This document shows positions 1-64,000 of a stretch of DNA of 64,000 nucleotides, in pieces. The translations under genes were made by a program, and so were the position numbers. The notes under the pieces are model-generated. The model was given only the letters and a program-made list of their open reading frames with translations, made no database searches and was not told where the DNA came from. Origin of the DNA: Balneola sp. Its GTDB lineage: Bacteria > Bacteroidota > Rhodothermia > Balneolales > Balneolaceae. Each line of letters opens with the position of its first letter. Within the stretch, counting starts at the first letter, position 1. The stretch lies in assembly GCA_003712055.1 (NCBI GenBank), contig RHLJ01000001.1, positions 930,001-994,000 on the forward strand, written 5' to 3'.

Positions 1-227
1 GATTCAGTATCAAGTGCGGGATGATGAGAGAATGTGCGATGACCTGGGCTGTGGAGTAAGTGACGCTCAGTATTCAATAAAGAGTTAGTAAACCCGATAA
101 GATCCTTCGCAAGAATGCTCAGGATGACTATGAGGAAGAGTAAAAACATATTCAGAAACATTTACAAAATCGTGTTATGAATTTGTCCTTGGAATGGCTA
201 GCATCTCCAAAAATTTATTAGCGCACT
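1..227. repeat. Degenerate dispersed palindromic repeat at window edge
   Basis: No gene is seen. The stretch carries degraded copies of the repeat found elsewhere in this window: words such as GCGGGATGATGAGAG near the start, and AGATCCTTCGC followed by CTCAGGATGAC around 100-128, which match the ATGAC-type end described at 1234, 12327, 28307 and 45305. It probably also holds the promoter of the following lipoprotein gene, but no clear -33/-7 pair was picked out. Confidence 0.4.
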
Positions 228-269
228 ATGAATTCCTTATTCCCCACTTTAATGACCTTTCTTAAATCA

Positions 270-1172
270 ATGGAAAATAAAAGAATAACAAGCTTCGGTA
301 TGTTGTCCTTCGTACTAGTAGCAGCTGCATGCTCAGCGCCGGAGACTACCGAAACCAAGGATTGGAAAAGAGGGCAGGATTTCTCGACCGTTGCCTTTTC
401 TGTAGAAGGTTTTGACGGTCCTGAGGCTGTACGCTATGATGCTGAGCTTGATGTGTATTTTGTTTCCTGTTTTGTTGGAAGTACCTCAGGTGATGCTAAT
501 GCCTATATCTCAAAGATTTCTTCTTCCGGAGAAATCATTGAACTCGAATTTATGAAGGGCACCGATGAGTATCCTTTTGATGCCGGGCGTGGAATGTATA
601 TTACCGGCGATACCCTTTGGGTTGCTGATCATGCCGGGATTCACTACTTCAATAAACAATCTGGTAACCACCTTGGCTTTGTTGACTTCCGATCCTTTGA
701 ACCTGGCTTCCTCAATGACATTGTAGAGGGTGATGATGGCTATCTGTATATCACTGACACAGGCAAAAGAGCGGTATTTCGAATTGTCGATTTTACTCCC
801 GAATTGGTAAAAGAGGATATGCCCATCATGCCTAATGGTATTGCAAAACTTCCGGATGGCAATTTCATTTTTGCCCCCTGGAATGGTGGCCCGGCCTTGT
901 ATCAGTATGACTCTGATCAAGACAGTATTTATGTATATGCAAATCTAGCAGGTAGTAATAACTATGACGGAGTAGAGTATTTTAACGGTGGGATTATCAC
1001 TTCTACCCAATTTGATTCCAGTCTTCATCTAATGATTGATGGTAAGGATGAACTTTTTATCCATCTGCCGGGAAGACCTGCAGATATTGCTATCGATCCA
1101 AACAGAGCTATTGTTGCTGTTCCTTATGTGGCTTTAGATCGGGTCGATTTCTGGTATCTTCTGGAAGACTGA
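270..1172 (+). CDS. Exported beta-propeller lipoprotein (SMP-30/gluconolactonase-like)
   Basis: The protein has a lipoprotein signal peptide followed by a six-bladed-propeller-like body. The in-frame ATG at 228 is possible, but the ATG at 270 gives a compact signal peptide (MENKR, hydrophobic stretch, lipobox VAAAC), so I prefer it. The mature protein reads as repeated beta segments typical of SMP-30/NHL-like propellers (GPEAVRYD, LNDIVEGDDGYLYITD, MPNGIAKLPDGNFIFAP, RPADIAIDPN). Such proteins bind or hydrolyse lactones or act as periplasmic binding scaffolds. No catalytic metal site can be assigned by eye, so substrate and activity are unknown. It appears to be a single transcription unit and is followed by a palindromic repeat. 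Confidence 0.6.
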   Translation: MENKRITSFGMLSFVLVAAACSAPETTETKDWKRGQDFSTVAFSVEGFDGPEAVRYDAELDVYFVSCFVGSTSGDANAYISKISSSGEIIELEFMKGTDEYPFDAGRGMYITGDTLWVADHAGIHYFNKQSGNHLGFVDFRSFEPGFLNDIVEGDDGYLYITDTGKRAVFRIVDFTPELVKEDMPIMPNGIAKLPDGNFIFAPWNGGPALYQYDSDQDSIYVYANLAGSNNYDGVEYFNGGIITSTQFDSSLHLMIDGKDELFIHLPGRPADIAIDPNRAIVAVPYVALDRVDFWYLLED

Positions 1173-1233
1173 TCGAGTGAATATTGGATAAGAAAGATTC
1201 TATAGAACGTCACCTAAGTCGGGTAGGCTTTTA

Positions 1234-1329
1234 GTCATTCCTGCGAAGGCAGGAATCTAGATTTAGCTTTTAAGAATCGAACCTTTGTTTTAATCAGACT
1301 TCAGATTCCGGCTTTCGCCGCGGAATGAC
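1234..1329. repeat. Dispersed palindromic repeat, GTCAT...ATGAC ends
   Basis: The element starts GTCATTCCTGC and ends GCGGAATGAC, with two inner hairpins (CCTGCGAAGGCAGG; TCCGGC..GCCGCGGA, imperfect). It lies between convergent genes, so it may also act as a bidirectional transcription terminator. Elements with the same ends occur at 12327, 21592, 28307 and 45305. Confidence 0.6.
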
Positions 1330-1367
1330 CTCTTTAATACTTAAAACCTTTCCAACTCTATTGCACT

Positions 1368-2636
1368 CTATTTCAATTCATTTTCCAGATCAAGCTGCTT
1401 TCTGAAAGAACTATCATTGCGAACTAATTTAAGTCGCAGCCTTTCAACCGAGCCTTTGGTGAATATATTCAAGGCTTCATTTAAGGTGTATTCAGAGGAG
1501 CTCTTACCATTAATTTCAGTAATAAAATCTCCTTCTAAAATACCAGACCGGTCGGCAATAGAACCCTCCCTTACATGAGTAACCTGATAAAGCTGAATAT
1601 TTGGGAAAGGGGTAGCTATTTCAATTCCGCTTTTGTTGTATGAAAATTCGTCGTTAAAAAATCGGGAGGGTTGTATCAACATGGTGCTGTCGCGATAGTT
1701 GAACATTACCTTGAATCGCCTCATTAATTCTGCTCCTATACTCCCGTCTCTGTCACTAAATACGAGTGCTCTTTTTATTCCTTCTTCATCGGGATAGGTG
1801 GTAACAGGTTCGGTTAGCGTGTACTTGCCAATCTGAATTTCTTTAATCAATCCAAGGTACCCGTTTATCTCTCCACTTAGTCCGTTTCCTAAAAAGGATC
1901 GAACTTTTTTTTCCGGAACAAAGATGTCGTCATTCGCAGAATGATAGAGTGAAATGGCCTTACTGGCTCCTGTATCAATGAGGAGGGTCACTTCTACTTT
2001 AGATCCGTCTTGTTGGGTTATCGTCGCATTCACATAGGGCTTTCCATCCCTTATGATTAACGGAACCTCTTCCCATCCGGAGCTCCTTTTCTTCTTATTA
2101 AACTTGGACCGGAATTTTTCATAGTCATGGAATTTTATCCACCGGTACCGATAGTCTATTTCTACAATGAAATCTTGGAATACGCTGTATCCAATTAATC
2201 CATGTACATAGGTTCCGAGTAGGGTCGATAGGTTGAAGATATCTTCAACCAACACCAGTACTTCCTGATCGTGCCCCGTAGTCCGGTTAATGATTACTTC
2301 ATTCCCATTTGAGTAAAAGGCTTCAATGGCCTCCCCTTCTCCTAGTCCTTCAACTTTAACCCGTCTGGTAAAATTAAGGTTTACCACTTCTCCATTTGGC
2401 AAGCCGGTAATGAGCGTACGTGCTACCCCAGTATCTAAAATCATCTTCAGGGTGTCTCTGGAACTATTGATGATGACCGGAATAACGACAAGGTTATTGT
2501 AGAGCTCAAAGTCCATTTTAAGAGAATTATTTCTCTTAGTCTCCAGCTCAAAATATCCGGCAGCAGCAGGTTGAGCATAACTCTCAACCAAAACTGAACA
2601 CATAAAGACCAACAGGGCTACTATTCGTTTAATCAT
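1368..2636 (-). CDS. Retropepsin-like aspartyl protease with C-terminal PDZ domain
   Basis: Exported protein with two clan-AA aspartic protease half-domains, each with the active-site triad: LDTGVARTLI in the first half and IDTGASKAIS in the second. A PDZ domain follows (REGSIADRSGILEGDFITEING) in the last 80 or so residues. The first in-frame ATG is at 2669, but the ATG at 2636 opens directly into a clean signal peptide (MIKRIVALLVF...SYAQ), so 2636 is chosen. This layout is widespread in Bacteroidota as 'aspartyl protease family protein' with PDZ and is presumed periplasmic or surface-facing. Substrate is unknown. It is divergent from the Gfo/Idh/MocA gene, with about 90 bases holding both promoters. 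Confidence 0.85.
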   Translation of the reverse strand: MIKRIVALLVFMCSVLVESYAQPAAAGYFELETKRNNSLKMDFELYNNLVVIPVIINSSRDTLKMILDTGVARTLITGLPNGEVVNLNFTRRVKVEGLGEGEAIEAFYSNGNEVIINRTTGHDQEVLVLVEDIFNLSTLLGTYVHGLIGYSVFQDFIVEIDYRYRWIKFHDYEKFRSKFNKKKRSSGWEEVPLIIRDGKPYVNATITQQDGSKVEVTLLIDTGASKAISLYHSANDDIFVPEKKVRSFLGNGLSGEINGYLGLIKEIQIGKYTLTEPVTTYPDEEGIKRALVFSDRDGSIGAELMRRFKVMFNYRDSTMLIQPSRFFNDEFSYNKSGIEIATPFPNIQLYQVTHVREGSIADRSGILEGDFITEINGKSSSEYTLNEALNIFTKGSVERLRLKLVRNDSSFRKQLDLENELK

Positions 2637-2725
2637 GCCTAATTTTATTCCAACATTATCACTATTCAAAAATCAATATTTAACTCTTATACTTAAGCCC
2701 TAATACGGCTTAAAATACTTCCAGA

Positions 2726-3697
2726 ATGGGCAAAAAGAAAATCAAATGGGGAGTTCTCAGTACTGCAAAGATCGGAGTCAAAAATGTGATCCCATCCATG
2801 CAAAAAGGAGAACTGTCTGAAATGGTCGCCATCGCGTCCAGAACTATCGAAAATGCTAAAGCTGCTGCAGATGTTCTCGGGCTGCCTAAGTATTATGGTT
2901 CTTATGAAGAGCTACTTTCAGACCCCGAGATAGAGGCCATATATAATCCACTTCCTAATCACTTGCATGTACCCTGGACTATCAAAGCGCTTGAAGCAGG
3001 CAAGCATGTGTTATGCGAAAAACCTATTGGTTTAACCGCCAAGGAAGCTGAGCAACTGATTCAGGCTTCTACAAAGTATCCACATTTAAAAGTTATGGAA
3101 GCTTTTATGTACCGCTTCCATCCTCAATGGGAAAAGGTAAACCAGATTATTGCATCGGGGAGTATTGGGGAGCTGAGGCACATCGATTCTGTTTTTACTT
3201 TTTATAATACTGATCCTTCTAATGTGAGGAATCAAGCTGATATTGGCGGCGGAGGGGTGCTGGACATTGGATGCTATTGCATTAATCTATCCCGAATGCT
3301 TTTTGGTAGTGAACCAATCGAGGTAAAATCTCATGTCGACCTGGACCCGGTTTTTAACACCGATCGATTAGCATCTGCCCTTTTGGTTTTTGAACAGGGT
3401 ACGGCAAATATTATGTGTTCCACTCAGCTTGAGCATAAACAACACGCGATCATTTATGGTACTAAAGGTTTCCTTGAACTTAATATCCCGTTCAACTCAT
3501 CGAATGAAGCCCTCAGAAAGCTGACCATTTCAACAGGAGGAGAAACAGAGACTATCCTGTTCGAGACCTGTGACCAGTATACCTTGCAGGGAGATGCGTT
3601 TTCTTTAGCTATTCTGGAAAACACTGATGTCCCCACACCTCTTGAAGACGCATTGGCAAATATGAAGGTAATCGATCAGGTTTTATCTCATGAGTAA
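2726..3697 (+). CDS. Gfo/Idh/MocA family NAD(P)-dependent oxidoreductase
   Basis: Cytoplasmic sugar or inositol-type dehydrogenase. An N-terminal Rossmann fold (KWGVLSTAKIGVKNVIPSM) is followed by the family's EKP motif (GKHVLCEKPIGL), which carries the catalytic lysine, and then a C-terminal alpha/beta domain with GGGGVLDIGCYCINLSR. The 323-aa length is normal. Members oxidise sugars, 1,5-anhydro sugars, inositols or dihydrodiols, and the exact substrate cannot be read from sequence. The stop overlaps the start of the next gene by 8 bases, so the two are very likely translationally coupled. Confidence 0.9.
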   Translation: MGKKKIKWGVLSTAKIGVKNVIPSMQKGELSEMVAIASRTIENAKAAADVLGLPKYYGSYEELLSDPEIEAIYNPLPNHLHVPWTIKALEAGKHVLCEKPIGLTAKEAEQLIQASTKYPHLKVMEAFMYRFHPQWEKVNQIIASGSIGELRHIDSVFTFYNTDPSNVRNQADIGGGGVLDIGCYCINLSRMLFGSEPIEVKSHVDLDPVFNTDRLASALLVFEQGTANIMCSTQLEHKQHAIIYGTKGFLELNIPFNSSNEALRKLTISTGGETETILFETCDQYTLQGDAFSLAILENTDVPTPLEDALANMKVIDQVLSHE

Positions 3698-4889
3698 CAG
3701 CCAAAGGGAGTACGATATCATTCTGCTTGGGGCAACAGGTTTTACCGGGAAACGAGCAGCCCGTTATTTATCAAGTCAAGCTCCGGAGCAGTTGCGTATT
3801 GGGCTGGCTGCTCGAAACGCCGCTTCATTATCTGTAATTGCAGAAGAAGTAGGAGTAGCTGATTCCGATCTTTTTGTTGTTGACACTTTGGACGAGCAAC
3901 AGGTGCTTGAAGTAGTTTCTAAAACCAGGATACTTATTACTACAGTAGGCCCCTACTCTCTTTATGGAGAGCATGTTATTGCCGGCTGTGCAAAAGCAGG
4001 AACTCATTATTTGGATATCACTGGCGAGGTTGGATTCATAAAATCAATGGCTGATAAGTATGGAGAGACCGCAAAGAAGAGCGGAGCTATACTTATTCCT
4101 TTTTCAGGGTTTGATAGTGTTCCTGCGGAAGTATCGATGCTTTTGTTAAGTAGAGAATTTGATCCTTCAGAAGAGGTGTATATCAAGTCATACTATTCTC
4201 TAAAAGGTGGCCTGAATGGTGGGACTATCGCGACCATGCTGAACAAGTTTGAAACAGGAGAATACAAACTGATGAGTAATCCCCGCTTAGCCATGGATTC
4301 AAACGAGCAACAGATTGGCAAGGCAACTGATCAGTACTTTACTGGCTACGATTCTTCACTTAAACGGTGGGTTACCCCTTTTATAATGAGTGGTATTAAT
4401 TCGAAAGTTCTTTATAGAAGCTCTGATATTTTCAGGAACCGGGAAGAACCCCTGTTTAAGAGCATCGCTTATTCTGAACACGCTTCTCTTGGCAGATGGT
4501 ATAATCCAACCCCTTTTATAACTACGCTACTAAGCTTATTGCTTATCCAAAAACTGGGACCATTTTCATGGTTTAGAAAGCTAGTTCGAACTTTAGCTCC
4601 TGCACCAGGAGAAGGTCCTAGCGAGAAGTCTATTGAAGAAGGATTCTTTAAAATCACTTCTATTGCCAATTCAACATCCGGGAAACGTGCTTCCGTAGCT
4701 TGTTCCTATCCGGGCGATCCAAGTAATAAGGCTACCGTATTTTTCTTGTGTGAATCCGCATTGGCTTTGCTTGAGAAACTAGAGTCGCGCACAACATTAA
4801 CTCATACCGGCTTTCTTACCCCATCAACGGCTTTGGGGAACGAACTCATTACTCGTTTGAGTTCAAAAGGATATTCAATAAATACCTGA
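3690..4889 (+). CDS. Saccharopine dehydrogenase NADP-binding domain protein (trans-acting enoyl reductase type)
   Basis: The N-terminus is a Rossmann nucleotide-binding motif (DIILLGATGFTGKRAARYL), followed by TVGPYSLYG and GTHYLDITGE, the signature of the saccharopine-dehydrogenase-like family that includes mycobacterial trans-acting enoyl reductase and eukaryotic SCCPDH. A hydrophobic segment lies in the C-terminal half (PFITTLLSLLLIQKL). At 399 aa it has the usual length. Bacterial members are mostly uncharacterised and lipid-related reduction is the best guess. It overlaps the upstream oxidoreductase by 8 bases and precedes a fatty acid desaturase, which weakly supports a lipid role. Confidence 0.8.
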   Translation: MSNSQREYDIILLGATGFTGKRAARYLSSQAPEQLRIGLAARNAASLSVIAEEVGVADSDLFVVDTLDEQQVLEVVSKTRILITTVGPYSLYGEHVIAGCAKAGTHYLDITGEVGFIKSMADKYGETAKKSGAILIPFSGFDSVPAEVSMLLLSREFDPSEEVYIKSYYSLKGGLNGGTIATMLNKFETGEYKLMSNPRLAMDSNEQQIGKATDQYFTGYDSSLKRWVTPFIMSGINSKVLYRSSDIFRNREEPLFKSIAYSEHASLGRWYNPTPFITTLLSLLLIQKLGPFSWFRKLVRTLAPAPGEGPSEKSIEEGFFKITSIANSTSGKRASVACSYPGDPSNKATVFFLCESALALLEKLESRTTLTHTGFLTPSTALGNELITRLSSKGYSINT

Positions 4890-4950
4890 AAATGGAGAAA
4901 ACCTTCAAAATTCGTATTTTCAGGATCATTTAATTTAGGGAATCGTCTAC

Positions 4951-6054
4951 ATGCCTGCGTTGGTCACCTTTAATAACAAAATTGACAAAGAGTTTAGCAA
5001 AGCTGTTAAGAAGAAGGTTAACCGGTATTTCGAAGAAAATAACCTTTCGAAGCATGCTAACCTGGCGATGGTTATTAAAACCATTGTGATACTCTCCGTT
5101 TACTGGGGAGCTTACGCTATGATCATCAGCGGCCTTTTTTCTACCCAGGTTATGTGGGCATTATGTGCTGTAATGGGAGTTGGAATGGCAGGAATTGGGT
5201 TTTCCATTGCTCACGATGCTTTACATGGAGCATATTCATCAAATCAAAGGGTAAATGACTTCTTCGGGCTATTCTTTGATCTTGTAGGAGCAAATGGATA
5301 TATCTGGAAAATCACCCACAATATCATTCACCACACCTATACTAACATTCATGGTCATGATGAAGACCTTGAAGTTGCAAAATACATCCGGCTTTCTCCT
5401 CACATGGAATACAAAGCTGTTAACCGTGTTCAGCACCTTTTGGCATTCCCTACTTATAGCCTGGCTACCCTTTTCTGGGTTTTTGTGAAAGATTATTGGT
5501 ATTTCTTTAAGTCTCCATTAGGTCCGTATGAGAATAAAAAGCATCCCACCAAAGAGTGGATTAAGCTTATCATTACTAAGATTTTTTACTATGGAACCAT
5601 GATTGTGCTTCCATTAATGCTGCTTGATATTACAGGTATACAATTTATTATTGGCTTTGTAACCCTTCACCTGGTAGCAGGGTTAATTCTTGGCATTGTA
5701 TTTCAGCTTGCTCATGTTGTTGAATCTACCACCCACCCTCTTCCGAATGAAGAGAATATGATTGAAAATCATTGGGTAATTCATGAAATGCTCACCACGA
5801 ATAATTTTGCCAGGAAAAATAAAATTCTTTCCTGGTATATCGGAGGACTGAATTACCAAATTGAGCATCACCTGTTTCCTAAGGTGTGCAGTATTCACTA
5901 TCCAAAAATAAGCCCGATTGTTGAGGAAACAGCCAAAGAGTTCGGCATACCTTATAATTGCCATGAAACGTTTAATGCTGCTGTTGCTTCTCATTACAGA
6001 ACGCTAAAGAAATTCGGAGACCCGAATTTTACCTGGTCTCCTGCCACTGCTTAG
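4951..6054 (+). CDS. Membrane fatty acid desaturase (acyl-CoA/acyl-lipid, front-end type histidine boxes)
   Basis: Integral membrane di-iron desaturase with all three histidine boxes: HDALH around residue 89, HNIIHH around residue 125, and QIEHH near the C-terminus. The third box starts with Q, which is typical of front-end (delta-5/6-type) and linoleoyl-CoA-desaturase-like enzymes. No cytochrome b5 domain is fused, so an external electron donor is needed. There are about four transmembrane segments. It introduces a double bond into membrane fatty acyl chains. Regiospecificity is not predictable from sequence. It is followed by a strong intrinsic terminator. Confidence 0.9.
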   Translation: MPALVTFNNKIDKEFSKAVKKKVNRYFEENNLSKHANLAMVIKTIVILSVYWGAYAMIISGLFSTQVMWALCAVMGVGMAGIGFSIAHDALHGAYSSNQRVNDFFGLFFDLVGANGYIWKITHNIIHHTYTNIHGHDEDLEVAKYIRLSPHMEYKAVNRVQHLLAFPTYSLATLFWVFVKDYWYFFKSPLGPYENKKHPTKEWIKLIITKIFYYGTMIVLPLMLLDITGIQFIIGFVTLHLVAGLILGIVFQLAHVVESTTHPLPNEENMIENHWVIHEMLTTNNFARKNKILSWYIGGLNYQIEHHLFPKVCSIHYPKISPIVEETAKEFGIPYNCHETFNAAVASHYRTLKKFGDPNFTWSPATA

Positions 6055-6064
6055 TTGTTTTTTT

Positions 6065-6092
6065 AAAAGCCATGCATTAGCATGGCTTTTTT
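6065..6092 (+). terminator. Intrinsic terminator after desaturase
   Basis: Perfect stem AAAAGCCATGC / GCATGGCTTTT with a 4-base ATTA loop and a run of T, located 11 bases after the desaturase stop. Confidence 0.85.
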
Positions 6093-6145
6093 GTTTGTAT
6101 TTATAATACATTCAGCAGTTAATGTCTCTATAGATAGCAATTGTT

Positions 6146-8536
6146 TTGAAAAATAGCTTTCGGGTTAATCTTGGAATCTTTTTGATTCTCTTCTGCATCC
6201 AACAAGTTGGAATGGCACAGCCTATCATAGAGCGAGGTGTATTGGATCTTAGTGATTATGATTTTGAGAACTCCGAGCCTATTCCTCTAAGTGGTGAATG
6301 GCAGTTTTTCTGGAACGAATTACTTGAACCAGGTGCGCCAATTAGTACCATCCCTGAGTTGGTTCCTATGCCTCAACTTTGGACTAATAATGACGCCTAT
6401 CCCTCCTTTGGCTTTGCCACTTATCGTTTGAAAATTCTATTGCCAGACAATTACCCCGAACTTGCTGTGCATATGCCGGACGTCTACACTTCATATGCCC
6501 TGTATGTAAATGATGAGTTGATTTCTGAAAATGGGAAAGTGGGAACTACCAAAGAGGAATTCTCTCCTTTTTGGCTGCCATTAACAGAAAGTATCGGCCC
6601 TTTTGACAAACAAGAAATTGATATAACGCTGCACATTGCAAATTTTGAGCATAGGAAAGGTGGAATTAAAGACCCCTTAATACTCGGGAGCAGCGAACAG
6701 CTTAAAAAAAATCATCAAACTGAATTGGGCTATGATTTTTTGCTTACGGGATCCTTGATTATGGCCGCCTTATTCTTTTTTGCGCTATTCTTTTTTGGCA
6801 GAGATGATAAGACCATCCTTTATTTTTCTTTGTATTGCCTGGTATATAGCTACCGTGTGGTAGGCACCGACTCCTATTCCATCCATTTCTTATTTACTGA
6901 TCTTCCCTGGTTACTTACTGTAAAAATTGAATATTTAGCATTATATCTCTCTTGTATCTTTTTTGGACTATATGTTAAACACCTGTATCCAGAAGATGGG
7001 ATAAAATATGTGATAGATGCATTTACAGCTGTATTTAGCATATTTAGTCTAGGGAGTCTCCTATTGCCTGCAATCTATTTCACTTCCACTATTAATTTAT
7101 TTTTTGTAATACTTTGTTTTTATGTGCTTTATGTTTCTTTTGTGATGGTTAAAGCTACCATAAACAAACGCCCGGGTTCAAATTTCGCATTCTCCAGTGT
7201 AATTCTCTTGTTGTTTATTTTTGTTGTTGATTCACTTGACTACTTCGTAGTAATGGAGGAAAAACTGGTGATCAGTTTCATTAGCTACATAGCGTTCTTC
7301 TTTCTTCAGTCGCTTACACTATCCTATCAGTTTTCAAATACACTTAAGGTAGCCAAAGAAGAGGCAGAATCTGCTTCCATAGCAAAAACCCACTTCCTAT
7401 CTACAATGGGGCATGAGTTAAGAACTCCATTAAATGCAGTAATTGGATTTTCTGAACTTTTGCTGGAGAGTAAATCTAATACCGAAAAAACAGATTACGC
7501 AAAGACCATAAAAAAGAGTGGTGAGAACCTACTTAGTATTATCAATAACATCCTTGATTTTACTAAACTGGAATCCTCCGATATAGAACTGGATTATGCT
7601 CCTACTCATATTCCTACCATGCTTGCTGAAACGGTAAAAGTGCTTGGCTCACTCACCGACCCAAAAAAAGTAAAGCTCAGTTTTCGTTTTGATGACTCCC
7701 TCTCCGACTATATTGAAACAGATGAAGCAAGATTAAAACAGATTTTGATAAACCTGATTGGCAATGCAATCAAATTTACCGATCAGGGAGAAATATCTGT
7801 TCAGGTTACTACCACCGAATCCATCTCTGAGAAAAACCAGATCCTTTTTATAGTTAAGGATACCGGCATAGGTGTTCCTGAAAATAAAATGAGTTTATTA
7901 TTTGACCGCTTTTCTCAAATTAACGCTGACAGGAATAGAAAATACGGAGGAACCGGGCTAGGCCTTGCAATAAGTAAGAGACTCATAGAAGGTCTTGGCG
8001 GCAGAATATGGGTACAAAGTAAAGTTGGGGTTGGTACTACCTTTTATTTCACCATTACACCTCGCCCTGTTTCGAAAAAGATTCTCACAGAACTGAAGGC
8101 TCAGGAAACTAAAGCAATATTGGAACAACCCCGTGAGGATATATCTATTCTTGTTGTAGAGGATAATCCTATCAATCAGAAAGTCGCTCAAAAAGTACTG
8201 GAACGACTCGGATTTAATTCTGATTTAGCTTCTAATGGATTTGAAGCAGTGGAAAAAGTGCAGGAAAAGCAATACAATCTTGTACTTATGGATATGGAAA
8301 TGCCAGAAATGGATGGAATAGAAGCAACGGAACATATTATTAAGCTGGGAGACAAAGCATGGAACCCACTAATAATTGCAATAACGGCAAATGTATCGGC
8401 AGAAGACCGGGTCAGATGCTTTGAAGCAGGAATGCGAGACTTTATTTCAAAACCAATAACTCTAAGTTCGATGGAGACTACATTAACGAAATGGTTTCCA
8501 TCTTCAGTAAATCAAGAAGTTAATCCAAGCAATTGA
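6146..8536 (+). CDS. 7TMR-DISM hybrid sensor histidine kinase/response regulator (copy 1)
   Basis: Membrane hybrid two-component sensor. Layout: signal peptide 1-24, periplasmic jelly-roll sensor domain about 28-185 (GEWQFFWNELL and SFGFATYRLKILLP motifs), seven-transmembrane 7TMR-DISM block about 195-400, HisKA with the phospho-accepting His423 (STMGHELRTP), HATPase (NLIGNAIKF, DTGIGVP, GGTGLGLAISKRL), and a C-terminal receiver with Asp716 (LMDMEMPEMDG). The start is TTG at 6146. No earlier start is in frame, and TTG opens straight into the signal peptide. The stop overlaps the TTG start of a close paralogue, so the two form an operon. The ligand is unknown. No dedicated output regulator lies nearby. 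Confidence 0.92.
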   Translation: MKNSFRVNLGIFLILFCIQQVGMAQPIIERGVLDLSDYDFENSEPIPLSGEWQFFWNELLEPGAPISTIPELVPMPQLWTNNDAYPSFGFATYRLKILLPDNYPELAVHMPDVYTSYALYVNDELISENGKVGTTKEEFSPFWLPLTESIGPFDKQEIDITLHIANFEHRKGGIKDPLILGSSEQLKKNHQTELGYDFLLTGSLIMAALFFFALFFFGRDDKTILYFSLYCLVYSYRVVGTDSYSIHFLFTDLPWLLTVKIEYLALYLSCIFFGLYVKHLYPEDGIKYVIDAFTAVFSIFSLGSLLLPAIYFTSTINLFFVILCFYVLYVSFVMVKATINKRPGSNFAFSSVILLLFIFVVDSLDYFVVMEEKLVISFISYIAFFFLQSLTLSYQFSNTLKVAKEEAESASIAKTHFLSTMGHELRTPLNAVIGFSELLLESKSNTEKTDYAKTIKKSGENLLSIINNILDFTKLESSDIELDYAPTHIPTMLAETVKVLGSLTDPKKVKLSFRFDDSLSDYIETDEARLKQILINLIGNAIKFTDQGEISVQVTTTESISEKNQILFIVKDTGIGVPENKMSLLFDRFSQINADRNRKYGGTGLGLAISKRLIEGLGGRIWVQSKVGVGTTFYFTITPRPVSKKILTELKAQETKAILEQPREDISILVVEDNPINQKVAQKVLERLGFNSDLASNGFEAVEKVQEKQYNLVLMDMEMPEMDGIEATEHIIKLGDKAWNPLIIAITANVSAEDRVRCFEAGMRDFISKPITLSSMETTLTKWFPSSVNQEVNPSN

Positions 8537-10920
8537 CCGACAACATCAAGATTAGTACCGCACTAAAGAAACTGGGCAACTTGTGGGTATTGAGCTTTAT
8601 TTTTCTTACAACTCCTGTATTGGGGCAACCTGTTGTATCAGAAGGCTTCATTCATCTAACCGATCATGATTTCAATACGCATGAGGTAATTCCTCTTTCA
8701 GGGGATTGGGGATTCTTCTGGAATGCCTTACTTGATCCCGAGGATATCGCCCCGCTTGAAAATCCTGTTTTTCGAGATTTTGCTTCAACATGGGATTTAG
8801 ATGACGAATTATCTACCGAAGGTGCTGCTACATATACCCTGACTATAGTACTACCCCATTCGCACCCTCCTCTAGCTCTCGATATTCCCGACTTTTATTC
8901 TTCATACCGACTTTTTATAAATGGCGAAGAAATCTCTTCGAATGGGAATCCTTCATTGGATGAATCTGAATATTCGGCATATTGGCTTCCCCAGGTCAAA
9001 TCTCTCGTCAATCACGATACCGATACATTATCCCTGGTATTACATGTAGCCAATTTCGGTTATAGTAACGGTGGTGCTTATTTGCCTCTAGGTATCGGTA
9101 AAGCTGAACAATTGTATAGATCGAGAACTATTGAATATGGCTATTCTTTGGTGCTTATGGGTGCCCTTTTAATGGCAGGCTTGTTCTTTTTTGGGCTTTA
9201 CTTTTTTGGACGCAATGATCAGGCGATTCTATATTTTGCTCTCTTCTGTATTGTATACAGCTATCGAATAGTTGGATATAGCCCTTACCCTCTACACTAT
9301 TTACTGCCCGATCTACCCTGGCTTCTTACTACCAAACTCGAATACCTGACTTTATATTTTGCCGGGTTTTTCTTTGGTACTTATACCTTGAAGCTCTATC
9401 CAAATGAAACCTCAGTACTACTGATGAATATCCTTCGAGGTATTTCACTTTTATTTGCCGCTATAGCGCTGATACTACCCCCTTCTGTTTTTTCCTACCT
9501 GGTTAACCCTTATATCTTTATAGTAACAGGATACATGGTGTACGCATTTTGGGTGTACACTAAAGCCGCTATCAATAAGAATGTGGGCGCCCGCTTTGCA
9601 GTAGCGAGTACAGGTGTCGTTTTTCTTGTTTTCCTGAATATCATCCTGGTCTATTTTGGGCTTATCCAGGAATACCTGTTATTAAGTTTTCTTGGATACC
9701 TCTTCTTCTTTGGTCTTCAATCTCTGGTCCTCTCTTATCGTTTTGCTGACTCTTTGAAAACTGCAAAGGAACAAGCAGAAGAATCATCGCAAGCAAAATC
9801 ACAGTTCCTTTCAACGATGAGTCACGAAATAAGAACCCCACTAAATGCAGTAATCGGTTTATCAGGACTTCTTTCGGAAAGTGAACTCAATGAAAAGCAG
9901 AAAGAGTTTTCACAAACCATTAAAACAAGTGGCGAAACCCTGCTTAGTATCCTCAATAACATTCTTGATTATTCAAAGATTGAATCAGAAAAGATAGAGC
10001 TCGAACACAAAGAATTCGATTTAAAGAAACTCATACAAAATGTAATAGAGGTAAACTCACCATCTTTCAACGATAAGGATATAAAATTGTCTTATGAACT
10101 TGGCAATGATGTTCCGTTACAACTTGTCGGAGATTCGACCCGCTTGCAACAGATACTGTTAAACCTGGTTAGCAATGCTGTTAAGTTTACCGAAAAAGGC
10201 AGTGTACTAATTAAAGTGAGTTCTCTTTCAAAAAAATCCAATCCAAAATTATTGAAGTTTGAGGTTTCTGATACAGGAATCGGTATTCCAGATGACAAAG
10301 TGAACCGACTTTTTGAAAGCTTCTCTCAGGTTGATGCAAGTACTACCAGAAAGTATGGCGGTACCGGTTTGGGCCTGGCTATCAGTAAACGGTTAGTAGA
10401 ACTGATGGGAGGAACTATTGAAGTTTCCAGTAAAGAAAAAGAGGGAAGTACTTTCTCATTTACCATTCAGTTATTTGAAATAACCATAAAAGAGCCTCCC
10501 AAGGATACAAAGGAAAGCGATACCGAAACTCAATCTGAAGGAGCTACCTTTGAAAAACTTTCTGTACTAGTGGCAGAAGACAATATGATAAATCAAAAAG
10601 TAGCCATCCGGATTCTCGAACAATTGGATATAGTTCCAGATATCGCCAATAACGGAGAAGAAGCTGCTGAAATGGTCTCTAAAAACAAATATGACCTGGT
10701 ATTTATGGATATGGAAATGCCGGTTATGGATGGTCTTGATGCTACCAGGGAGATCAGAAAACAAAAAGATACCCTCCCCTTCAATCCAAAAATTATCGCG
10801 ATGACTGCCAATGCCCTCCCGGGCTACAGGGAAAAATGTTTAGAGGCGGGAATGGACGATTTTATAACCAAGCCGGTATCAACAGATTCTATACGTTCTA
10901 TTTTGGCTACCTGGTTTTAG
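8533..10920 (+). CDS. 7TMR-DISM hybrid sensor histidine kinase/response regulator (copy 2)
   Basis: Paralogue of the preceding gene with the same domains in the same order: signal peptide, jelly-roll sensor (SGDWGFFWNALL), 7TM block, HisKA with His431 (STMSHEIRTP), HATPase (NLVSNAVKF, DTGIGIP, GGTGLGLAISKRL), receiver with Asp726 (FMDMEMPVMDG) and the conserved lysine in FITKPV. Start is TTG at 8533, forming a TTGA overlap with the upstream stop, which implies coupled translation. The periplasmic domain diverges more than the kinase core, consistent with a tandem duplication followed by sensor divergence. How the two divide the signalling work is unknown; a phosphorelay or heterodimer is possible. 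Confidence 0.92.
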   Translation: MTDNIKISTALKKLGNLWVLSFIFLTTPVLGQPVVSEGFIHLTDHDFNTHEVIPLSGDWGFFWNALLDPEDIAPLENPVFRDFASTWDLDDELSTEGAATYTLTIVLPHSHPPLALDIPDFYSSYRLFINGEEISSNGNPSLDESEYSAYWLPQVKSLVNHDTDTLSLVLHVANFGYSNGGAYLPLGIGKAEQLYRSRTIEYGYSLVLMGALLMAGLFFFGLYFFGRNDQAILYFALFCIVYSYRIVGYSPYPLHYLLPDLPWLLTTKLEYLTLYFAGFFFGTYTLKLYPNETSVLLMNILRGISLLFAAIALILPPSVFSYLVNPYIFIVTGYMVYAFWVYTKAAINKNVGARFAVASTGVVFLVFLNIILVYFGLIQEYLLLSFLGYLFFFGLQSLVLSYRFADSLKTAKEQAEESSQAKSQFLSTMSHEIRTPLNAVIGLSGLLSESELNEKQKEFSQTIKTSGETLLSILNNILDYSKIESEKIELEHKEFDLKKLIQNVIEVNSPSFNDKDIKLSYELGNDVPLQLVGDSTRLQQILLNLVSNAVKFTEKGSVLIKVSSLSKKSNPKLLKFEVSDTGIGIPDDKVNRLFESFSQVDASTTRKYGGTGLGLAISKRLVELMGGTIEVSSKEKEGSTFSFTIQLFEITIKEPPKDTKESDTETQSEGATFEKLSVLVAEDNMINQKVAIRILEQLDIVPDIANNGEEAAEMVSKNKYDLVFMDMEMPVMDGLDATREIRKQKDTLPFNPKIIAMTANALPGYREKCLEAGMDDFITKPVSTDSIRSILATWF

Positions 10921-10996
10921 GCTTTTTAACACTCACTTTCATTCTTTTACGACTCTTATCTAACTGGTTTGATATTATCATTTCACACTCTATCGA

Positions 10997-12319
10997 ATGA
11001 TATCCATCATGAAAGTTGGCACAGGAATTTTTAGAAAAGCAGGTTTTGTAACAGTATTTGCTCTTATATCTATCTTGCAAAGATGTGGAATTCAAGAGTA
11101 TACACCCAATGAGAAAAGTGTATCTCAAATTCTTAAAACATTAAGTAGTGATCAGATGAAGGGGCGCCAGGCTCTTTCTCCCGAAATTTGGGAAGCAGCC
11201 TCATATATTTCTTCAAAATTTAATAAAGCAGGATTAACTAGTCTGCAGGAAAATGAAGACTATCTTCAGACCTTTAATCTTATTGAAATTGGTATCGCTA
11301 CGTCCTCTTTTACCATTAATAACCGAGAAATACCATCTGATCATTATTTCGCATTCCTGAATGGCAGTAATGTAAACTGGCAAAATGGGGAAGTTGAAGT
11401 TGCTGAGATTAAAGAGGAAGAAAATTTCAGACAAGCTTTTCGTGAATTTAGAGAAACTGAAAGGGATCTCCTGGTTTTTGTAGATCCTTCAGCCAGTAAT
11501 ATCTTCAACAGGTTCCAAAATTTCTTCTCACGTCCACAGCGGGTTTTTGAAGGAGAATCGAACCCCAACATAGTTTTTGTAATAGGAACAATATCTGATA
11601 ATTACGAAGTAAACATCACCCCTGAAATAACTAGCCATGAGCTTGCCAATGTCACCGGTGTTATTGAAGGAAAACGAAAAGACGAGTTTGTTCTTTTTTC
11701 TGCGCACTACGATCATATTGGTGTGAGACCCGCAGTTCAAGGAGATTCTATAGCCAATGGAGCTAACGATAATGCATCAGGAGTTACTGCAGTAATTGAA
11801 CTGGCAAAGCATTTTAAAAGCCTTGGCAAACCTGAGCGAACCCTGATCTTTACTACTTTTACTGCAGAAGAAATGGGTGGTTTTGGCTCACGTTATTTCT
11901 CCGAGCAACTTGACCCTGACCAAATCGTGGCCATGTTCAATATTGAGATGATCGGCAAGCCCGCTGTATCAGGACCTAATACTGCATGGATTACAGGCTA
12001 TGATCGTTCAGATTTTGGTGAGCTTCTCTCTAAAAGCACTGAGGGTACAGACTACGAATTTTATCCTGATCCTTATCCTCAGCAAAACCTTTTCTTCCGG
12101 TCGGATAATGCAACACTAGCCCGGCTGGGAGTTCCTGCTCATACGATAAGCACTACCCCTATTGATGTAGATAAAGATTACCATGCTGTAACGGATGAGT
12201 ATGAAACCATCAACGTTTCTCATCTCACCAATACAATTAAAGCCATTGCTAAAGCTGCTCGTGGTATCGTATCAGGAGAAGACACACCGACCCGGGTTGA
12301 TGTAAGCCTGATAGACTAG
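10997..12319 (+). CDS. M28 family zinc aminopeptidase-like, exported
   Basis: Secreted or membrane-anchored metallopeptidase of the M28 (aminopeptidase Y/S) family. Metal-ligand segments are in the family order: AHYDHIG (His, Asp), NGANDNASGV (bridging Asp), TAEEMGGFGS (catalytic Glu, metal Glu), FNIEMIG, and HTISTTPIDVDKDYHAVTDEYE (last His and the YH-x-x-D tail). The N-terminal hydrophobic segment ends ISILQRC, which could be a lipoprotein site at Cys30 although Arg at -1 is atypical. A second ATG lies four codons in (11009) and is equally plausible. Probably cleaves N-terminal residues from peptides in the periplasm. It stands alone and is followed by a palindromic repeat. Confidence 0.88.
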   Translation: MISIMKVGTGIFRKAGFVTVFALISILQRCGIQEYTPNEKSVSQILKTLSSDQMKGRQALSPEIWEAASYISSKFNKAGLTSLQENEDYLQTFNLIEIGIATSSFTINNREIPSDHYFAFLNGSNVNWQNGEVEVAEIKEEENFRQAFREFRETERDLLVFVDPSASNIFNRFQNFFSRPQRVFEGESNPNIVFVIGTISDNYEVNITPEITSHELANVTGVIEGKRKDEFVLFSAHYDHIGVRPAVQGDSIANGANDNASGVTAVIELAKHFKSLGKPERTLIFTTFTAEEMGGFGSRYFSEQLDPDQIVAMFNIEMIGKPAVSGPNTAWITGYDRSDFGELLSKSTEGTDYEFYPDPYPQQNLFFRSDNATLARLGVPAHTISTTPIDVDKDYHAVTDEYETINVSHLTNTIKAIAKAARGIVSGEDTPTRVDVSLID

Positions 12320-12326
12320 CTACTCC

Positions 12327-12461
12327 GTCATCCTGAATTCATTTCAGGATCTTTGTAAGGTCTGATTTCATCCTATATCTGAAAAAGTGTGAACAAAGAA
12401 TAGATATAAGAAATTGTATATCTAGCCATTCCATAAGATCCCGAAATAAATTCGGGATGAC
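12327..12461. repeat. Dispersed palindromic repeat, GTCAT...ATGAC ends
   Basis: Starts GTCATCCTGAATTC with a hairpin CCTGAAtt..TTTCAGG and ends with a second hairpin TCCCGAAataaaTTCGGGA followed by TGAC. It lies between convergent genes. Its reverse translation gives the familiar spurious peptide VIPNLFRDL, so no gene is called here. Confidence 0.75.
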
Positions 12462-12539
12462 CTTGACAAAAGGATTCTTCTGGGTTATTCCTGCTCGAAG
12501 AAGTATATTTTCCAGAAGGCACACGAGAGCAAAACTAAA

Positions 12540-13721
12540 CTACCCCCTGTTACTTTTTGAGAGCGCCTGATCTACATCACCTATGATATCATTGATATGC
12601 TCTAGCCCAACGGAAATCCTTACCAGTCCAGGAGTGATATTCACCTCAGAGCGTTCTTCGTCTGTTAGCTTCGAATGAGTAGTAGATGCCGGATGAGTAG
12701 CAATACTACGGGTATCTCCCAGATTTGCCGAAAGAGAAAGCATGGATAAAGAATCCAGAAATCTTCTCCCCTGTTCGATACCTCCTTTAATCTCGAAGCT
12801 TACAATCCCACCGCCCATTCGCATTTGTTTTTTTGCCAGTTGATGCTGCGGATGAGATTCCAGGAAAGGATATTTAACACGTTGTACCTGATCATGATTT
12901 TCTAAAAATTCAGCTACGCCCAAAGCATTCTCACAATGTCGCTCCATTCTTACCGCAAGTGTTTCCAAACTCTTTGAAAGTACCCACCCATTAAATGGCG
13001 ACATAGCCGGGCCAGTATGCCTGCTCATGAACAGTACTTCGTCAATTAACTCTTTACTACCAAGTATAGCACCTCCCAACATCCTTCCCTGCCCATCGAT
13101 AAATTTTGTTGCTGAATGAGTTACTATATCCGCTCCGAATTTTAGCGGGTTTTGGAGGTACGGAGTAGCAAAGCAGTTATCTACATTCACTAGAATATTA
13201 TGCGCCTTAGCAATTTTAGAAACCTGCTCTATATCGATTAAATCCAGCGCCGGGTTTGATGGTGTTTCGAAAAAGAACATTTTTGTTGCTGGAGTAATTG
13301 CCCTTTCCCATCCCTCAACATCATGAATATCAACATAGGTATGCGTAATCCCCCACCTTGGAAGTAGTTGAGTCAAAATCTGATGTGTTGATCCAAATAC
13401 CGACCTGGAAGCCACAACATGATCTCCGGTTTTTAAAAAGGAAGCGATGCTTACAAACATTGCCGCCATACCCGATGCAGTCGATATCCCCGCCTCTGTA
13501 CCTTCCAGTAAACAAAGTTTTTGTACAAACTCATCATTATTAGGATTTGAATAGCGGGAGTACACATTTCCTTCAGCTTCTTTGGCGAATAAAGCACGGG
13601 CATGTTCCGCATCTTCGAAGGTATAACTTGAGGTTGCAAATATGGGTACCGAATGTTCCCTCTGTTGAGATCGGTCTACTTGATGGCGAATAGCCCTGGT
13701 TTCGAATTGCTTGTCTTTCAT
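12540..13721 (-). CDS. metZ: O-succinylhomoserine sulfhydrylase (trans-sulfuration PLP enzyme)
   Basis: Cytoplasmic PLP enzyme of the Cys/Met metabolism family that makes homocysteine from an activated homoserine and sulfide. Seen are SRYSNPNNDEF, TASGMAAMF, the PLP aspartate segment LVNVDNCFATP, and the Schiff-base lysine in HSATKFIDGQGRMLGG. The phrase ATKFIDGQGR is typical of MetZ rather than of cystathionine gamma-synthase. The nearby family members MetY and MetB cannot be fully excluded. The ATG at 13721 (MKDKQFETRAIR) fits family N-termini. An upstream ATG at 13748 adds nine residues. Single gene, convergent with the M28 gene. Confidence 0.85.
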   Translation of the reverse strand: MKDKQFETRAIRHQVDRSQQREHSVPIFATSSYTFEDAEHARALFAKEAEGNVYSRYSNPNNDEFVQKLCLLEGTEAGISTASGMAAMFVSIASFLKTGDHVVASRSVFGSTHQILTQLLPRWGITHTYVDIHDVEGWERAITPATKMFFFETPSNPALDLIDIEQVSKIAKAHNILVNVDNCFATPYLQNPLKFGADIVTHSATKFIDGQGRMLGGAILGSKELIDEVLFMSRHTGPAMSPFNGWVLSKSLETLAVRMERHCENALGVAEFLENHDQVQRVKYPFLESHPQHQLAKKQMRMGGGIVSFEIKGGIEQGRRFLDSLSMLSLSANLGDTRSIATHPASTTHSKLTDEERSEVNITPGLVRISVGLEHINDIIGDVDQALSKSNRG

Positions 13722-13844
13722 GAGGTTGTAGTGAGTTATAAGCATCAAATATAGAGAATACTGATGACTGATTAGAAGGATGGAATGTGTTAGTTAGAGA
13801 ATATGTAGTACATTGGTGAATCTAAACTAACCAGCTTACCGATT

Positions 13845-14651
13845 ATGAAACTATGCACTCTACTCTTTGCACTTCTGATCTTCATTTCACCTGTTTATGC
13901 TCAGGATTATGCGATTGAACAACTGGAAAACTCTCCCCGACATCATGAGTGGGTTGAACTTGAATCCAGCGGGAGAACAATGCATAATTTTGTGGCCTAT
14001 CCTGAGGTATCTGACAAAGCAACGGTTGTCATTGTAATCCACGAAAACCGAGGACTGAACGATTGGGCCAGAAGCTTTACCGACCAATTAGCTGGTCAGG
14101 GCTTTATAGCTATTGCCCCGGATCTCATTTCTAATACGGTTGATGGTTTTGAAAAAACCTCTGATTTCCCAACCTCCGATGAGGCCCGGTCAGCTCTTTA
14201 TGAGTTAGATCCTGATAATGTAGCTACTGATCTTAACACAGTGCTGGAGTATGCCAAAAACCTTGAAGCTGGTAACGGGAAAGTCGCTGTAGTTGGTTTT
14301 TGCTGGGGAGGTTCGCAGTCATTTCGGTTTGCAACTAATGTTGGTGATGGAATAGAAGCTGCTTTTGTTTTCTATGGCACCGGACCAAGAGAAGAAGCGG
14401 TCTACGAGAATATTGAAGTTCCTGTATTTGGTTTTTATGGAGGAAACGATAATCGTGTAAACTCAACCATCGAACTTTCAGAGTCGGCCATGTCTAAGTT
14501 TGAAAATCCATTTGAGTATGAAATTTATGAAGGAGCCGGACATGCTTATATGCGCAGAGGCGACGACCCAAGCTTAGAAGCAGAGGATGCCAATAAAAAA
14601 GCAAGGGATGCTTCCTGGGGCAAATTCGTTTCTATTTTAAATAGGCTTTAA
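13845..14651 (+). CDS. Exported dienelactone hydrolase family protein
   Basis: Alpha/beta hydrolase with a signal peptide (residues 1-20, ending VYAQ). The dienelactone hydrolase triad is visible: nucleophile Cys153 in GFCWGG, Asp202 in GGNDNRVN, His233 in GAGHAY, plus the family's Glu67 in IHENRGLN. At 268 aa it is slightly longer than cytosolic enzymes because of the signal peptide. Substrate is unknown; ester or lactone hydrolysis in the periplasm is likely. The location is unusual for this mostly cytosolic family but common in Bacteroidota. Confidence 0.85.
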   Translation: MKLCTLLFALLIFISPVYAQDYAIEQLENSPRHHEWVELESSGRTMHNFVAYPEVSDKATVVIVIHENRGLNDWARSFTDQLAGQGFIAIAPDLISNTVDGFEKTSDFPTSDEARSALYELDPDNVATDLNTVLEYAKNLEAGNGKVAVVGFCWGGSQSFRFATNVGDGIEAAFVFYGTGPREEAVYENIEVPVFGFYGGNDNRVNSTIELSESAMSKFENPFEYEIYEGAGHAYMRRGDDPSLEAEDANKKARDASWGKFVSILNRL

Positions 14652-14713
14652 GATTTTTTTCTCCCACTGAACCAAACCATTTAGGCATGTTAAGGGCAAG
14701 GAGTGAGCGAATT

Positions 14714-14768
14714 AGCCACAAAAACACAAAACCTCCAATTATCCGTGTTTTAGAGTTTTAGTGGCTCA
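14714..14768. repeat. Imperfect inverted repeat AGCCACAAAAACAC / GTGTTTT..TAGTGGCT
   Basis: The arms AGCCACAAAAACACAAAA and GTGTTTTAGAGTTTTAGTGGCT face each other across a short spacer. It lies downstream of the hydrolase and may be a terminator or a mobile palindromic repeat. No gene is present between 14652 and 15043. Confidence 0.5.
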
Positions 14769-14802
14769 AAATCTATCAGCAAGAATAACTCTGATTAAAT
14801 GG

Positions 14803-14930
14803 AATCCACCCCTGTCCCCTCCCAAGAGGGGAACTCTTTAAATTTATTTGGTAATTGAACAACGAACCTGTCCTATACACTATACTTCGGAGTGAACCTC
14901 CCCTCCTTGGAGGGGATTGAGGGGTGGGTC
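14803..14930. repeat. Composite G/C-rich inverted repeat (CCACCCCT...AGGGGTGGG)
   Basis: Left arm reads CCACCCCTGTCCCCTCCCAA followed by GAGGGG, and right arm CCCCTCCTTGGAGGGG then TTGAGGGGTGGG. Each arm is itself a hairpin (CCCCTCC..GGAGGGG) and the two together form a larger inverted repeat of about 130 bases. It is clearly richer in G and C than its surroundings. Intergenic, upstream of the sugar porter. Confidence 0.6.
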
Positions 14931-15043
14931 TTTATGCTTCTACAATTACTATATGTCCGGATTGCATGAGAATTTTTATCAATAGTATATAAAGGTGCCG
15001 TTTTTTATGTTCTGCGATTGCTTAATCAAACAGGACATCATTT

Positions 15044-16465
15044 ATGGCAACTCCCGGCAAAGGAAATAGTGTTTATATCGCTGCAATTACATTTGTAGCA
15101 ACCCTTGGAGGACTTCTCTTCGGCTTCGATAGTGGGGTAATTAATGGAACCGTTGATGGACTCCAGGAGGCCTTCAATTCTGATAGTGTAGCTACCGGAT
15201 TCAATGTAGCTTCGATGTTGCTGGGTTGTGCGGTTGGTGCTTTTTTTGCAGGAAGACTTGCGGATCAATTTGGGCGCCGGACTCTTCTTATCGTGTCTGC
15301 TGTATTCTTCATTATTTCTGCCTGGGGATCAGGAATAGCCAATGCTTCCCTTCCCTTTATCATATTTCGAATACTTGGCGGATTTGCAGTAGGTGCTGCC
15401 AGTGTAATGTCTCCGGCTTATATAAGTGAAATAGCTCCAGCCCATCTACGTGGACGATTGTCTTCTATTCAGCAAGTGGCCATTATTACAGGTTTATTTG
15501 TCGCCTTTATAAGCAATTACTTTTTAGCTGATGTTGCTGGTTCTGCCCTTTCAGAATTTTGGCTGGGATATGAAGCCTGGCGTTGGATGTTCTGGATGGA
15601 ATTGATTCCTGCTTCTGTTTTCTTGGTGGCATTAATGTTCATTCCGGAAAGCCCTCGGTTTTTTGCTGTTTCGAATAACCAGGAAAAGGCACTGGAAGTA
15701 CTTACCAAACTATTTGGTGAAGAAGAAGCAAAAGTGAAGCTCGATGAAATCAACGAATCTTTAGGAGCTCATGAGAAACCTAAGTTCTCTGACCTTCTTG
15801 ATACCATTACAAAAAAAATCCGCCCCATAGTTTGGGTAGGTATTGGATTAGCTGTATTTCAGCAATTAGTTGGTATTAACGTGGTATTCTATTACGGTGC
15901 CGTGTTATGGCAATCGGTTGGATTCTCTGAAGGCGATGCACTCCTCATTAATGTAATCTCGGGAGCTGTAAGTATTGGTGCAGTGCTTATCTCCATGTAC
16001 CTGATTGATAAGATAGGACGAAAGCCTCTGCTTTGGGTAGGCTCTATTGGTATGGCGATTACACTTTCCATTATGTGTGCGACTTTCTTCACTGCTACTC
16101 TCGATGCAAACGGAAATCTACAGCTAACCGGCTCAATGGGTGTATTAGCCCTCATCTCAGCCAATCTATATGTTGCCTTCTTTAATGGATCATGGGGGCC
16201 TGTAATGTGGGTATTACTGGGTGAGATGTTCCCTAATAAATTACGAGGCTCTGGTCTGGCAGTGAGTGGGCTATCTCAATGGGTAGCTAATTTTGCGATT
16301 ACCATGACTTTCCCAATCCTACTTACTAGTATTGGATTATCCGGAGCTTATGGCATATATGCCGCCTTTGCATTCATCTCCATCGTTTTTGTTCGAAAAA
16401 TGGTGAAAGAAACCAAGGGGCTCGAACTTGAGGATATGAACAAGCTCTGGGGGATTGAGGAGTGA
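15044..16465 (+). CDS. MFS sugar porter (sugar:proton symporter family)
   Basis: Twelve-helix inner-membrane transporter of the sugar porter family (XylE/GalP/GLUT type). Diagnostic motifs: GGLLFGFDSGVINGT in TM1, GRLADQFGRR in loop 2-3, PESPRF after TM6, QQLVGINVVFYYG in TM7, and GRKPLL in loop 8-9. It carries QQ..N residues that bind hexose or pentose in XylE-like porters. The sugar is not predictable. It faces a PfkB kinase/GH26-like operon, so uptake, phosphorylation and glycan cleavage genes are grouped, and a shared substrate is likely. Confidence 0.9.
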   Translation: MATPGKGNSVYIAAITFVATLGGLLFGFDSGVINGTVDGLQEAFNSDSVATGFNVASMLLGCAVGAFFAGRLADQFGRRTLLIVSAVFFIISAWGSGIANASLPFIIFRILGGFAVGAASVMSPAYISEIAPAHLRGRLSSIQQVAIITGLFVAFISNYFLADVAGSALSEFWLGYEAWRWMFWMELIPASVFLVALMFIPESPRFFAVSNNQEKALEVLTKLFGEEEAKVKLDEINESLGAHEKPKFSDLLDTITKKIRPIVWVGIGLAVFQQLVGINVVFYYGAVLWQSVGFSEGDALLINVISGAVSIGAVLISMYLIDKIGRKPLLWVGSIGMAITLSIMCATFFTATLDANGNLQLTGSMGVLALISANLYVAFFNGSWGPVMWVLLGEMFPNKLRGSGLAVSGLSQWVANFAITMTFPILLTSIGLSGAYGIYAAFAFISIVFVRKMVKETKGLELEDMNKLWGIEE

Positions 16466-16487
16466 TGAACTTCGAACATTGAACTTA

Positions 16488-16515
16488 GAACGTTGAACCT
16501 CGAAGTTCAACGTTC
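16488..16515. terminator. Perfect 11-bp hairpin between convergent genes
   Basis: GAACGTTGAAC (16488-16498), six-base loop CTCGAA, GTTCAACGTTC (16505-16515). It is embedded in a larger array of GAACxTTGAAC and GAACTTCGAAC words starting at about 16467. The same design occurs at 32194-32235 with a compensatory base change. It likely ends transcription from both sides, or is a mobile palindrome. Confidence 0.6.
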
Positions 16516-16534
16516 ATTAATGGTCTGTTGCTTA

Positions 16535-18592
16535 CTACTTGATAAGAAGCATTTTTCGGGTGATGGTTTCCGATCCAGCCTTCAAACGATAAAAGTAAAC
16601 CCCACTTGAAAGATTGGATGCATCAAAAACCAGGGTATGCGATCCTTGCAGTTTTGGTTCTTCAACCAATTTAGCTACCTCAACCCCCTGAACATTATAT
16701 ACTGTAAGTGAGACAAGAGTTGGTAAACTCAATGAGTAACTAATCTTTGTGGTTGGGTTAAAAGGATTTGGATAATTCTGGTAGAGCTCAGTGGCTGCAG
16801 GAAGTTCGGTGTTTCGCTCATTATTCACAGTTATCCCCAGATCAAAAACTGAAACCTCATCAATCCAAACCTTATTAGTACCAGATATTCCCATCATAAA
16901 TCTTAGGAATGTACTGGTCTCTGTATCATGACTTTGAGGAACACTAAAGGAATGTGCATAGCTTTGAACCTGCTGACTTAACGATACTGGTTCATCCAAA
17001 TAGTAAAAATTTCCTGTAGTCTCCTGAACCCAGGTTTCCATTTCTGTTACTCCCGAAGCTTTCGCTTTATATCTGACCTGATAAGAATGCCCTGGTACAA
17101 GTTCCGTTTCCTGTTCGATCATAATATGAAAGTTGACACTAGAACTTCGGGTAACATCAGTGAGAGCAGAATATTTACCACTTATCACTGAATTTGTATC
17201 TATTGAAAACTCCACAGTTGTAAAGCTTCCCGCAGCTCTGTTGAAGTTCCAAAACGAATCCTGATCATCAAACTCAGAATTTTCAATAAGATCATCGCTG
17301 ACAGATTCTGTGTCTTCTTTTATCAAAATCGGTTCTGATAACACAGATCTGTTTCCGGCCCTGTCTACTGCTATTACTGAGATATTCAGCGAATCCCCGA
17401 AAGACAACTCTCTAAATTCATAACTGGTGTTACCTGTAAAAGAATAAAACTCTTCCCCATTATACAGCAGGTATCGGGCTATACCCGAAGTATCTGAAGA
17501 TTCATCCCAACTCAACCGAACCGGGTATCTCGTGCTCTCAATTCTCAGGTTTGTTACTGTACCAGGAAGGTCTGTTTCGGTATGACCTAGGGCTTCACGA
17601 AACACGCGGTCACTCCCAAGATGGAGATAAAGGCTGTCGTTCATCTCATCTCTATAGTTTTGAGCTACGACCTGGTTGGATGCTAGCCGAGCATCTCCCC
17701 ATGTGTTCCAAACCGGTTCAATACTTTGGTCAGCCCATTCCCAATTGATATAGCCTGTCATCTTGATTCCCGGTTGAATAGCTACATGATTAAAAAATGG
17801 TACGAACCATTCATCCCAATCATCCTGACCATCAGTAACTCCAATGTATCTTGGAGTAGATTCGCCAATAATTACAGGCTTACCATGTTCATGTGCATCA
17901 GCTAGAAAATCGTCGCTCAAAGAGAGATTGACATCATCTTTTGAAAAATAATTGATTGACCACCAATCCACATATTCGTCTCCCGGATAATAATCCATAT
18001 AGTTTTGATACCCTTCTACAGCAAGATTCCATACAGTCGCAGCTTCTATCTTTTCCCTTTCCCTCAACTTATCGGTGATGTACTTGAATGAGTTTATGTA
18101 GTGAACGCTAGAATAATCATTCCATGGACCATTAAATTCGTATCCAATGCGAGCATATACCGGGAGCCCGAGCTCTTCCAGCCCATCCAGCCAAATATCG
18201 AGTTCATTGTCGAGCAAAGCACTTGGAACAAGATGCTCCTGGTTTACCAGGTATACTCCAAATTGAAGAGCAATTAAACGGTCGCCATACTTAAGAAGCT
18301 TCTTACGCAATTCATCGGCCCACCCTTCTTCGATACCACTAATGCTTTCATAGTACATGTAAATCATCGGTAATTCACTGCTATCCATCTCTGAGACATA
18401 ATCATCAAAAAAGGACTGCCTGTACCCACCATGGATTCCAGGATCCTGACCAGCTCCATGCATGATTCCATTTATAGGCTCCAGTTTTTGCCCATAAAAA
18501 GTTCTTGTAGCATACTCCTGGGCTTCTACTGAAATAGAACTCAACAATAGAAATAATACCCCAATAAACTTCACTTTCCGTTTACTTACCAT
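16535..18592 (-). CDS. Secreted GH26-like glycoside hydrolase with FN3, CBM-like and T9SS sorting domains
   Basis: Multidomain secreted glycanase. Signal peptide 1-24; a TIM-barrel domain about 30-330 with candidate acid/base Glu152 (ARIGYEFNG) and candidate nucleophile Glu244 (VIIGESTPR), a spacing and motif set like GH26 mannanase-type enzymes; a fibronectin-III-like segment about 340-420; a carbohydrate-binding-module-like jelly roll about 435-590 (SGKYSALTDV, HIMIEQETELVPGHSYQVRYKAKA); and a C-terminal sorting domain 608-685 starting LYQNYPNPFNPTT and ending with a lysine-rich tail, typical of type IX secretion cargo. Its start overlaps the kinase stop by 11 bases. Family assignment is by motif only, so another clan GH-A family is possible. 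Confidence 0.75.
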   Translation of the reverse strand: MVSKRKVKFIGVLFLLLSSISVEAQEYATRTFYGQKLEPINGIMHGAGQDPGIHGGYRQSFFDDYVSEMDSSELPMIYMYYESISGIEEGWADELRKKLLKYGDRLIALQFGVYLVNQEHLVPSALLDNELDIWLDGLEELGLPVYARIGYEFNGPWNDYSSVHYINSFKYITDKLREREKIEAATVWNLAVEGYQNYMDYYPGDEYVDWWSINYFSKDDVNLSLSDDFLADAHEHGKPVIIGESTPRYIGVTDGQDDWDEWFVPFFNHVAIQPGIKMTGYINWEWADQSIEPVWNTWGDARLASNQVVAQNYRDEMNDSLYLHLGSDRVFREALGHTETDLPGTVTNLRIESTRYPVRLSWDESSDTSGIARYLLYNGEEFYSFTGNTSYEFRELSFGDSLNISVIAVDRAGNRSVLSEPILIKEDTESVSDDLIENSEFDDQDSFWNFNRAAGSFTTVEFSIDTNSVISGKYSALTDVTRSSSVNFHIMIEQETELVPGHSYQVRYKAKASGVTEMETWVQETTGNFYYLDEPVSLSQQVQSYAHSFSVPQSHDTETSTFLRFMMGISGTNKVWIDEVSVFDLGITVNNERNTELPAATELYQNYPNPFNPTTKISYSLSLPTLVSLTVYNVQGVEVAKLVEEPKLQGSHTLVFDASNLSSGVYFYRLKAGSETITRKMLLIK

Positions 18593-19469
18593 ATTTTAAA
18601 TAGATTTCAATCTTAGACATATTTAGAACCGGAGTGGCTCCATTTCTGCTTGCTACAAAAGCTCCAACAGCATTCGCAAAACAGATAGTATCAAAAGCAT
18701 TCTTACCATTTAGCAGCCCATGTATAGCTCCGGCAAGAAAAGCATCCCCGGCACCTACTGTATCTCGCACCTTTACATAGTAACGTCCCTTTTTAGCTAT
18801 TGCGCCGTCCTTGAGGATATAGGCTCCTTTACCTCCTAAGGAAAGAAGAATCGTTTCTAATTCATATTGATCACTAAGCCAATGAAGAGCACTTTCATAA
18901 TCATCATTTCTGTTTTTCCAGGTTAAGATCTGAGCTAACTCATCTTCATTGAGTTTGAGTACATTTGCCAGACTAAGTGCTTCGTCAACCAAGTCTTCAT
19001 TATAAAAAGGTGCTCTCAGATTAACATCCAGTACTACTTTTCCTTTATAAGTCTTCAATAGTTCTCTCAGTGTACTACCTGATCTACCTCTGAAAGCAAG
19101 AGTCCCAAACATTAGATAAGCTGATTCAGACAGAGCATTGGCCATAGTTTCATTGAGCTTGATATGATCCCAGGCTACATTCTCATGAATTAAATACTCC
19201 GGAATTCCATTTGTGTCTATGTCCACTTCTACCAGGCCTGTGGGGTATTCATTTCGTTGTATCAACTCTGTTTTGAGTCCTTTTTTAGAAATTGATTTAA
19301 CAGCAAGGTTTCCTAACAAGTCGGTACCTGTTGCACTTATAATGGAGGAATCTATTCCCAGATAAGAAAGGTTCAGTGCTACATTTAATGGTGATCCTCC
19401 CAGATAAATCCCTTTTGGAAGTGCATCCCATAATACTTCACCATAACAGATTACTTTAGCAGAAGACAT
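18582..19469 (-). CDS. PfkB-family carbohydrate kinase (fructokinase-like)
   Basis: Cytoplasmic ribokinase/PfkB-type sugar kinase. N-terminal YLGGSPLNVALNLSYLG is the sugar-binding signature, and the C-terminal VRDTVGAGDAFLAGAIHG holds the anion hole and catalytic aspartate. At 295 aa it is a normal length. The N-terminal GEVLWDALPKG resembles fructokinases. First gene of a two-gene operon with the GH26-like secreted enzyme, and divergent from the DinB-like gene. Together with the facing sugar porter it suggests hydrolysis, uptake and phosphorylation of one sugar. Confidence 0.88.
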   Translation of the reverse strand: MSSAKVICYGEVLWDALPKGIYLGGSPLNVALNLSYLGIDSSIISATGTDLLGNLAVKSISKKGLKTELIQRNEYPTGLVEVDIDTNGIPEYLIHENVAWDHIKLNETMANALSESAYLMFGTLAFRGRSGSTLRELLKTYKGKVVLDVNLRAPFYNEDLVDEALSLANVLKLNEDELAQILTWKNRNDDYESALHWLSDQYELETILLSLGGKGAYILKDGAIAKKGRYYVKVRDTVGAGDAFLAGAIHGLLNGKNAFDTICFANAVGAFVASRNGATPVLNMSKIEIYLKYGK

Positions 19470-19555
19470 ATTGATAATTTATTTTCAAGCTTGTTCATTG
19501 TTCTTTCTAGTGACCAGTGAAATAAAACTATAATTACTGGAAAATGCTTGGAAAT

Positions 19556-19584
19556 TTTGCTCACTATTTGCTCAAATTTGCTCA
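19556..19584. promoter_or_regulatory. Three helically phased TTTGCTCA direct repeats
   Basis: TTTGCTCA occurs at 19556-19563, 19567-19574 and 19577-19584, with starts 11 and 10 bases apart, which puts all copies on one face of the helix. The array sits 16 bases before the ATG of the DinB-like gene and in the divergent region shared with the PfkB kinase gene. It is a probable binding site for an unknown regulator. Confidence 0.6.
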
Positions 19585-19599
19585 CTTATATTATTTCCT

Positions 19600-20133
19600 A
19601 TGAAAAACAGAAAACAACTCCAGAATGAATTGAATGATGCATTTGATACGGTTATTGAATTTGTTCGCTTACAAGACAGGGCAGATTTTCAAAAAACTCT
19701 CAGAGAGGAAAGCTGGAGTACAGGGCAACAATTGCTCCATCTCATAAAGAGTGTAGCTCCGCTAAATAAGGGAATGAAGATCCCCAAAATCCTTTTGAAA
19801 TGGAGATTCGGTAAAACTGACCGACCAGAAATGAGCTATGAAGAGTTAGCTAAAACCTATAAGGCTAAACTGGATGAAGGGGCTATTTCTCCAGCTGAGT
19901 ATATTCCGAGAATAATACAGGCAGATCAAAAAGAGATGTTGCTCGCACGATATGAACGAGAAAAAATAAGTCTGATTAAAACTCTGGAAAGCTGGAATGA
20001 GAAACAACTAAGTGAACAGATTGCTCCACACCCCATCCTGGGGATGCTTACCATAAGAGAGATGATGTACTTTACGATCTATCATACCTACCATCATTTA
20101 GCGAGCATGAAAAAAATTTCGGAAGGCATTTGA
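19600..20133 (+). CDS. DinB/YfiT-like metal-binding four-helix protein
   Basis: The 177-aa alpha-helical protein matches the DinB superfamily pattern: an early histidine in a helix (QQLLHLIKSVAPLN) and a C-terminal TIYHTYHHL with the HxxxH metal ligands. Members bind a divalent metal, and some transfer thiols such as bacillithiol or mycothiol; many have no known role. It precedes a TetR regulator by 45 bases on the same strand, but that regulator has its own promoter. It is preceded by the phased TTTGCTCA array. Confidence 0.75.
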   Translation: MKNRKQLQNELNDAFDTVIEFVRLQDRADFQKTLREESWSTGQQLLHLIKSVAPLNKGMKIPKILLKWRFGKTDRPEMSYEELAKTYKAKLDEGAISPAEYIPRIIQADQKEMLLARYEREKISLIKTLESWNEKQLSEQIAPHPILGMLTIREMMYFTIYHTYHHLASMKKISEGI

Positions 20134-20159
20134 TTGTTTAAAAAAGATAATTACCTTTG
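20129..20159 (+). promoter_or_regulatory. Bacteroidota-type promoter for the TetR gene
   Basis: TTTG at 20129-20132, exactly 19 bases, then TACCTTTG at 20152-20159, an exact match to the Bacteroidota -33/-7 consensus TTTG-N19-TAnnTTTG. The -7 box abuts the palindromic operator, which would block initiation when occupied. The TetR ATG follows 20 bases downstream. Confidence 0.75.
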
Positions 20160-20174
20160 TGAGTGATTACTCAC
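20159..20174. promoter_or_regulatory. Palindromic operator GTGAGTGATTACTCAC (TetR gene)
   Basis: Perfect inverted repeat GTGAGT-GATT-ACTCAC overlapping the expected transcription start of the TetR gene. A near copy lies at 20718-20733 before the next gene. It is the probable autoregulatory binding site of the TetR protein. Confidence 0.75.
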
Positions 20175-20178
20175 ATTT

Positions 20179-20700
20179 ATGACTGAGAAACAAGAAACCA
20201 TATTACAATCAGCACTAGAACTTTTTTCCAAGGAAGGCTTCCATGCTACTTCTACAAATAAAGTGGCTAAACATGCCGGAGTATCCGAAGGGCTTATCTT
20301 CCGACATTTTGAAAATAAGGCCGGACTATTGGAAGCCATACTCAAAAAAGCCGAGGATAAGTTCAAGATCAATTATGCTAATATTGTTTTTGAGTCCGAT
20401 CCAAAAGAGAAAATCCGAAAGACTATCCTTCTTCCCTTCCAGATTGAAAAGAAAGATTATGAGTTCTGGAGGCTCATTATGAAGCTAAAATGGGAAATGG
20501 GGCATAACTCGGAAGAAAAACTTAAACCCCTTATTCAGGCAGTAACTTCTGCATTTGAAGAGCTAGGAAACACTAATCCTAAACTTGAAGCCGAACTATT
20601 GATTCAAACCATTGATGGAATAGGAGCTTCTTTGCTAAGGGATTCTGTAGAGGATAAGGAAGGATTGAAGAAATTGATTCTTAATAAATATGGGTACTAA
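20179..20700 (+). CDS. TetR/AcrR family transcriptional regulator
   Basis: The N-terminal helix-turn-helix spans about residues 5-50 (ILQSALELFSKEGFHATSTNKVAKHAGVSEGLIFRHFENKAGLLEAI), a textbook TetR DNA-binding domain. The C-terminal ligand domain is family-specific and gives no ligand clue. At 173 aa it is on the short side. The same palindrome precedes both this gene and the following SDR, so it probably represses itself and the SDR until an inducer binds. Confidence 0.92.
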   Translation: MTEKQETILQSALELFSKEGFHATSTNKVAKHAGVSEGLIFRHFENKAGLLEAILKKAEDKFKINYANIVFESDPKEKIRKTILLPFQIEKKDYEFWRLIMKLKWEMGHNSEEKLKPLIQAVTSAFEELGNTNPKLEAELLIQTIDGIGASLLRDSVEDKEGLKKLILNKYGY

Positions 20701-20717
20701 AAAAATTTAACCAATAA

Positions 20718-20733
20718 ATAAGTGATTACTCAC
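20718..20733. promoter_or_regulatory. Second copy of the TetR operator (SDR gene)
   Basis: ATAAGTGATTACTCAC shares the last 13 bases of the operator at 20159-20174. It ends 13 bases before the SDR ATG. Only two positions in the left arm differ, so regulation by the neighbouring TetR protein is likely. Confidence 0.7.
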
Positions 20734-20746
20734 AAACAATATTCTT

Positions 20747-21574
20747 ATGAATACACAAAAAGTAGCACTGGTTACTGGTGCATCAGCAGGGATTGGAAAA
20801 GCTACCGCTAAGCAATTATTGAAGGATGGATTAATTGTATATGTTGTCGCACGCAGGCTTGAAAACATGAAAGACCTGGAAGAATTGGGAGCTAAAGCAA
20901 TCAAGATGGATATCACTATTGAAGAGGATATCCTGGATGTGGTCTCTCAAATTAAAAAAGAACACCATGGAGTAGACATTCTTGTAAACAATGCAGGTTA
21001 TGCAATCTATGGATCCGTAGAGGAAACCTCTATTGAAGATGCACGCCGTCAGTTTGAAGTAAACATATTTGGGTTAGCTCGTCTCACCCAGCTTGTTCTT
21101 CCATACATGAGAGAACAAAAAGCCGGGAAAATTATTAATGTCTCTTCGGTTGGAGGAAAAATCTATACCCCTCTTGGAGCCTGGTACCATGGTACAAAAC
21201 ATGCATTGGAAGGTTGGTCTGATTCACTTCGCCTTGAAGTTTCGCAGTTTGGGATTGACGTTGTGATTATCCAGCCTGGATTCATTGTAACCGAATTCGG
21301 AGATGTAATGAGCCAACCAATGATAGAGCGCTCCGGATCAGGGCCTTATAAAAGCATGGTTCAGTCGCTTGTAAATGCATTGAAAGATGGGAATGAAAAA
21401 CCAGGTGCTGGCTCTCCTCCAAGCGTTATTGCAGACGTTATCTCCAAAGCCGTAAAATCAAATCGGCCTAAAACTAGATATGCAGCAGGTAGCAGAGCAA
21501 AACCCTTGTTATTTATAAGAAGATGGTTTAGCGATCGATTCTTTGACAGAGCGATATTAAGCCAGATTAAATAA
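20747..21574 (+). CDS. Short-chain dehydrogenase/reductase (SDR)
   Basis: Classical NAD(P)-dependent SDR. Cofactor motif TGASAGIGKA at the N-terminus, NNAGYAIYG, active-site serine in NVSSVGG, and the catalytic Tyr and Lys in YHGTKHALEGWSDSLRLE. At 275 aa it is a classical-length enzyme. An arginine follows the second beta strand (VVARRLENM), which favours NADPH. Substrate is unknown. It is the likely target of the preceding TetR repressor, so it may detoxify or modify the inducer. Confidence 0.92.
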   Translation: MNTQKVALVTGASAGIGKATAKQLLKDGLIVYVVARRLENMKDLEELGAKAIKMDITIEEDILDVVSQIKKEHHGVDILVNNAGYAIYGSVEETSIEDARRQFEVNIFGLARLTQLVLPYMREQKAGKIINVSSVGGKIYTPLGAWYHGTKHALEGWSDSLRLEVSQFGIDVVIIQPGFIVTEFGDVMSQPMIERSGSGPYKSMVQSLVNALKDGNEKPGAGSPPSVIADVISKAVKSNRPKTRYAAGSRAKPLLFIRRWFSDRFFDRAILSQIK

Positions 21575-21591
21575 TTATTAATCAACTTTTA

Positions 21592-21674
21592 GTCATTCTG
21601 AACATACTTGCAAAGAATCTAGTAGGGTAAATGATTAAATCCTTCTCCTGACCTTGTGTCTGGAGAAGGATGAC
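21592..21674. repeat. Dispersed palindromic repeat, short variant
   Basis: Starts GTCATTCTGAACATA and ends with the hairpin TCCTTCTCC..GGAGAAGGA then TGAC. Same end pattern as the repeats at 1234, 12327, 28307 and 45305, but shorter. Lies between convergent genes. Confidence 0.6.
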
Positions 21675-21725
21675 TAAATCAAGAAACGAAGAGTAGATTC
21701 ATTAGTCGAGGTTCTACACTTGGAT

Positions 21726-22271
21726 TCACCTAACTAATACCGCCCATTTCGTTTTCACTTTGGTTCTTTCCTGATTCTTAAATTCTTCCTCAATCTCTTC
21801 CTCAGAAAGGCGCATTCCCTTATAGACCTGTATCATTTCCGGATCTCTCTTAAATTTTTGCCCAAGTAAACCAGTAGTTCCGACTATAGCTACCCACCCA
21901 TCTGGTTCAGCATTCATCATGCTAACAAAGGGCATTTCAATGGAAGGTGCGGAAGTCCCCTGGCTATAGATTGAGCTAATTTGTGCAAATACATGTCCTT
22001 TGTGAATAGTTATAAAACCGGCATCTGTCCAATGGATTAGCTTTGTTGTGTTAGGCCCATCAACTCCTAATTCCCATCCTACTCTGATCGGATTTCCCTT
22101 TTCCACATAATCAATTAATTCTTCTAAGCTACCAATTAGTGCGTTCCCATCTCGGTCAGCTTCATAGATAACTTTGTAACCACTGTCATTTTGATCCTGG
22201 GCTTGAGCCAACAAAAGAACAGGAATAGTAACCGTTAACATTAGTGTCAAAAAAAGACTCTTAGTTTTCAT
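21726..22271 (-). CDS. Exported protein of unknown function
   Basis: A 181-aa protein with a clear signal peptide (MKTKSLFLTLMLTVTIPVLLLAQAQ). The mature part begins YKVIYEADRDGNALIGSLEELIDYVEKGNPIRVGWELG and ends in an acidic helix (LSEEEIEEEFKNQERTKVK). I do not recognise a characterised family. It is probably periplasmic. It is divergent from the LytTR regulator gene, and the shared region holds both promoters. Confidence 0.65.
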   Translation of the reverse strand: MKTKSLFLTLMLTVTIPVLLLAQAQDQNDSGYKVIYEADRDGNALIGSLEELIDYVEKGNPIRVGWELGVDGPNTTKLIHWTDAGFITIHKGHVFAQISSIYSQGTSAPSIEMPFVSMMNAEPDGWVAIVGTTGLLGQKFKRDPEMIQVYKGMRLSEEEIEEEFKNQERTKVKTKWAVLVR

Positions 22272-22413
22272 AGATGTTTATTTGAGCTTAAGTTTTTCCA
22301 AAGAACGGTTGCTCAATCAGTTTTTAAAATCTCTTTTCAACGAACGGTATAGATATTTCAACAAACAGCATCGCCAAAATGAGTACAATAGTTTGTATGT
22401 ATTATATTCTTCT

Positions 22414-23217
22414 ATGAGTACCCTCCCCCACTCCTATCAAAAGCATATTCTATTCTGGATTTTAGCCTGGCTTGGGCAATCCTTGTTATTCAGTGGCGGA
22501 ACAGGTGTTGGATTTTATCTGGTTAAAAATATTCCCATCGTATTTCTTCAAGTTTTGCTGGTATATGTTAATGGAAACCTTCTCTTCCCAAAATTGCTAT
22601 TAGATCAAAAATTCTTGCTCTATACTTTTGCATCATTCGTATTTATTTATTCCGCTTTTTTACTCTCATACCCTCTGATAGGAATTTCATTCTATATATT
22701 CTTCCCTGAAATCTCGTTTGCTGGAGATGGTTCCGGCTTCTTCTTTTTTCCTACCAATTACTGGTCTATACTCTCTAATTCTGCGCCTTACTCCCTGGCT
22801 TTCTTGCTCAGTTCAGTGTATTTCCTTCTACACTTTATAACTCGTAGGGATAGTACATCTTCTGAAGATCAGAGCATCGAATCGTCGGGAGAAGAAGATT
22901 TCACAGTTGTTTTAAAGGAGGGGAAAACTATTCATCGTGTAGACTTACGGGAGGTCTACTATATCAAAGGAATGAAAGAATATGTTCAATGGCATACCTC
23001 TGGTAGAAAACTGATTACCCTACATTCCTTAGCAAAACTTGATGAGCAGTTAAAAGAAAAAGGATTTCTTAGAATACATAAGTCATTCATTGTGAATTCG
23101 ACTCTAATTAATTCAATCACCAGTGAATCTTTGGTTGTCAATGGGAAAGAAATACCTATTGGCAGGAGCTATCGAAAAAAAGTACTCTCTTCTTTTCAGG
23201 CTTTGCCCTTTCTATAA
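22414..23217 (+). CDS. Membrane-anchored LytTR-type transcriptional regulator
   Basis: The frame is open from 22282, but the ATG at 22414 is the natural start because it leads into the first membrane segment (HILFWILAWLGQSLLFSGG). Four predicted transmembrane helices span about residues 10-155 of the 267-aa product. They are followed by a LytTR DNA-binding domain (FTVVLKEGKTIHRVDLREVYYIKGMKEYVQWHT ... FLRIHKSFIVN ... IPIGRSYRKKV). Membrane LytTR proteins without a receiver domain are common in Bacteroidota and act as one-component sensors. Targets are unknown; the divergent exported-protein gene or the following oxidoreductase operon are candidates. Confidence 0.85.
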   Translation: MSTLPHSYQKHILFWILAWLGQSLLFSGGTGVGFYLVKNIPIVFLQVLLVYVNGNLLFPKLLLDQKFLLYTFASFVFIYSAFLLSYPLIGISFYIFFPEISFAGDGSGFFFFPTNYWSILSNSAPYSLAFLLSSVYFLLHFITRRDSTSSEDQSIESSGEEDFTVVLKEGKTIHRVDLREVYYIKGMKEYVQWHTSGRKLITLHSLAKLDEQLKEKGFLRIHKSFIVNSTLINSITSESLVVNGKEIPIGRSYRKKVLSSFQALPFL

Positions 23218-23299
23218 TTAATCAAATCTTTTTACTAATTCTTCTCGCAAAGTTGAGTGAAGTTAATTATGTTGGAAGCGCTTCTAAAAAATCACTTTT

Positions 23300-23824
23300 A
23301 TGAAACGTCGCGACGCACTTAAAACTCTCATGCTGGCCACTAGTGGAGCGCTAGTTATGCCATCATGGGCAATCGGATGGACCAGGGATTCACTCCCTAA
23401 CATTTCAGCTGTTTTCACAGAAACAGAACTGGCTTTACTCTCTTCAATCGTAGATACCATATTGCCAAGTAACGGAACCCTGGGAGGTCTCTCACTGGGG
23501 GTAGATACTTTTTTGGCTGGATTGATAAGTGAGTGCTATGAAACAGAAGTCCATGAAATAGTCAAGGCTCGGCTCAGAGCATTGGATGAAGAAGCTGTAA
23601 AAGACTTTGATATTAATTTTAAAGACTGCTCCGCTCCCAATCGGGAAAAGCTACTTCTGTCTTTCTCAGAAAGTAGCGACGAAATGGATCAGACATTCTT
23701 CAATTTTATAAAAGAAGAAACGATACGAGGATTTGAGACTTCAGAGGTTGTTATGGTTGAGTACCATGAATATGAAATTATGCCTGGCCATTTCTTTGGC
23801 TGTATAGATGTGGAGGAAAAGTAA
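23300..23824 (+). CDS. Gluconate 2-dehydrogenase subunit 3 family protein (Tat-type signal)
   Basis: Small partner of a GMC oxidoreductase. The N-terminus MKRRDALKTLMLATSGALVMPSWAIG has the paired arginines and hydrophobic stretch of a Tat-like signal. The body carries the family pattern FTETELALLSSIVDTILPS, and the C-terminus ends YEIMPGHFFGCIDVEEK. Known homologues assist or carry the catalytic GMC subunit into the periplasm. It overlaps the next gene by one base (TAATG), so the pair is translationally coupled. Confidence 0.85.
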   Translation: MKRRDALKTLMLATSGALVMPSWAIGWTRDSLPNISAVFTETELALLSSIVDTILPSNGTLGGLSLGVDTFLAGLISECYETEVHEIVKARLRALDEEAVKDFDINFKDCSAPNREKLLLSFSESSDEMDQTFFNFIKEETIRGFETSEVVMVEYHEYEIMPGHFFGCIDVEEK

Positions 23825-25530
23825 TGGCTAATGTCGCAATCAAATCAAAGAAGGAACGAACCTATGATGCTATTGTAATAGGCTCGGGTGCTAGCGGAGG
23901 TTGGGCTGCCAAAGAGTTATGTGATGCCGGCCTGGAGACCTTAGTCCTCGAAAGAGGAAGAAACGTTCGCCATATTCAGGACTACCCTACAGCTTCTAAA
24001 GGCCCCTGGGAGTTTAAATTCAGAGGAACCGTTCCTCTTGAGCAGCGATCAGGTCTGGTAAAAGATGGCTGGATGAATGCTGAGCGCATTCACTGGACAA
24101 TCGCTGAAGATGAACAGCCAGTAGTGTATGAAAAACCATTTCGCTGGTTCAGAGGCTATCATGTTGGGGGAAAATCTTTACTGTGGGCCCGCCAAACCCA
24201 ACGATGGAGCGATTATGATTTCGAAGGTCCAGCCCGGGATGGCTTCGCTGTCGACTGGCCCATCCGATATAAAGATTTAGCTCCATGGTATAGTCACGTT
24301 GAGAAATTTGCTGGTATTTCAGGAGTAAAAGATGGCCTGGATGTACTTCCCGATGGAGAATTCCTCCCTCCTTTTGAACTTACTTGTGTAGAAAAGTACT
24401 TCAAAGAAAGCATTAAAAAGCACTATGGAGACTCCAGGCATTTAATCTATGCCCGTTGTGCCCATATCACTGATCCACAGCCCATACATCTTGAGCAAGG
24501 ACGAACAAAATGCCAGAGCCAAACCATGTGTAACCGAGGATGTGTACTGGGTGGCTATTTCAGTTCTAATTCGTCCACCATACCCTGGGCAATGAAAACA
24601 GGAAAACTGACTATGCGCCCTGATGCAGTAGTTCATTCTGTTATTTATGATGAGGAAAAAGGAAAGGCAACGGGAGTTCGAATTATCGACCGCCATTCCA
24701 AGGAAATGATCGAATTCTATGCGGACATCATTTTTGTAAATGCTTCTACCCTTAATAGTACTTCTATTCTTCTGAATTCAAGATCAAACCGTTTTCCAAA
24801 TGGATTGGGTAACGATCATGATATTATGGGCAAATACATTACCTGGCATAATTATCGAGGACATGCTTCGGCTTTAGCTCCCGGCTTCGAAGATAAAATG
24901 GTTTCCGGAAGGCGACCTACTAATGCCTATATCCCACGATTCCGAAATGTAGAGAAGCAAGAAACTGATTTTCTCAGGGGCTATGCAGTCGGGGTAAGTG
25001 CAGTAAGAGGTACTTATACCGAGAAAGATGGATTGGGAATAGATCTCACTAGCAGCCTATTAGAACCTAAAAACGGACAATGGGGACTTGGTACCTGGAT
25101 GATGGGTGAATGCGTGCCTGTAGAGGATAATCACATTCGGCTCCATGAAAGCCTTACCGATAAGTATGGGATCCCTCAAATTATTCTCTCTTGTGAATGG
25201 AAGGATAATGATATCAAGCAGGCTGATGATTATGTGGAACAGATGACAGAGATGTTCGAGAAAGCTGGCTTCACAAATATAAATGCCCGAAACAGAGATA
25301 CCCTGCCTGGAGCAGATATCCATGAAATGGGCGGTGTAAGGATGGGACATGATCCCAAAACTTCGTTATTGAATAAGTGGAATCAACTTCATGAATGCAA
25401 AAATGTATTTGTGACCGATGGAGCCTGTATGACATCCGGAGGAACTCAAAACCCTACCCTTCACTTTATGGCACTAACAGCTCGAGCAGCTAATTATGCT
25501 GTAGATGAGATGAAAAAAGGGAACCTCTAG
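23824..25530 (+). CDS. GMC family FAD-dependent sugar oxidoreductase (periplasmic partner-exported)
   Basis: FAD-binding GMC oxidoreductase of the gluconate/sugar dehydrogenase type. An N-terminal dinucleotide fold (DAIVIGSGASGGWAAKELCDAG then VLERG), GGKSLLWARQTQRW, a cysteine pair in CQSQTMCNRGC, and the C-terminal His/Asn-type active-site region (MGGVRMGHDP ... VTDGACMTSGGTQNPTLHFMALTARAA). No signal peptide of its own, so export with the upstream Tat-signal partner is likely. Related enzymes oxidise sugars or glycosides at C2 or C3. The following sulfatase and isomerase-like genes suggest a sulfated sugar or glycoside as substrate. Confidence 0.9.
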   Translation: MANVAIKSKKERTYDAIVIGSGASGGWAAKELCDAGLETLVLERGRNVRHIQDYPTASKGPWEFKFRGTVPLEQRSGLVKDGWMNAERIHWTIAEDEQPVVYEKPFRWFRGYHVGGKSLLWARQTQRWSDYDFEGPARDGFAVDWPIRYKDLAPWYSHVEKFAGISGVKDGLDVLPDGEFLPPFELTCVEKYFKESIKKHYGDSRHLIYARCAHITDPQPIHLEQGRTKCQSQTMCNRGCVLGGYFSSNSSTIPWAMKTGKLTMRPDAVVHSVIYDEEKGKATGVRIIDRHSKEMIEFYADIIFVNASTLNSTSILLNSRSNRFPNGLGNDHDIMGKYITWHNYRGHASALAPGFEDKMVSGRRPTNAYIPRFRNVEKQETDFLRGYAVGVSAVRGTYTEKDGLGIDLTSSLLEPKNGQWGLGTWMMGECVPVEDNHIRLHESLTDKYGIPQIILSCEWKDNDIKQADDYVEQMTEMFEKAGFTNINARNRDTLPGADIHEMGGVRMGHDPKTSLLNKWNQLHECKNVFVTDGACMTSGGTQNPTLHFMALTARAANYAVDEMKKGNL

Positions 25531-25532
25531 AT

Positions 25533-25680
25533 TTGCGAAGGATTTTGCGAACAATGAGAGTAGATCCTGATGCAATCTCATTTGTGAAATTTGAGATTAC
25601 TTCGTCGATTTCCCCTCAGTCTCACCTTGGTTTCAGAGACTCCCCCGCATCGCTGTGCGGGACATACTCGCAAAGACTAT
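25533..25680. repeat. Repeat-like sequence forming the 5' end of the sulfatase gene
   Basis: This stretch has the words of a dispersed repeat rather than of a coding region: TTGCGAAGGATTTTGCG, GAGATTACTTCGTCG, CCCCGCATCGCTGTGCGGG and ACTCGCAAAGACT. Similar words (GCGAGGAG ... GAAGCGATCTC, ...CTCGCAAATG) occur at about 30915-31045 and 59832-59900. It sits between the GMC stop and the lipoprotein signal of the sulfatase. Confidence 0.5.
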
Positions 25681-27401
25681 TAGTTATACTACTATTACTA
25701 GTTAAAGTACTTGGATGTACTACTGCAGATAATGAGTCTTTTCTTACCGAACAACCAAATATCTTATGGCTTGTTGCTGAAGATCTATCTCCTATCATAG
25801 CTCCATTTGGAGATTCTACTGCTTACACACCCAATATAAATCGGCTTGCCAACGAAGGAGTCCGGTATCCCAGTTTGTTCTCAACCCATGGTGTTTGTGC
25901 GCCAAGTCGTGCAGCAATTATAACAGGAATGTATCCATCCGGGATCGGAGCAAACCACATGAGAACAAATTCTAATATGGATATGACGAGACTGCCTGCT
26001 TACGAAGCGGTGCCACCTTCTCATGTAAGAATGTTTACTGAATATCTGCGCGAAGCTGGTTACTACACTTCAAATAATTCAAAACAGGACTATCAATTCA
26101 GAGCTCCGGTTACAGCATGGGATGAGAGTTCAAATTTCGCACACTGGAGAAACCGGGAAGCGGACCAACCTTTCTTTTCGGTATTCAATTTCAATATTAC
26201 CCATGAATCAGGATTGTTTGAGCCCTATGGATTCAAAATTGATGAGAACAGGCACTACGAATCGGGAGAAAGACAGGTCGAACTGGCTGGGTGGAACGTA
26301 AGACTCTCAGAAGAAGAAACGGACATACTTGTCCTAAAAGATGCTGATTTCCCTGTCCCTCCATATCTACCTGATACAGAAACAACCCGAAGAGACTTAT
26401 GGAAGGTGTACAACAACCTGGCCGAGATGGATCGCCAAATTGGAGCTATTCTCGATCAGCTTGAGGAAGACGGGCTGTTCGAAAACACCATCATTTTCTT
26501 TTATGCCGATCATGGAGGACCTCTTCCCCGTCAAAAGCGATTGATTTATGATTCCGGACTAAACTCTCCATTGATTATCCGCTTTCCAAAAAAATACAAA
26601 GCGGGAAGTATCGATGATCAACTTATTAGTTTTGTAGATTTTGCCCCGACTTTGCTTTCACTTGCAGGTGTTGAGCCTCCAGAGCATTTACAAGGTCAGG
26701 CTTTTCTTGGTGAATATGCTTCTCCTGAACCTCGAACTTATATTCATGCGGCAACTGATCGACTGGATGAACTCACTGACTCCCGCCGAGCCGTCAGAGA
26801 TCAACAATTCAAGTACATACGAAATTACCGCCCGGAGCAAGGCTACTATCTACCTGTTGCTTATCGGGAGCAGATTCCAACCATGAACGAAATGCTTTCA
26901 ATGCGAGATTCAGGCTTGCTGGATGATATTCAAATGCAATGGTTCCGGGAGTCTAAACCTGAAGAAGAATTATTTGATCTTGAAAATGATCCTCATGAAT
27001 TAAATAATCTTGTAAAGAACCCGGAATATCAATCGAAGCTCTCGGAGCTCAGTACCGAAATGGATCGCTGGTTAACTGAGATTGGCGATGATCCCACTCT
27101 ACCTGAAAAGGAATTAATTTCTAAACTCTGGGATGGTGCGGATCAACAACCTGCAACAGAAAAACCCGGAATCCATTTTAATCGTAGCGGATCTGCCATA
27201 CTCCTTCATACTTCTACCGAAGGAGCTTCAATTGGCTATAAAATTATCCCTGAAAATGGACTAGAACCAGATTCATGGACGATTTATTCTGAATCGAATT
27301 TTATACCCCTTCAACCAGGGACAACAGTTAAAGCGATTGCACATCGTATTGGTTTTATTCCTGGTGAAATGGTAGAATACACATCAACCAGACCTAAATA
27401 A
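25533..27401 (+). CDS. Sulfatase (formylglycine-type, heparan N-sulfatase-like), start region perturbed
   Basis: Type I sulfatase with the maturation motif CAPSR at Cys122 (GVCAPSRAAIITG), metal-site segments NILWLVAEDLSP and FYADHGGPLPR, and a sulfoglucosamine-sulfatase-like overall layout. The C-terminal 85 residues form a beta domain (STEGASIGYKIIPENG..TVKAIAHRIGFIPG). A lipoprotein signal (LLVILLLLVKVLGC, Cys62) is preceded by about 48 residues of low-quality sequence encoded by a repeat, with no ATG near the signal. The start is therefore uncertain: TTG 25533, ATG 25554 or GTG downstream. Two bases separate it from the GMC gene. Likely a surface or periplasmic lipoprotein that removes sulfate from a sugar. 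Confidence 0.82.
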   Translation: MRRILRTMRVDPDAISFVKFEITSSISPQSHLGFRDSPASLCGTYSQRLLVILLLLVKVLGCTTADNESFLTEQPNILWLVAEDLSPIIAPFGDSTAYTPNINRLANEGVRYPSLFSTHGVCAPSRAAIITGMYPSGIGANHMRTNSNMDMTRLPAYEAVPPSHVRMFTEYLREAGYYTSNNSKQDYQFRAPVTAWDESSNFAHWRNREADQPFFSVFNFNITHESGLFEPYGFKIDENRHYESGERQVELAGWNVRLSEEETDILVLKDADFPVPPYLPDTETTRRDLWKVYNNLAEMDRQIGAILDQLEEDGLFENTIIFFYADHGGPLPRQKRLIYDSGLNSPLIIRFPKKYKAGSIDDQLISFVDFAPTLLSLAGVEPPEHLQGQAFLGEYASPEPRTYIHAATDRLDELTDSRRAVRDQQFKYIRNYRPEQGYYLPVAYREQIPTMNEMLSMRDSGLLDDIQMQWFRESKPEEELFDLENDPHELNNLVKNPEYQSKLSELSTEMDRWLTEIGDDPTLPEKELISKLWDGADQQPATEKPGIHFNRSGSAILLHTSTEGASIGYKIIPENGLEPDSWTIYSESNFIPLQPGTTVKAIAHRIGFIPGEMVEYTSTRPK

Positions 27402-27403
27402 TT

Positions 27404-28273
27404 ATGAAGTCAATAACCTCACTCTTAATCCTTCTCTTTTTAATCACACTATCCCCAAAGGAATCCATGGCACAAAATTCAGGCGACCCTGTTCTTACTG
27501 CTGAACTCGGTGTTCAGCTATACACCTATCGTAATGTGGTACCTGAAAAAGGGCTCGAAACAACGCTCGATATCATTAGAGAATCGGGAATGACTCTAAT
27601 CGAGAGCGGTGTAGCTAACGGAGTTACCCTTGAACAATACAAAGCATTATTGGATGCGCGGGGTATTACGCTCCCTTCGTATAGTACTGGCTACGAGGAT
27701 ATCGTCAACAACGTAGACGAGGTAATAAAGAATGCAAAGTTCATGGGCGCGGAATATGTAATGGTCCCCTGGATTCCCCATGAAGTTGGAAGCTTTAATT
27801 TCATAAATGCGAGCCAGGCAGTAGAAGACTTCAATAAGGCTGGGAAAACTTTAACCGAAAATGGGCTCATTCTCCAATATCACTTCCATGGTTATGAAAT
27901 TGTACCCCACAAAAATGGAAGCTTGCTAGATTACATCATTGAGAATACTAACCCTGAGTATGTGTCTTTCCAGATGGATGTGTACTGGATTCACTTTGGT
28001 GGTGAGAATCCAGAACGTTTACTAAGAAAATATCCGGATCGTTGGAAGTCGTTTCATTTGAAAGACATGAAAAAAGGAACCTATAGAGATCATACCGGAC
28101 TTTCGGATCCCAACACTAATGTAGTGTTGGGCGAGGGGGAAATTGATTTCGAAGGTATCATCAAAACGGCAAATGAACTGGGCATCGATCTCTTCTTCCT
28201 TGAAGACGAAAGTGATCATCTACTTACACAGGTGCCTTTGAGTATTAAATATCTGAGAAGCCTTAAGTATTGA
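27404..28273 (+). CDS. Exported sugar phosphate isomerase/epimerase family protein (AP endonuclease 2-like TIM barrel)
   Basis: Signal peptide (MKSITSLLILLFLITLSPKESMAQ) followed by a xylose-isomerase-like TIM barrel: ELGVQLYTYRNV, VMVPWIPHEVG, LQYHFHGYEIVP, QMDVYWIHFGGENPERLL, SFHLKDMKKG and FLEDESDHL supply the usual Glu, Asp and His metal ligands. It follows the sulfatase by two bases and is the last gene before a terminator. Periplasmic members next to GMC oxidoreductases are thought to act on 3-keto-sugars or glycosides, and that is my best inference here. The precise reaction is unknown. Confidence 0.87.
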   Translation: MKSITSLLILLFLITLSPKESMAQNSGDPVLTAELGVQLYTYRNVVPEKGLETTLDIIRESGMTLIESGVANGVTLEQYKALLDARGITLPSYSTGYEDIVNNVDEVIKNAKFMGAEYVMVPWIPHEVGSFNFINASQAVEDFNKAGKTLTENGLILQYHFHGYEIVPHKNGSLLDYIIENTNPEYVSFQMDVYWIHFGGENPERLLRKYPDRWKSFHLKDMKKGTYRDHTGLSDPNTNVVLGEGEIDFEGIIKTANELGIDLFFLEDESDHLLTQVPLSIKYLRSLKY

Positions 28274-28277
28274 AATT

Positions 28278-28303
28278 AAAAGAGCGATCCAGCGCTCTTT
28301 TTT
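28278..28303 (+). terminator. Intrinsic terminator of the sugar-oxidation operon
   Basis: Perfect stem AAAAGAGCG / CGCTCTTTT with loop ATCCAG and a T run, five bases after the isomerase-like stop. It closes the 23300-28273 operon. Confidence 0.85.
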
Positions 28304-28306
28304 ATC

Positions 28307-28410
28307 GTCATCCCGCACCCCGATACTGAATCAAGTTCAGCACAAGTTGCGGGATCTGTGGTGGTACCCTTTTCTTCTCTTCACAGATCCCGGGTCAAGC
28401 CCGGGATGAC
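28307..28410. repeat. Dispersed palindromic repeat, GTCAT...ATGAC ends
   Basis: Starts GTCATCCCGCACC and ends CCCGGGTCAAGCCCGGGATGAC. The right hairpin (CCCGGGtcaaGCCCGGG) is strong, and the left arm contains ATACTGAATCAAGTTCAG. It directly follows the terminator at 28278. Confidence 0.7.
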
Positions 28411-28420
28411 TTTAATTGGG

Positions 28421-28534
28421 TTTGGGGTAACCGCACTAAGGGTAGACGAACAAACCGTTCAATCAGCCGATAAACTCTTCTGGTCAGATTCCACCACCTG
28501 GACCGATTCAAAACCTGAAGACGTTGCTGGTTAA
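28421..28534 (+). pseudogene. Possible decayed gene fragment (G8-domain-like tail)
   Basis: Between the repeat and the next gene there is an open stretch in one frame, reading GVTALRVDEQTVQSADKLFWSDSTTWTDSKPEDVAG before a TAA at 28532. The wording FWSDSTTWTDSKPE resembles the WSDPATWPxGxxP start of G8-domain proteins. No start codon and no remainder of the domain is present. This is most likely a relic left after repeat insertion or deletion. Recognition is by eye only. Confidence 0.3.
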
Positions 28535-28648
28535 GTAGCACTGGCACTAATTTTTTCTCCAAAAAATGGTTCTTCTAAAATAGAATTCATCATGCAACGA
28601 ATATGGATTTAATGCGTGTAAGTCAGAGTTTAATTTGAAAAAATATCT

Positions 28649-29479
28649 ATGAGATACTTACACCTTCCACTTTTTGCCGCACTAATTTTTTCCACTGCAT
28701 CATTAGCTCAAAATGCCAAGACTATTTCTGATAGTGAATGGTGCGAAGAAAGAACCTGGATAAATATTAATGGATCAAAAGAAAAGCATTGTGAAGTCAG
28801 AGAAATCCGCCTGGATTCAAGAAATTCACTTTCGGTTGATGGCAAAAGGAATGGAGGAATAAGTATAAAGAGCTGGGATAAAAATGAAATTCTAATAACT
28901 GCTAAAGTTTCAGTCTACTCCTCAGACAAAGATGAAGCGATAAAAATAGCTAATAGTGTAACCATTAATACGAATTCAAGAGTAGAAGCCGATGTTCCAA
29001 AACTTAATAGATATGAGGGAGTTTCAGTGGATTACAGAATTTATGTACCAGAAAAGATTGACCTGGATCTAGTCGCTTTTAACGGAGGAATTTCTATTCA
29101 AAATGTAGATGGGGATATAGATTTTGAAACATTAAATGGCGGTTTGAGGCTATCAAATTTAAGTGGGAGAGTTACCGGAGAAACTACTAATGGAGGGATC
29201 AAAATCGAACTTTCCGGAAGCGAATGGGTTGGAGAAAAACTCGATATTGAAACCGTAAATGGAGGAGTTGTTTTTTATATCCCTAAAGATTTCAATGCTC
29301 AACTTGAAACCGGCACTGTAAACGGATCAATGGATTTTGATTTTCCAGTTACAGTTAGCGGAAGAATTAATAAGAAACTATCTGTTTCTCTTGGAAACGG
29401 AGGTAATCTGGTAAGAGCTACTACTACAAATGGTAGTGTAAAAATCAAAAGAGCCTCTAATAAGCTTTCTTTAAATTAG
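28649..29479 (+). CDS. Exported DUF4097-like beta-repeat protein
   Basis: Signal peptide (MRYLHLPLFAALIFSTASLAQ) and a mature region made of repeated NGGI/NGSV strands (FNGGISIQNVDGDI, LNGGLRLSNLSGRV, TNGGIKIELSGS, VNGGVVFYIPKD, TNGSVKIKRAS), the pattern of the DUF4097/adhesin-like beta-solenoid family. The function of the family is not known. Two cysteines lie near the N-terminus. The 3' end overlaps the convergent membrane gene by four bases, so the two transcripts overlap tail to tail. Confidence 0.75.
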   Translation: MRYLHLPLFAALIFSTASLAQNAKTISDSEWCEERTWININGSKEKHCEVREIRLDSRNSLSVDGKRNGGISIKSWDKNEILITAKVSVYSSDKDEAIKIANSVTINTNSRVEADVPKLNRYEGVSVDYRIYVPEKIDLDLVAFNGGISIQNVDGDIDFETLNGGLRLSNLSGRVTGETTNGGIKIELSGSEWVGEKLDIETVNGGVVFYIPKDFNAQLETGTVNGSMDFDFPVTVSGRINKKLSVSLGNGGNLVRATTTNGSVKIKRASNKLSLN

Positions 29480-30735
29480 AAAGAATCTTCAAATACGAGA
29501 TTCCCTTCTAAATCTCTTAAGCGTATATAATCTATATCACTTAATCCCGAGGTACGAAAATCGAGACCTACAATGTTACCGAAGTCTCCTTCGAAAGAAA
29601 TCGAATAAACCTCGCTTCCGTTTAGCAATACTTTCGCTGCCTTCTCTTCAACCCGTATTGAAAGTTCCTGCCAGTTATATACATCGGTGCCAAAAACCGA
29701 CAGGTTATAATCTCTGCCAGACTGAACTATCTCCCCTATTTTAATTTGTAGGTTGCTTTCACATCCTTGTAACGTTAAGGGCACATAGTAAATATGTACT
29801 TCGGTATGAATGGTTAGTTGAATAGTGGGACAAGGGTCATTTAAAAATTCACGGTACCTAAACCTTGCCTCTGCTTCAAAATTATGACCATCCACTCCAT
29901 TGTACTCCCTGATGTTTATAAACCTCAGCTCACTGAAGCGTTCAATGTCCAGGTTAGTACTAAGAATCTCTTCTTCCCGGGCGGTCAATATTCCATCCTG
30001 ATTCCTGTCTTCTGTTATATATACCGGGCGCTCGTCATAGTTATAAAAAGCAGCCGACAACCATCCATCAGTTTGAATGTGAATGGGAATGATTTTGAGA
30101 AAGGTCTCATCAGCTACCAGTTTGGTCTTATGATAGCCCGGCACATAATAAATACTGGAGAAGAAATTACTTTCGGGATTAATCCTATCCCGGTGATTTG
30201 GGTTCCAATCCTGCTGAATAAAAAAGCTATCTGCTTCAATTTCTGATACATCATAATCGAAGTTTACCGTACTTGGCACTCCTATCGAGACCGTTTTATT
30301 GGCCGTAAAGAGCACCTCTCCTTCATAAAATTCCGGGCTTTGTTTGTTGAAATAAATAACAGAAGCCGTACTTAGTACCAGGATAGCAACCAATGATACT
30401 AGTACTCTTTTATCGCTTAAATTGAACTTCCTTCCCGTAGGTTTTCCAATAGAAGATTCGGGTGTATTCTGTAGCTTGAAATCCAGCCAATCCTTATAGC
30501 CAAGTATCGAAACAAGAGCATTAAGGGTAGTAGGGTGAGGATTTTGAGCTTCATCTTGTCTCCAGATTCGCTTTAAGGTTGAGATACTCAACTTTATACC
30601 TGAAGTCTCTTCAATTAGATCGATCAGGTATTCAAAATCACGCTGCTTCATCCTGGCGTCACCATTGCCAAGATGAAATTTCTCTTCAATCTTGCTCTTA
30701 CACAGCTCTAATAAAATCCCTTCATTCGATTCCAT
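29476..30735 (-). CDS. Single-pass membrane protein with N-terminal DNA-binding-like domain and extracytoplasmic beta domain
   Basis: Residues 1-90 are helical and contain LSISTLKRIWRQDEAQNPHPTTLNALVSILGYKDWLDF, a pattern repeatedly seen at the N-terminus of uncharacterised Bacteroidota membrane proteins and resembling a helix-turn-helix. One transmembrane helix follows at about 110-129, then about 290 residues predicted outside the cytoplasm with a calcium-loop-like DRNQDGILTAREEEI and a C-terminal beta domain (IRVEEKAAKVLLNGSEVYSISFEG..GLDFRTSGLSDIDYIRLRD). It could be a one-component transmembrane regulator, but neither DNA binding nor a ligand is shown. Confidence 0.7.
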   Translation of the reverse strand: MESNEGILLELCKSKIEEKFHLGNGDARMKQRDFEYLIDLIEETSGIKLSISTLKRIWRQDEAQNPHPTTLNALVSILGYKDWLDFKLQNTPESSIGKPTGRKFNLSDKRVLVSLVAILVLSTASVIYFNKQSPEFYEGEVLFTANKTVSIGVPSTVNFDYDVSEIEADSFFIQQDWNPNHRDRINPESNFFSSIYYVPGYHKTKLVADETFLKIIPIHIQTDGWLSAAFYNYDERPVYITEDRNQDGILTAREEEILSTNLDIERFSELRFINIREYNGVDGHNFEAEARFRYREFLNDPCPTIQLTIHTEVHIYYVPLTLQGCESNLQIKIGEIVQSGRDYNLSVFGTDVYNWQELSIRVEEKAAKVLLNGSEVYSISFEGDFGNIVGLDFRTSGLSDIDYIRLRDLEGNLVFEDSF

Positions 30736-30894
30736 ACCAAGAATTTACTCTCCTATCTCTAAAAAGTTAAGCTAGTTATATAAAAAACGGTAAATGAGCG
30801 GTAAATGAACGGGCTTCGATTTTGGGATAAAAGATCAATTGGTGAATATGAAATCGGTCATCTTAATTCAACGTGAGTTCGAGATAAGGAATAC

Positions 30895-31045
30895 TCAAAA
30901 AGTGCATTCACATTCGCGAGGAGGCTTTTCAGATAAAAGCAGATCGACTGTTCCGACGAAGCGATCTCCTTGAGTACATATGTGAACGAAATGCTGTGAT
31001 TGCCGCGGGATTTGCTCACAAAGCTCACTGAATCCCTCGCAAATG
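30895..31045. repeat. Second dispersed repeat type (CATTCGCGAGGAG ... CCTCGCAAATG)
   Basis: Bounded by CATTCGCGAGGAG and, in inverse orientation, CCTCGCAAATG, with GACGAAGCGATCTCC inside. The remainder of the gap 30736-31086 shows no gene, and I see no clear promoter motif. The repeat supplies an artificial in-frame extension of the following gene. Confidence 0.5.
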
Positions 31046-31086
31046 AAAATTTTATATCGAATTCACTTCAATTCAATTATAATGCA

Positions 31087-32184
31087 ATGAAATACCTTCG
31101 ATATTGTCTTTTTTTACTGCTCATACTAATAGTATCAACGGTTAAAGCACAGGACTTTACCCTCCTTCCATTCACTTCAACTCACTGGGATTTTGGAAAC
31201 TCTGATGTAAAGCCTGAAAGCTATATGGGTAAGGAAAGTTATCGGTTGGATGGCGCAGCTATAGGCACAAAAAATATCTCCCTCAAAAACGGAACCATTG
31301 AGCTGGATATGAATTTCCCTTACGGTAGATTCTTTCCTTCCATCCTTTTTAGGGTGGTTGATGTAAACAATGGAGAGAGCTTTTATGTTCGGCCTCATCA
31401 AACAGGGAATCCCGATGCCACTCAATACACTCCAATTTTTAATGGCTACGCAGGATGGCAACTATATCATGGGCAAGGTCATGGTGAAGCTGTGGAGCTA
31501 ACTCCGGATACCTGGCATCATGTAAAAATCAATATCCTGAATGATCAGGCTGATATCTACTTCAACAATATGGAAACACCACTAATTCAGGTAACCGACC
31601 TGAAACGAGATATTGCTTCGGGTGAAATTGGATTAAGCTCTGGCGCTCCTGTTTACTTTGCTAATGTGAAGTACTCAAAAGAAAATCCTACCCTAACCAC
31701 CCGTACCAATGAACCCTTTGAAGCACCGGAAGGATTAATCACTGACTGGAAAATTTCTGAGGTAGTCGCCAATGAAGAATTCTGGGAGAAGCCTACTATC
31801 AGCACAGAAGGATTAACATGGACTCAACGACCCACTGAATATACAGGAACCATAAACCTGGCTAAATTCTCAAGAAGCAGCGAAGGTAAATCTACTGTAC
31901 TTGCAAAGCTCGATATTGAAGCAGAGTCGGACATGCGGAAACAGGTCATCTTCGGCTATAGTGATTTCGTTTGGGTATTTGTAAACGGAGTGCAAATATA
32001 TGGTGGACGGAATGATTTTAGATCAAGAGATTATCGGTATTTGGGCACTATTGGGTGGTTTGATAGCGTCTACTTACCTCTTGAAGAAGGTGATAACGAA
32101 GTGGTTTTCGTGGTTGGAGAAAACTTTGGCGGATGGGGTATAAAAGCCAGAATTGAAAATCAAAGTGGGATTAGGATTAGGTGA
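31087..32184 (+). CDS. Exported DUF1080-like concanavalin-fold protein
   Basis: The frame is open from 31000 but the first 29 codons come from the upstream repeat. The ATG at 31087 starts a good signal peptide (MKYLRYCLFLLLILIVSTVKAQ). The first half resembles the DUF1080/3-keto-disaccharide-hydrolase jelly roll (NGTIELDMNFPYGRFFPSILFRV, YVRPHQTGN, GWQLYHGQGHGEAVEL, TWHHVKINILNDQADIYFNN). The second half is another beta-sandwich (WVFVNGVQIYGGRNDFRSRDYRYLGTIGWFDSVYLPLEEGDNEVVFVVGENFGGWG). Function is unknown. A link to the nearby GMC/isomerase operon through keto-sugar chemistry is plausible. Confidence 0.7.
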   Translation: MKYLRYCLFLLLILIVSTVKAQDFTLLPFTSTHWDFGNSDVKPESYMGKESYRLDGAAIGTKNISLKNGTIELDMNFPYGRFFPSILFRVVDVNNGESFYVRPHQTGNPDATQYTPIFNGYAGWQLYHGQGHGEAVELTPDTWHHVKINILNDQADIYFNNMETPLIQVTDLKRDIASGEIGLSSGAPVYFANVKYSKENPTLTTRTNEPFEAPEGLITDWKISEVVANEEFWEKPTISTEGLTWTQRPTEYTGTINLAKFSRSSEGKSTVLAKLDIEAESDMRKQVIFGYSDFVWVFVNGVQIYGGRNDFRSRDYRYLGTIGWFDSVYLPLEEGDNEVVFVVGENFGGWGIKARIENQSGIRIR

Positions 32185-32193
32185 GGAACAGTA

Positions 32194-32235
32194 GAACATT
32201 GAACTCTGAACTTCGAACTTCGATGTTCAATGTTC
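32194..32235. terminator. Hairpin repeat between convergent genes (second copy)
   Basis: GAACATTGAAC at 32194-32204 pairs perfectly with GTTCAATGTTC at 32225-32235, with GAACTTCGAAC-type words in between. It has the same design as the element at 16488-16515. It overlaps the last codon of pxpC. Confidence 0.6.
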
Positions 32236-33118
32236 AGAGTTCGATGTTCATACGTTCAAAACTCACGGTATCTCCGGGCTTTACCTGTCCAAGCCGCCAT
32301 AACTCGCTATTCAATACCTTAAGAATTCTTGGATAACCCCCAATCGTTTGGCCGTCTACCATAAGAATAATCGGTTCCCCGCTTTTGGGGAGCTGGATTA
32401 TTCCTGGCATTACCGGAGATGAAGTCATTTGAATATTTGGCACCTCAATACTATTCCCTGTTAATCGTAGCCCCATACGATTGCTGGATGAATCCACTGT
32501 GAATTTTTGACTCAGAACTTTTTTCTGCTCTGCTTCACTTAGCCAATCCCATTCGGGCGCCGCTATCACTTTAATGGTGACTTTGGAAGAGTAATAGGGA
32601 ATCTCCGCTTTATCAGCTTCTCGAATCAGCACCTCCCCCGAGGGCTCTTCCCAGCTAAGCACATCTCCTTTTTGAAGGCTTCTCCCATCCAAACCGCCAA
32701 AACCTCCAACTGTATAGGTCGAATAGGAATTCATAACCTGATTTACTTCCAGCATTCCTCGAACGGCCAAATACGCCCTGCATCCTCTGTCAGAAAACTG
32801 GAACGATAAAGTATCTCCTCTTTCAACCGTCAAGGTTTTGTTTATAGGTACTGGCTTTGAATTAATAGATGGCTTCATATCAGCGCCTGTAATAGCAATA
32901 GAAGCATTAGTCTCAAACTCATATTTCCCACCAGACATTGTCAATTCAAGGACAGGTGCACCAATTTCATTTCCTACCAGCCAATTGGATAATTCATAGG
33001 CTTTTCTATCCATTACCCCACTTAACGGTACTCCATACTTCCTAAAACCTATCCTTCCTATATCCTGAATAGTGGTGAATAAGCCTGCGCTGAGTACTTT
33101 CAAACTACCCATCTTCAA
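32234..33118 (-). CDS. pxpC: 5-oxoprolinase subunit C (biotin-dependent carboxyltransferase-like)
   Basis: PxpC/KipA homologue that works with PxpA and PxpB to open 5-oxo-L-proline to glutamate with ATP. Family segments seen: LFTTIQDIGRIGFRKYGVPLSGVMDRKAYELSNWLVGN at the N-terminus, LELTMSGGKYEF, SYSTYTVGGFGGLDGRSLQKGD, SNRMGLRLTG, and QLPKSGEPIILMVDGQTIGGYPRI near the C-terminus. At 294 aa it is normal length. The final few residues (RMNIEL) and the stop are encoded by a hairpin repeat. The start overlaps pxpB by 14 bases. Confidence 0.93.
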   Translation of the reverse strand: MKMGSLKVLSAGLFTTIQDIGRIGFRKYGVPLSGVMDRKAYELSNWLVGNEIGAPVLELTMSGGKYEFETNASIAITGADMKPSINSKPVPINKTLTVERGDTLSFQFSDRGCRAYLAVRGMLEVNQVMNSYSTYTVGGFGGLDGRSLQKGDVLSWEEPSGEVLIREADKAEIPYYSSKVTIKVIAAPEWDWLSEAEQKKVLSQKFTVDSSSNRMGLRLTGNSIEVPNIQMTSSPVMPGIIQLPKSGEPIILMVDGQTIGGYPRILKVLNSELWRLGQVKPGDTVSFERMNIEL

Positions 33119-33785
33119 ACTCCTCTTTAGATATGGGCTTGAACTTTATGGTATCGCCTGGATTGACTTGAGTAGGCGGAGTCTGATTGATATCAAAAAA
33201 AGAAAGAGGTGTTCTGCCGAGAATATTCCATCCTCCTGGACTTTCCAGCGAATAAACCCCTGTCTGATTACCTCCAATTCCAACCGACCCTGAAGGAATG
33301 GATGTTCTCGGACTTTGTTTCCTTGGGCAGGATATTCGCTCATCTAATCCAAATAAAAATACAAAGCCGGGTATAAAACCCATCATGGCTACGGTATATT
33401 CCGTTTTCGAATGAATTTCGATGACCTCGTCCCTCCCGAGCTTAGTATGGGTCTCAACTTCTTCCCAATCTAAGCCCAGTTCATAGCAAAGCGGGACAGT
33501 AATTATAGAGGCATTACTTCCCATCTCCGAACTGTTTGGTAGTGAAGCTAACTTTTTCAGAATGGATTTAAAGCTCCATGATGCTTCATCAAAAAAAATA
33601 CATAATGAGTTGTAAGAAGGAGCTAAATCGATAATTCCAGCTAGCTGGAGAGCCTCTATATCTCTGGATAGCTGGTGTATTTGCGAAAGTCTTCGCTCCC
33701 CTTCCGGAGAAACTAATAGAGCACCTTCTCCTAAAGCAGAGGGCTTCCACTCAACACCATTATTCTGGAAGGATGGCAACTTCAT
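33105..33785 (-). CDS. pxpB: 5-oxoprolinase subunit B
   Basis: PxpB/KipI homologue. Seen: GEGALLVSP at the N-terminus, VPLCYELGLDWEEVETHTKL, the family signature MMGFIPGFVFLFGLDERISCPRKQSPRTSIPSGSVGIGGNQTGVYSLESPGGWNILGRTP, and LSFFDINQTPPTQVNPGDTIKF. It forms the PxpBC subcomplex of the ATP-dependent 5-oxoprolinase. Overlaps pxpA by 26 bases and pxpC by 14 bases, so the operon is tightly coupled. Confidence 0.94.
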   Translation of the reverse strand: MKLPSFQNNGVEWKPSALGEGALLVSPEGERRLSQIHQLSRDIEALQLAGIIDLAPSYNSLCIFFDEASWSFKSILKKLASLPNSSEMGSNASIITVPLCYELGLDWEEVETHTKLGRDEVIEIHSKTEYTVAMMGFIPGFVFLFGLDERISCPRKQSPRTSIPSGSVGIGGNQTGVYSLESPGGWNILGRTPLSFFDINQTPPTQVNPGDTIKFKPISKEEFEDG

Positions 33786-34521
33786 GATTCTTCAGAAAAG
33801 TATGAATATGTTTTGCAAGCTCTGCCGCTCCTTCCGTATCACTATGAAGGCAAATCGTTTGAGCAGTTATTGGCTTTGTATCACCAGAAAATGTATTCAC
33901 TTCCCCATTCATTACCATGGAATAGATCTGGTCTAATACCTCTTCCCTCTTATGAAGGACAGCACCTTCCAGGCTCCTGGATCGCAAACTCAAATCATCT
34001 TCATAACTTCGGTCAGCAAATACTTCGTAAACCACGTCCAGTCCTAAATCCAGGGCTATTCGTGAAGAAATAAAACCTTCTGGTAAATATACTTTGATAT
34101 TTCCAGCTACGGATTTAATGACTTCAAGTACAGTTTGTGCCGTCTCTTTATCTTTTGCCGCATAATTGTACAAAGCTCCATGAGGTTTAATATGATGAAG
34201 TGCCAACCCTTCCTTATCAAGAATGGATAAAAATGATTCGAGTTGCTCTTTTATGCTATCCGATAACTTCTCCTGGGTGATATCCATCACCACTCTTCCA
34301 AAATTCTCTCTATCTGGATAACCCGGATGAGCGCCAATGGTCACGTAGTTTTCCTGAGCCATTTTCATTGTTGTACGCATCGAATACTCATCCCCAATAT
34401 GCCCGCCGCATGCAATATTACAAGATGAGATATAGGGCATGATCGCTTCATCCCTTAACCTGTGTTCCGGGGTTTTCCATTCTCCCAGATCACAATTAAG
34501 ATCTATTCGTTTTGTACTCAT
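33760..34521 (-). CDS. pxpA: 5-oxoprolinase subunit A (LamB/YcsF family)
   Basis: PxpA opens the family with IDLNCDLGEW and continues SSCNIACGGHIGDEYSMRTTMKMA, IGAHPGYPDRENFGR, HIKPHGALYN and CLHSDTEGAAELA, all hallmark segments of LamB/YcsF proteins. It binds 5-oxoproline and completes the PxpABC enzyme. At 253 aa it is full length. The ATG overlaps the stop of the upstream Nramp-like gene by four bases. Confidence 0.95.
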   Translation of the reverse strand: MSTKRIDLNCDLGEWKTPEHRLRDEAIMPYISSCNIACGGHIGDEYSMRTTMKMAQENYVTIGAHPGYPDRENFGRVVMDITQEKLSDSIKEQLESFLSILDKEGLALHHIKPHGALYNYAAKDKETAQTVLEVIKSVAGNIKVYLPEGFISSRIALDLGLDVVYEVFADRSYEDDLSLRSRSLEGAVLHKREEVLDQIYSMVMNGEVNTFSGDTKPITAQTICLHSDTEGAAELAKHIHTFLKNHEVAILPE

Positions 34522-35750
34522 AGAAAATGAAATACTGAATTCAAACTTCGGAAGCTTATCAGAACAGTGACCAAAATTACTCCCAAAGCCAGAATGTTCT
34601 GAACTTTTGAGTTTACATACTCTCCTAACAAGGATGATTTATTCATAATGTACAACAGAAAAGCCGCTACCAAAGGTAACAAGATGCCATTTGCTACCTG
34701 AGCGAACTGAATGATCTGTACAGGGTTAATTCCTAACATGGAAAAAATAACACCAATGATAAGGATCACCATCCAAATTGATTTAAATCGAAAAGAAGAT
34801 GTACCCTCTTCCCAACCTAGTATGCCTTTGGCTGTATAGGCTGCTGCTAGCGGAGCAGTGATAGCTGAAGAAATTCCGGCAGCAAATAATCCTGCTCCTA
34901 AAAAGTATCCTGACCAACTTCCTAATAACGGTTCCAATTGGGCTGCCATATCCGCAGCATTCGAGATGCCTCTTTCTCCAAACAAAGCAGTAGCACTAGT
35001 TATAATTATAGATGCAGAAATCAGTCCTCCCAAAATGATCGCTACATTATTCTCCCTTCTTAACTCAGGAAGTTCCTCCACTTTTTTGTACTTGTTTTGC
35101 ACTACTGATGCATGTAAGAATAGATTATAAGGAACCACCGTCGTGCCTATCAGTGCTACTACAGTAAGAAATTGTTCTGCTGAAGCTTTTGGGATTAATA
35201 AGCCCTTTAGTACTCCTCCCAAATCTGGTTGAACCACAATAGCTGTGGTCACAAAAACCAGGCTCATCAAACCAACCAATGCTATAAGTGATCTTTCAAT
35301 AATTTTTGAACTGCCCATCACCAGAATTATAAAAGCGATTGCTCCAATAATTATTGGAGGCAGGGAAAGACTAACCCCTCCCAGCTCAATGCTGAAATCT
35401 GATATCAACTCTTCAAAACCGAGTGCTGCACCGGCAATATTTCCACCTTCATAGGCTGCATTACCAATTACTATGGCACCAAGCACTAGACATATCCCTA
35501 AAAAGCGAACGATTGGGTTCGTTAGTTGCTCCCGAATAGCTTCTCCAAAACCCTTCTGTGTTACCAGCCCCAAACGAGCCGACATTTCCTGTAAAACGAT
35601 GGTGGCAATAACAGAAAATAAAAGAGCCCAAAGGAGCATATATCCCGATCTTACTCCGGCAAGAGTACATACGGTAACGGTACCAGGACCTATAAAAGCA
35701 GCTGTTACCAGGGTACTTGGACCAAAATATTTTCTAAGGAATGAATTCAA
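34518..35750 (-). CDS. Nramp-family transporter lacking the metal-binding motifs
   Basis: Polytopic membrane protein (about 11 helices) of the Nramp fold and first gene of the pxp operon. In metal-transporting Nramps TM1 carries DPGN and TM6 carries MPH. Here TM1 reads GPGT (residues 21-24) and TM6 reads VPYN (206-209), so the metal-coordinating Asp, Asn and Met are all replaced. Bacillus subtilis also keeps an Nramp-family gene (ycsG) in its ycsF/kip cluster. I infer transport of 5-oxoproline or a related organic solute rather than Mn2+ or Fe2+. Not proven. Confidence 0.85.
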   Translation of the reverse strand: MNSFLRKYFGPSTLVTAAFIGPGTVTVCTLAGVRSGYMLLWALLFSVIATIVLQEMSARLGLVTQKGFGEAIREQLTNPIVRFLGICLVLGAIVIGNAAYEGGNIAGAALGFEELISDFSIELGGVSLSLPPIIIGAIAFIILVMGSSKIIERSLIALVGLMSLVFVTTAIVVQPDLGGVLKGLLIPKASAEQFLTVVALIGTTVVPYNLFLHASVVQNKYKKVEELPELRRENNVAIILGGLISASIIITSATALFGERGISNAADMAAQLEPLLGSWSGYFLGAGLFAAGISSAITAPLAAAYTAKGILGWEEGTSSFRFKSIWMVILIIGVIFSMLGINPVQIIQFAQVANGILLPLVAAFLLYIMNKSSLLGEYVNSKVQNILALGVILVTVLISFRSLNSVFHFL

Positions 35751-36139
35751 GACTAATTAGTGTGGGCTATTTTTATTTATGAGTCATTAAAATTATTATT
35801 GGTCGAAAGGAAGGGAAACCTTTTACCTAAATCAATGTCCTGAAAACATGTTTTTATATAAAGGAATATCAAACATAGACATTGATGTATTATCCTTATT
35901 ACTTTCAGAGTCTTAAAAAATCACCATAATTAATCTACACGAAGTAAACCAGGCATTGATTAGCTATTTGAAGTGATATTGTTTTCTATGCCATATAAGA
36001 ACAGTAATAAAATTTCCTCAGCCAGCCTATGAGATTATGTACTATTACTACTCCTAACTTCGTATCATGGTGGGATTCATATCCGTTGTTCGGATTCCAA
36101 AACAGAAGAGTAAAACACGAAATCAGGTGATCATCCAGG
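35751..36139. other. Intergenic region without recognisable gene
   Basis: This 389-base divergent region holds the promoters of the Nramp/pxp operon and of the SRPBCC gene. It is AT-rich. I see no convincing -33/-7 pair, RNA gene or repeat. An open minus-strand stretch reaching into the SRPBCC gene shows no family features. Confidence 0.4.
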
Positions 36140-36580
36140 ATGGAAAACAGCATTGAGTTAAGAACTACTATTTCTACTAACCCAGAAGGAGTCTGGGATG
36201 CTTTAACAAACCCAGACAAAATCGAGCAATATATGTTCGGCGCACGCTGTGAAAGCGACTGGAAACCAGGTAGTAAAGCGAATTTTTTTGTTACTCAGGA
36301 TGAAAAAGAGATGACTGTGACAAAAGGAGAAGTAATTCGTGTTCAGGAAAATAAACTTCTCGAACATACTCTTTTCCCGGCAAACTCAAATATTGAGGAC
36401 ACACCCGAGAATTATATTGTAATCCTTTACGAGCTCGCCCCTATCTCTGACAGCGAAACAGAGCTCACTATTACACAAAAAGGATATAAGTACGTTGAAA
36501 ACGGATTAGAGCGATACATTGAAACTCAAAAAGGTTGGAAAGTAGCTCTTCCTAAATTGAAAGAAGTGGCAGAAGAATAG
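36140..36580 (+). CDS. SRPBCC (AHSA1-like) domain protein
   Basis: A 146-aa single-domain START/AHSA1-type protein: IELRTTISTNPEGVWDALTNPDKIEQYMFGARCESDWKPGSKANFFV opens the helix-grip fold, and a long C-terminal helix (NGLERYIETQKGWKVALPKLKEVAEE) closes it. The fold binds hydrophobic ligands or co-chaperones Hsp90. The specific role is unknown. Single gene between the pxp operon and the convergent glycosyltransferase. Confidence 0.88.
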   Translation: MENSIELRTTISTNPEGVWDALTNPDKIEQYMFGARCESDWKPGSKANFFVTQDEKEMTVTKGEVIRVQENKLLEHTLFPANSNIEDTPENYIVILYELAPISDSETELTITQKGYKYVENGLERYIETQKGWKVALPKLKEVAEE

Positions 36581-36589
36581 CTATATCGG

Positions 36590-37684
36590 TTAGCTTAACT
36601 TTTCATCGTATACATCTATACACGTCTTCCAATTATAACCTTGTACGAGCTCCTGGGTATTAATCGATCTGAGTTGATCCCAGTTGATAAGCATATGTTC
36701 CAGGGCTGAAGAAAAATTACCTGCTTCGTACAGTAATGTGCCCTTCAAGTCCTCCGAAAGGTGTTCGGGATAAGCTAATCGATCAGGGAGTAAGGGAATA
36801 CAGTTGCAATACATTGCTTCGACGACACTTCCTCCAAAAAAATCCTGAATAGAAGTAACGGGTAAAATATCCGCCCTCCATAGCCAGGAAGCATACTCGC
36901 CACTTTCTTTAGTAAATCCCCAGTGCAAGATTTCTTCCTTAAACCATTCCTCGGCCTGATTAAAAATTGGAGGAATTACATCGTTCTGTTCACCTAATAC
37001 TGCAAGCTTAAAAGCTATCCCCTTTTCCTTGATCTCGAGCAATCCGTTAAAAAATTCCTCAGGGTTTTTATCATATTCCCATCTATGATTCCACAGGATT
37101 ACCGGCACTGAATTCTTTGCTTCTACTCTGTATTCATCAAGCCGGGATAAATCTAATCCAAGGGATAGTACCTCACTCTTAGCTTCAATATGCTGGATAT
37201 TGTTTTTATCTCTTTTGTCCGGGAACTGGTTCAAGAAAGCGGGAAGAGCATTTAAGAAAGAATCCTTATGGTATTTGGAATTAAAGAAAATCTTATCTGC
37301 AGCTATTGCTGAGGCATAGTTGATGAAAGCATAATGATTATCCCGTCGATTTTTGACATCCCGATCTTGAGGAGACCATGGGTAAGTGAGCTGATTTTCA
37401 TGAAAATAGATACTAACAGGTATTCCGACTGACTTCTTCCTTGTAAGAGCTAAAAAGGTAGTTAAATCCAGCATTGAGGAAGCAATAATGGAATCAGGCA
37501 TCTCTTCAAGTTGATTGAATTGCTCAGCTAAGGAAACAGCCCCGCCATGCATCCTCCACTTCCAGTGCCTGCCCGGCAGGCTTAGAATGTCTACACTATG
37601 AGAAGAGTATTTCTTGAATCCCTCACACCATTGGCGGTGGGAACCAGAAAAGAATGGCTCCAATAGTAAAATGTTTCTACCCAT
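36590..37684 (-). CDS. GT4-type glycosyltransferase related to tRNA-queuosine mannosyltransferase (QTMAN/GTDC1, DUF3524)
   Basis: The N-terminus ILLLEPFFSGSHRQWCEGFKKYSSH ... LSLPGRHWKWRMHGGAVSLAEQF is the DUF3524 signature shared with the animal queuosine-tRNA mannosyltransferase GTDC1/QTMAN. The second half is a GT-B nucleotide-sugar domain (WNHRWEYDKNPEEFFNGLL, LGEQND, HWGFTKESGEYASWLWRADILPVTSIQDFFGGSVVEAMYCNCIPLLPDRLAYPEHL). The ATG at 37684 forms a TAATG junction with the upstream gene, and 37690 is an alternative. By homology it may add a sugar to queuosine-tRNA. The bacterial acceptor is inferred only. Confidence 0.83.
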   Translation of the reverse strand: MGRNILLLEPFFSGSHRQWCEGFKKYSSHSVDILSLPGRHWKWRMHGGAVSLAEQFNQLEEMPDSIIASSMLDLTTFLALTRKKSVGIPVSIYFHENQLTYPWSPQDRDVKNRRDNHYAFINYASAIAADKIFFNSKYHKDSFLNALPAFLNQFPDKRDKNNIQHIEAKSEVLSLGLDLSRLDEYRVEAKNSVPVILWNHRWEYDKNPEEFFNGLLEIKEKGIAFKLAVLGEQNDVIPPIFNQAEEWFKEEILHWGFTKESGEYASWLWRADILPVTSIQDFFGGSVVEAMYCNCIPLLPDRLAYPEHLSEDLKGTLLYEAGNFSSALEHMLINWDQLRSINTQELVQGYNWKTCIDVYDEKLS

Positions 37685-38607
37685 TACCAATCCCGGCCTA
37701 TTACTTCGATGATAACTGGTAGATGATCAGAGCCAATATTTGGACCTACTCTTCGATGCATTACATCCAATCCATTGCTAACTAGTGCATGGTCAATGGT
37801 AATTGAAATTAGCGACCAGTAAGTATTCCAGGTTGGTAGCAACCCAAAGTCCTTCCTTGAGTCTCGCACTTCTAATTCGCTAGTTAGTCGTTTGAAATTT
37901 GGAGAAAAGGTTGTGGAATTAAAATCACCAATTAGCACATAAGGCTTATCATAGCTCTTCAAGAAGTCATTAGCCGCTGAAAACATTGCATTTCTCGTAT
38001 CAAATAACTCTTTCGAAACAGGTGGAGGAGGGTGGATATTCATGATTGAAAGCTCCTTCCCATTACCATGTATCTCTACCAATTTTGCAAAAGTATTCCC
38101 GGATTTACTATGAATTATGATAGAACTATCTATTTCAAATTTGCTATACACTCCCATTCCAAACACTCCAGAACTTGGATCAAGCTCCATAAATGGAAAG
38201 TCCTCTTCAAAATCTTTTAAATACTCCATCCAATCGGGAGTAAATTCCTGGAAGACCAGAACGTCAAACTTTCCTCTTCTTATAAAAGTACCGACCTCTT
38301 TATAATTATCATTCGATGATAAAAGATTGATCGAAGCAATCTTTATCCCTTCCTCATAATATGATAATGGCACTGGCCCCAAATTTTTAATCGACGAATA
38401 AAATAGCATTGCTCCCAAAAACAGAGCTACAAAACCTGATTTCCACTTCTTTGCGACTAATAAGAGGACAGCTATTGCAGCGAAATAAATCACATAGTAC
38501 AATCTGAAATGAGAGAAGGCATCAAATACCCAATTCCACCTCCCAAGAAAACCAAGTAAAACTGGGATTAACCCTAATGCGAGGAGGTATTTAGGGAAAT
38601 GCTTCAT
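37684..38607 (-). CDS. Membrane-anchored endonuclease/exonuclease/phosphatase family protein
   Basis: Three N-terminal transmembrane helices (about residues 5-25, 37-50, 57-70) precede an EEP metal-dependent phosphodiesterase domain: IASINLLSSND, DVLVFQEFTPDW (catalytic Glu), LIGDFNSTTFSPNF (Asp and Asn) and SDHLPVIIEV (Asp-His). Such proteins hydrolyse phosphodiester or lipid phosphate bonds on the outer face of the membrane. Substrate is unknown. Its stop overlaps the start of the QTMAN-like gene by one base, so the two are co-transcribed. Confidence 0.87.
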   Translation of the reverse strand: MKHFPKYLLALGLIPVLLGFLGRWNWVFDAFSHFRLYYVIYFAAIAVLLLVAKKWKSGFVALFLGAMLFYSSIKNLGPVPLSYYEEGIKIASINLLSSNDNYKEVGTFIRRGKFDVLVFQEFTPDWMEYLKDFEEDFPFMELDPSSGVFGMGVYSKFEIDSSIIIHSKSGNTFAKLVEIHGNGKELSIMNIHPPPPVSKELFDTRNAMFSAANDFLKSYDKPYVLIGDFNSTTFSPNFKRLTSELEVRDSRKDFGLLPTWNTYWSLISITIDHALVSNGLDVMHRRVGPNIGSDHLPVIIEVIGRDW

Positions 38608-38617
38608 TTATTGATAT

Positions 38618-39643
38618 TTATCTAAGCTCCTGGATCGCTCGTTCTAAAATCGTATCAATGCCATTGGCTGAATCAGCAGAACTAATCCAAACAGGAATAT
38701 CGGGATAGATTCCAGTGTACTGGTAATCCCTCCCTTCCGGAAGTTCTTTTTGCGTATTGGAAACTCTCATTCCCCAACCATTCGGTAAAGATGAAATAAT
38801 AGGATTCCCACTTCCTCCTCCGGTAGTATCTCCAATTATGGTGGCATGAGGAATAGTTCTCATTCCGGAAATAAACCACTCTGTAGAGCTATAACTTCTC
38901 CTGTTTGATAAAACAGCAACGGGTTTCAGATATCGGTCTCCTTCATGAACATCAGTAATTTTTTCCCACCAATCCGAAAAACTGGTCCTGGAATCTGGTA
39001 ACCTGCGCCGGGCACGAAATGAAAATCGAGGCTCATCATTAAACCGGGAAACAATGATATCAGCATTATTTGAATTCCCTCCTCCATTGGATCTTACATC
39101 TATGATGATACCGTCAGTTTCCCATAAAAGACCCAGGATATCATCTATAGCCCGATAATTGGATGTGGGTAAGCTCCCCGTAAACGTGCTTATTTTTATG
39201 TATCCAATATTCTCCCCATCGATTATTCCATAATCGAGTGCATTATTCCAGGATTTATATTCGCTGAAATAACCGGAAATATCTTCTAATTGGTTTTCTG
39301 GATATTGATCATACCATCCTGTATAGCTGATTGCTCCTCCATTAGTAAAAAAGACGTTGCTGTGGCCATCTTGTAACACATTGATTAACCCTTGAAGAGA
39401 AGTAGTTAATTCGCTGGTAGTTGGATTATCTACCAGGTTTTGCCGATTTACCTGGTAAGCGGAGTCAAAATCAACATTCAGGTATTCGAAGAAGGAGAAT
39501 TTTGAATCTACTTCATCATAAAAGATATCGTAGGTTACCAGAGGATCATCGGAATCCACATCTGAACCCAGAAAAAGGTCTTCGCATTGAACGAGAACAA
39601 TGCTTACAAAAAGAAGGAGTACTATTTTTTTTAGAGCGTCCAA
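38618..39643 (-). CDS. S41 family (C-terminal-processing) peptidase lipoprotein
   Basis: Lipoprotein signal with lipobox VLVQC near residue 20. Tail-specific-protease core: GYIKISTFTG, DGIIIDVRSNGGGNSNNADI, and the catalytic serine in LSNRRSYSSTEWFISGMRTIPHATIIGDTTGGGSGNP. No PDZ domain is evident, so it belongs to the PDZ-less S41 lipoproteins common in Bacteroidota. Likely located at the outer membrane or periplasm. Its 5' end overlaps the upstream beta-barrel-like gene by 13 bases, part of a four-gene minus-strand run. Confidence 0.88.
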   Translation of the reverse strand: MDALKKIVLLLFVSIVLVQCEDLFLGSDVDSDDPLVTYDIFYDEVDSKFSFFEYLNVDFDSAYQVNRQNLVDNPTTSELTTSLQGLINVLQDGHSNVFFTNGGAISYTGWYDQYPENQLEDISGYFSEYKSWNNALDYGIIDGENIGYIKISTFTGSLPTSNYRAIDDILGLLWETDGIIIDVRSNGGGNSNNADIIVSRFNDEPRFSFRARRRLPDSRTSFSDWWEKITDVHEGDRYLKPVAVLSNRRSYSSTEWFISGMRTIPHATIIGDTTGGGSGNPIISSLPNGWGMRVSNTQKELPEGRDYQYTGIYPDIPVWISSADSANGIDTILERAIQELR

Positions 39644-40392
39644 AACAAACCTGCTGTAAAATATCTTCTTAAGAGTTTTTGGGTTTCCGGGTTTTCAAAA
39701 CGATGGTATTTGAGACGAAACTCAGCTTTAAACGTCACATTTTCGGATAAGGGAAACCACCCTCTCAAAGAACTATTGACGCTGTTGTATGTATGCCATT
39801 CCAGATTATAATTTCTATTCTCTCGTAAACTTTCTGGCCGGCTACCATAAGAAAGAAATCCGAATCCCAGCTGGTATTGCACAAAAGAATCTTTTAACTC
39901 AAATTCAGAAAGTACATGGAAAACTGGTCCTGCTACATTCATCTCATATGAGAACTCTTGTTGATTTGTCCAGCTTGTTTGTAGAAAATAATCGTAATAA
40001 GAAAAATGCCCGCCCTGGGAAACGCCGAGAAAAATATCAGTCTTACTACTCAGTGAATAAACTTTACGGAAATACGAGATATCCATCTCATAATTCATAC
40101 CCTCAAGCCTCTCCGTATTCGAGCCATCAAAGCGATCCATTGTGAAACCGTGCTGTAAGTAACTGATGGTAAATTTATGCTTGTCCGACTGGTAACTAAT
40201 CTCGGGGTTTAATACCACGAAACCAGCAGACTCAAACCTAAATTGACTCAGAAGATAATCTCGTTGATCGAGAGAAGTGGTACCAATATTCGTACCAAAA
40301 AACCATTGGGCTTGAACGCTAACACTCAGAAACAGACTCAGTGCAAGAATCAACCATTTGGCTTTACCGATTACCACCGCGAACTCTCCCAA
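39631..40392 (-). CDS. Probable outer membrane beta-barrel protein, unknown function
   Basis: Signal peptide (KAKWLILALSLFLSVSVQAQ) followed by alternating amphipathic strands rich in aromatic residues (FVVLNPEISYQSDKHKFTISYLQHGF, FVQYQLGFGFLSYGS, FKAEFRLKYHRF) and a C-terminal strand ending FTAGLFWTL, all hallmarks of an outer-membrane barrel. No named family is recognised. The ATG at 40392 lies 22 bases inside the GNAT gene. A GTG at 40377, overlapping the GNAT stop, would give a more normal signal peptide and is a good alternative start. Confidence 0.65.
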   Translation of the reverse strand: MGEFAVVIGKAKWLILALSLFLSVSVQAQWFFGTNIGTTSLDQRDYLLSQFRFESAGFVVLNPEISYQSDKHKFTISYLQHGFTMDRFDGSNTERLEGMNYEMDISYFRKVYSLSSKTDIFLGVSQGGHFSYYDYFLQTSWTNQQEFSYEMNVAGPVFHVLSEFELKDSFVQYQLGFGFLSYGSRPESLRENRNYNLEWHTYNSVNSSLRGWFPLSENVTFKAEFRLKYHRFENPETQKLLRRYFTAGLFWTL

Positions 40393-40823
40393 AAGTAGTA
40401 ATTATGTTCTTCGTCCAAAGTCCACCCTGTTCTTGGATATAGCTGATTACCAATGTGATTCTTTTTTGCCGTTTCCAGATACATGCCGGCCGCTACGGTA
40501 TCTTTACAAAGTTGTTTAGCTCTTTCAATGAGAGCTTTTGAAAATCCCATCCCCCTAAATTCAGGTGCTACATACAGATCATTTAATACCCATAAACGCT
40601 TCATTCTGGTGGAAGAAAATAACGGATAGAGCTGGGTGAAACCTGTGGCTTGGCCACCCTCATTCCTCGAAATGAAAATCACTGATTCTTCCTTTTCTAT
40701 TCTGTCCCTCAAAAAAGCTTTCGCCGCTTCCATGTCCGATTCTTGTTCATAAAACACACGATATCCATCAAACAGATGAGCAAGGTCATTTAGATCTTCT
40801 AAACCAGCTTGATAAATATTCAT
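40371..40823 (-). CDS. GNAT family N-acetyltransferase
   Basis: A 150-aa acetyltransferase fold. The acetyl-CoA pyrophosphate-binding motif A is readable as LNDLYVAPEFRGMGFSKALIERAKQLC (RGMGFS), followed by YLETAKKNHIGNQLYPRTGWTLDEEHNYYFW. Substrate is unknown. It overlaps the beta-barrel gene at its 3' end and lies one base from the next upstream gene, in a minus-strand operon. Confidence 0.9.
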   Translation of the reverse strand: MNIYQAGLEDLNDLAHLFDGYRVFYEQESDMEAAKAFLRDRIEKEESVIFISRNEGGQATGFTQLYPLFSSTRMKRLWVLNDLYVAPEFRGMGFSKALIERAKQLCKDTVAAGMYLETAKKNHIGNQLYPRTGWTLDEEHNYYFWESSRW

Positions 40824-40824
40824 A

Positions 40825-41535
40825 TCAGTCAGGGAAAGCGGTTAATCTTTTGAGTTGTATAGTAAGTGCTTCTCTTTTCCAGGTCATCGAATCCTCATTT
40901 TCAAATGAAAGTGCCCAGTAGTCTAAACTCTTTTTTTCGTCATAATACAGGATATCCAGTGTTGGGCGATGAGCATCAACTCGCCACATGCCGGAGGTTC
41001 TGCCTTCCGAGGTCATAACATTTACAAGATTATCCCACCTAATATGATAAAACCATGACCCATCTTTGGTATAGTCTTTTGTGATATCCGTTTCTCCTTC
41101 CAAAACCAGTTCGATTTGCCATAACCCAACTACATTAGTTCTTAGATCCTTTGGTACTTCTGTAATCCGCTCATAAGTAACGGTTACCTCTTGCCCATCC
41201 TCCGTCCTTTTCCAATACATGAGCTCATCACTTACAATGTCGACAGTAAAAGCACCGAATTCATTATCGAATCCAGTGATAGTGGTTAATGAGAGTTTTG
41301 ACGTTTGTTCATTAAAAAGCCACGTTCCATCACCGTTTTGAAGCCATCCATTTCCGGTAGTAAAGCTTCCGTCTTCGTTGAACATACTCCACTTGGCCAC
41401 TGGGGTCATTTCCTCGGTTCCAACCTGAACTTTGGTAGCTTCCCATAAGCCGGAGATTTGGGCATTTGATAGAGAAACGTTTAGTAATAGAAAGGAAATA
41501 ATTAGAAGTGCTCTTTTTGCAGTAGTAAAAATCAT
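40825..41535 (-). CDS. Exported protein with two lipocalin-like repeats
   Basis: Signal peptide (MIFTTAKRALLIISFLLLNVSLSNAQ) then two similar halves: ISGLWEATKVQVG ... WSMFNEDGSFTTGNG ... LMYWKRTEDGQEVTVTYERI and VVGLWQIELVLEG ... YTKDGSWFYHIRW ... SMTWKREALTIQLKRL. Both begin GLW and end with a W-K-R-x-x strand, so the gene looks like an internal duplication of a lipocalin-like stress-protein domain. Ligand and role are unknown. First gene of the minus-strand run down to the S41 peptidase. Confidence 0.7.
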   Translation of the reverse strand: MIFTTAKRALLIISFLLLNVSLSNAQISGLWEATKVQVGTEEMTPVAKWSMFNEDGSFTTGNGWLQNGDGTWLFNEQTSKLSLTTITGFDNEFGAFTVDIVSDELMYWKRTEDGQEVTVTYERITEVPKDLRTNVVGLWQIELVLEGETDITKDYTKDGSWFYHIRWDNLVNVMTSEGRTSGMWRVDAHRPTLDILYYDEKKSLDYWALSFENEDSMTWKREALTIQLKRLTAFPD

Positions 41536-41589
41536 TGATAACTATTTATTCCTGAATTTGCGACTGAACAAGGTACTAATCTTTTGTAC

Positions 41590-43149
41590 TTAAAAATCCT
41601 CCGACTCACAAACAGCTGCCGCCACCTTTTCCCCATCAATTGCCGCTGAAATAATCCCGCCTGCATATCCAGCTCCTTCCCCGCAAGGGAATAAACCTTT
41701 TATGCGGATATGTTCCAACGTTTTTCGATCTCTGGGAATACGCACAGGCGAAGAAGTTCGGGTTTCAGGAGCATGAACAATCGCCTCATTGGTTAAGTAT
41801 CCTTTCATGGATAATTCAAAAGCCTTAAAGCCCTGCTGTAAATGCTGATAGATAAAATCAGGCAATACTTCTCCTAATTCCACAGAAGTAATTCCTGGTG
41901 CATAAGAAGTTCTATATAAACTATCCGAGATTTTCCCTTCGGTGAAATCCACCAGTCGTTGCGCCGGAGCAGTTTGGCTTTTTCCACCTGCTTCCCATGC
42001 TCGTTGTTCAATGGCTTCCTGGAATTTCATAGCTGCCAGCGGACCGTATTCTGCAAAATCTTTAAAGTCTTCCTCTTTCAGTTCTACAACAATTCCTGAA
42101 TTAGCAGTAGCCCTGGCACGACGTGATGAAGACCAGCCATTGGTAACAATCTCACCAGGCTGAGTAGCGCAGGGGGCGATCACTCCTCCCGGACACATGC
42201 AGAAGGAATACACTCCTCTTCCTCCAACTTGTTTCACAATGCTGTATGGGGATGGAGGCAGGTATTCTCCCCGATCTTCACAGCTATACTGAATTTGATC
42301 AATGAGTTGTTGAGTATGCTCGACCCTCACTCCAATGGCCAACGGCTTTAATTCAATCTCTATTTCTTTTTGATGGAGCAACTCAAAAATGTCTCTGGCT
42401 GAATGTCCGGTAGCAAGAATGACCTTATGAGCATTAAAGGCAGTACCCTCAAGAGTTTTTACTACCTGTATTTGGTCTCCTTTGATAAATAAATCTGTAA
42501 CCCTGGTGTTGAAATAAATTTCTCCACCATGAGCTCGAATACACTCCCGGATATTGGCAATGATTCCTGGAAGTTTGTTAGTTCCAATATGGGGATGGGC
42601 TTCGATAAGAATATTCTTTACCGCTCCAAAACCCACCAGCAACTCCAGGATTCGGTTTACATCTCCCCTCTTTTTAGAGCGTGTATAAAGTTTTCCATCC
42701 GAGTAGGTTCCGGCCCCTCCTTCACCGAAACAGTAATTAGAGTCTTCATTAACCACATGATCTACATTTATGCCCTTGAGGTCTTTAATGCGCTCTCGAA
42801 CGTCTTTTCCTCTTTCAAGGATGACAGGCTTTTTGCCGAGTTCTATGAGTCTAAGTGCAGCGAATAATCCTGCAGGACCCGCTCCAATGATAATCACTTC
42901 CTCCTGGCTGGAAACATCCGGGTAATCCGGAAGAGGAATAGACTCTTCTTCAAAATCCTCATTAATAAATACCTGAACTTTCAGGTTGATAATCACCTGT
43001 TTCTGGCGGGCATCAATCGACCTTTTAATAATCTCAATATGGCGAATATCATTTGCAGGTATTCCCTCTTTCTTTGAGATGTAGGCTTTGAGTTCCTTAG
43101 GTTGACCGGCTATCTCCGGTAAAACTCTGAGCTGGAGTTCTTTCTGCAT
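41590..43149 (-). CDS. Uncharacterised FAD-dependent dehydrogenase (COG2509-type)
   Basis: A 519-aa flavoprotein. The FAD motif VIIGAGPAGLFAALRLIELGKKPVILERG lies after a 90-residue N-terminal domain that starts LQLRVLPEIAG. Then FGEGGAGTYSDGKLYTRSKKRGDVNRIL, VILATGHSARDIFELL, SFCMCPGGVIAPCATQPGEIVTNGWSSSRRARATANSG and a C-terminal GLFPCGEGAGYAGGIISAAIDG. This combination is typical of the widely conserved but uncharacterised family annotated as FAD-dependent dehydrogenase. Cytoplasmic; reaction unknown. Confidence 0.85.
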   Translation of the reverse strand: MQKELQLRVLPEIAGQPKELKAYISKKEGIPANDIRHIEIIKRSIDARQKQVIINLKVQVFINEDFEEESIPLPDYPDVSSQEEVIIIGAGPAGLFAALRLIELGKKPVILERGKDVRERIKDLKGINVDHVVNEDSNYCFGEGGAGTYSDGKLYTRSKKRGDVNRILELLVGFGAVKNILIEAHPHIGTNKLPGIIANIRECIRAHGGEIYFNTRVTDLFIKGDQIQVVKTLEGTAFNAHKVILATGHSARDIFELLHQKEIEIELKPLAIGVRVEHTQQLIDQIQYSCEDRGEYLPPSPYSIVKQVGGRGVYSFCMCPGGVIAPCATQPGEIVTNGWSSSRRARATANSGIVVELKEEDFKDFAEYGPLAAMKFQEAIEQRAWEAGGKSQTAPAQRLVDFTEGKISDSLYRTSYAPGITSVELGEVLPDFIYQHLQQGFKAFELSMKGYLTNEAIVHAPETRTSSPVRIPRDRKTLEHIRIKGLFPCGEGAGYAGGIISAAIDGEKVAAAVCESEDF

Positions 43150-43216
43150 TTTTTAAAATATTGATTCCTTCTCTAAATATTCTAAGTTCTTTCTATCAAT
43201 GTGATTCTTATTCCAG

Positions 43217-43849
43217 ATGAGAGAATTTGCACTATCAATATTTATGAGTTTAATGCTGAGCTCAATCGCCTATGCATGTAGCTGCGGAGAATGGAACTAT
43301 GAAGATATAGATGAAATATTCTACGGGAAAATAGTTGATGTATCTGAATACTTTTTAGATGACTACTATGATCCTACTAATGAATTTTCTGATTCCGTAT
43401 ATGTAATTGAAATAACGAAAAAGTGGAAAGGCAATTCCTCAAATCGTTTAAGGGTTTATGATGTATATAGTTGTGGCTATGGATTAAGAAATAGGAAAAC
43501 AAATGACGTTATTGTTTATGCGATTAACTACAGCTTATTAGGTGAGTTTTTTTATCATCATTTTGATAATGAACAAGCCTACAAAAAAATAAACTCACTA
43601 GGCAGAATAAAGTTAACAACTGATTGCTTTTACTATCCTACTGCTTTTGAAGATTCTACTTTCAAAAGAATTTCTGACCATGATTTAGAAAAGATTTTAG
43701 ATAAGAGCTTCCAAGGAACAATCTCCCTACGCCCTTACTACATCAACCTTTTTAATTTTATTCTTTTTTTCTGTGTTCTTTTGTTTTTAGGATTTCGATA
43801 TAAAAATTCCAAAAAAATAAATTTAGAGGACAGCGAAACTCCTGAATAA
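43217..43849 (+). CDS. Exported TIMP/NTR-like protein with C-terminal membrane anchor
   Basis: A signal peptide ends AYA and the mature protein starts CSCGEW, the N-terminal Cys-x-Cys seen in TIMP/NTR-like domains where the free cysteine amino group can chelate zinc. Further cysteines (VYSCGYG, TDCFYYP) could form the usual disulfides. A C-terminal transmembrane helix (INLFNFILFFCVLLFLGFRY) and basic tail anchor it. The region is AT-rich compared with its neighbours. Protease inhibition is only a family-based suggestion. Confidence 0.6.
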   Translation: MREFALSIFMSLMLSSIAYACSCGEWNYEDIDEIFYGKIVDVSEYFLDDYYDPTNEFSDSVYVIEITKKWKGNSSNRLRVYDVYSCGYGLRNRKTNDVIVYAINYSLLGEFFYHHFDNEQAYKKINSLGRIKLTTDCFYYPTAFEDSTFKRISDHDLEKILDKSFQGTISLRPYYINLFNFILFFCVLLFLGFRYKNSKKINLEDSETPE

Positions 43850-43860
43850 TCCAAATGCCA

Positions 43861-45228
43861 CTATTGAACCCAAAAGGGAATTACTGATTCATATTCCAGC
43901 TTCCTTCCGAGAGAATCCCTAAAGAAGTCAGTGTTATCAACAGGTTGGCGCAACACCTCAAACTGGTTTTTGGTGGGATTTAAACTATCCGGCATACTAA
44001 AAAACCCACGATATCCGGCCTGATCTGTAACTGGGTGCCTGGCAAAAAATAAATCACTAGGCAAAGTGTCCTTCTCATTCACCACAAACATGAAGAATTG
44101 ATTCGCACAATCAATTTTCTGTTGGTTCAGATTATTACGTCGCTGAAAACTTCGAAGGCTGTCAGCGGGCTCTTCAATCTCGCATAGTTTCTCCATTTTT
44201 TTATCCATCATCTTCATATATGGAATGAATAAAGAGAGGACTTCTCCTTCATTTATTACTGGAGATTGAATGGTAGGAGTACTCAGAAAACTTCCATCAA
44301 ACTCTGATTCATAAAAATTCGGATTGAAGGTGGCGGTAACTGACCGATCCTGATAAAAAGACCTGCTTTCGAAAGGATTGAATTGAAGTACTCCCAGAAA
44401 TGACTTCATAAATACTGTAAAGAATACAACGAATACGGCTATCGCATAAACCTGGAACTTTTTGGCGGATAGATTCGACATGAAAGTTAGAATCAGGTAC
44501 TGGATGGGCCTGAAGATAAAGGGATAAAATATTCTCCCCGTCCACCAGGTAAGCTTAAAATGGAGTCGTGCGAATTTCTCCTTCTCTCTAAAGCGCTTCA
44601 TGTTGAGAACCAGAGAAACTATAGATAAGAGTGTTAAAAGCACTGCTAGAGCTGTGAGCATTACCCGTGAATAGAATTCGAAGATTTCATCAGGCATGAA
44701 CACTTTGACCCCATTCATCAATAAGAAAAAGATGATATAAAGTGCTCCTACTCCAATCATATAAAGAACGAACAGAAACGAAACCGAAAACACCATACTG
44801 GCCATCCTGTCTGTAGCCAGAAGAAAGGAATCCTGGTTTCCAATTCGTTTTTCCATTTCAGATTTATAGAGCTCACTATTGGGAAGCTTCTCGTACTGAA
44901 TACCGTCTTTGAATACCGACATCAGACCAATTAAACCTACCCAGAAGGCCCGCACCACGAAATGAAAAATGAATCCATAATTGAGGACTTTAAGTGCAGT
45001 TAGAGCAACGGCAACGGCAAGCATTGGAAGCAGATCATCAATGATCCCTATGTCTACCTGGTAATTAAATCGGTAAAACTGATAGAAATTCTCTACTACA
45101 CCTGGCAGCTGAAGTGTGGCAAAAATCGCGAGACCTGAAATTAGTAACTCGGGCTCCCAACTTTGTTCAGATACTCGTTGTAGCCAACCGTGATTGAATC
45201 CCTTTTTTTCTTTTTTTGAATCAGACAA
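43861..45228 (-). CDS. Polytopic membrane protein of unknown function
   Basis: 455 aa with about six transmembrane helices in the first 300 residues (LLISGLAIFATLQL, LLPMLAVAVALTALKVLNYGFIFHFVVRAFWVGLIGLMSVF, MVFSVSFLFVLYMIGVGALYIIFFLLMNGV, LTALAVLLTLLSIVSLVLNM, VYAIAVFVVFFTVFMKSFL), then a soluble C-terminal domain of about 150 residues that should lie outside the cytoplasm. No known family is recognised. It converges on the TIMP-like gene with an 11-base gap. Confidence 0.65.
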   Translation of the reverse strand: MSDSKKEKKGFNHGWLQRVSEQSWEPELLISGLAIFATLQLPGVVENFYQFYRFNYQVDIGIIDDLLPMLAVAVALTALKVLNYGFIFHFVVRAFWVGLIGLMSVFKDGIQYEKLPNSELYKSEMEKRIGNQDSFLLATDRMASMVFSVSFLFVLYMIGVGALYIIFFLLMNGVKVFMPDEIFEFYSRVMLTALAVLLTLLSIVSLVLNMKRFREKEKFARLHFKLTWWTGRIFYPFIFRPIQYLILTFMSNLSAKKFQVYAIAVFVVFFTVFMKSFLGVLQFNPFESRSFYQDRSVTATFNPNFYESEFDGSFLSTPTIQSPVINEGEVLSLFIPYMKMMDKKMEKLCEIEEPADSLRSFQRRNNLNQQKIDCANQFFMFVVNEKDTLPSDLFFARHPVTDQAGYRGFFSMPDSLNPTKNQFEVLRQPVDNTDFFRDSLGRKLEYESVIPFWVQ

Positions 45229-45304
45229 TGTTTAGTCCTATTTATAGTCCGTAAAATTAGCTTTCGAATAACATACTCTGAATATGTACTTTTTTTGTTT
45301 AAAC

Positions 45305-45472
45305 GTCATCCTGAACTTGTTTCAGGATCTTAGGGAAAAGCAAGTGCATAATGTTTCGTATCAATCCTCCATATAGGATCATCAGCGGACTTAATTCATT
45401 TTTTTGTCAAATAATTAAGAAAATTAATCCTTATAAAGATTCCGATCCCGAAAGCTTTCGGGACGAGATGAC
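45305..45472. repeat. Dispersed palindromic repeat, GTCAT...ATGAC ends (long variant)
   Basis: Starts GTCATCCTGAACTTGTTTCAGG and ends with the hairpin TCCCGAAAGCTTTCGGGA then GAGATGAC. It lies in the divergent gap between the membrane protein and the ADP-ribosylglycohydrolase-like gene, reaching to 17 bases before the latter's ATG, so it may carry or displace its promoter. Confidence 0.7.
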
Positions 45473-45488
45473 CTTAAAGTAGATCGAT

Positions 45489-46637
45489 ATGAAAAGATTA
45501 GTCATTCTTATTTCTTCAATCCTGATTCTTCAATCATCATTCCTTAGCGCCCAACCTAGCCTTGATGATAAAGTATATGGACTGCTCATTGGCTCCGCGA
45601 TTGGAGACGCAGCAGGTGGCCCCACTGAATTTGCTCCACCAGAGCGAAGCTTTTGGTCTACCACCAATCAAAAAATTACACCGCAGGACTTAGATGAGCT
45701 TGGAGCCCTTTTCAAGCTTCGGGATTATCCTCGCCCCATCGAACCTTTCGGGGTTTGGGAGAATCAGCCCCCTGCTGGTACAATTACAGATGATACCCGG
45801 CTAAAAATGATTTTCTTTGATGCGCTGGAAGCTTCATCGGGAAAGATCACTGAAAAAGACATGGCCAGGGCAACGCTGAATTTTGGAGATCATCTTCCGG
45901 AAAAATACCAGGCGATCAATAAAGAATGGATGAAGGAAATAGGCTTTGCTTCTCGCTGGGCGCTTGGAGAAAGAGAAAATGCTTATCCTACCGAACGTAT
46001 TTGGGGCGGAGTTCCAACTGTGATGGGTTCCATGGCCTTCCTGCCTGTAGCTGCACTCTACCCTGACAATCCCAGAGAAGCTTACAAAAAGACTTATGAA
46101 TTGGGCTACTTTGATAACGGTATCGCTAAAGATATAAATTCAACGATTGTTGCTGGTCTGGCCAACGCGCTCTCAGAAGGAGGAAGTTGGGAATCCGTTA
46201 TCGAAACTATTAGAACTACCGATCCCTTCAATTATAATGGTACGCTTTATGTAAACCGGGCAACCACTCAATGGCTGGATAGAGCTTTATCTATTGCTGA
46301 AAGAGCAGATGGAAATATCGCCCAGCTATATCATCTCCTGGAATCGGAATTGCAGACTACCTACTGGTGGGAGGCCTGGGTTCCTCTTGTGGTAGTTTTT
46401 GCAGTAGCTGAATTTACTGAAGGACACCCGATGGCTTCTATGCAAATTATCCTCGAGTTTGGCCATGATACCGATTCCTATATGCAGGTTATGGGAGCTT
46501 TTCTTGGGGCATTACATGGGAGTAATGTATTTCCTGAAGGAATGATTGATACCGTTAATACTCAGATGAAAACTCAGTTTGGAGAAGATGTAAATGACTG
46601 GATGGAGCTGGTAGAAGCTTATCGAGAGAAGAAATGA
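45489..46637 (+). CDS. Exported ADP-ribosylglycohydrolase family protein
   Basis: Signal peptide (MKRLVILISSILILQSSFLSAQ) then a DraG/ARH-type fold: VYGLLIGSAIGDAAGGPTEF near the N-terminus, GTITDDTRLKMIFFDAL (TDDT metal ligands), and FGHDTDSYMQVMGAFLGALHG (DTD metal ligands). These sites bind two Mg ions and remove ADP-ribose or related N-glycosides. Periplasmic location is unusual for a NAD-derived modification, so a nucleoside or ribosyl-glycoside substrate is possible. It overlaps the next gene by four bases (ATGA). Confidence 0.88.
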   Translation: MKRLVILISSILILQSSFLSAQPSLDDKVYGLLIGSAIGDAAGGPTEFAPPERSFWSTTNQKITPQDLDELGALFKLRDYPRPIEPFGVWENQPPAGTITDDTRLKMIFFDALEASSGKITEKDMARATLNFGDHLPEKYQAINKEWMKEIGFASRWALGERENAYPTERIWGGVPTVMGSMAFLPVAALYPDNPREAYKKTYELGYFDNGIAKDINSTIVAGLANALSEGGSWESVIETIRTTDPFNYNGTLYVNRATTQWLDRALSIAERADGNIAQLYHLLESELQTTYWWEAWVPLVVVFAVAEFTEGHPMASMQIILEFGHDTDSYMQVMGAFLGALHGSNVFPEGMIDTVNTQMKTQFGEDVNDWMELVEAYREKK

Positions 46638-47221
46638 CTAACAATTTCGACCACCTTACTTATCAAAGAAATGATGATAAACTATCACCTGAGTTTATAC
46701 AAAAATGGGTGCTTCCCTTCTACATGACCCATATATATAACGACTCGTTTTCGCCCCGATTGAATATTTTAAGGAATGAATTAGATTGTGAAGTAGTACG
46801 AAAATTATTGGGAGATTTTAACTGGAGAACCAGATCTGTTGGAGCTGTATTTGCAGCTATTATAGACTGCACAAAATTCGAAGAACAAATAGGAACACTA
46901 CTTTTGAAAAGTGAGATGGTATCCGCTGGGAAAAAATATGTGCTTACTCTTGCTACTTTTAATACTCCGCAATCGATCCAGTACTTATTAGATTACCTAG
47001 ATTATTACCTGGAGAGAAAAGATTTATGGTACGATCAAGATCATGCTATGGCAGCATTAAAGTGGCTAGACCATTTAAATGGTTCGAACCATTTAGACAA
47101 TTACATTGAAAGGTGGAACAATTTTATAACAGATAAACCCTACTGGAACCTGGATCAAAGCTTCGAAATAGTTTCAAGAGAGATGACTGCCTTGAAAAGA
47201 CTTTCCAAACGGGATTTATGA
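46634..47221 (+). CDS. DUF6000-like cytoplasmic protein
   Basis: A 195-aa helical protein without a signal peptide. FIQKWVLPFYMTHIYNDSFSPRLNILRNELDCEVVRKLLGDFNWRTRSVGAVFAAI resembles the DUF6000 family, whose members share the xPFYM and LL..NWR..xVGA patterns. Function is unknown. The ATGA overlap with the exported ADP-ribosylglycohydrolase gene implies coupling even though one product is exported and this one is not. Confidence 0.6.
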   Translation: MTNNFDHLTYQRNDDKLSPEFIQKWVLPFYMTHIYNDSFSPRLNILRNELDCEVVRKLLGDFNWRTRSVGAVFAAIIDCTKFEEQIGTLLLKSEMVSAGKKYVLTLATFNTPQSIQYLLDYLDYYLERKDLWYDQDHAMAALKWLDHLNGSNHLDNYIERWNNFITDKPYWNLDQSFEIVSREMTALKRLSKRDL

Positions 47222-47280
47222 AAACTTTTATCACAATGATTTCTAGTTAGTAGCTTCTATCTTAGACAAAAATCATCTTT

Positions 47281-48450
47281 ATGAAATCTCTATTTCCTAT
47301 TCTAATCCTGTTGATAGCAACAGGTCTCCATTGTGATTCAAACTCTTCGAATGGAGATGAACCCGGTTCTCAAACCCTGGAGCCTACCTCTCTTTTCATA
47401 GGTACATATACCAGAGATGAAGGATGGGTAAATGGTAAAGCAGATGGAATTTATTCTGCTTCAATTTCAGAAGACGGTTCCGTTAGTTTGATTGGTACTG
47501 CAGCCGAAGTAATAAATCCTTCCTTTGTTGCTGTCTCACCGGATCGTAATAATCTTTATGCAGTAAGTGAACTTGGTAGAGGTAACGAACCTACAGGCTA
47601 CATCCATGCTTTCACTATTGAAGAAGATGGAAGCCTCACCTTCATTGAAAAATATCCTTCTAATGCCAAGTCACCAGCACATGTAAGTGTCGATGCAACC
47701 GGAAGCATGGTCTTTGCCTCTAATTATAATGGTGGTGTTGCTGTAGTTTATGCCCGAAATGAAGACGGAAGCTTAGAGTTCAGACAACAACTTGATCATG
47801 AAGGTTCAGGACCCCATCCAAACCAGAATAGTTCTCACCCCCATATGGCGAAAATTAGTCCGGATAACAATTTCTTATTTATTCCCGATCTGGGCAGTGA
47901 TAAAGTATGGAGCTATTCCATTGATCAAAGCTCACAAACCGTTTCAAAAACGGAGCAGGAATTTGCTGCACTTGAAGCAGGTTCCGGCCCGCGCCACATG
48001 GATTTCCACCCTACGTTGAATATCGCTTATGTAATGAATGAGCTGAATAGCAGTGTATCTGTGTTTTCTTACAATCCTGACAATGGGGCTCTTGAGGAAC
48101 TTCAGGTTATATCAACCTTACCTGATGGTTTCTCTGAATGGAATTCAACTGCAGATATCCATGTACATCCGAATGGGAATTTCTTGTATGGCTCAAACCG
48201 GGGGCATAATAGTATTGTGAGCTTCAACATTAATTCCACAACCGGGTTACTTACTGAATTAGATCATACTTCCACCCGGGGCGAATTCCCCAGGAACTTT
48301 GCTATCCTGCCAAATGGGGATCAGCTTTTTGTAGCCAACCAAAATACAGATGATGTGTATGTTTTCAACATCGATGGAAACACGGGAGCATTGAGTTACT
48401 CTGGAGAGAGTTTAGATGTCCCTACTCCGGTTTGTGTGGTGTTTTATTAA
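47281..48450 (+). CDS. Exported lactonase family protein (6-phosphogluconolactonase-like seven-bladed propeller)
   Basis: Signal peptide with a possible lipobox (TGLHC), then a Pgl/YbhE-type beta-propeller: LFIGTYTRDEGW..GIYSASIS, NPSFVAVSPDRNNLYAVSE, SPAHVSVDATGSMVFASNYNGG, HPHMAKISPDNNFLFIPDLGSDKVWSY, GSGPRHMDFHPTLNIAYVMNELNSSVSVFSY, FPRNFAILPNGDQLFVANQNTDDV. The His and Glu residues of lactonase propellers are in place. Periplasmic members likely hydrolyse sugar lactones made by oxidoreductases such as the GMC enzyme at 23.8 kb. That link is an inference. Confidence 0.85.
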   Translation: MKSLFPILILLIATGLHCDSNSSNGDEPGSQTLEPTSLFIGTYTRDEGWVNGKADGIYSASISEDGSVSLIGTAAEVINPSFVAVSPDRNNLYAVSELGRGNEPTGYIHAFTIEEDGSLTFIEKYPSNAKSPAHVSVDATGSMVFASNYNGGVAVVYARNEDGSLEFRQQLDHEGSGPHPNQNSSHPHMAKISPDNNFLFIPDLGSDKVWSYSIDQSSQTVSKTEQEFAALEAGSGPRHMDFHPTLNIAYVMNELNSSVSVFSYNPDNGALEELQVISTLPDGFSEWNSTADIHVHPNGNFLYGSNRGHNSIVSFNINSTTGLLTELDHTSTRGEFPRNFAILPNGDQLFVANQNTDDVYVFNIDGNTGALSYSGESLDVPTPVCVVFY

Positions 48451-48475
48451 CATTAATGACTATTCTATTTCTATG

Positions 48476-49171
48476 ATGAAAACTCTAGCCAATCTCCTTA
48501 CATCAATAGCCTTTATTTTTGCATTTTTTCAACTGAATGCTGTAGCACAAAATTCATCTGAATATTTTGAAGGAGAAGTCACTTTTAGTGTAGAACACGA
48601 ATCAATTAACTCGGAAATCCCGACAGATTACTTCTATTACCTTTTCGGAAATTCAATGACTGGTATTGTTACAGAAAAGAAGTATAAAACTATAACCAAA
48701 TCTTTAGGGTTGGGAATATCCACTACCTATTATGATCTAGAAAATAAAAAAGTGTACATGGAGAGCTCAGAATCTGACACTATCAGATGGTATCCATTGG
48801 ACGAAGAGAATGGAGAACTAATTAGTGTCCAGAGAAATAAAGAAGAAAAAAAGTTTCTATTTGATGGGCTTAGAGAATCAGTAACTATAGAGTACATACC
48901 CAATAATCCAAATATTGAAAGAATAGTTGGTACATTTTATTTCCATCCAGACTATAAGCTCAATAAGGAGTTGTATGCCAATCACAAATATAGTTTTTGG
49001 AATTTGTTTATCAATGAGTCCGGGTCAATAAGTATCAGAAATGAATCATATATATATCCACTTTTTAAAAGTATTGCTCAGGTTACAAATATAGAAGAAA
49101 GAGAAGTTCTGGATAGCGAATTAGAATTCGATAAAACAAAGATTCTAGTTAGAGGGGAAGATCCTTTTTGA
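48476..49171 (+). CDS. Exported protein of unknown function
   Basis: The frame is open from 48416, overlapping the previous gene, but the ATG at 48476 (or 48473) begins a clear signal peptide (MKTLANLLTSIAFIFAFFQLNAVAQ). The mature part starts SEYFEGEVTFSVEHES and contains GIVTEKKYKTITKSL, a pattern seen in DUF4412-like outer-layer proteins, but the match is weak. Function is unknown. It is the last gene before the IS200-type element. Confidence 0.6.
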   Translation: MKTLANLLTSIAFIFAFFQLNAVAQNSSEYFEGEVTFSVEHESINSEIPTDYFYYLFGNSMTGIVTEKKYKTITKSLGLGISTTYYDLENKKVYMESSESDTIRWYPLDEENGELISVQRNKEEKKFLFDGLRESVTIEYIPNNPNIERIVGTFYFHPDYKLNKELYANHKYSFWNLFINESGSISIRNESYIYPLFKSIAQVTNIEEREVLDSELEFDKTKILVRGEDPF

Positions 49172-49207
49172 AAACTTCACCTTGTGCCCTTGTATATCCA
49201 CATATGA

Positions 49208-49776
49208 GCCCATGATTGAAATCATGGGCAATAAAAAATTTCGCATATAAAAAACGGTTTTAACCGTTTTCCAATTTGTGTAGCTCTATAAACTCTTCAT
49301 ATTCCTGAGTAAAAGTCTTCTTTAAGTGATGTTGTTTTTGATTCTTAATATAAGAGTGAACCCGTTTAATTAGAGACTCACTTACGGAGTAAGCCGCATA
49401 ACCCGTTTGCCAAGCAAACTTCGAAGATGTAAGATCATTTTGATTTATCCAATGAGAAGAACTTCCTTTAATCTGCTTTAAAACTTCCGCCAACGATTTA
49501 TTTTGATTTAGCAAAAATAGACAATGAATATGATCTGGCACTCCATTTATGATTTGTAATGAGCATTCCAGTCGATCAAATTCATTCTTTATAAAATCAA
49601 ACACCTTCTTTTCAATATCACTACTAATGAAAGGCATTCGGTTTTTGGTGGACCAAATTGCATGAACCCAAACTTTATTTTTCGAATGAGACATTTTTCA
49701 AAGAATGTAAACCATTGAAATGGTTTTTGCCTAGAACAACACTAATTTAAAGCCCACGATTGAAATCGTGGGCTTT
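49208..49776 (-). mobile_element. IS200/REP-type insertion unit bounded by hairpins
   Basis: A single HUH transposase gene flanked by two hairpin pairs. Outer hairpins: GCCCATGAT-TGAA-ATCATGGGC (49208-49229) and AAAGCCCACGAT-TGAA-ATCGTGGGCTTT (49749-49776). Inner hairpins: AAAACGGTT-TT-AACCGTTTT (49251-49270, covering the stop codon) and AAACCATT-GA-AATGGTTT (49709-49726). The outer stems differ by one compensated base pair. No TnpB gene is present and there are no terminal inverted repeats, as expected for IS200-like or REP-associated single-strand transposons. Confidence 0.8.
49260..49694 (-). CDS. IS200/IS605-like Y1 (HUH) transposase, REP-associated type
   Basis: A 144-aa Y1 transposase. 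The HUH metal-binding motif is His55-Ile-His57 (GVPDHIHCLFLL), and the catalytic tyrosine is most likely Tyr115 in RVHSYIKNQKQHH, followed by a basic helix. The length matches IS200/RAYT proteins. It cuts and rejoins single-stranded DNA at hairpin ends. All key residues are present, so the element may still be active. Confidence 0.9.
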   Translation of the reverse strand: MSHSKNKVWVHAIWSTKNRMPFISSDIEKKVFDFIKNEFDRLECSLQIINGVPDHIHCLFLLNQNKSLAEVLKQIKGSSSHWINQNDLTSSKFAWQTGYAAYSVSESLIKRVHSYIKNQKQHHLKKTFTQEYEEFIELHKLENG

Positions 49777-49850
49777 TACCCAAATGACTTCAACAATATA
49801 AACACCAGCACCCCGGTCACAGAAACATAGAGCCAGATCGGGAAGATTCA
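49776..49850 (-). pseudogene. Possible relic of a DUF420 membrane protein C-terminus
   Basis: On the minus strand, just outside the IS200-type unit, an open stretch reads IFPIWLYVSVTGVLVFILLKSFG and then stops at TAA (49776-49778). This closely resembles the FPIWLYVSVTGVxVYxML tail of DUF420 proteins. A stop codon lies immediately upstream, so only the tail remains. The relic's stop codon overlaps the outer hairpin of the transposon, suggesting insertion at or near the gene's end. No gene is otherwise seen between 49777 and 50063. Confidence 0.4.
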
Positions 49851-50063
49851 TTTAGGTACTTTGTGTTTGTTTAGGTGTATCTCTGGTGTGGATAGTTTTT
49901 TATTAATTCCCCTACATATTCATTTGGCTTTCCATCAATAAAAAAAGGTAAAAGCTATATGCCTTAGTTATCGGTTCAAACATTCTTTACTCGTTTATTA
50001 TGTTAAGCGAGATTATTACTTTCATTTTCGTACCCAATAACATGTAGTTACCCACTCACTTGC

Positions 50064-52901
50064 ATGATTCGTGCCTTTTTATCTCTCCTGTTTTTTTTCG
50101 TATTGCCTTCTACATGGTGTTTAGGACAATTAAGTTTTCATATAAGCAATTATGATGAGTTAATTGAAGGGGCCGGAAACCAAAACTGGGACATTTCCGG
50201 AGATGGAAAGCAAAAAATATTCGTTGCTAATAATTATGGCTTACTGGTTTTAGAGAATACTAATGCCAAGATGTATGGTTTGTCTCATCAAACTATTTTT
50301 AGATCTGTAGCCTACATTGATGATCAAATTTATACCGGTTCTTTTGAGGAATTCGGTTATTGGTCTGCTAATTCTGACCAGGAATTGGAGTACACTTCGT
50401 TAGCTGCCCAGCTTGAGGATCCCGAGATGGGAAATGATGCTATCTGGAAAATTGTGAAGCATGAAGATAATATCTACTTCCATAGCTTTGGCTCTATCTA
50501 CGGGTATGATGGCGAGAATGTGTTTCGGTTGAACACCTTCGGCACCTTCATGTTCCTACATAAAGTAGGAGATGAGATATATACTCAAAAAGTCGGAGAA
50601 GGACTTTTTACTCTTCAAAACAATGAATTTGTTCCTATTCCCGGTAGTAGCTTCCTCAGTAATGAAGAAATCCGTTCAGTAATTGAATTAGCAAATGGCA
50701 ATATCATGATTGCCTCTACGGAAGGGATATATCAATATGATGGGCAGGAATTCAACAGACTGAACATAGAAGGGTATGACGATTTGGTTAATAGCGAAAT
50801 TAACGCGGCCATTCGTACTGATGATAAAATCTTTTTTGGCACCATTTTGAATGGCATCTATGTATATGATACCAATTTCAAGCTCTTAAAAACCATCACT
50901 ACCAATGATCAGCTACAAAACGACACCATTCTTTCTCTTGAAGTTGATGTATTCGGAAATATCTGGGTAGGAATGGACAAAGGTCTTTCCTACATCGCTT
51001 TTGATATTCCTTTTCAAAGTTATAGGGGTATGGCTAATGATATTGGAAGTGTATATGCAGCAACGTTATTTAACAATGAACTTTACGTAGGTACCAACCA
51101 GGGTATTTTTTGGTATAAGCGGGATACTAATGGAAATTTTTATGATAAAAACCTGATACCAGGCTCTCAGGGACAGGTATGGTTTTTGGAAGAATTTGAT
51201 GGAAAGTTGTATGGAGGTCTTAATGATGGTACCTATGTAATCGAGGATAAATCCCTGCAAAAAGTAAGTGACATTTCAGGAGGATACACCTTAAAATCTT
51301 ATCCTCTCGACAACCAGGATGTGTTGTTACAAAGTACTTACAGCGATTTGGTCGTGTATAAAAAAGAAAACAACACCTGGCAACAATCACATACACTGAT
51401 TGGATTTAGGGCTCCTGCCCGTCTTTTGGAAACTGATCATCAGGGAAATATCTGGCTCGGACATACGGTGCGAGGGATATTTAAACTTCAACCCAATATT
51501 ACTTTTACTGCCATTGATCAGATTCAGGAAATAGGTTCGGAGTATGGATTACCACAAACCACAAACAGGGTATTTAAGTTTGATGGGAGAATATTTACGT
51601 CTTTAGCCGACTCACTATATGAGTGGGATTCTATCGCAGAAAAATTTATTACCTATGTTGGACTTGATCCTTTTTTTACAACCAAAAGTACTGTAAGAAA
51701 TGTACTGCCTGCAGGAAATCATCAATATTGGGTGATAAAGGAAGCGGAGATAAGCCTGTTTGAAATTCATTTTAATTCCATAAAGCTGCTATATACCTTA
51801 ATCCCCGAGATGTATGGATTCGAAATGGTGGAAGGGTACCAAAATATTATCTCTCTGGGTAACCGGATGTACCTTATTAGCCTGGACGATGGATTTGTAA
51901 TCCTAAATATGGAAAACATTAGTAGGTCTAAATACCCCCGCACTAATGTAGAAATCAAATCACTTTCAGCGTCCAATGTACAAACCGAAAAGATTATCAC
52001 AGCCCCTGGGCCCAAGGATTTATTTCTTTCAAATGCATTCAACAATGTTACTCTTTCCTGGTCGTCAACACAGGTAGTAGGAAATCAACCCTTTTTCCAA
52101 TACAAACTTGAAGGATTAATGCCTGGGTGGAGTGATTGGTCCCCTGAAAACAGTGTACGTTTTGACCGTCTGTTGTCAGGAGAATATACATTCCTGGTAC
52201 GATCTATTGGTGTAAATGGTCTTATTTCCGAAACTACCAGCCTTTCATTTGAGATTGGAGAACCCTGGTATTTAACTACCGGCGCCTATTTTTTTTACGC
52301 ACTAATTTTCATTTCTCTTGTATTCATGATCAGGCTTTACATTTCCAGAAAACAGTGGAAGGCTATTGGAAAAGAACTGGAGGAAAAGCACAAAGCTGCT
52401 CAGCGGGATAGGGAAAAGGCCGAAAAAGAAATAATCAAACTTACCAATGAAAAGCTTCAATCAGAGATTGAACATAAATCGGCCCAACTGGCTTCTAATA
52501 CCATGGCAATGATGCGTAAAAATAATCTTCTCGCATCTCTTAAAGAGGAATTAGATAAACAAAAAAAGGAACTGGGTGTTAAACTTCCCAGCAGCTATTA
52601 CAGCAAGATTAACAGGCTCATTGAGCAAGGCATTGAGGATGAACATGAATGGGAAGTATTTGAGCAACTCTATGATCAGGCCCATGGTGATTTTTTTAAG
52701 CGGCTCAAGGAGAAGCATCCTCAACTTACTCCCAGCGACTTGAGGCTTTGTGCCTACCTGAGAATGAACCTTTCGTCAAAAGAAATTGCTCCTCTGCTCA
52801 GCATTTCTGTCCGCGGTGTTGAGGAAAGAAGATATCGATTAAGAAAGAGACTGAACCTTTCTACAGATGTAAATCTTACAGAATTGATTATGACATTTTA
52901 G
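50064..52901 (+). CDS. Propeller/Y_Y_Y sensor with LuxR-type output domain
   Basis: A 945-aa single-polypeptide sensor-regulator. Signal peptide (to about residue 22); two-component-regulator-propeller repeats across about 25-640 (GNIMIASTEGIYQYDG, FGNIWVGMDKGLSYIAF, QGNIWLGHTVRGIFKL); Y_Y_Y domain about 650-735 (FFQYKLEGLMPGWSDWSP ... GEYTFLVRSIGVNG); one transmembrane helix about 745-768; coiled coil about 775-850; LuxR-like helix-turn-helix at the C-terminus (TPSDLRLCAYLRMNLSSKEIAPLLSISVRGVEERRYRLRKRL). It lacks kinase and receiver domains. Sensors of this design often control adjacent glycan loci, so the minus-strand locus from 54.6 kb is the probable target. Confidence 0.9.
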   Translation: MIRAFLSLLFFFVLPSTWCLGQLSFHISNYDELIEGAGNQNWDISGDGKQKIFVANNYGLLVLENTNAKMYGLSHQTIFRSVAYIDDQIYTGSFEEFGYWSANSDQELEYTSLAAQLEDPEMGNDAIWKIVKHEDNIYFHSFGSIYGYDGENVFRLNTFGTFMFLHKVGDEIYTQKVGEGLFTLQNNEFVPIPGSSFLSNEEIRSVIELANGNIMIASTEGIYQYDGQEFNRLNIEGYDDLVNSEINAAIRTDDKIFFGTILNGIYVYDTNFKLLKTITTNDQLQNDTILSLEVDVFGNIWVGMDKGLSYIAFDIPFQSYRGMANDIGSVYAATLFNNELYVGTNQGIFWYKRDTNGNFYDKNLIPGSQGQVWFLEEFDGKLYGGLNDGTYVIEDKSLQKVSDISGGYTLKSYPLDNQDVLLQSTYSDLVVYKKENNTWQQSHTLIGFRAPARLLETDHQGNIWLGHTVRGIFKLQPNITFTAIDQIQEIGSEYGLPQTTNRVFKFDGRIFTSLADSLYEWDSIAEKFITYVGLDPFFTTKSTVRNVLPAGNHQYWVIKEAEISLFEIHFNSIKLLYTLIPEMYGFEMVEGYQNIISLGNRMYLISLDDGFVILNMENISRSKYPRTNVEIKSLSASNVQTEKIITAPGPKDLFLSNAFNNVTLSWSSTQVVGNQPFFQYKLEGLMPGWSDWSPENSVRFDRLLSGEYTFLVRSIGVNGLISETTSLSFEIGEPWYLTTGAYFFYALIFISLVFMIRLYISRKQWKAIGKELEEKHKAAQRDREKAEKEIIKLTNEKLQSEIEHKSAQLASNTMAMMRKNNLLASLKEELDKQKKELGVKLPSSYYSKINRLIEQGIEDEHEWEVFEQLYDQAHGDFFKRLKEKHPQLTPSDLRLCAYLRMNLSSKEIAPLLSISVRGVEERRYRLRKRLNLSTDVNLTELIMTF

Positions 52902-52925
52902 AATAATGTACAAAAGTGAGGGTTG

Positions 52926-52949
52926 TTAGCTGACGGCTATCAGCTAACA
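52926..52949. terminator. Hairpin GTTAGCTGA / TCAGCTAAC
   Basis: Perfect 9-bp stem with a six-base loop CGGCTA, 24 bases after the sensor-regulator stop. It can act as a terminator although no T run follows. The nine bases TAGCTGACG within it recur inverted at 54560-54568 on the other side of the TIR module. Confidence 0.5.
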
Positions 52950-53015
52950 GTACTCAAACCATTATTCTCCAGCATAAGTGCGCTTTGTACTTTGATAACA
53001 AATAATTTTTATTGG

Positions 53016-53099
53016 CTTTACTCTCAACATTTTTTATGATAAAGTGAATAAAACTCAAATTTGAAATAGGGATAAAGTGAACTTTGTTCACTTTACTCT
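53016..53099. promoter_or_regulatory. Repeat-rich regulatory region before the TIR gene
   Basis: Contains a perfect palindrome AAAGTGAAC-TTT-GTTCACTTT (53074-53094), the direct repeat GATAAAGTGAA at 53038-53048 and 53071-53081 (33 bases apart, about three helical turns), and CTTTACTCT at 53016-53024 and 53091-53099. This density of symmetric and phased motifs points to an operator for a repressor, which is not encoded in the module. Confidence 0.55.
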
Positions 53100-53100
53100 G

Positions 53101-53112
53101 TTGTTGTGTGGC
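53101..53112. repeat. Left cassette-boundary repeat TTGTTGTGTGGC
   Basis: Perfect 12-bp inverted partner of 54524-54535, located 24 bases before the TIR gene. The pair brackets exactly the two-gene module. The outline GTTGTGTGGC ... GCCACACAAC resembles the recombination-site cores seen around mobile gene cassettes. Confidence 0.65.
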
Positions 53113-53136
53113 ATTAAAAAAACAGAAACAAAGTAA

Positions 53137-53967
53137 ATGAGTAATCAAAGAGTCTTCCTATCATATAGCTATCAAGACAGAGAAAAGGTTGACCGTATTG
53201 CACACGAGCTACAGAGTAACAATATTGATATTTGGTATGACCAGCAGGATTTGGACGTTGGCTCGAATTGGAATGAAAAAATCCGTTATCAAATTGAATC
53301 GAGCGATACTGTCATTATTTTCCTCTCTAAGAATTTTCTTTCATCAGAATGGTCACAACGAGAACTCTGGCAAGCGCTCAGTGAATCTGAGAAGCGAAAT
53401 ATCAATATTATCCCAGTCACCTTAGAGAGGGTTAAAATTCCCTCCGACCTATCTGGATTCCTTATCCTCAATTTGGGAAACTCCGAAGCTGCTCTTCAAA
53501 AGCTCATACATAAGATTAAAACCATTCCAGAAATCACTTTTGACCATTTTACTCCATTTGAATTTGAAAAATTCGTAGGTGATTTCCTGAGAGAGTACGG
53601 TTTTGCCAACATCAAACATCAAGGTGTAGAAAGTGACAGAGGATTTGACTTCAAAGCAGAATACAAATCAAAGACACCTTTTGGAACCATTCAAATACAA
53701 CATTGGCTTGTTGAAGTTAAGTTCTATCGCCATGAAAGATTCAGCATTAACTCAATCCAACAATTGCTTGAATACAAGCGCCACCTGCTACCTGCAGACA
53801 TTAAACTGCTTCTTGTAACAAACAGTATCCTCACTTCTGTAGTCGAAAGCTATTTAAATGACTTTCAGAAAATCGAAAACACTCAAATCGAAGTAATTGA
53901 TGGGCTTTTGCTGAAGAAATTAGTCGCGAAAAGGAAGAGATTACTAGACAAATATTTTCAAATATGA
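53137..53967 (+). CDS. TIR domain fused to Mrr-like PD-(D/E)xK nuclease (candidate defence effector)
   Basis: Residues 4-120 form a TIR domain: VFLSYSYQDREKVDRIAHEL, DIWYDQQDLDVGSNWNEKI, VIIFLSKNFLSSEWSQRELWQAL with the candidate NAD-cleaving Glu76. Residues 135-265 form a restriction-endonuclease-like domain: FTPFEFEKFVGDFLREYGFANIKHQG, Asp171 in GFDFKAEY, and Glu193-x-Lys195 in LVEVKFY, the Mrr-type active site. TIR domains sense infection or hydrolyse NAD, and Mrr-like domains cut DNA. No methyltransferase is nearby, so it is not classical restriction-modification. It overlaps its partner by four bases (ATGA). A role in phage defence is an inference. Confidence 0.85.
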   Translation: MSNQRVFLSYSYQDREKVDRIAHELQSNNIDIWYDQQDLDVGSNWNEKIRYQIESSDTVIIFLSKNFLSSEWSQRELWQALSESEKRNINIIPVTLERVKIPSDLSGFLILNLGNSEAALQKLIHKIKTIPEITFDHFTPFEFEKFVGDFLREYGFANIKHQGVESDRGFDFKAEYKSKTPFGTIQIQHWLVEVKFYRHERFSINSIQQLLEYKRHLLPADIKLLLVTNSILTSVVESYLNDFQKIENTQIEVIDGLLLKKLVAKRKRLLDKYFQI

Positions 53968-54518
53968 GTCAGGTAACAGATTTTATCCAACGACTTGACG
54001 CTTGTCCATTAGGTGCTCCAGGATGGTCACAATTTGAAGACCTATGTACCGAGATTTTGGAATTTCTCTTTGTACCTCCTTTAAGACCAGCTCAAAGACA
54101 AGCAAAAACATATTCTGGAATTAACAGAAGAGATGCGGTACTACCAAATAGAAATATTGCTGCAAATCAACAAGCGAACTCCATAAATTGGCATCATCTG
54201 TTTCAAGAGTTGGATGCACGTATGATATTGTTCGAGTTCAAGAACTATGACAACACAGATATTGGCCCTGATGAGGTAAATCAGGCACTAAATTATCTAG
54301 CGAATCCAATGGGTAGATTAGCAATATTGGTATGTTCTAAACCTCCCAACGTTCAAGCTCACATAAGAAGGAATACCATTTACTCCAATGAAAAAAAAGT
54401 AATCTTGTTTATGACTAAAGAACAACTGAAAGAAATGCTTGGAATGAAAGAAAGGAATGAAGACCCTTCTGATTTAATTATGGACTTACTGGAGTTGTTT
54501 TATATACAACATGAATAA
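53964..54518 (+). CDS. Small PD-(D/E)xK nuclease-like partner of the TIR-nuclease protein
   Basis: A 184-aa protein without signal or membrane segments. GWSQFEDLCTEILEFLF (Glu25), GINRRDAVLPNRN (Asp57) and MILFEFKNYDN (Glu91-x-Lys93) follow the order of a PD-(D/E)xK active site, and DEVNQALNYLANPMGRLAILVCSK matches the following core helix and strand. I do not recognise a named family. The ATGA overlap with the TIR gene means the two are made together and probably form one complex. It could be a second nuclease or a nuclease-derived regulator of the TIR protein. Confidence 0.75.
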   Translation: MSQVTDFIQRLDACPLGAPGWSQFEDLCTEILEFLFVPPLRPAQRQAKTYSGINRRDAVLPNRNIAANQQANSINWHHLFQELDARMILFEFKNYDNTDIGPDEVNQALNYLANPMGRLAILVCSKPPNVQAHIRRNTIYSNEKKVILFMTKEQLKEMLGMKERNEDPSDLIMDLLELFYIQHE

Positions 54519-54523
54519 AAAAC

Positions 54524-54535
54524 GCCACACAACAA
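54524..54535. repeat. Right cassette-boundary repeat GCCACACAACAA
   Basis: Begins five bases after the partner gene's stop and is the exact reverse complement of 53101-53112. A second inverted pair lies outside it (CGTCAGCTA at 54560-54568 against TAGCTGACG at 52928-52936). Confidence 0.65.
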
Positions 54536-54595
54536 TATGCATAATTCATAGCTTCCTAACGTCAGCTACGACATCATACACGGTACCGCTACCTA

Positions 54596-56062
54596 CTAAT
54601 CAATCTGCTTTTCATCGGCTTGCCAGTTAAAACGCCTCACTGGTATACTCATGGCATCTTCACTTTCCATTACATCAAAAAGACGGCTCCTCATTTCATT
54701 CCTGAGCTCAATAAATCCCGGCACTTCGGCTAAATTATATCGCTCTTCAGGATCATTTTGTAGATCATAGAGCTCATCCCTGTCCCACACTCCGTGATAA
54801 TAAATGTATTTATAGCGGTCACCTCGAAGTGAAAACGTGGTTGGGGTATGTGGGAAAGCTGGTTCCCAGTAGTACTCATACAAAAACTCCCTTTCTTCTA
54901 TTGTTTTAGAAGGATCGGTGAGTAGTGGTAAAAAGGAAAGTCCATCCATGTCTATAGAACTTTCTGCTCCAAACACATCCAGAATAGTGGGAGCGATATC
55001 TATATTTCGTATCAATTGATCAATAACTGTATCAGGCTCCAGATAACCCGGCGCCCAGGCTATCATTGGCACACGGATTGATTCTTCGTAGGCATTCCGC
55101 TTGTCAATGAGGCCATGCTCGCCGTGCATAAAACCATTATCTCCCATATAAATAACAAGTGTATTCTCATCTAATCCTGATTCTGCTAAATAGTCCAGGA
55201 CTCTTCCCACACTTTCATCCAATGCAAGCAATGTCTTCAGGTAACTCTTGTAGAATTCGTCAAAGTTCATATCCCCGTGGTAAGCATAATCTACGCCATG
55301 CCAGCTATTACGCTGAGCTTTTACCCACTTAGGTTTTGTCCTGTAATTTTGCTCGGTCTTATCCATGGTAGCAGGGTACTCGATATCGATATCTTCATAC
55401 TCATCCTGATGCCGTTCAGCAGGAATAAACTCAGCATGAACCGCTTTATGGGATAGATAAAGAAAAAATGGTTCTTCGGAATCCTCCTTCCGTTCCTTTA
55501 ACCAGTCGACAGCAAAATCTGTGAGTATATCTGAGGTATATCCGCTATAGATGTCTCTCTTTCCATCCACATTTAATGTTGGATTGAAATATACTCCCTG
55601 CCCCCTAAAACTTACCCAATGATCCCAACCAGGTTTTGGGTCATCTACACTTTCGCCCATGTGCCACTTGCCAATAAAGGCCGTTTTGTATCCATTTTTT
55701 TGAACATCTTCATTAAAAAAACGGGTTCCTTCAGGAATTGGACTGGTGTTATCTACTACTTTATGAGTATGTGCATACTGCCCGGTCAAAATAGAAGCTC
55801 TGCTTGGCGAACATAGCGAGGTTGTGACAAATGCATTACGGATATGCACGCCTTCTCGAGCCATCCGGTCTAAATTCGGAGTTTTTATGTATTCCGGGGC
55901 ATCAGGATGGAAGCCCATGAAGTCGAAGCGATGATCATCACTAAGTATAAATACAACATTTTGTGGTTTGTTATCCTGGGCCTGCAGTGAAGTAGCGGAA
56001 ACTAAAAAACCCAAAAGGATAATTGACAAAACTTCGATATTGATTTTTCGTTGCCATTTCAT
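54596..56062 (-). CDS. Secreted sulfatase (formylglycine-type)
   Basis: Signal peptide to about residue 29 (ATSLQAQ), then a type I sulfatase: metal aspartates in FILSDDHRFDFMG, maturation motif CSPSR at Cys84 (TSLCSPSRASILTG), GKWHMGES, and MGDNGFMHGEHGLIDKRNAYEESIRVPMI. The C-terminus has the usual DLQNDPEERYNLAE segment. Last gene of the minus-strand glycan locus, five bases after a GH144-type gene. It probably removes sulfate esters from the glycan or its fragments. The exact linkage is unknown. Confidence 0.9.
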   Translation of the reverse strand: MKWQRKINIEVLSIILLGFLVSATSLQAQDNKPQNVVFILSDDHRFDFMGFHPDAPEYIKTPNLDRMAREGVHIRNAFVTTSLCSPSRASILTGQYAHTHKVVDNTSPIPEGTRFFNEDVQKNGYKTAFIGKWHMGESVDDPKPGWDHWVSFRGQGVYFNPTLNVDGKRDIYSGYTSDILTDFAVDWLKERKEDSEEPFFLYLSHKAVHAEFIPAERHQDEYEDIDIEYPATMDKTEQNYRTKPKWVKAQRNSWHGVDYAYHGDMNFDEFYKSYLKTLLALDESVGRVLDYLAESGLDENTLVIYMGDNGFMHGEHGLIDKRNAYEESIRVPMIAWAPGYLEPDTVIDQLIRNIDIAPTILDVFGAESSIDMDGLSFLPLLTDPSKTIEEREFLYEYYWEPAFPHTPTTFSLRGDRYKYIYYHGVWDRDELYDLQNDPEERYNLAEVPGFIELRNEMRSRLFDVMESEDAMSIPVRRFNWQADEKQID

Positions 56063-56066
56063 CGTT

Positions 56067-57413
56067 CTATTCCCCTACGGTAAAACCAAGCCGTTCTAAC
56101 CCAGTTTGTACTTCGGGAGCGCTCATAAATAAATCCCACAGCAATCCAGTTCTATAGTTTTCTATCATTACAGGAATAGGCCCCTGATCAATCGCCAGAT
56201 ACCTCGGAAGATACCAATCGTGTTCATAACTGAATGCATCATAAGGCCCATATTTCCCAATCAAACTATCCGCACTATTATATAAATACTTCAAAAATTT
56301 CATGCTTTCTTCAGGGGTATATGGAAAACTTGACAGAGCTGCGGTCGGAGAAATTACACCCAGATCTTGGTCAGGACGATGACTGGAATACCCTTTCATA
56401 GAATAACTGGAGGTGAGACCCCAAACACTATCACTATAGCCTTCATAGCTATTGGGATTATCAACACTATACGCATGATGAATCTTAGCATGATTTTGAT
56501 TTAACTCCCAATAATCTCCGTACCGATCTTTTAGGTTTGTAGGATTTAATCCCAGATACGAGTAATGTGCCCAAAAAAGAGGGCCTACTGGTGAGTCATT
56601 AGTATCATAGTGATCCAATACTGTTGGATAACCGTAAAATTCTCTATCTGTACTAATTGCTCCATCTTTTGCCCAACCTTTGTGATAAACATCGGGGTCA
56701 ATAGGATGTGTGGGTGATGACGCTGCAAGTACATACATAATCAAACACTCGTTATATCCTCTTACTGCGAAATTCATTCTCCACCCATGATTTGGTGACC
56801 AATGCCAGTACAAAACATCTTCTCCACCTTTTGTATGCCAATCCCACTCTACATTTTCCCAGATTGTATTAATCCGGCGTACCAGCTCCTGCTCTTTTTC
56901 ATTTCCATCAACAAAGTATTGACGGACTGTGAGAAGACCCTGAATCAAAAAGGCAGTTTCTACCAAGTCACCACCATCATCGTAACGGCTAAATGCTTTT
57001 GTCTTGCCGGTGTCTCCATACCACCAGTGCGGATAAACTCCATGAAAACTGTCTGCAGTTTCTAGAAAGGTGAGGATTTTATCATACCGTTCAACGGCCT
57101 CTTCTCTGGTAATAAACCCACGCTCAATACCGACCAAAATCGCCATTAGCCCAAAACCTGATCCTCCGGATGTAACCACATTTTTATCATTTTGAGGATA
57201 GATTTCATCCATATGGGTACGCTCCGGGGCCATTCCTGAAACCGGTTCTGCGTTCTCCCAGAAATATTGAAAAGTCTGGTACTGAACTTTGGTTAAGAGT
57301 TCATCTTCCTGGGTCTTAATAGCATCTTCTTTTGATGTTTGACCCTGATTTTGCGGCGATGTGCAAGCAACAAAAAGTAAAGAAACAGACAATAGGAGTA
57401 TTCTATATTGCAT
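56067..57413 (-). CDS. GH144/glycoamylase-type glucan hydrolase lipoprotein (copy 2)
   Basis: Lipoprotein signal (LLLSVSLLFVAC) followed by the (alpha/alpha)6-barrel 'glycoamylase' domain: LLTKVQYQTFQYFWENAEPVSGMAPER, VTSGGSGFGLMAILVGIERGFI, HGVYPHWWYGDTGKTKAFSRYDDGGDLVETAFLIQGLL, VLYWHWSPNHGWRMNFAVRGYNECLIMYVLAASSPTHP, GPIPVMIENYRTGLLWDLFM. Characterised members of this family are endo-beta-1,2-glucanases (GH144, for example the Chitinophaga pinensis enzyme). The whole domain is repeated in the larger gene at 59968. Probably a surface or periplasmic enzyme releasing beta-1,2-glucan oligosaccharides. Confidence 0.87.
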   Translation of the reverse strand: MQYRILLLSVSLLFVACTSPQNQGQTSKEDAIKTQEDELLTKVQYQTFQYFWENAEPVSGMAPERTHMDEIYPQNDKNVVTSGGSGFGLMAILVGIERGFITREEAVERYDKILTFLETADSFHGVYPHWWYGDTGKTKAFSRYDDGGDLVETAFLIQGLLTVRQYFVDGNEKEQELVRRINTIWENVEWDWHTKGGEDVLYWHWSPNHGWRMNFAVRGYNECLIMYVLAASSPTHPIDPDVYHKGWAKDGAISTDREFYGYPTVLDHYDTNDSPVGPLFWAHYSYLGLNPTNLKDRYGDYWELNQNHAKIHHAYSVDNPNSYEGYSDSVWGLTSSYSMKGYSSHRPDQDLGVISPTAALSSFPYTPEESMKFLKYLYNSADSLIGKYGPYDAFSYEHDWYLPRYLAIDQGPIPVMIENYRTGLLWDLFMSAPEVQTGLERLGFTVGE

Positions 57414-57435
57414 AGTGATATTAGTTAGTTTTTAA

Positions 57436-59760
57436 TTAATCTCTTTCTGGCTTTGTCCACAGAACTGTTTGACTTTGTACATCTGCCGAATTACTGCCAA
57501 TCATGATTATAAATTCACCTGGTTCCCAGTCATAAATCATAGATTGATCACTTCTTTCGGGATCATATTTATAAAACTTTAAATCATCGGTAGTTATTGA
57601 AAAAATTACGTTTACAGTTTCTCCGGCGGGCACCATAACTTTTTTAAAATCTTTCAATTCTTTCACTGGGCGAGTAACGGTTCCTACAAGATCCCGGATG
57701 TACAGTTGTACCACTTCCTTTCCATCTGTTTCACTAGTGTTGGTTACATCCACTGAAACCGTTAGGGTTTCATTTCCTGCCAGTTCTTTGTTGCTCAACT
57801 CTACGGAACCATAATTAAATGAACTATAACTGAGACCAAATCCAAAGGGGAATAATGGCTTGTTAGAAACATCGAGATAGTTAGTACGGAATTTCTGAAA
57901 CCACTCTCCCTCCAGAGGGCGCCCCGTGTTTTTATGGGCATAGTAAATGGGAATCTGTCCAACGTTTTGAGGAAAAGTAGTCGTCAGCTTCCCGGAAGGA
58001 TTAACATTTCCAAAAATGACATCTGCAATAGCATACCCTGCTTCACTTCCTGCAAACCAGACATTAAGAATATTTGGCATATGTTCAGCTTCCCAGGTTA
58101 AGGCTAATGGACGTCCTGTAAAAAGGACGGTAACTACCGGCTTCCCTGTTTCCAATAAGGCCTTCAGTAACCTCCGTTGAGATTCCGGGAGCTCTATATC
58201 GGTTCTACTGGAACTTTCGCCCGACATTTCAGAAGCCTCCCCTACTGCAGCTATTATTACATCTGCCTGACCTGCTACCTCTAGCGCTTCGGCTAGTATT
58301 TCTTCTGCAGGTCGGCTATCCCGATAGGTATTTTTACCAAAAATACTGAAACGGGCCTCTAATGCAGGGTCATCAACAAAATTCGCTCCTTTTGCATACA
58401 GTACATTTACTTCTTCTCCTACTACCCCTTTAACTCCTTCCAAGAGGCTTATCGACTTTTGATGATCTCCGGCTACACTCCAGGTTCCTTGCATGTTTTC
58501 ACGGTTATTCCCCATTGGACCAATAATGGCTATGGTTCCCTCTTTTTTTAAGGGCAGAATATTTCCTTCATTCTTTAGCAAGACCATCGACTCCGCAGCA
58601 ATTTTACGGGCCTCTTTTCGATTTGCTTCCGTATACACTTCTCTTTTGGCTCTATCAGGTTGTGCGTATCTGTATGGATCATCAAATAAGCCTAGCTGAA
58701 ATTTTGCTGTAAGAATGCGCCGGCATGCTTCATCAATATCTTTTTCTGAAATTCTGCCTTCCTCCAACGATTCTTTAAGTGTTGTCAAAAAGCCTTCTCC
58801 TACCATATCCATATCAATACCTGCCTTTAGAGCGAGTGCTGAAACGGTTTGCAGGTCTCCAACTCCATGATCAATCATTTCATTGATGCCTGTATAATCG
58901 CTTAGCGTAAAACCATCAAATCCCCATTGATTCCGAAGCACTTCTGTAATCAACCATCTGTTTCCTGTAGCGGGCACACCATCTACTTCATTAAATGATG
59001 CCATAACACTTCCTGCCCCAGCATCAATTGCTGCTTTATAAGGCGGGAAATACACATTGTACATGGTGAGCCGGCTCATATCTACGGTGTTGTAATCCCG
59101 ACCTGCTTCTGAGGCTCCGTATAGCGCGAAATGCTTTACACAAGCCATTAGAGTGTTTTCTTTCGATAGATCATTTCCTTGATATCCGCGAACCATTGCT
59201 TTAGCAATCTCTCCATTTAGATATGGATCTTCCCCACCGCTTTCCGCTATCCTGCCCCAACGGGGATCTCTTGAAAGATCTACCATTGGAGAAAATGTCC
59301 AGGCAATACCATCAGCTGTTGCTTCTTGTGCTGCAATTCGTGCAGATCGCTCTATAGCATCCATATCCCAGGAGCAGGATAAACCCAAAGGTATCGGGAA
59401 TACTGTTTTATACCCATGAATCACATCCATCGCAAAAATGAGCGGGATACCTAGCCGGGATTCTTCTATTGCTACTTTTTGTACCTCACGAATGCGATCT
59501 ACACCTCGAATATTAAACAACCCACCTACTTTACCTTCCTTAATCTTTGCAATAATGCCGGTGCTTTCAGCCAGCCCCGTGCTTATGTCGCCGGCTGCGG
59601 GTAGATTTAACTGGCCCAGCTTTTCATCTAATGTCATTAATGCCATAACGGAATCAACCCGTTGCACTACTTCAGCTCTTGAGTATTGCGCATAGGCTGG
59701 ATTGGTTGAAAGCGTATAAAAAAGAGTGACTATCAAGATGTAAAGAAACCGCATAATCAA
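57436..59760 (-). CDS. bglX: GH3 beta-glucosidase (BglX-type)
   Basis: Periplasmic exo-beta-glucosidase. Signal peptide ends PAYAQ. GH3 N-terminal barrel with the nucleophile Asp288 in FDGFTLSDYTG and substrate-binding KHFALYGASEAGRDYN. GH3 C-terminal domain with GEASEMSGESSSRTDIELP, typical of BglX, and a fibronectin-III-like tail (SVDVTNTSETDGKEVVQLYIRD). At 774 aa it is full length. Set between two GH144-type genes, it likely degrades sophoro-oligosaccharides to glucose, as known for some GH3 enzymes in beta-1,2-glucan loci. Gene symbol by family resemblance. Confidence 0.88.
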   Translation of the reverse strand: MIMRFLYILIVTLFYTLSTNPAYAQYSRAEVVQRVDSVMALMTLDEKLGQLNLPAAGDISTGLAESTGIIAKIKEGKVGGLFNIRGVDRIREVQKVAIEESRLGIPLIFAMDVIHGYKTVFPIPLGLSCSWDMDAIERSARIAAQEATADGIAWTFSPMVDLSRDPRWGRIAESGGEDPYLNGEIAKAMVRGYQGNDLSKENTLMACVKHFALYGASEAGRDYNTVDMSRLTMYNVYFPPYKAAIDAGAGSVMASFNEVDGVPATGNRWLITEVLRNQWGFDGFTLSDYTGINEMIDHGVGDLQTVSALALKAGIDMDMVGEGFLTTLKESLEEGRISEKDIDEACRRILTAKFQLGLFDDPYRYAQPDRAKREVYTEANRKEARKIAAESMVLLKNEGNILPLKKEGTIAIIGPMGNNRENMQGTWSVAGDHQKSISLLEGVKGVVGEEVNVLYAKGANFVDDPALEARFSIFGKNTYRDSRPAEEILAEALEVAGQADVIIAAVGEASEMSGESSSRTDIELPESQRRLLKALLETGKPVVTVLFTGRPLALTWEAEHMPNILNVWFAGSEAGYAIADVIFGNVNPSGKLTTTFPQNVGQIPIYYAHKNTGRPLEGEWFQKFRTNYLDVSNKPLFPFGFGLSYSSFNYGSVELSNKELAGNETLTVSVDVTNTSETDGKEVVQLYIRDLVGTVTRPVKELKDFKKVMVPAGETVNVIFSITTDDLKFYKYDPERSDQSMIYDWEPGEFIIMIGSNSADVQSQTVLWTKPERD

Positions 59761-59831
59761 TTAGTACTTGGTTGATATTTATTATTCATGAGTGACCTTT
59801 CGCAAATTAACCTCAACATTGAAGCCAGTCA

Positions 59832-59902
59832 TTGCGAGGAGAAGCAAGGCATCGAAAAGGTCTGGATGATAACGATGAAGCAATCTCGCATTGACGAGTA
59901 AT
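59832..59902. repeat. Dispersed repeat, GCGAGGAG/GAAGCAATCTCGC type
   Basis: Reads CATTGCGAGGAGAAGC ... GATGAAGCAATCTCGCATTGACG. Same wording as the repeat at 30895-31045 and the 5' region of the sulfatase at 25533. Lies in the gap between the GH3 and the large GH144-type gene. Confidence 0.5.
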
Positions 59903-59967
59903 AAGAAGACGATAGAAACACTCCGACTTGACATCCACTTATTAGCAAAGGCCTATTTTGTGTAAGT

Positions 59968-61968
59968 TCAGTCATAAGTAAATCCTAAAGTGTCCAGTGC
60001 GGCTTTAACTTCTGGCGCCTGCATAAACAGATCCCAAAGCAACCCTGTCCTGTGATTCTCAATCATTATGATGATCGGCCCCTGATCGATGGCCAGCGTA
60101 GAGCTAGCCCACCAACCCTGAGTGGGATTAAAGGCATCATAAAAACCATACTCACCCCAAAGTTTATCGCCTAATATGTAGTAAAAGTGTCGCAGCGCAC
60201 TCATTGACTCCTCGGGGGTGTAAGGCATTGATGAAAGTGCAGCGGTTGGAGTGATGGTGCCATTATCATTAGTTGGAGAATGGGCGCTATACCCTCCAAG
60301 CTCATCACTAGCAGTGATCCCCCAACTCTCTTGTGAATACCCAATAAAATTCATTGGATTCTCAATACTATGGGCTCTATTTATGAGTGAGTGATTCCTG
60401 TTTTGCTGCCAATAGTTTGCATATTGATCTGAAAGATTGCGTGGATCTAATCCTAAAAAAGAATAGTGGGCGAAAAAAAGCGGGCCTCCAAAATCGTATC
60501 CAAGGGGTAATTCAATCCCGTAGTACTCATTTCCATTTTGGATAGCTCCCGATCTGGCCCAACCACTAGTGTAGACCTCTTTATCGATTGCATAATTTTT
60601 TGACGAGGCAGCCAACACATACACAATTAGTGACTCATTATATCCTCTTATTGGTAAATTCATCTGCCACTCATATTCTGGCGACCAATGCCAATACAAT
60701 ACACTCTCTCCTCCTTTAGTGAACCAATTCCATTCGATGGCGTCCAGTAATCCATCGATTTTATCAATTAGCTCCTGTTCTTCCTGTATTGAATCATCCA
60801 TATATTCACGAACAGTAATAAGAGCTTGTGCCATAAATGCGGTTTCAACAAGATCTGCTCCATTATCACGTGTGCTAAATGGTATTACTTCTCCGGTATT
60901 CCCATTCATCCAATGAGGCCATACTCCATGAAATCGATCCGCATTCTCCAAAAAAGTAACAATGGTTTGAAGCCTGGATATCCCTTCCGCTTTTCCTATG
61001 AAATTGCGTTCTATAGCTACCAGAATTGACATTACTCCAAAGCCACTACCTCCAATAGTTACTAAATCTCCGGAAGTATTTCTCTCTCTTGCCAACCCAC
61101 TTACCGGATGAGCAAAATCCCAGAAGTATTTAAAGGTTTGCTCCTGTACTTTGGTGAGTAATTCCTCATCTGTAATGGTTAGAAATTTTTGTGTTGAATC
61201 TAACCCGGTTTGAAATGAAGCTGAGTAACCATCGAATTCAAACCCATTAGCTCCCTCAAGACTATTGCTTACCGTTACAGTATAATGTCGATAATAATCC
61301 AATGGTTCTGTTGTAGTGAGTATAACTTCCTTTCCATCACCGGAAAGACTCTTCTCTATGTTAATGGAGGGACTGACTGAGAAATAGGAAGCGTAGGTTC
61401 CCTCATTTAAGGGCTCAGAAAAAGAAAAGATCAGTTCTACTTCGGAATAGCTAATATTGCGCACCGTACTGTTTTGGGAAAGGTTTTCTGAGTTCGCACT
61501 GGCTGATACCAATTGAATGGTTCCATTTTCTGTGTTTAGCTGATACATTATTCTCGAAAACTCACCCCCCATCTCAGATTGCAATGTTTCGTTAATACTT
61601 AAAGAGTATGAAGTTTGAACGTCCAACCCCTGATCCGGGCTTACTACAATTCTTTTGTTGAGGTCTTCGAATCTGAAGCTCAAAGGAATCTCACTTTGGC
61701 TTTCTTCTTCGGTTATTGAAATACTCTGCCGAACTGAAGTGGTATCTACAGGCGATGAAAACTCAATGAAAAAAATGGCTCCAACAGAAACTCCTTCATT
61801 TAAGGAAGAAGAAGAAAGGGTATTGTTTTGAGTATATGTTCTCAACAATTGGAAAACTTCCGGCGTTGGATCTACTCCCTTTTCTTTACATGCCCCCGCC
61901 ATTATTAAGATCAGCCCAGCTTTTATATTCAATAGGAAAAATCTGGCTATAGAGTGTTGGGTAAGCAT
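59968..61968 (-). CDS. GH144/glycoamylase-type glucan hydrolase lipoprotein with N-terminal Ig-like domains (copy 1)
   Basis: Lipoprotein signal (IKAGLILIMAGAC), two Ig-like domains of the Big_5 type about 50-255 (VGAIFFIEFSSPVDTTSVRQSISITEE and NISYSEVELIFSFSEPLNEGTYASYFSVSPSI), then the glycoamylase/GH144 domain to the end (LLTKVQEQTFKYFWDFAHPVSGLARER, TIGGSGFGVMSILVAIERNFI, GVWPHWMNGNTGEVIPFSTRDNGADLVETAFMAQ, VLYWHWSPEYEWQMNLPIRGYNESLIVYVLAASS, IDQGPIIIMIENHRTGLLWDLFMQAPEV). The Ig-like spacer would hold the catalytic domain away from the outer membrane. Probable cell-surface enzyme making the first cut in beta-1,2-glucan. Confidence 0.87.
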   Translation of the reverse strand: MLTQHSIARFFLLNIKAGLILIMAGACKEKGVDPTPEVFQLLRTYTQNNTLSSSSLNEGVSVGAIFFIEFSSPVDTTSVRQSISITEEESQSEIPLSFRFEDLNKRIVVSPDQGLDVQTSYSLSINETLQSEMGGEFSRIMYQLNTENGTIQLVSASANSENLSQNSTVRNISYSEVELIFSFSEPLNEGTYASYFSVSPSINIEKSLSGDGKEVILTTTEPLDYYRHYTVTVSNSLEGANGFEFDGYSASFQTGLDSTQKFLTITDEELLTKVQEQTFKYFWDFAHPVSGLARERNTSGDLVTIGGSGFGVMSILVAIERNFIGKAEGISRLQTIVTFLENADRFHGVWPHWMNGNTGEVIPFSTRDNGADLVETAFMAQALITVREYMDDSIQEEQELIDKIDGLLDAIEWNWFTKGGESVLYWHWSPEYEWQMNLPIRGYNESLIVYVLAASSKNYAIDKEVYTSGWARSGAIQNGNEYYGIELPLGYDFGGPLFFAHYSFLGLDPRNLSDQYANYWQQNRNHSLINRAHSIENPMNFIGYSQESWGITASDELGGYSAHSPTNDNGTITPTAALSSMPYTPEESMSALRHFYYILGDKLWGEYGFYDAFNPTQGWWASSTLAIDQGPIIIMIENHRTGLLWDLFMQAPEVKAALDTLGFTYD

Positions 61969-62054
61969 AATGTTGAGCGGTAGATAAATATCTGGCTAAA
62001 AATTGGTGCGTTGATTACGAAGTAAATAGAATGATAAGACACAGGTTTATCAGA

Positions 62055-62080
62055 AAAGAGGTGCTAAAAGGCACCTCTTT
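62055..62080 (-). terminator. Intrinsic terminator of the SusD/LamG unit
   Basis: Perfect 10-bp stem AAAGAGGTGC / GCACCTCTTT with a six-base loop, 17 bases beyond the LamG gene stop on the minus strand. It separates the SusD-LamG transcript from the downstream hydrolase genes. Confidence 0.75.
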
Positions 62081-62096
62081 ATGGTCATCTATGTTT

Positions 62097-63368
62097 TTAT
62101 TCTTCTGAATCATACATCAGCTGAATTTCGGTTGCAGTAAGCACCTTGTGGTAGAACTTAATGTCGTCAAGTTCTCCCTTGAAATGATTTGCAGTTGCAT
62201 TGTCGTAACCACCCCATGGTGTGTCGTCCCACATAGTGCCGGCTCGGGAATGAATAAACCCAAAGGCTAACTCGTTCACTACATCGGGCTCTGTTCCTGC
62301 ATATATCATACCTAATGTTCCTCTCTTAGCATCTTCATCTGGCCAGAGATTAAAATCAAACGTCTTCATTAGCTCTCCATCATAGTACATACTTCCTCTC
62401 ATGGTTGATCCTTCGTAGGTATATGTCACCTGAGTCCAACTATCTTTCAGATAACCTTCCATTTGTTCCTGGGTGATGCTCTTGGCAAAATCCCAACCTT
62501 GCCATCCGCCATTCGTGTTGTCGAGGGCTTCTACGGGGAACCACATATCTTCGGCTCCAGTATTACCGTCTGCAAATTCATATTGTATTGCAAATTTAGC
62601 CCCGCTGTAATCACCAAAAACTTCAAATTGTAATCCAAAGAACGCTCCAAGCCCCATTACAAAATGTCCGGTTGGATTACCATTCGCATCAACATGTCCA
62701 TCAGAGTTGGTTTTCATCCAGAAGCTAATGGTAAAGTCGCTGGTATTAATTAATGCATCGGCACCAGGGATTTCAATAATACTTGTATTCCCATTAAAAG
62801 ACGCTGCTTTACCAGCTGCATCATTTCTACTATCAACATAGCTAATATCTACTACCGCAGATGCAGCGGGATCAAAACTACCTACTATATCTTCTGCTGT
62901 TTCTTCGAATGTCCAGTTAGCAATCATACCTGCAGGGCTAAAAGTACCTGCTGTTGTAAAGGCACGGTTTGTAGAAGCCAAGGGCTGATCATCATTATTC
63001 AAAAGTCCTGCTGATAGTGCGAATGTATATAGAGTTCCTGAACCAAGCGTTGAAGTAGGGGTAACGGTCAGCATAGGACCATCCACGACAATATTCAGTT
63101 CTATATCTGCCTGATCATAATCCTGAACAAGGGTGATGTTCGCCGAGGTAGCTGTTTCGATTTTAATATCGGAATTAAAGGTAATAACGATGCTTGCATC
63201 CGAAGGTACATCGGTGGGAGAAGTTGCTCCATTTAGATCTAGCCCACCTACCGTAATACTTTCGATATTAAGATCTACAGGGTCGCTATCGCTGTTACAT
63301 GCCTGCGCTATAAATACTATAAGCGTCAGCATCAAAACATATTTAAATGTTGTATATATCTTTTTCAT
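62097..63368 (-). CDS. Surface LamG/concanavalin-domain lipoprotein with Ig-like N-terminus
   Basis: Lipoprotein signal (MLTLIVFIAQAC), a Big_5 Ig-like domain about 35-135 (TVGGLDLNGATSPTDVPSDASIVITFNSDIKIETA), and a C-terminal LamG-like jelly roll (WTFEETAEDIVGSFDPAA ... INTSDFTISFWMKTN ... HFKGELDDIKFYHKVLTATEIQLMY). It lies 40 bases after the SusD gene, the place of a surface glycan-binding protein in glycan loci. No catalytic residues are seen. It likely captures the glycan at the cell surface. Confidence 0.82.
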   Translation of the reverse strand: MKKIYTTFKYVLMLTLIVFIAQACNSDSDPVDLNIESITVGGLDLNGATSPTDVPSDASIVITFNSDIKIETATSANITLVQDYDQADIELNIVVDGPMLTVTPTSTLGSGTLYTFALSAGLLNNDDQPLASTNRAFTTAGTFSPAGMIANWTFEETAEDIVGSFDPAASAVVDISYVDSRNDAAGKAASFNGNTSIIEIPGADALINTSDFTISFWMKTNSDGHVDANGNPTGHFVMGLGAFFGLQFEVFGDYSGAKFAIQYEFADGNTGAEDMWFPVEALDNTNGGWQGWDFAKSITQEQMEGYLKDSWTQVTYTYEGSTMRGSMYYDGELMKTFDFNLWPDEDAKRGTLGMIYAGTEPDVVNELAFGFIHSRAGTMWDDTPWGGYDNATANHFKGELDDIKFYHKVLTATEIQLMYDSEE

Positions 63369-63408
63369 TATTGATCCTTTTGTTTCGAGGTTTATGTATT
63401 AGTTTTTT

Positions 63409-64000
63409 TTACCACATCGGGTTTTGCTCCAAAGAGCCTTGAGATAAATCGATTTCACTTTGCGGAATGGGCAGCAATTCGTGCTTTCCTTCTATAAAAC
63501 CCAAAGGCCCTAATACTTCAGGGGCTTTTCCGGTGCGTACCAGGTCCCAGAAACGATGCCCTTCCATGGCCAGTTCTACTCTTCGTTCCTGAATAATAAT
63601 TTCTCTTAGCAGGTCTTTATCGGTTTCTATGATGTCTGGCAAAATGCCTGGATCGCCTTGCCGAGCTCGTTCTCTCACTCGATTTAAATAAACCAGAGCC
63701 TGGACAGGTTGGCCATTTTCATTTAAAGCCTCGGCGGCCATAAGCAATAAATCTGCAAAGCGAATTAATCGACGGTTATGACCAAATTGAGTGTCCGTAT
63801 TATTTCCGGGAAACCAAACCTTACGGTTATAACTCTCAATCTCAATTACGATACCATTTTCATCTGTTGTCTCATCCGGTGTAGATCCGTCTCCTAGTAT
63901 AGTTATACCATCAATCACATCACCAAGCTCAATAATGGTAGCTTGCTCTCTGGGGTCATCATCCTCAAATGCGCTCCTGAGATCTATGGTTGGCCGATTA
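63409..64000 (-). CDS. susD: SusD/RagB family glycan-binding outer membrane lipoprotein, 5' part beyond window
   Basis: C-terminal part of a SusD homologue. The reading frame continues without a stop to the window edge (upstream of GTG 63918 it reads RPTIDLRSAFEDDDPREQATIIEL). Typical C-terminal segments: RRLIRFADLLLMAAEALNENGQPVQALVYLNRVRERA, LLREIIIQERRVELAMEGHRFWDLVRTGKA and a final QSEIDLSQGSLEQNPMW. SusD works with a SusC TonB-dependent transporter, which should lie just upstream outside the window. Defines the locus as a polysaccharide utilisation locus. Confidence 0.92.
   Translation of the reverse strand, partial: NRPTIDLRSAFEDDDPREQATIIELGDVIDGITILGDGSTPDETTDENGIVIEIESYNRKVWFPGNNTDTQFGHNRRLIRFADLLLMAAEALNENGQPVQALVYLNRVRERARQGDPGILPDIIETDKDLLREIIIQERRVELAMEGHRFWDLVRTGKAPEVLGPLGFIEGKHELLPIPQSEIDLSQGSLEQNPMW

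Follow-up and report, generated by a model that had tools for sequence, protein, structure and literature searches.

The closest described systems are PF01566-type carriers encoded beside 5-oxoprolinase genes, and the literature on them conflicts. In Corynebacterium glutamicum, PxpT is needed for growth on 5-oxoproline, as confirmed by complementation, with metals not excluded, and is 50% identical to YcsG of Bacillus subtilis (PMC13274462). Over-expression of YcsG was in turn reported to raise cellular Mn, leading to the new name MntG, and MntR bound the promoter of the ycsG operon (PMC10448178). The link from this fold to 5-oxoproline is already published for PxpT (PMC13274462). A further set of relatives, Cellier's “orphan” outgroup of SLC11, is described as lacking what Mn and proton transport require; we found no function given for it in the two papers concerned (PMC10606218, PMC9606685). 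Our literature search found no transport assay for any member of the branch described below, which we call the GPGT branch.

We analyzed a window of 64,000 nt from Balneola sp. (contig RHLJ01000001.1, positions 930,001 to 994,000), in which such a carrier gene leads a pxpABC operon (Table 1). The original prediction of four overlapping genes is borne out by the coordinates, with overlaps of 4 nt (nramp/pxpA), 26 nt (pxpA/pxpB), and 14 nt (pxpB/pxpC), and by Pfam and NCBIfam matches; all four frames are intact, with no internal stops. The carrier scores 294.8 bits against PF01566, for which the Pfam gathering score is 29.8 bits. All three enzyme subunits are present, intact, and above their family cut-offs, although PxpC, which passes the domain model TIGR00724, misses the narrow PxpC equivalog NF045499 (244.8 of 500). 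A promoter scan of the intergenic stretch upstream found no signal above chance. We propose, with a probability of about 80%, that the carrier is a 5-oxoproline importer feeding PxpABC, and that it represents a branch distinct from PxpT/YcsG. In this view it would be a LeuT-fold secondary carrier that takes up 5-oxo-L-proline (pyroglutamate); PxpABC, encoded in the same overlapping operon, would then open the ring with ATP, and the resulting glutamate would serve as a carbon and nitrogen source.

Table 1. Features of the carrier–pxpABC locus, in positions of the window
Feature	Positions	Strand	Basis or remark
Nramp-family (PF01566) carrier, GPGT “orphan” branch; proposed 5-oxoproline importer	34518-35750	-	TTG start, 410 aa
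TM1 motif GPGT, residues 21-24, replaces DPGN	35679-35690	-	alignment
TM3 motif YEGGN, residues 100-104; N104 at SLC11 Glu position	35439-35453	-	alignment
TM6 motif GTTVVPYN, residues 202-209, replaces G-A-x-x-M-P-H-N	35124-35147	-	alignment
pxpA (LamB_YcsF), 5-oxoprolinase subunit A	33760-34521	-	PF03746 277.8 bits; NF003814 above cut-off
pxpB, 5-oxoprolinase subunit B (CT_C_D)	33105-33785	-	PF02682; TIGR00370 equivalog above cut-off
pxpC, 5-oxoprolinase subunit C (CT_A_B)	32234-33118	-	TTG start; PF02626; TIGR00724 above cut-off
389-nt intergenic stretch, operon vs divergent AHSA1-like gene	35751-36139	.	presumed promoter region

The replacement of DPGN by GPGT in TM1 and of the MPH motif by VPYN in TM6, first read from this locus alone, held up in a single alignment with ten DPGN/MPH proteins of the same phylum. 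The relevant segments are AAFIGPGTVTV in TM1 and GTTVVPYNLFLHAS in TM6; G21 and T24 stand at the Asp and Asn positions, N104 at the TM3 Glu, and T203, V206, and Y208 at the Ala, Met, and His of TM6. The carrier thus has neither the TM1 DxxN of SLC11/MntH (GPGT instead) nor the TM6 A/CxxM plus His (TTVVPY instead). Among NCBIfam models of this set it passes only the broad Nramp_1 (90 of 50) and misses the cut-offs for MntH (163 of 430 bits) and for the nramp subfamily (109 of 272.5 bits). The magnesium carriers of the NRMT type share the TM6 Thr, but their signature, DxxG-TxxA/T (PMC8806188), is also absent from the window carrier, which has GxxT-TxxV. On the alignment, the GPGT/VPYN pair is not a product of chance, because every pxp-linked relative of the GPGT branch that we examined has it.

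To place the carrier we used one alignment and tree of 105 PF01566 proteins, 57 rows of which form the GPGT branch. The set falls into metal carriers with DPGN, NRMT-like proteins (DNDAGG), YcsG/PxpT proteins (GPGF, FNIGN, GGTVGGY), a few small types, and the GPGT branch, the last with an SH-aLRT of 97 when the motif columns are included. Judged by its residues, the window carrier belongs to Cellier's orphan outgroup (Cellier 2022, 2023), with which it shares Y/N in helix 3, V/Y in helix 6, and T at the Ala-228 site; the match, at Y100, N104, T203, V206, and Y208, is to Cellier's listed residues rather than to individual sequences. A branch of length 3.3–3.6 with support 100 sets off the YcsG group, and the window carrier falls outside that group. 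With the ligand columns removed, a grouping of orphan plus YcsG against MntH plus NRMT has support 93/98, yet the alternatives of orphan with MntH (p-AU 0.48) and orphan with NRMT (p-AU 0.40) are not rejected, and the orphan set separates from all other sequences in only 24% of bootstraps. The site that the GPGT and YcsG branches have in common may therefore reflect either common descent or convergence. Columns that are 100% conserved in both branches and differ from the metal carriers include G21 (Asp), N104 (Glu), and Y208 (His).

The parallel with ycsG drawn in the original prediction survives in part. PxpT and YcsG, like the window carrier, have a PF01566-type fold, stand in an operon with pxpABC, are without the metal ligands, and carry identical substitutions in TM1 (D to G), TM3 (E to N), and TM6 (H to Y). 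They are nonetheless not of the window's branch: their motifs are GPGF, FNIGN, and GGTVGGY, the YcsG-type gene directly follows pxpA in the Bacteroidota-type loci seen, and a D-glutamate cyclase lies nearby in two loci. The YcsG branch was anchored by a Corynebacterium pacaense protein (L129) and by PDB 9a52 (“YCSG-FABL”, species not given in the match line); the search bait was a YcsG-type sequence other than the B. subtilis one (best match 80%, Agrobacterium vitis). The C. pacaense locus reads carrier, pxpA, pxpC, D-glutamate cyclase, and its carrier/pxp order is consistent with that of C. glutamicum. Structure 9a52 is 49% identical to the model of the C. pacaense PxpT and only 20% identical to that of the window carrier, which, standing also outside the YcsG branch, is therefore neither YcsG nor PxpT. 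Orthology was rejected on this identity of ∼20%, the separate tree branch, and the differing motifs; the YcsG/PxpT branch being so distant, the comparison is one of analogy.

A structure model of the window carrier was built from a distant alignment of the window sequence with YcsG-type loci. It has a mean pLDDT of 74.7, and its TM1 and TM6 are broken at the motifs, at residues 18–21 and 205–206. The closest experimentally solved fold is EleNRMT, an NRMT magnesium carrier (TM-score 0.82), followed by DraNramp (TM-score 0.78–0.80, with 21–23% identity in the structure match); APC amino-acid carriers, among them AdiC and 5oqt, a CAT homologue, rank lower. In amino-acid carriers of the APC superfamily, the TM1 glycine motif binds the substrate carboxylate, and the GPGT/GPGF segment may act likewise: in the unwound centre of TM1, G-P-G-T, the carboxylate of 5-oxoproline would meet backbone amides and the hydroxyl of Thr, while Asn104 of TM3 and Thr203 and Tyr208 of TM6, in place of Glu, Ala, and His, could hold the lactam ring. 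We infer substrate, direction of import, and binding mode, the last from a model of mean pLDDT 75 based on a distant alignment.

Among 198 genomes of the phylum, the GPGT carrier occurs in 47, and a PxpA or a HyuB/OPLAH-type enzyme is found in all 47, compared to 29 of the 151 genomes without the carrier (Fisher P = 9e-26, uncorrected for kinship and overstating the evidence, since related genomes are not independent). Counting PxpA within 1.5 kb or HyuB within 4 kb as a neighbour, the enzyme adjoins the carrier in 33 of the 47, as PxpA of PxpABC in 25 and as HyuB of HyuAB/OPLAH in 8; the other 14 copies lie away from the enzyme, in genomes that have PxpA or HyuB elsewhere (in one, G037, 5 kb off). 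One GPGT copy that is not beside an oxoprolinase lies between genes for a DUF2891 protein and a gamma-glutamyltranspeptidase. In the window's own family, carrier and enzyme occur together in 22 genomes, neither occurs in two (G006 and G025), and PxpA occurs alone in one (G013). No genome of the 198 has both PxpA and HyuB, and the tree of the GPGT branch shows a single switch of the linked partner.

From the side of the enzyme, the same genomes hold 46 PxpA loci, 25 of them adjoining a GPGT Nramp protein and 6 a YcsG-type GPGF protein. At one PxpA locus an MFS carrier lies between pxpC and pxpA. Pxp-linked homologues keeping DPGN and MPH, which would have spoken against the original prediction, numbered 0 of 31, and mapping the TM1 and TM6 residues on the phylogeny placed the pxp-linked Nramp proteins in two branches, GPGT and GPGF, with no DPGN. 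The proposal that this branch transports 5-oxoproline or another organic solute rather than a metal thus gains comparative support from the 47/47 co-occurrence, the 0/31 count, the two enzyme partners, and the G, N, and Y residues shared with the branch of PxpT. Import of 5-oxoproline appears the most likely function because the metal ligands are absent and every sampled genome with the carrier has a PxpA or HyuB-type enzyme.

The substrate range might be wider or different, taking in hydantoins, other lactams, D-5-oxoproline, or small carboxylates, so that 5-oxoproline would be one of several substrates, or would not be that of the HyuAB-linked members. HyuAB proteins have several lactams and hydantoins as substrates. 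The HyuB neighbours of GPGT carriers are either fused proteins of ∼1,288 aa, the length of OPLAH (1,288 aa), or separate HyuA and HyuB; the fused form matches 6yra_A, whose record names it a 5-oxoprolinase, and 7hk5 (N-methylhydantoinase by name, 1,288 aa), and the nearest NCBIfam models for these neighbours, caprolactamase and acetophenone carboxylase, all score far below cut-off. On haloarchaeal plasmids the GPGT carrier gene directly precedes hyuA and then hyuB in 10 of 11 records, often with an RHH regulator gene in front and, at the far end, a member of the Amdase/Asp-Glu-hydantoin racemase family, an addition that would suit a broader range, as would the GPGT members linked to neither enzyme. 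The RHH/CopG regulator has no Pfam match except RHH_1, and so gives no sign of nickel sensing. Against a wider range, 5-oxoproline is the substrate that the OPLAH branch of HyuAB shares with PxpABC, and the pxp-linked members, that of the window included, adjoin only PxpABC. We regard this reading as unlikely.

Less probable still is that the carrier imports a metal (Mn, Mg, or Fe) to supply the pathway, with a regulatory link to the oxoprolinase like that suggested for B. subtilis YcsG/MntG. PF01566 membership agrees with it, as do the rise in cellular Mn upon YcsG over-expression and the binding of MntR to the operon promoter (PMC10448178); indeed, YcsG, of a branch also without the ligands, was reported to raise Mn, so missing ligands alone do not exclude a metal (PMC10448178). 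However, all 57 GPGT-branch members examined have other residues in place of Asp and Asn (TM1), Glu (TM3), and Met and His (TM6) of MntH/SLC11, the NRMT signature is absent too (PMC8806188), and this reading would not account for the strict tie to two unrelated enzymes of the oxoprolinase type. The Balneola genome moreover already encodes FeoB and two ZIP carriers; its PF01566 matches include no DPGN Nramp and one further Nramp-like protein, also without DPGN. A third, weak PF01566 match resembles a sodium:solute symporter and was rejected as an Nramp protein. For the GPGT branch, the comparative evidence from sequences and gene neighbourhoods favours 5-oxoproline over Mn, and the database label of divalent metal transporter or manganese importer is probably wrong for its members. 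That the carrier instead exports or senses 5-oxoproline or glutamate is very improbable: although sequence gives no direction of transport and 5-oxoproline arises spontaneously inside cells (PMC13274462), loss of the analogous PxpT prevents C. glutamicum from growing on 5-oxoproline supplied from outside (PMC13274462), and export would work against the co-transcribed enzyme.

Compared to the literature found, four points are likely new: the GPGT branch itself, its pairing with a second type of enzyme, its occurrence in archaea, and a probable function for the orphan outgroup of SLC11. With 5-oxoproline import as the preferred reading for the window carrier, the GPGT branch offers a second, independent test case in the dispute over Mn and 5-oxoproline for YcsG. 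A function is hereby proposed for the closest relatives of SLC11, which serve as the reference in SLC11 phylogenies without a known substrate. More tentatively, the whole orphan outgroup might consist of 5-oxoproline carriers, in bacteria and haloarchaea and with two unrelated enzyme partners; together with YcsG/PxpT, this would suggest that metal carriers such as MntH and DMT1 arose from carriers of a small cyclic amino-acid derivative when Asp, Asn, Met, Glu, and His were acquired at the substrate site. The building of a metal site on an amino-acid carrier would thereby become a testable question.

In family f21 of the sampled genomes, at loci L030, L032, L033, L034 and L036/L061, a DUF2891 gene abuts or overlaps the start of the gene for the GPGT carrier, the Nramp-family (PF01566) protein without metal ligands that is the proposed 5-oxoproline importer; the DUF2891 gene may be a member of the pathway. 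In the genome of L061, the pxp genes are located away from the pair formed by the carrier and a gamma-glutamyltranspeptidase (see table). The MFS carrier of L051 might represent a third type of carrier for 5-oxoproline. D-glutamate cyclase (PF07286) genes occur near YcsG-type genes, which form the separate GPGF branch, at L129 (Corynebacterium pacaense) and L089 (Brenneria); in Brenneria the two are immediate neighbours, and no pxp genes were found within about 5 kb of the YcsG-type gene.

Features at the compared loci (L), in sampled genomes (G; G000 is the window's own) and in the window
Feature	Location	Remarks
Gamma-glutamyltranspeptidase	L061 6304-8046	Immediately after GPGT carrier
GPGT-type carrier fragment, broken or mis-assembled	L055 5125-5394	G154; contig end; adjoins pxpA
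Second Nramp-like gene, very divergent (L002, L080)	G000 contig C4 52312-53424	Own genome
MFS carrier	L051 3706-4977	G081; pxpC on one side, pxpA on the other
Inverted repeat, 28 nt, 86% complementary, no spacer	window 32194-32249	Convergent junction; spans pxpC 3' end
tRNA-queuosine alpha-mannosyltransferase family protein (PF12038)	window 36590-37690	Close to pxp operon

Alignment and tree also reveal additional ligand-free PF01566 branches in the same phylum, of GPGS type (L078, L180) and GTGS type (L177, L179, L206, L211); a Pfam search with the two genes downstream of L078 gave no convincing match. In the alignment, the second Nramp-like protein of G000 lacks both DPGN and GPGT; its gene is followed by a haemolysin-III-like gene.

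Within the window, the inverted repeat may be a terminator or a repeat element. The PF12038 family gene is in the vicinity of the nramp-pxpABC operon.

PxpA and HyuB, the two unrelated enzyme families paired with the GPGT carrier, were found in 46 and 30, respectively, of 198 genomes of the phylum, and never in the same genome, a pattern that would fit one family standing in for the other.
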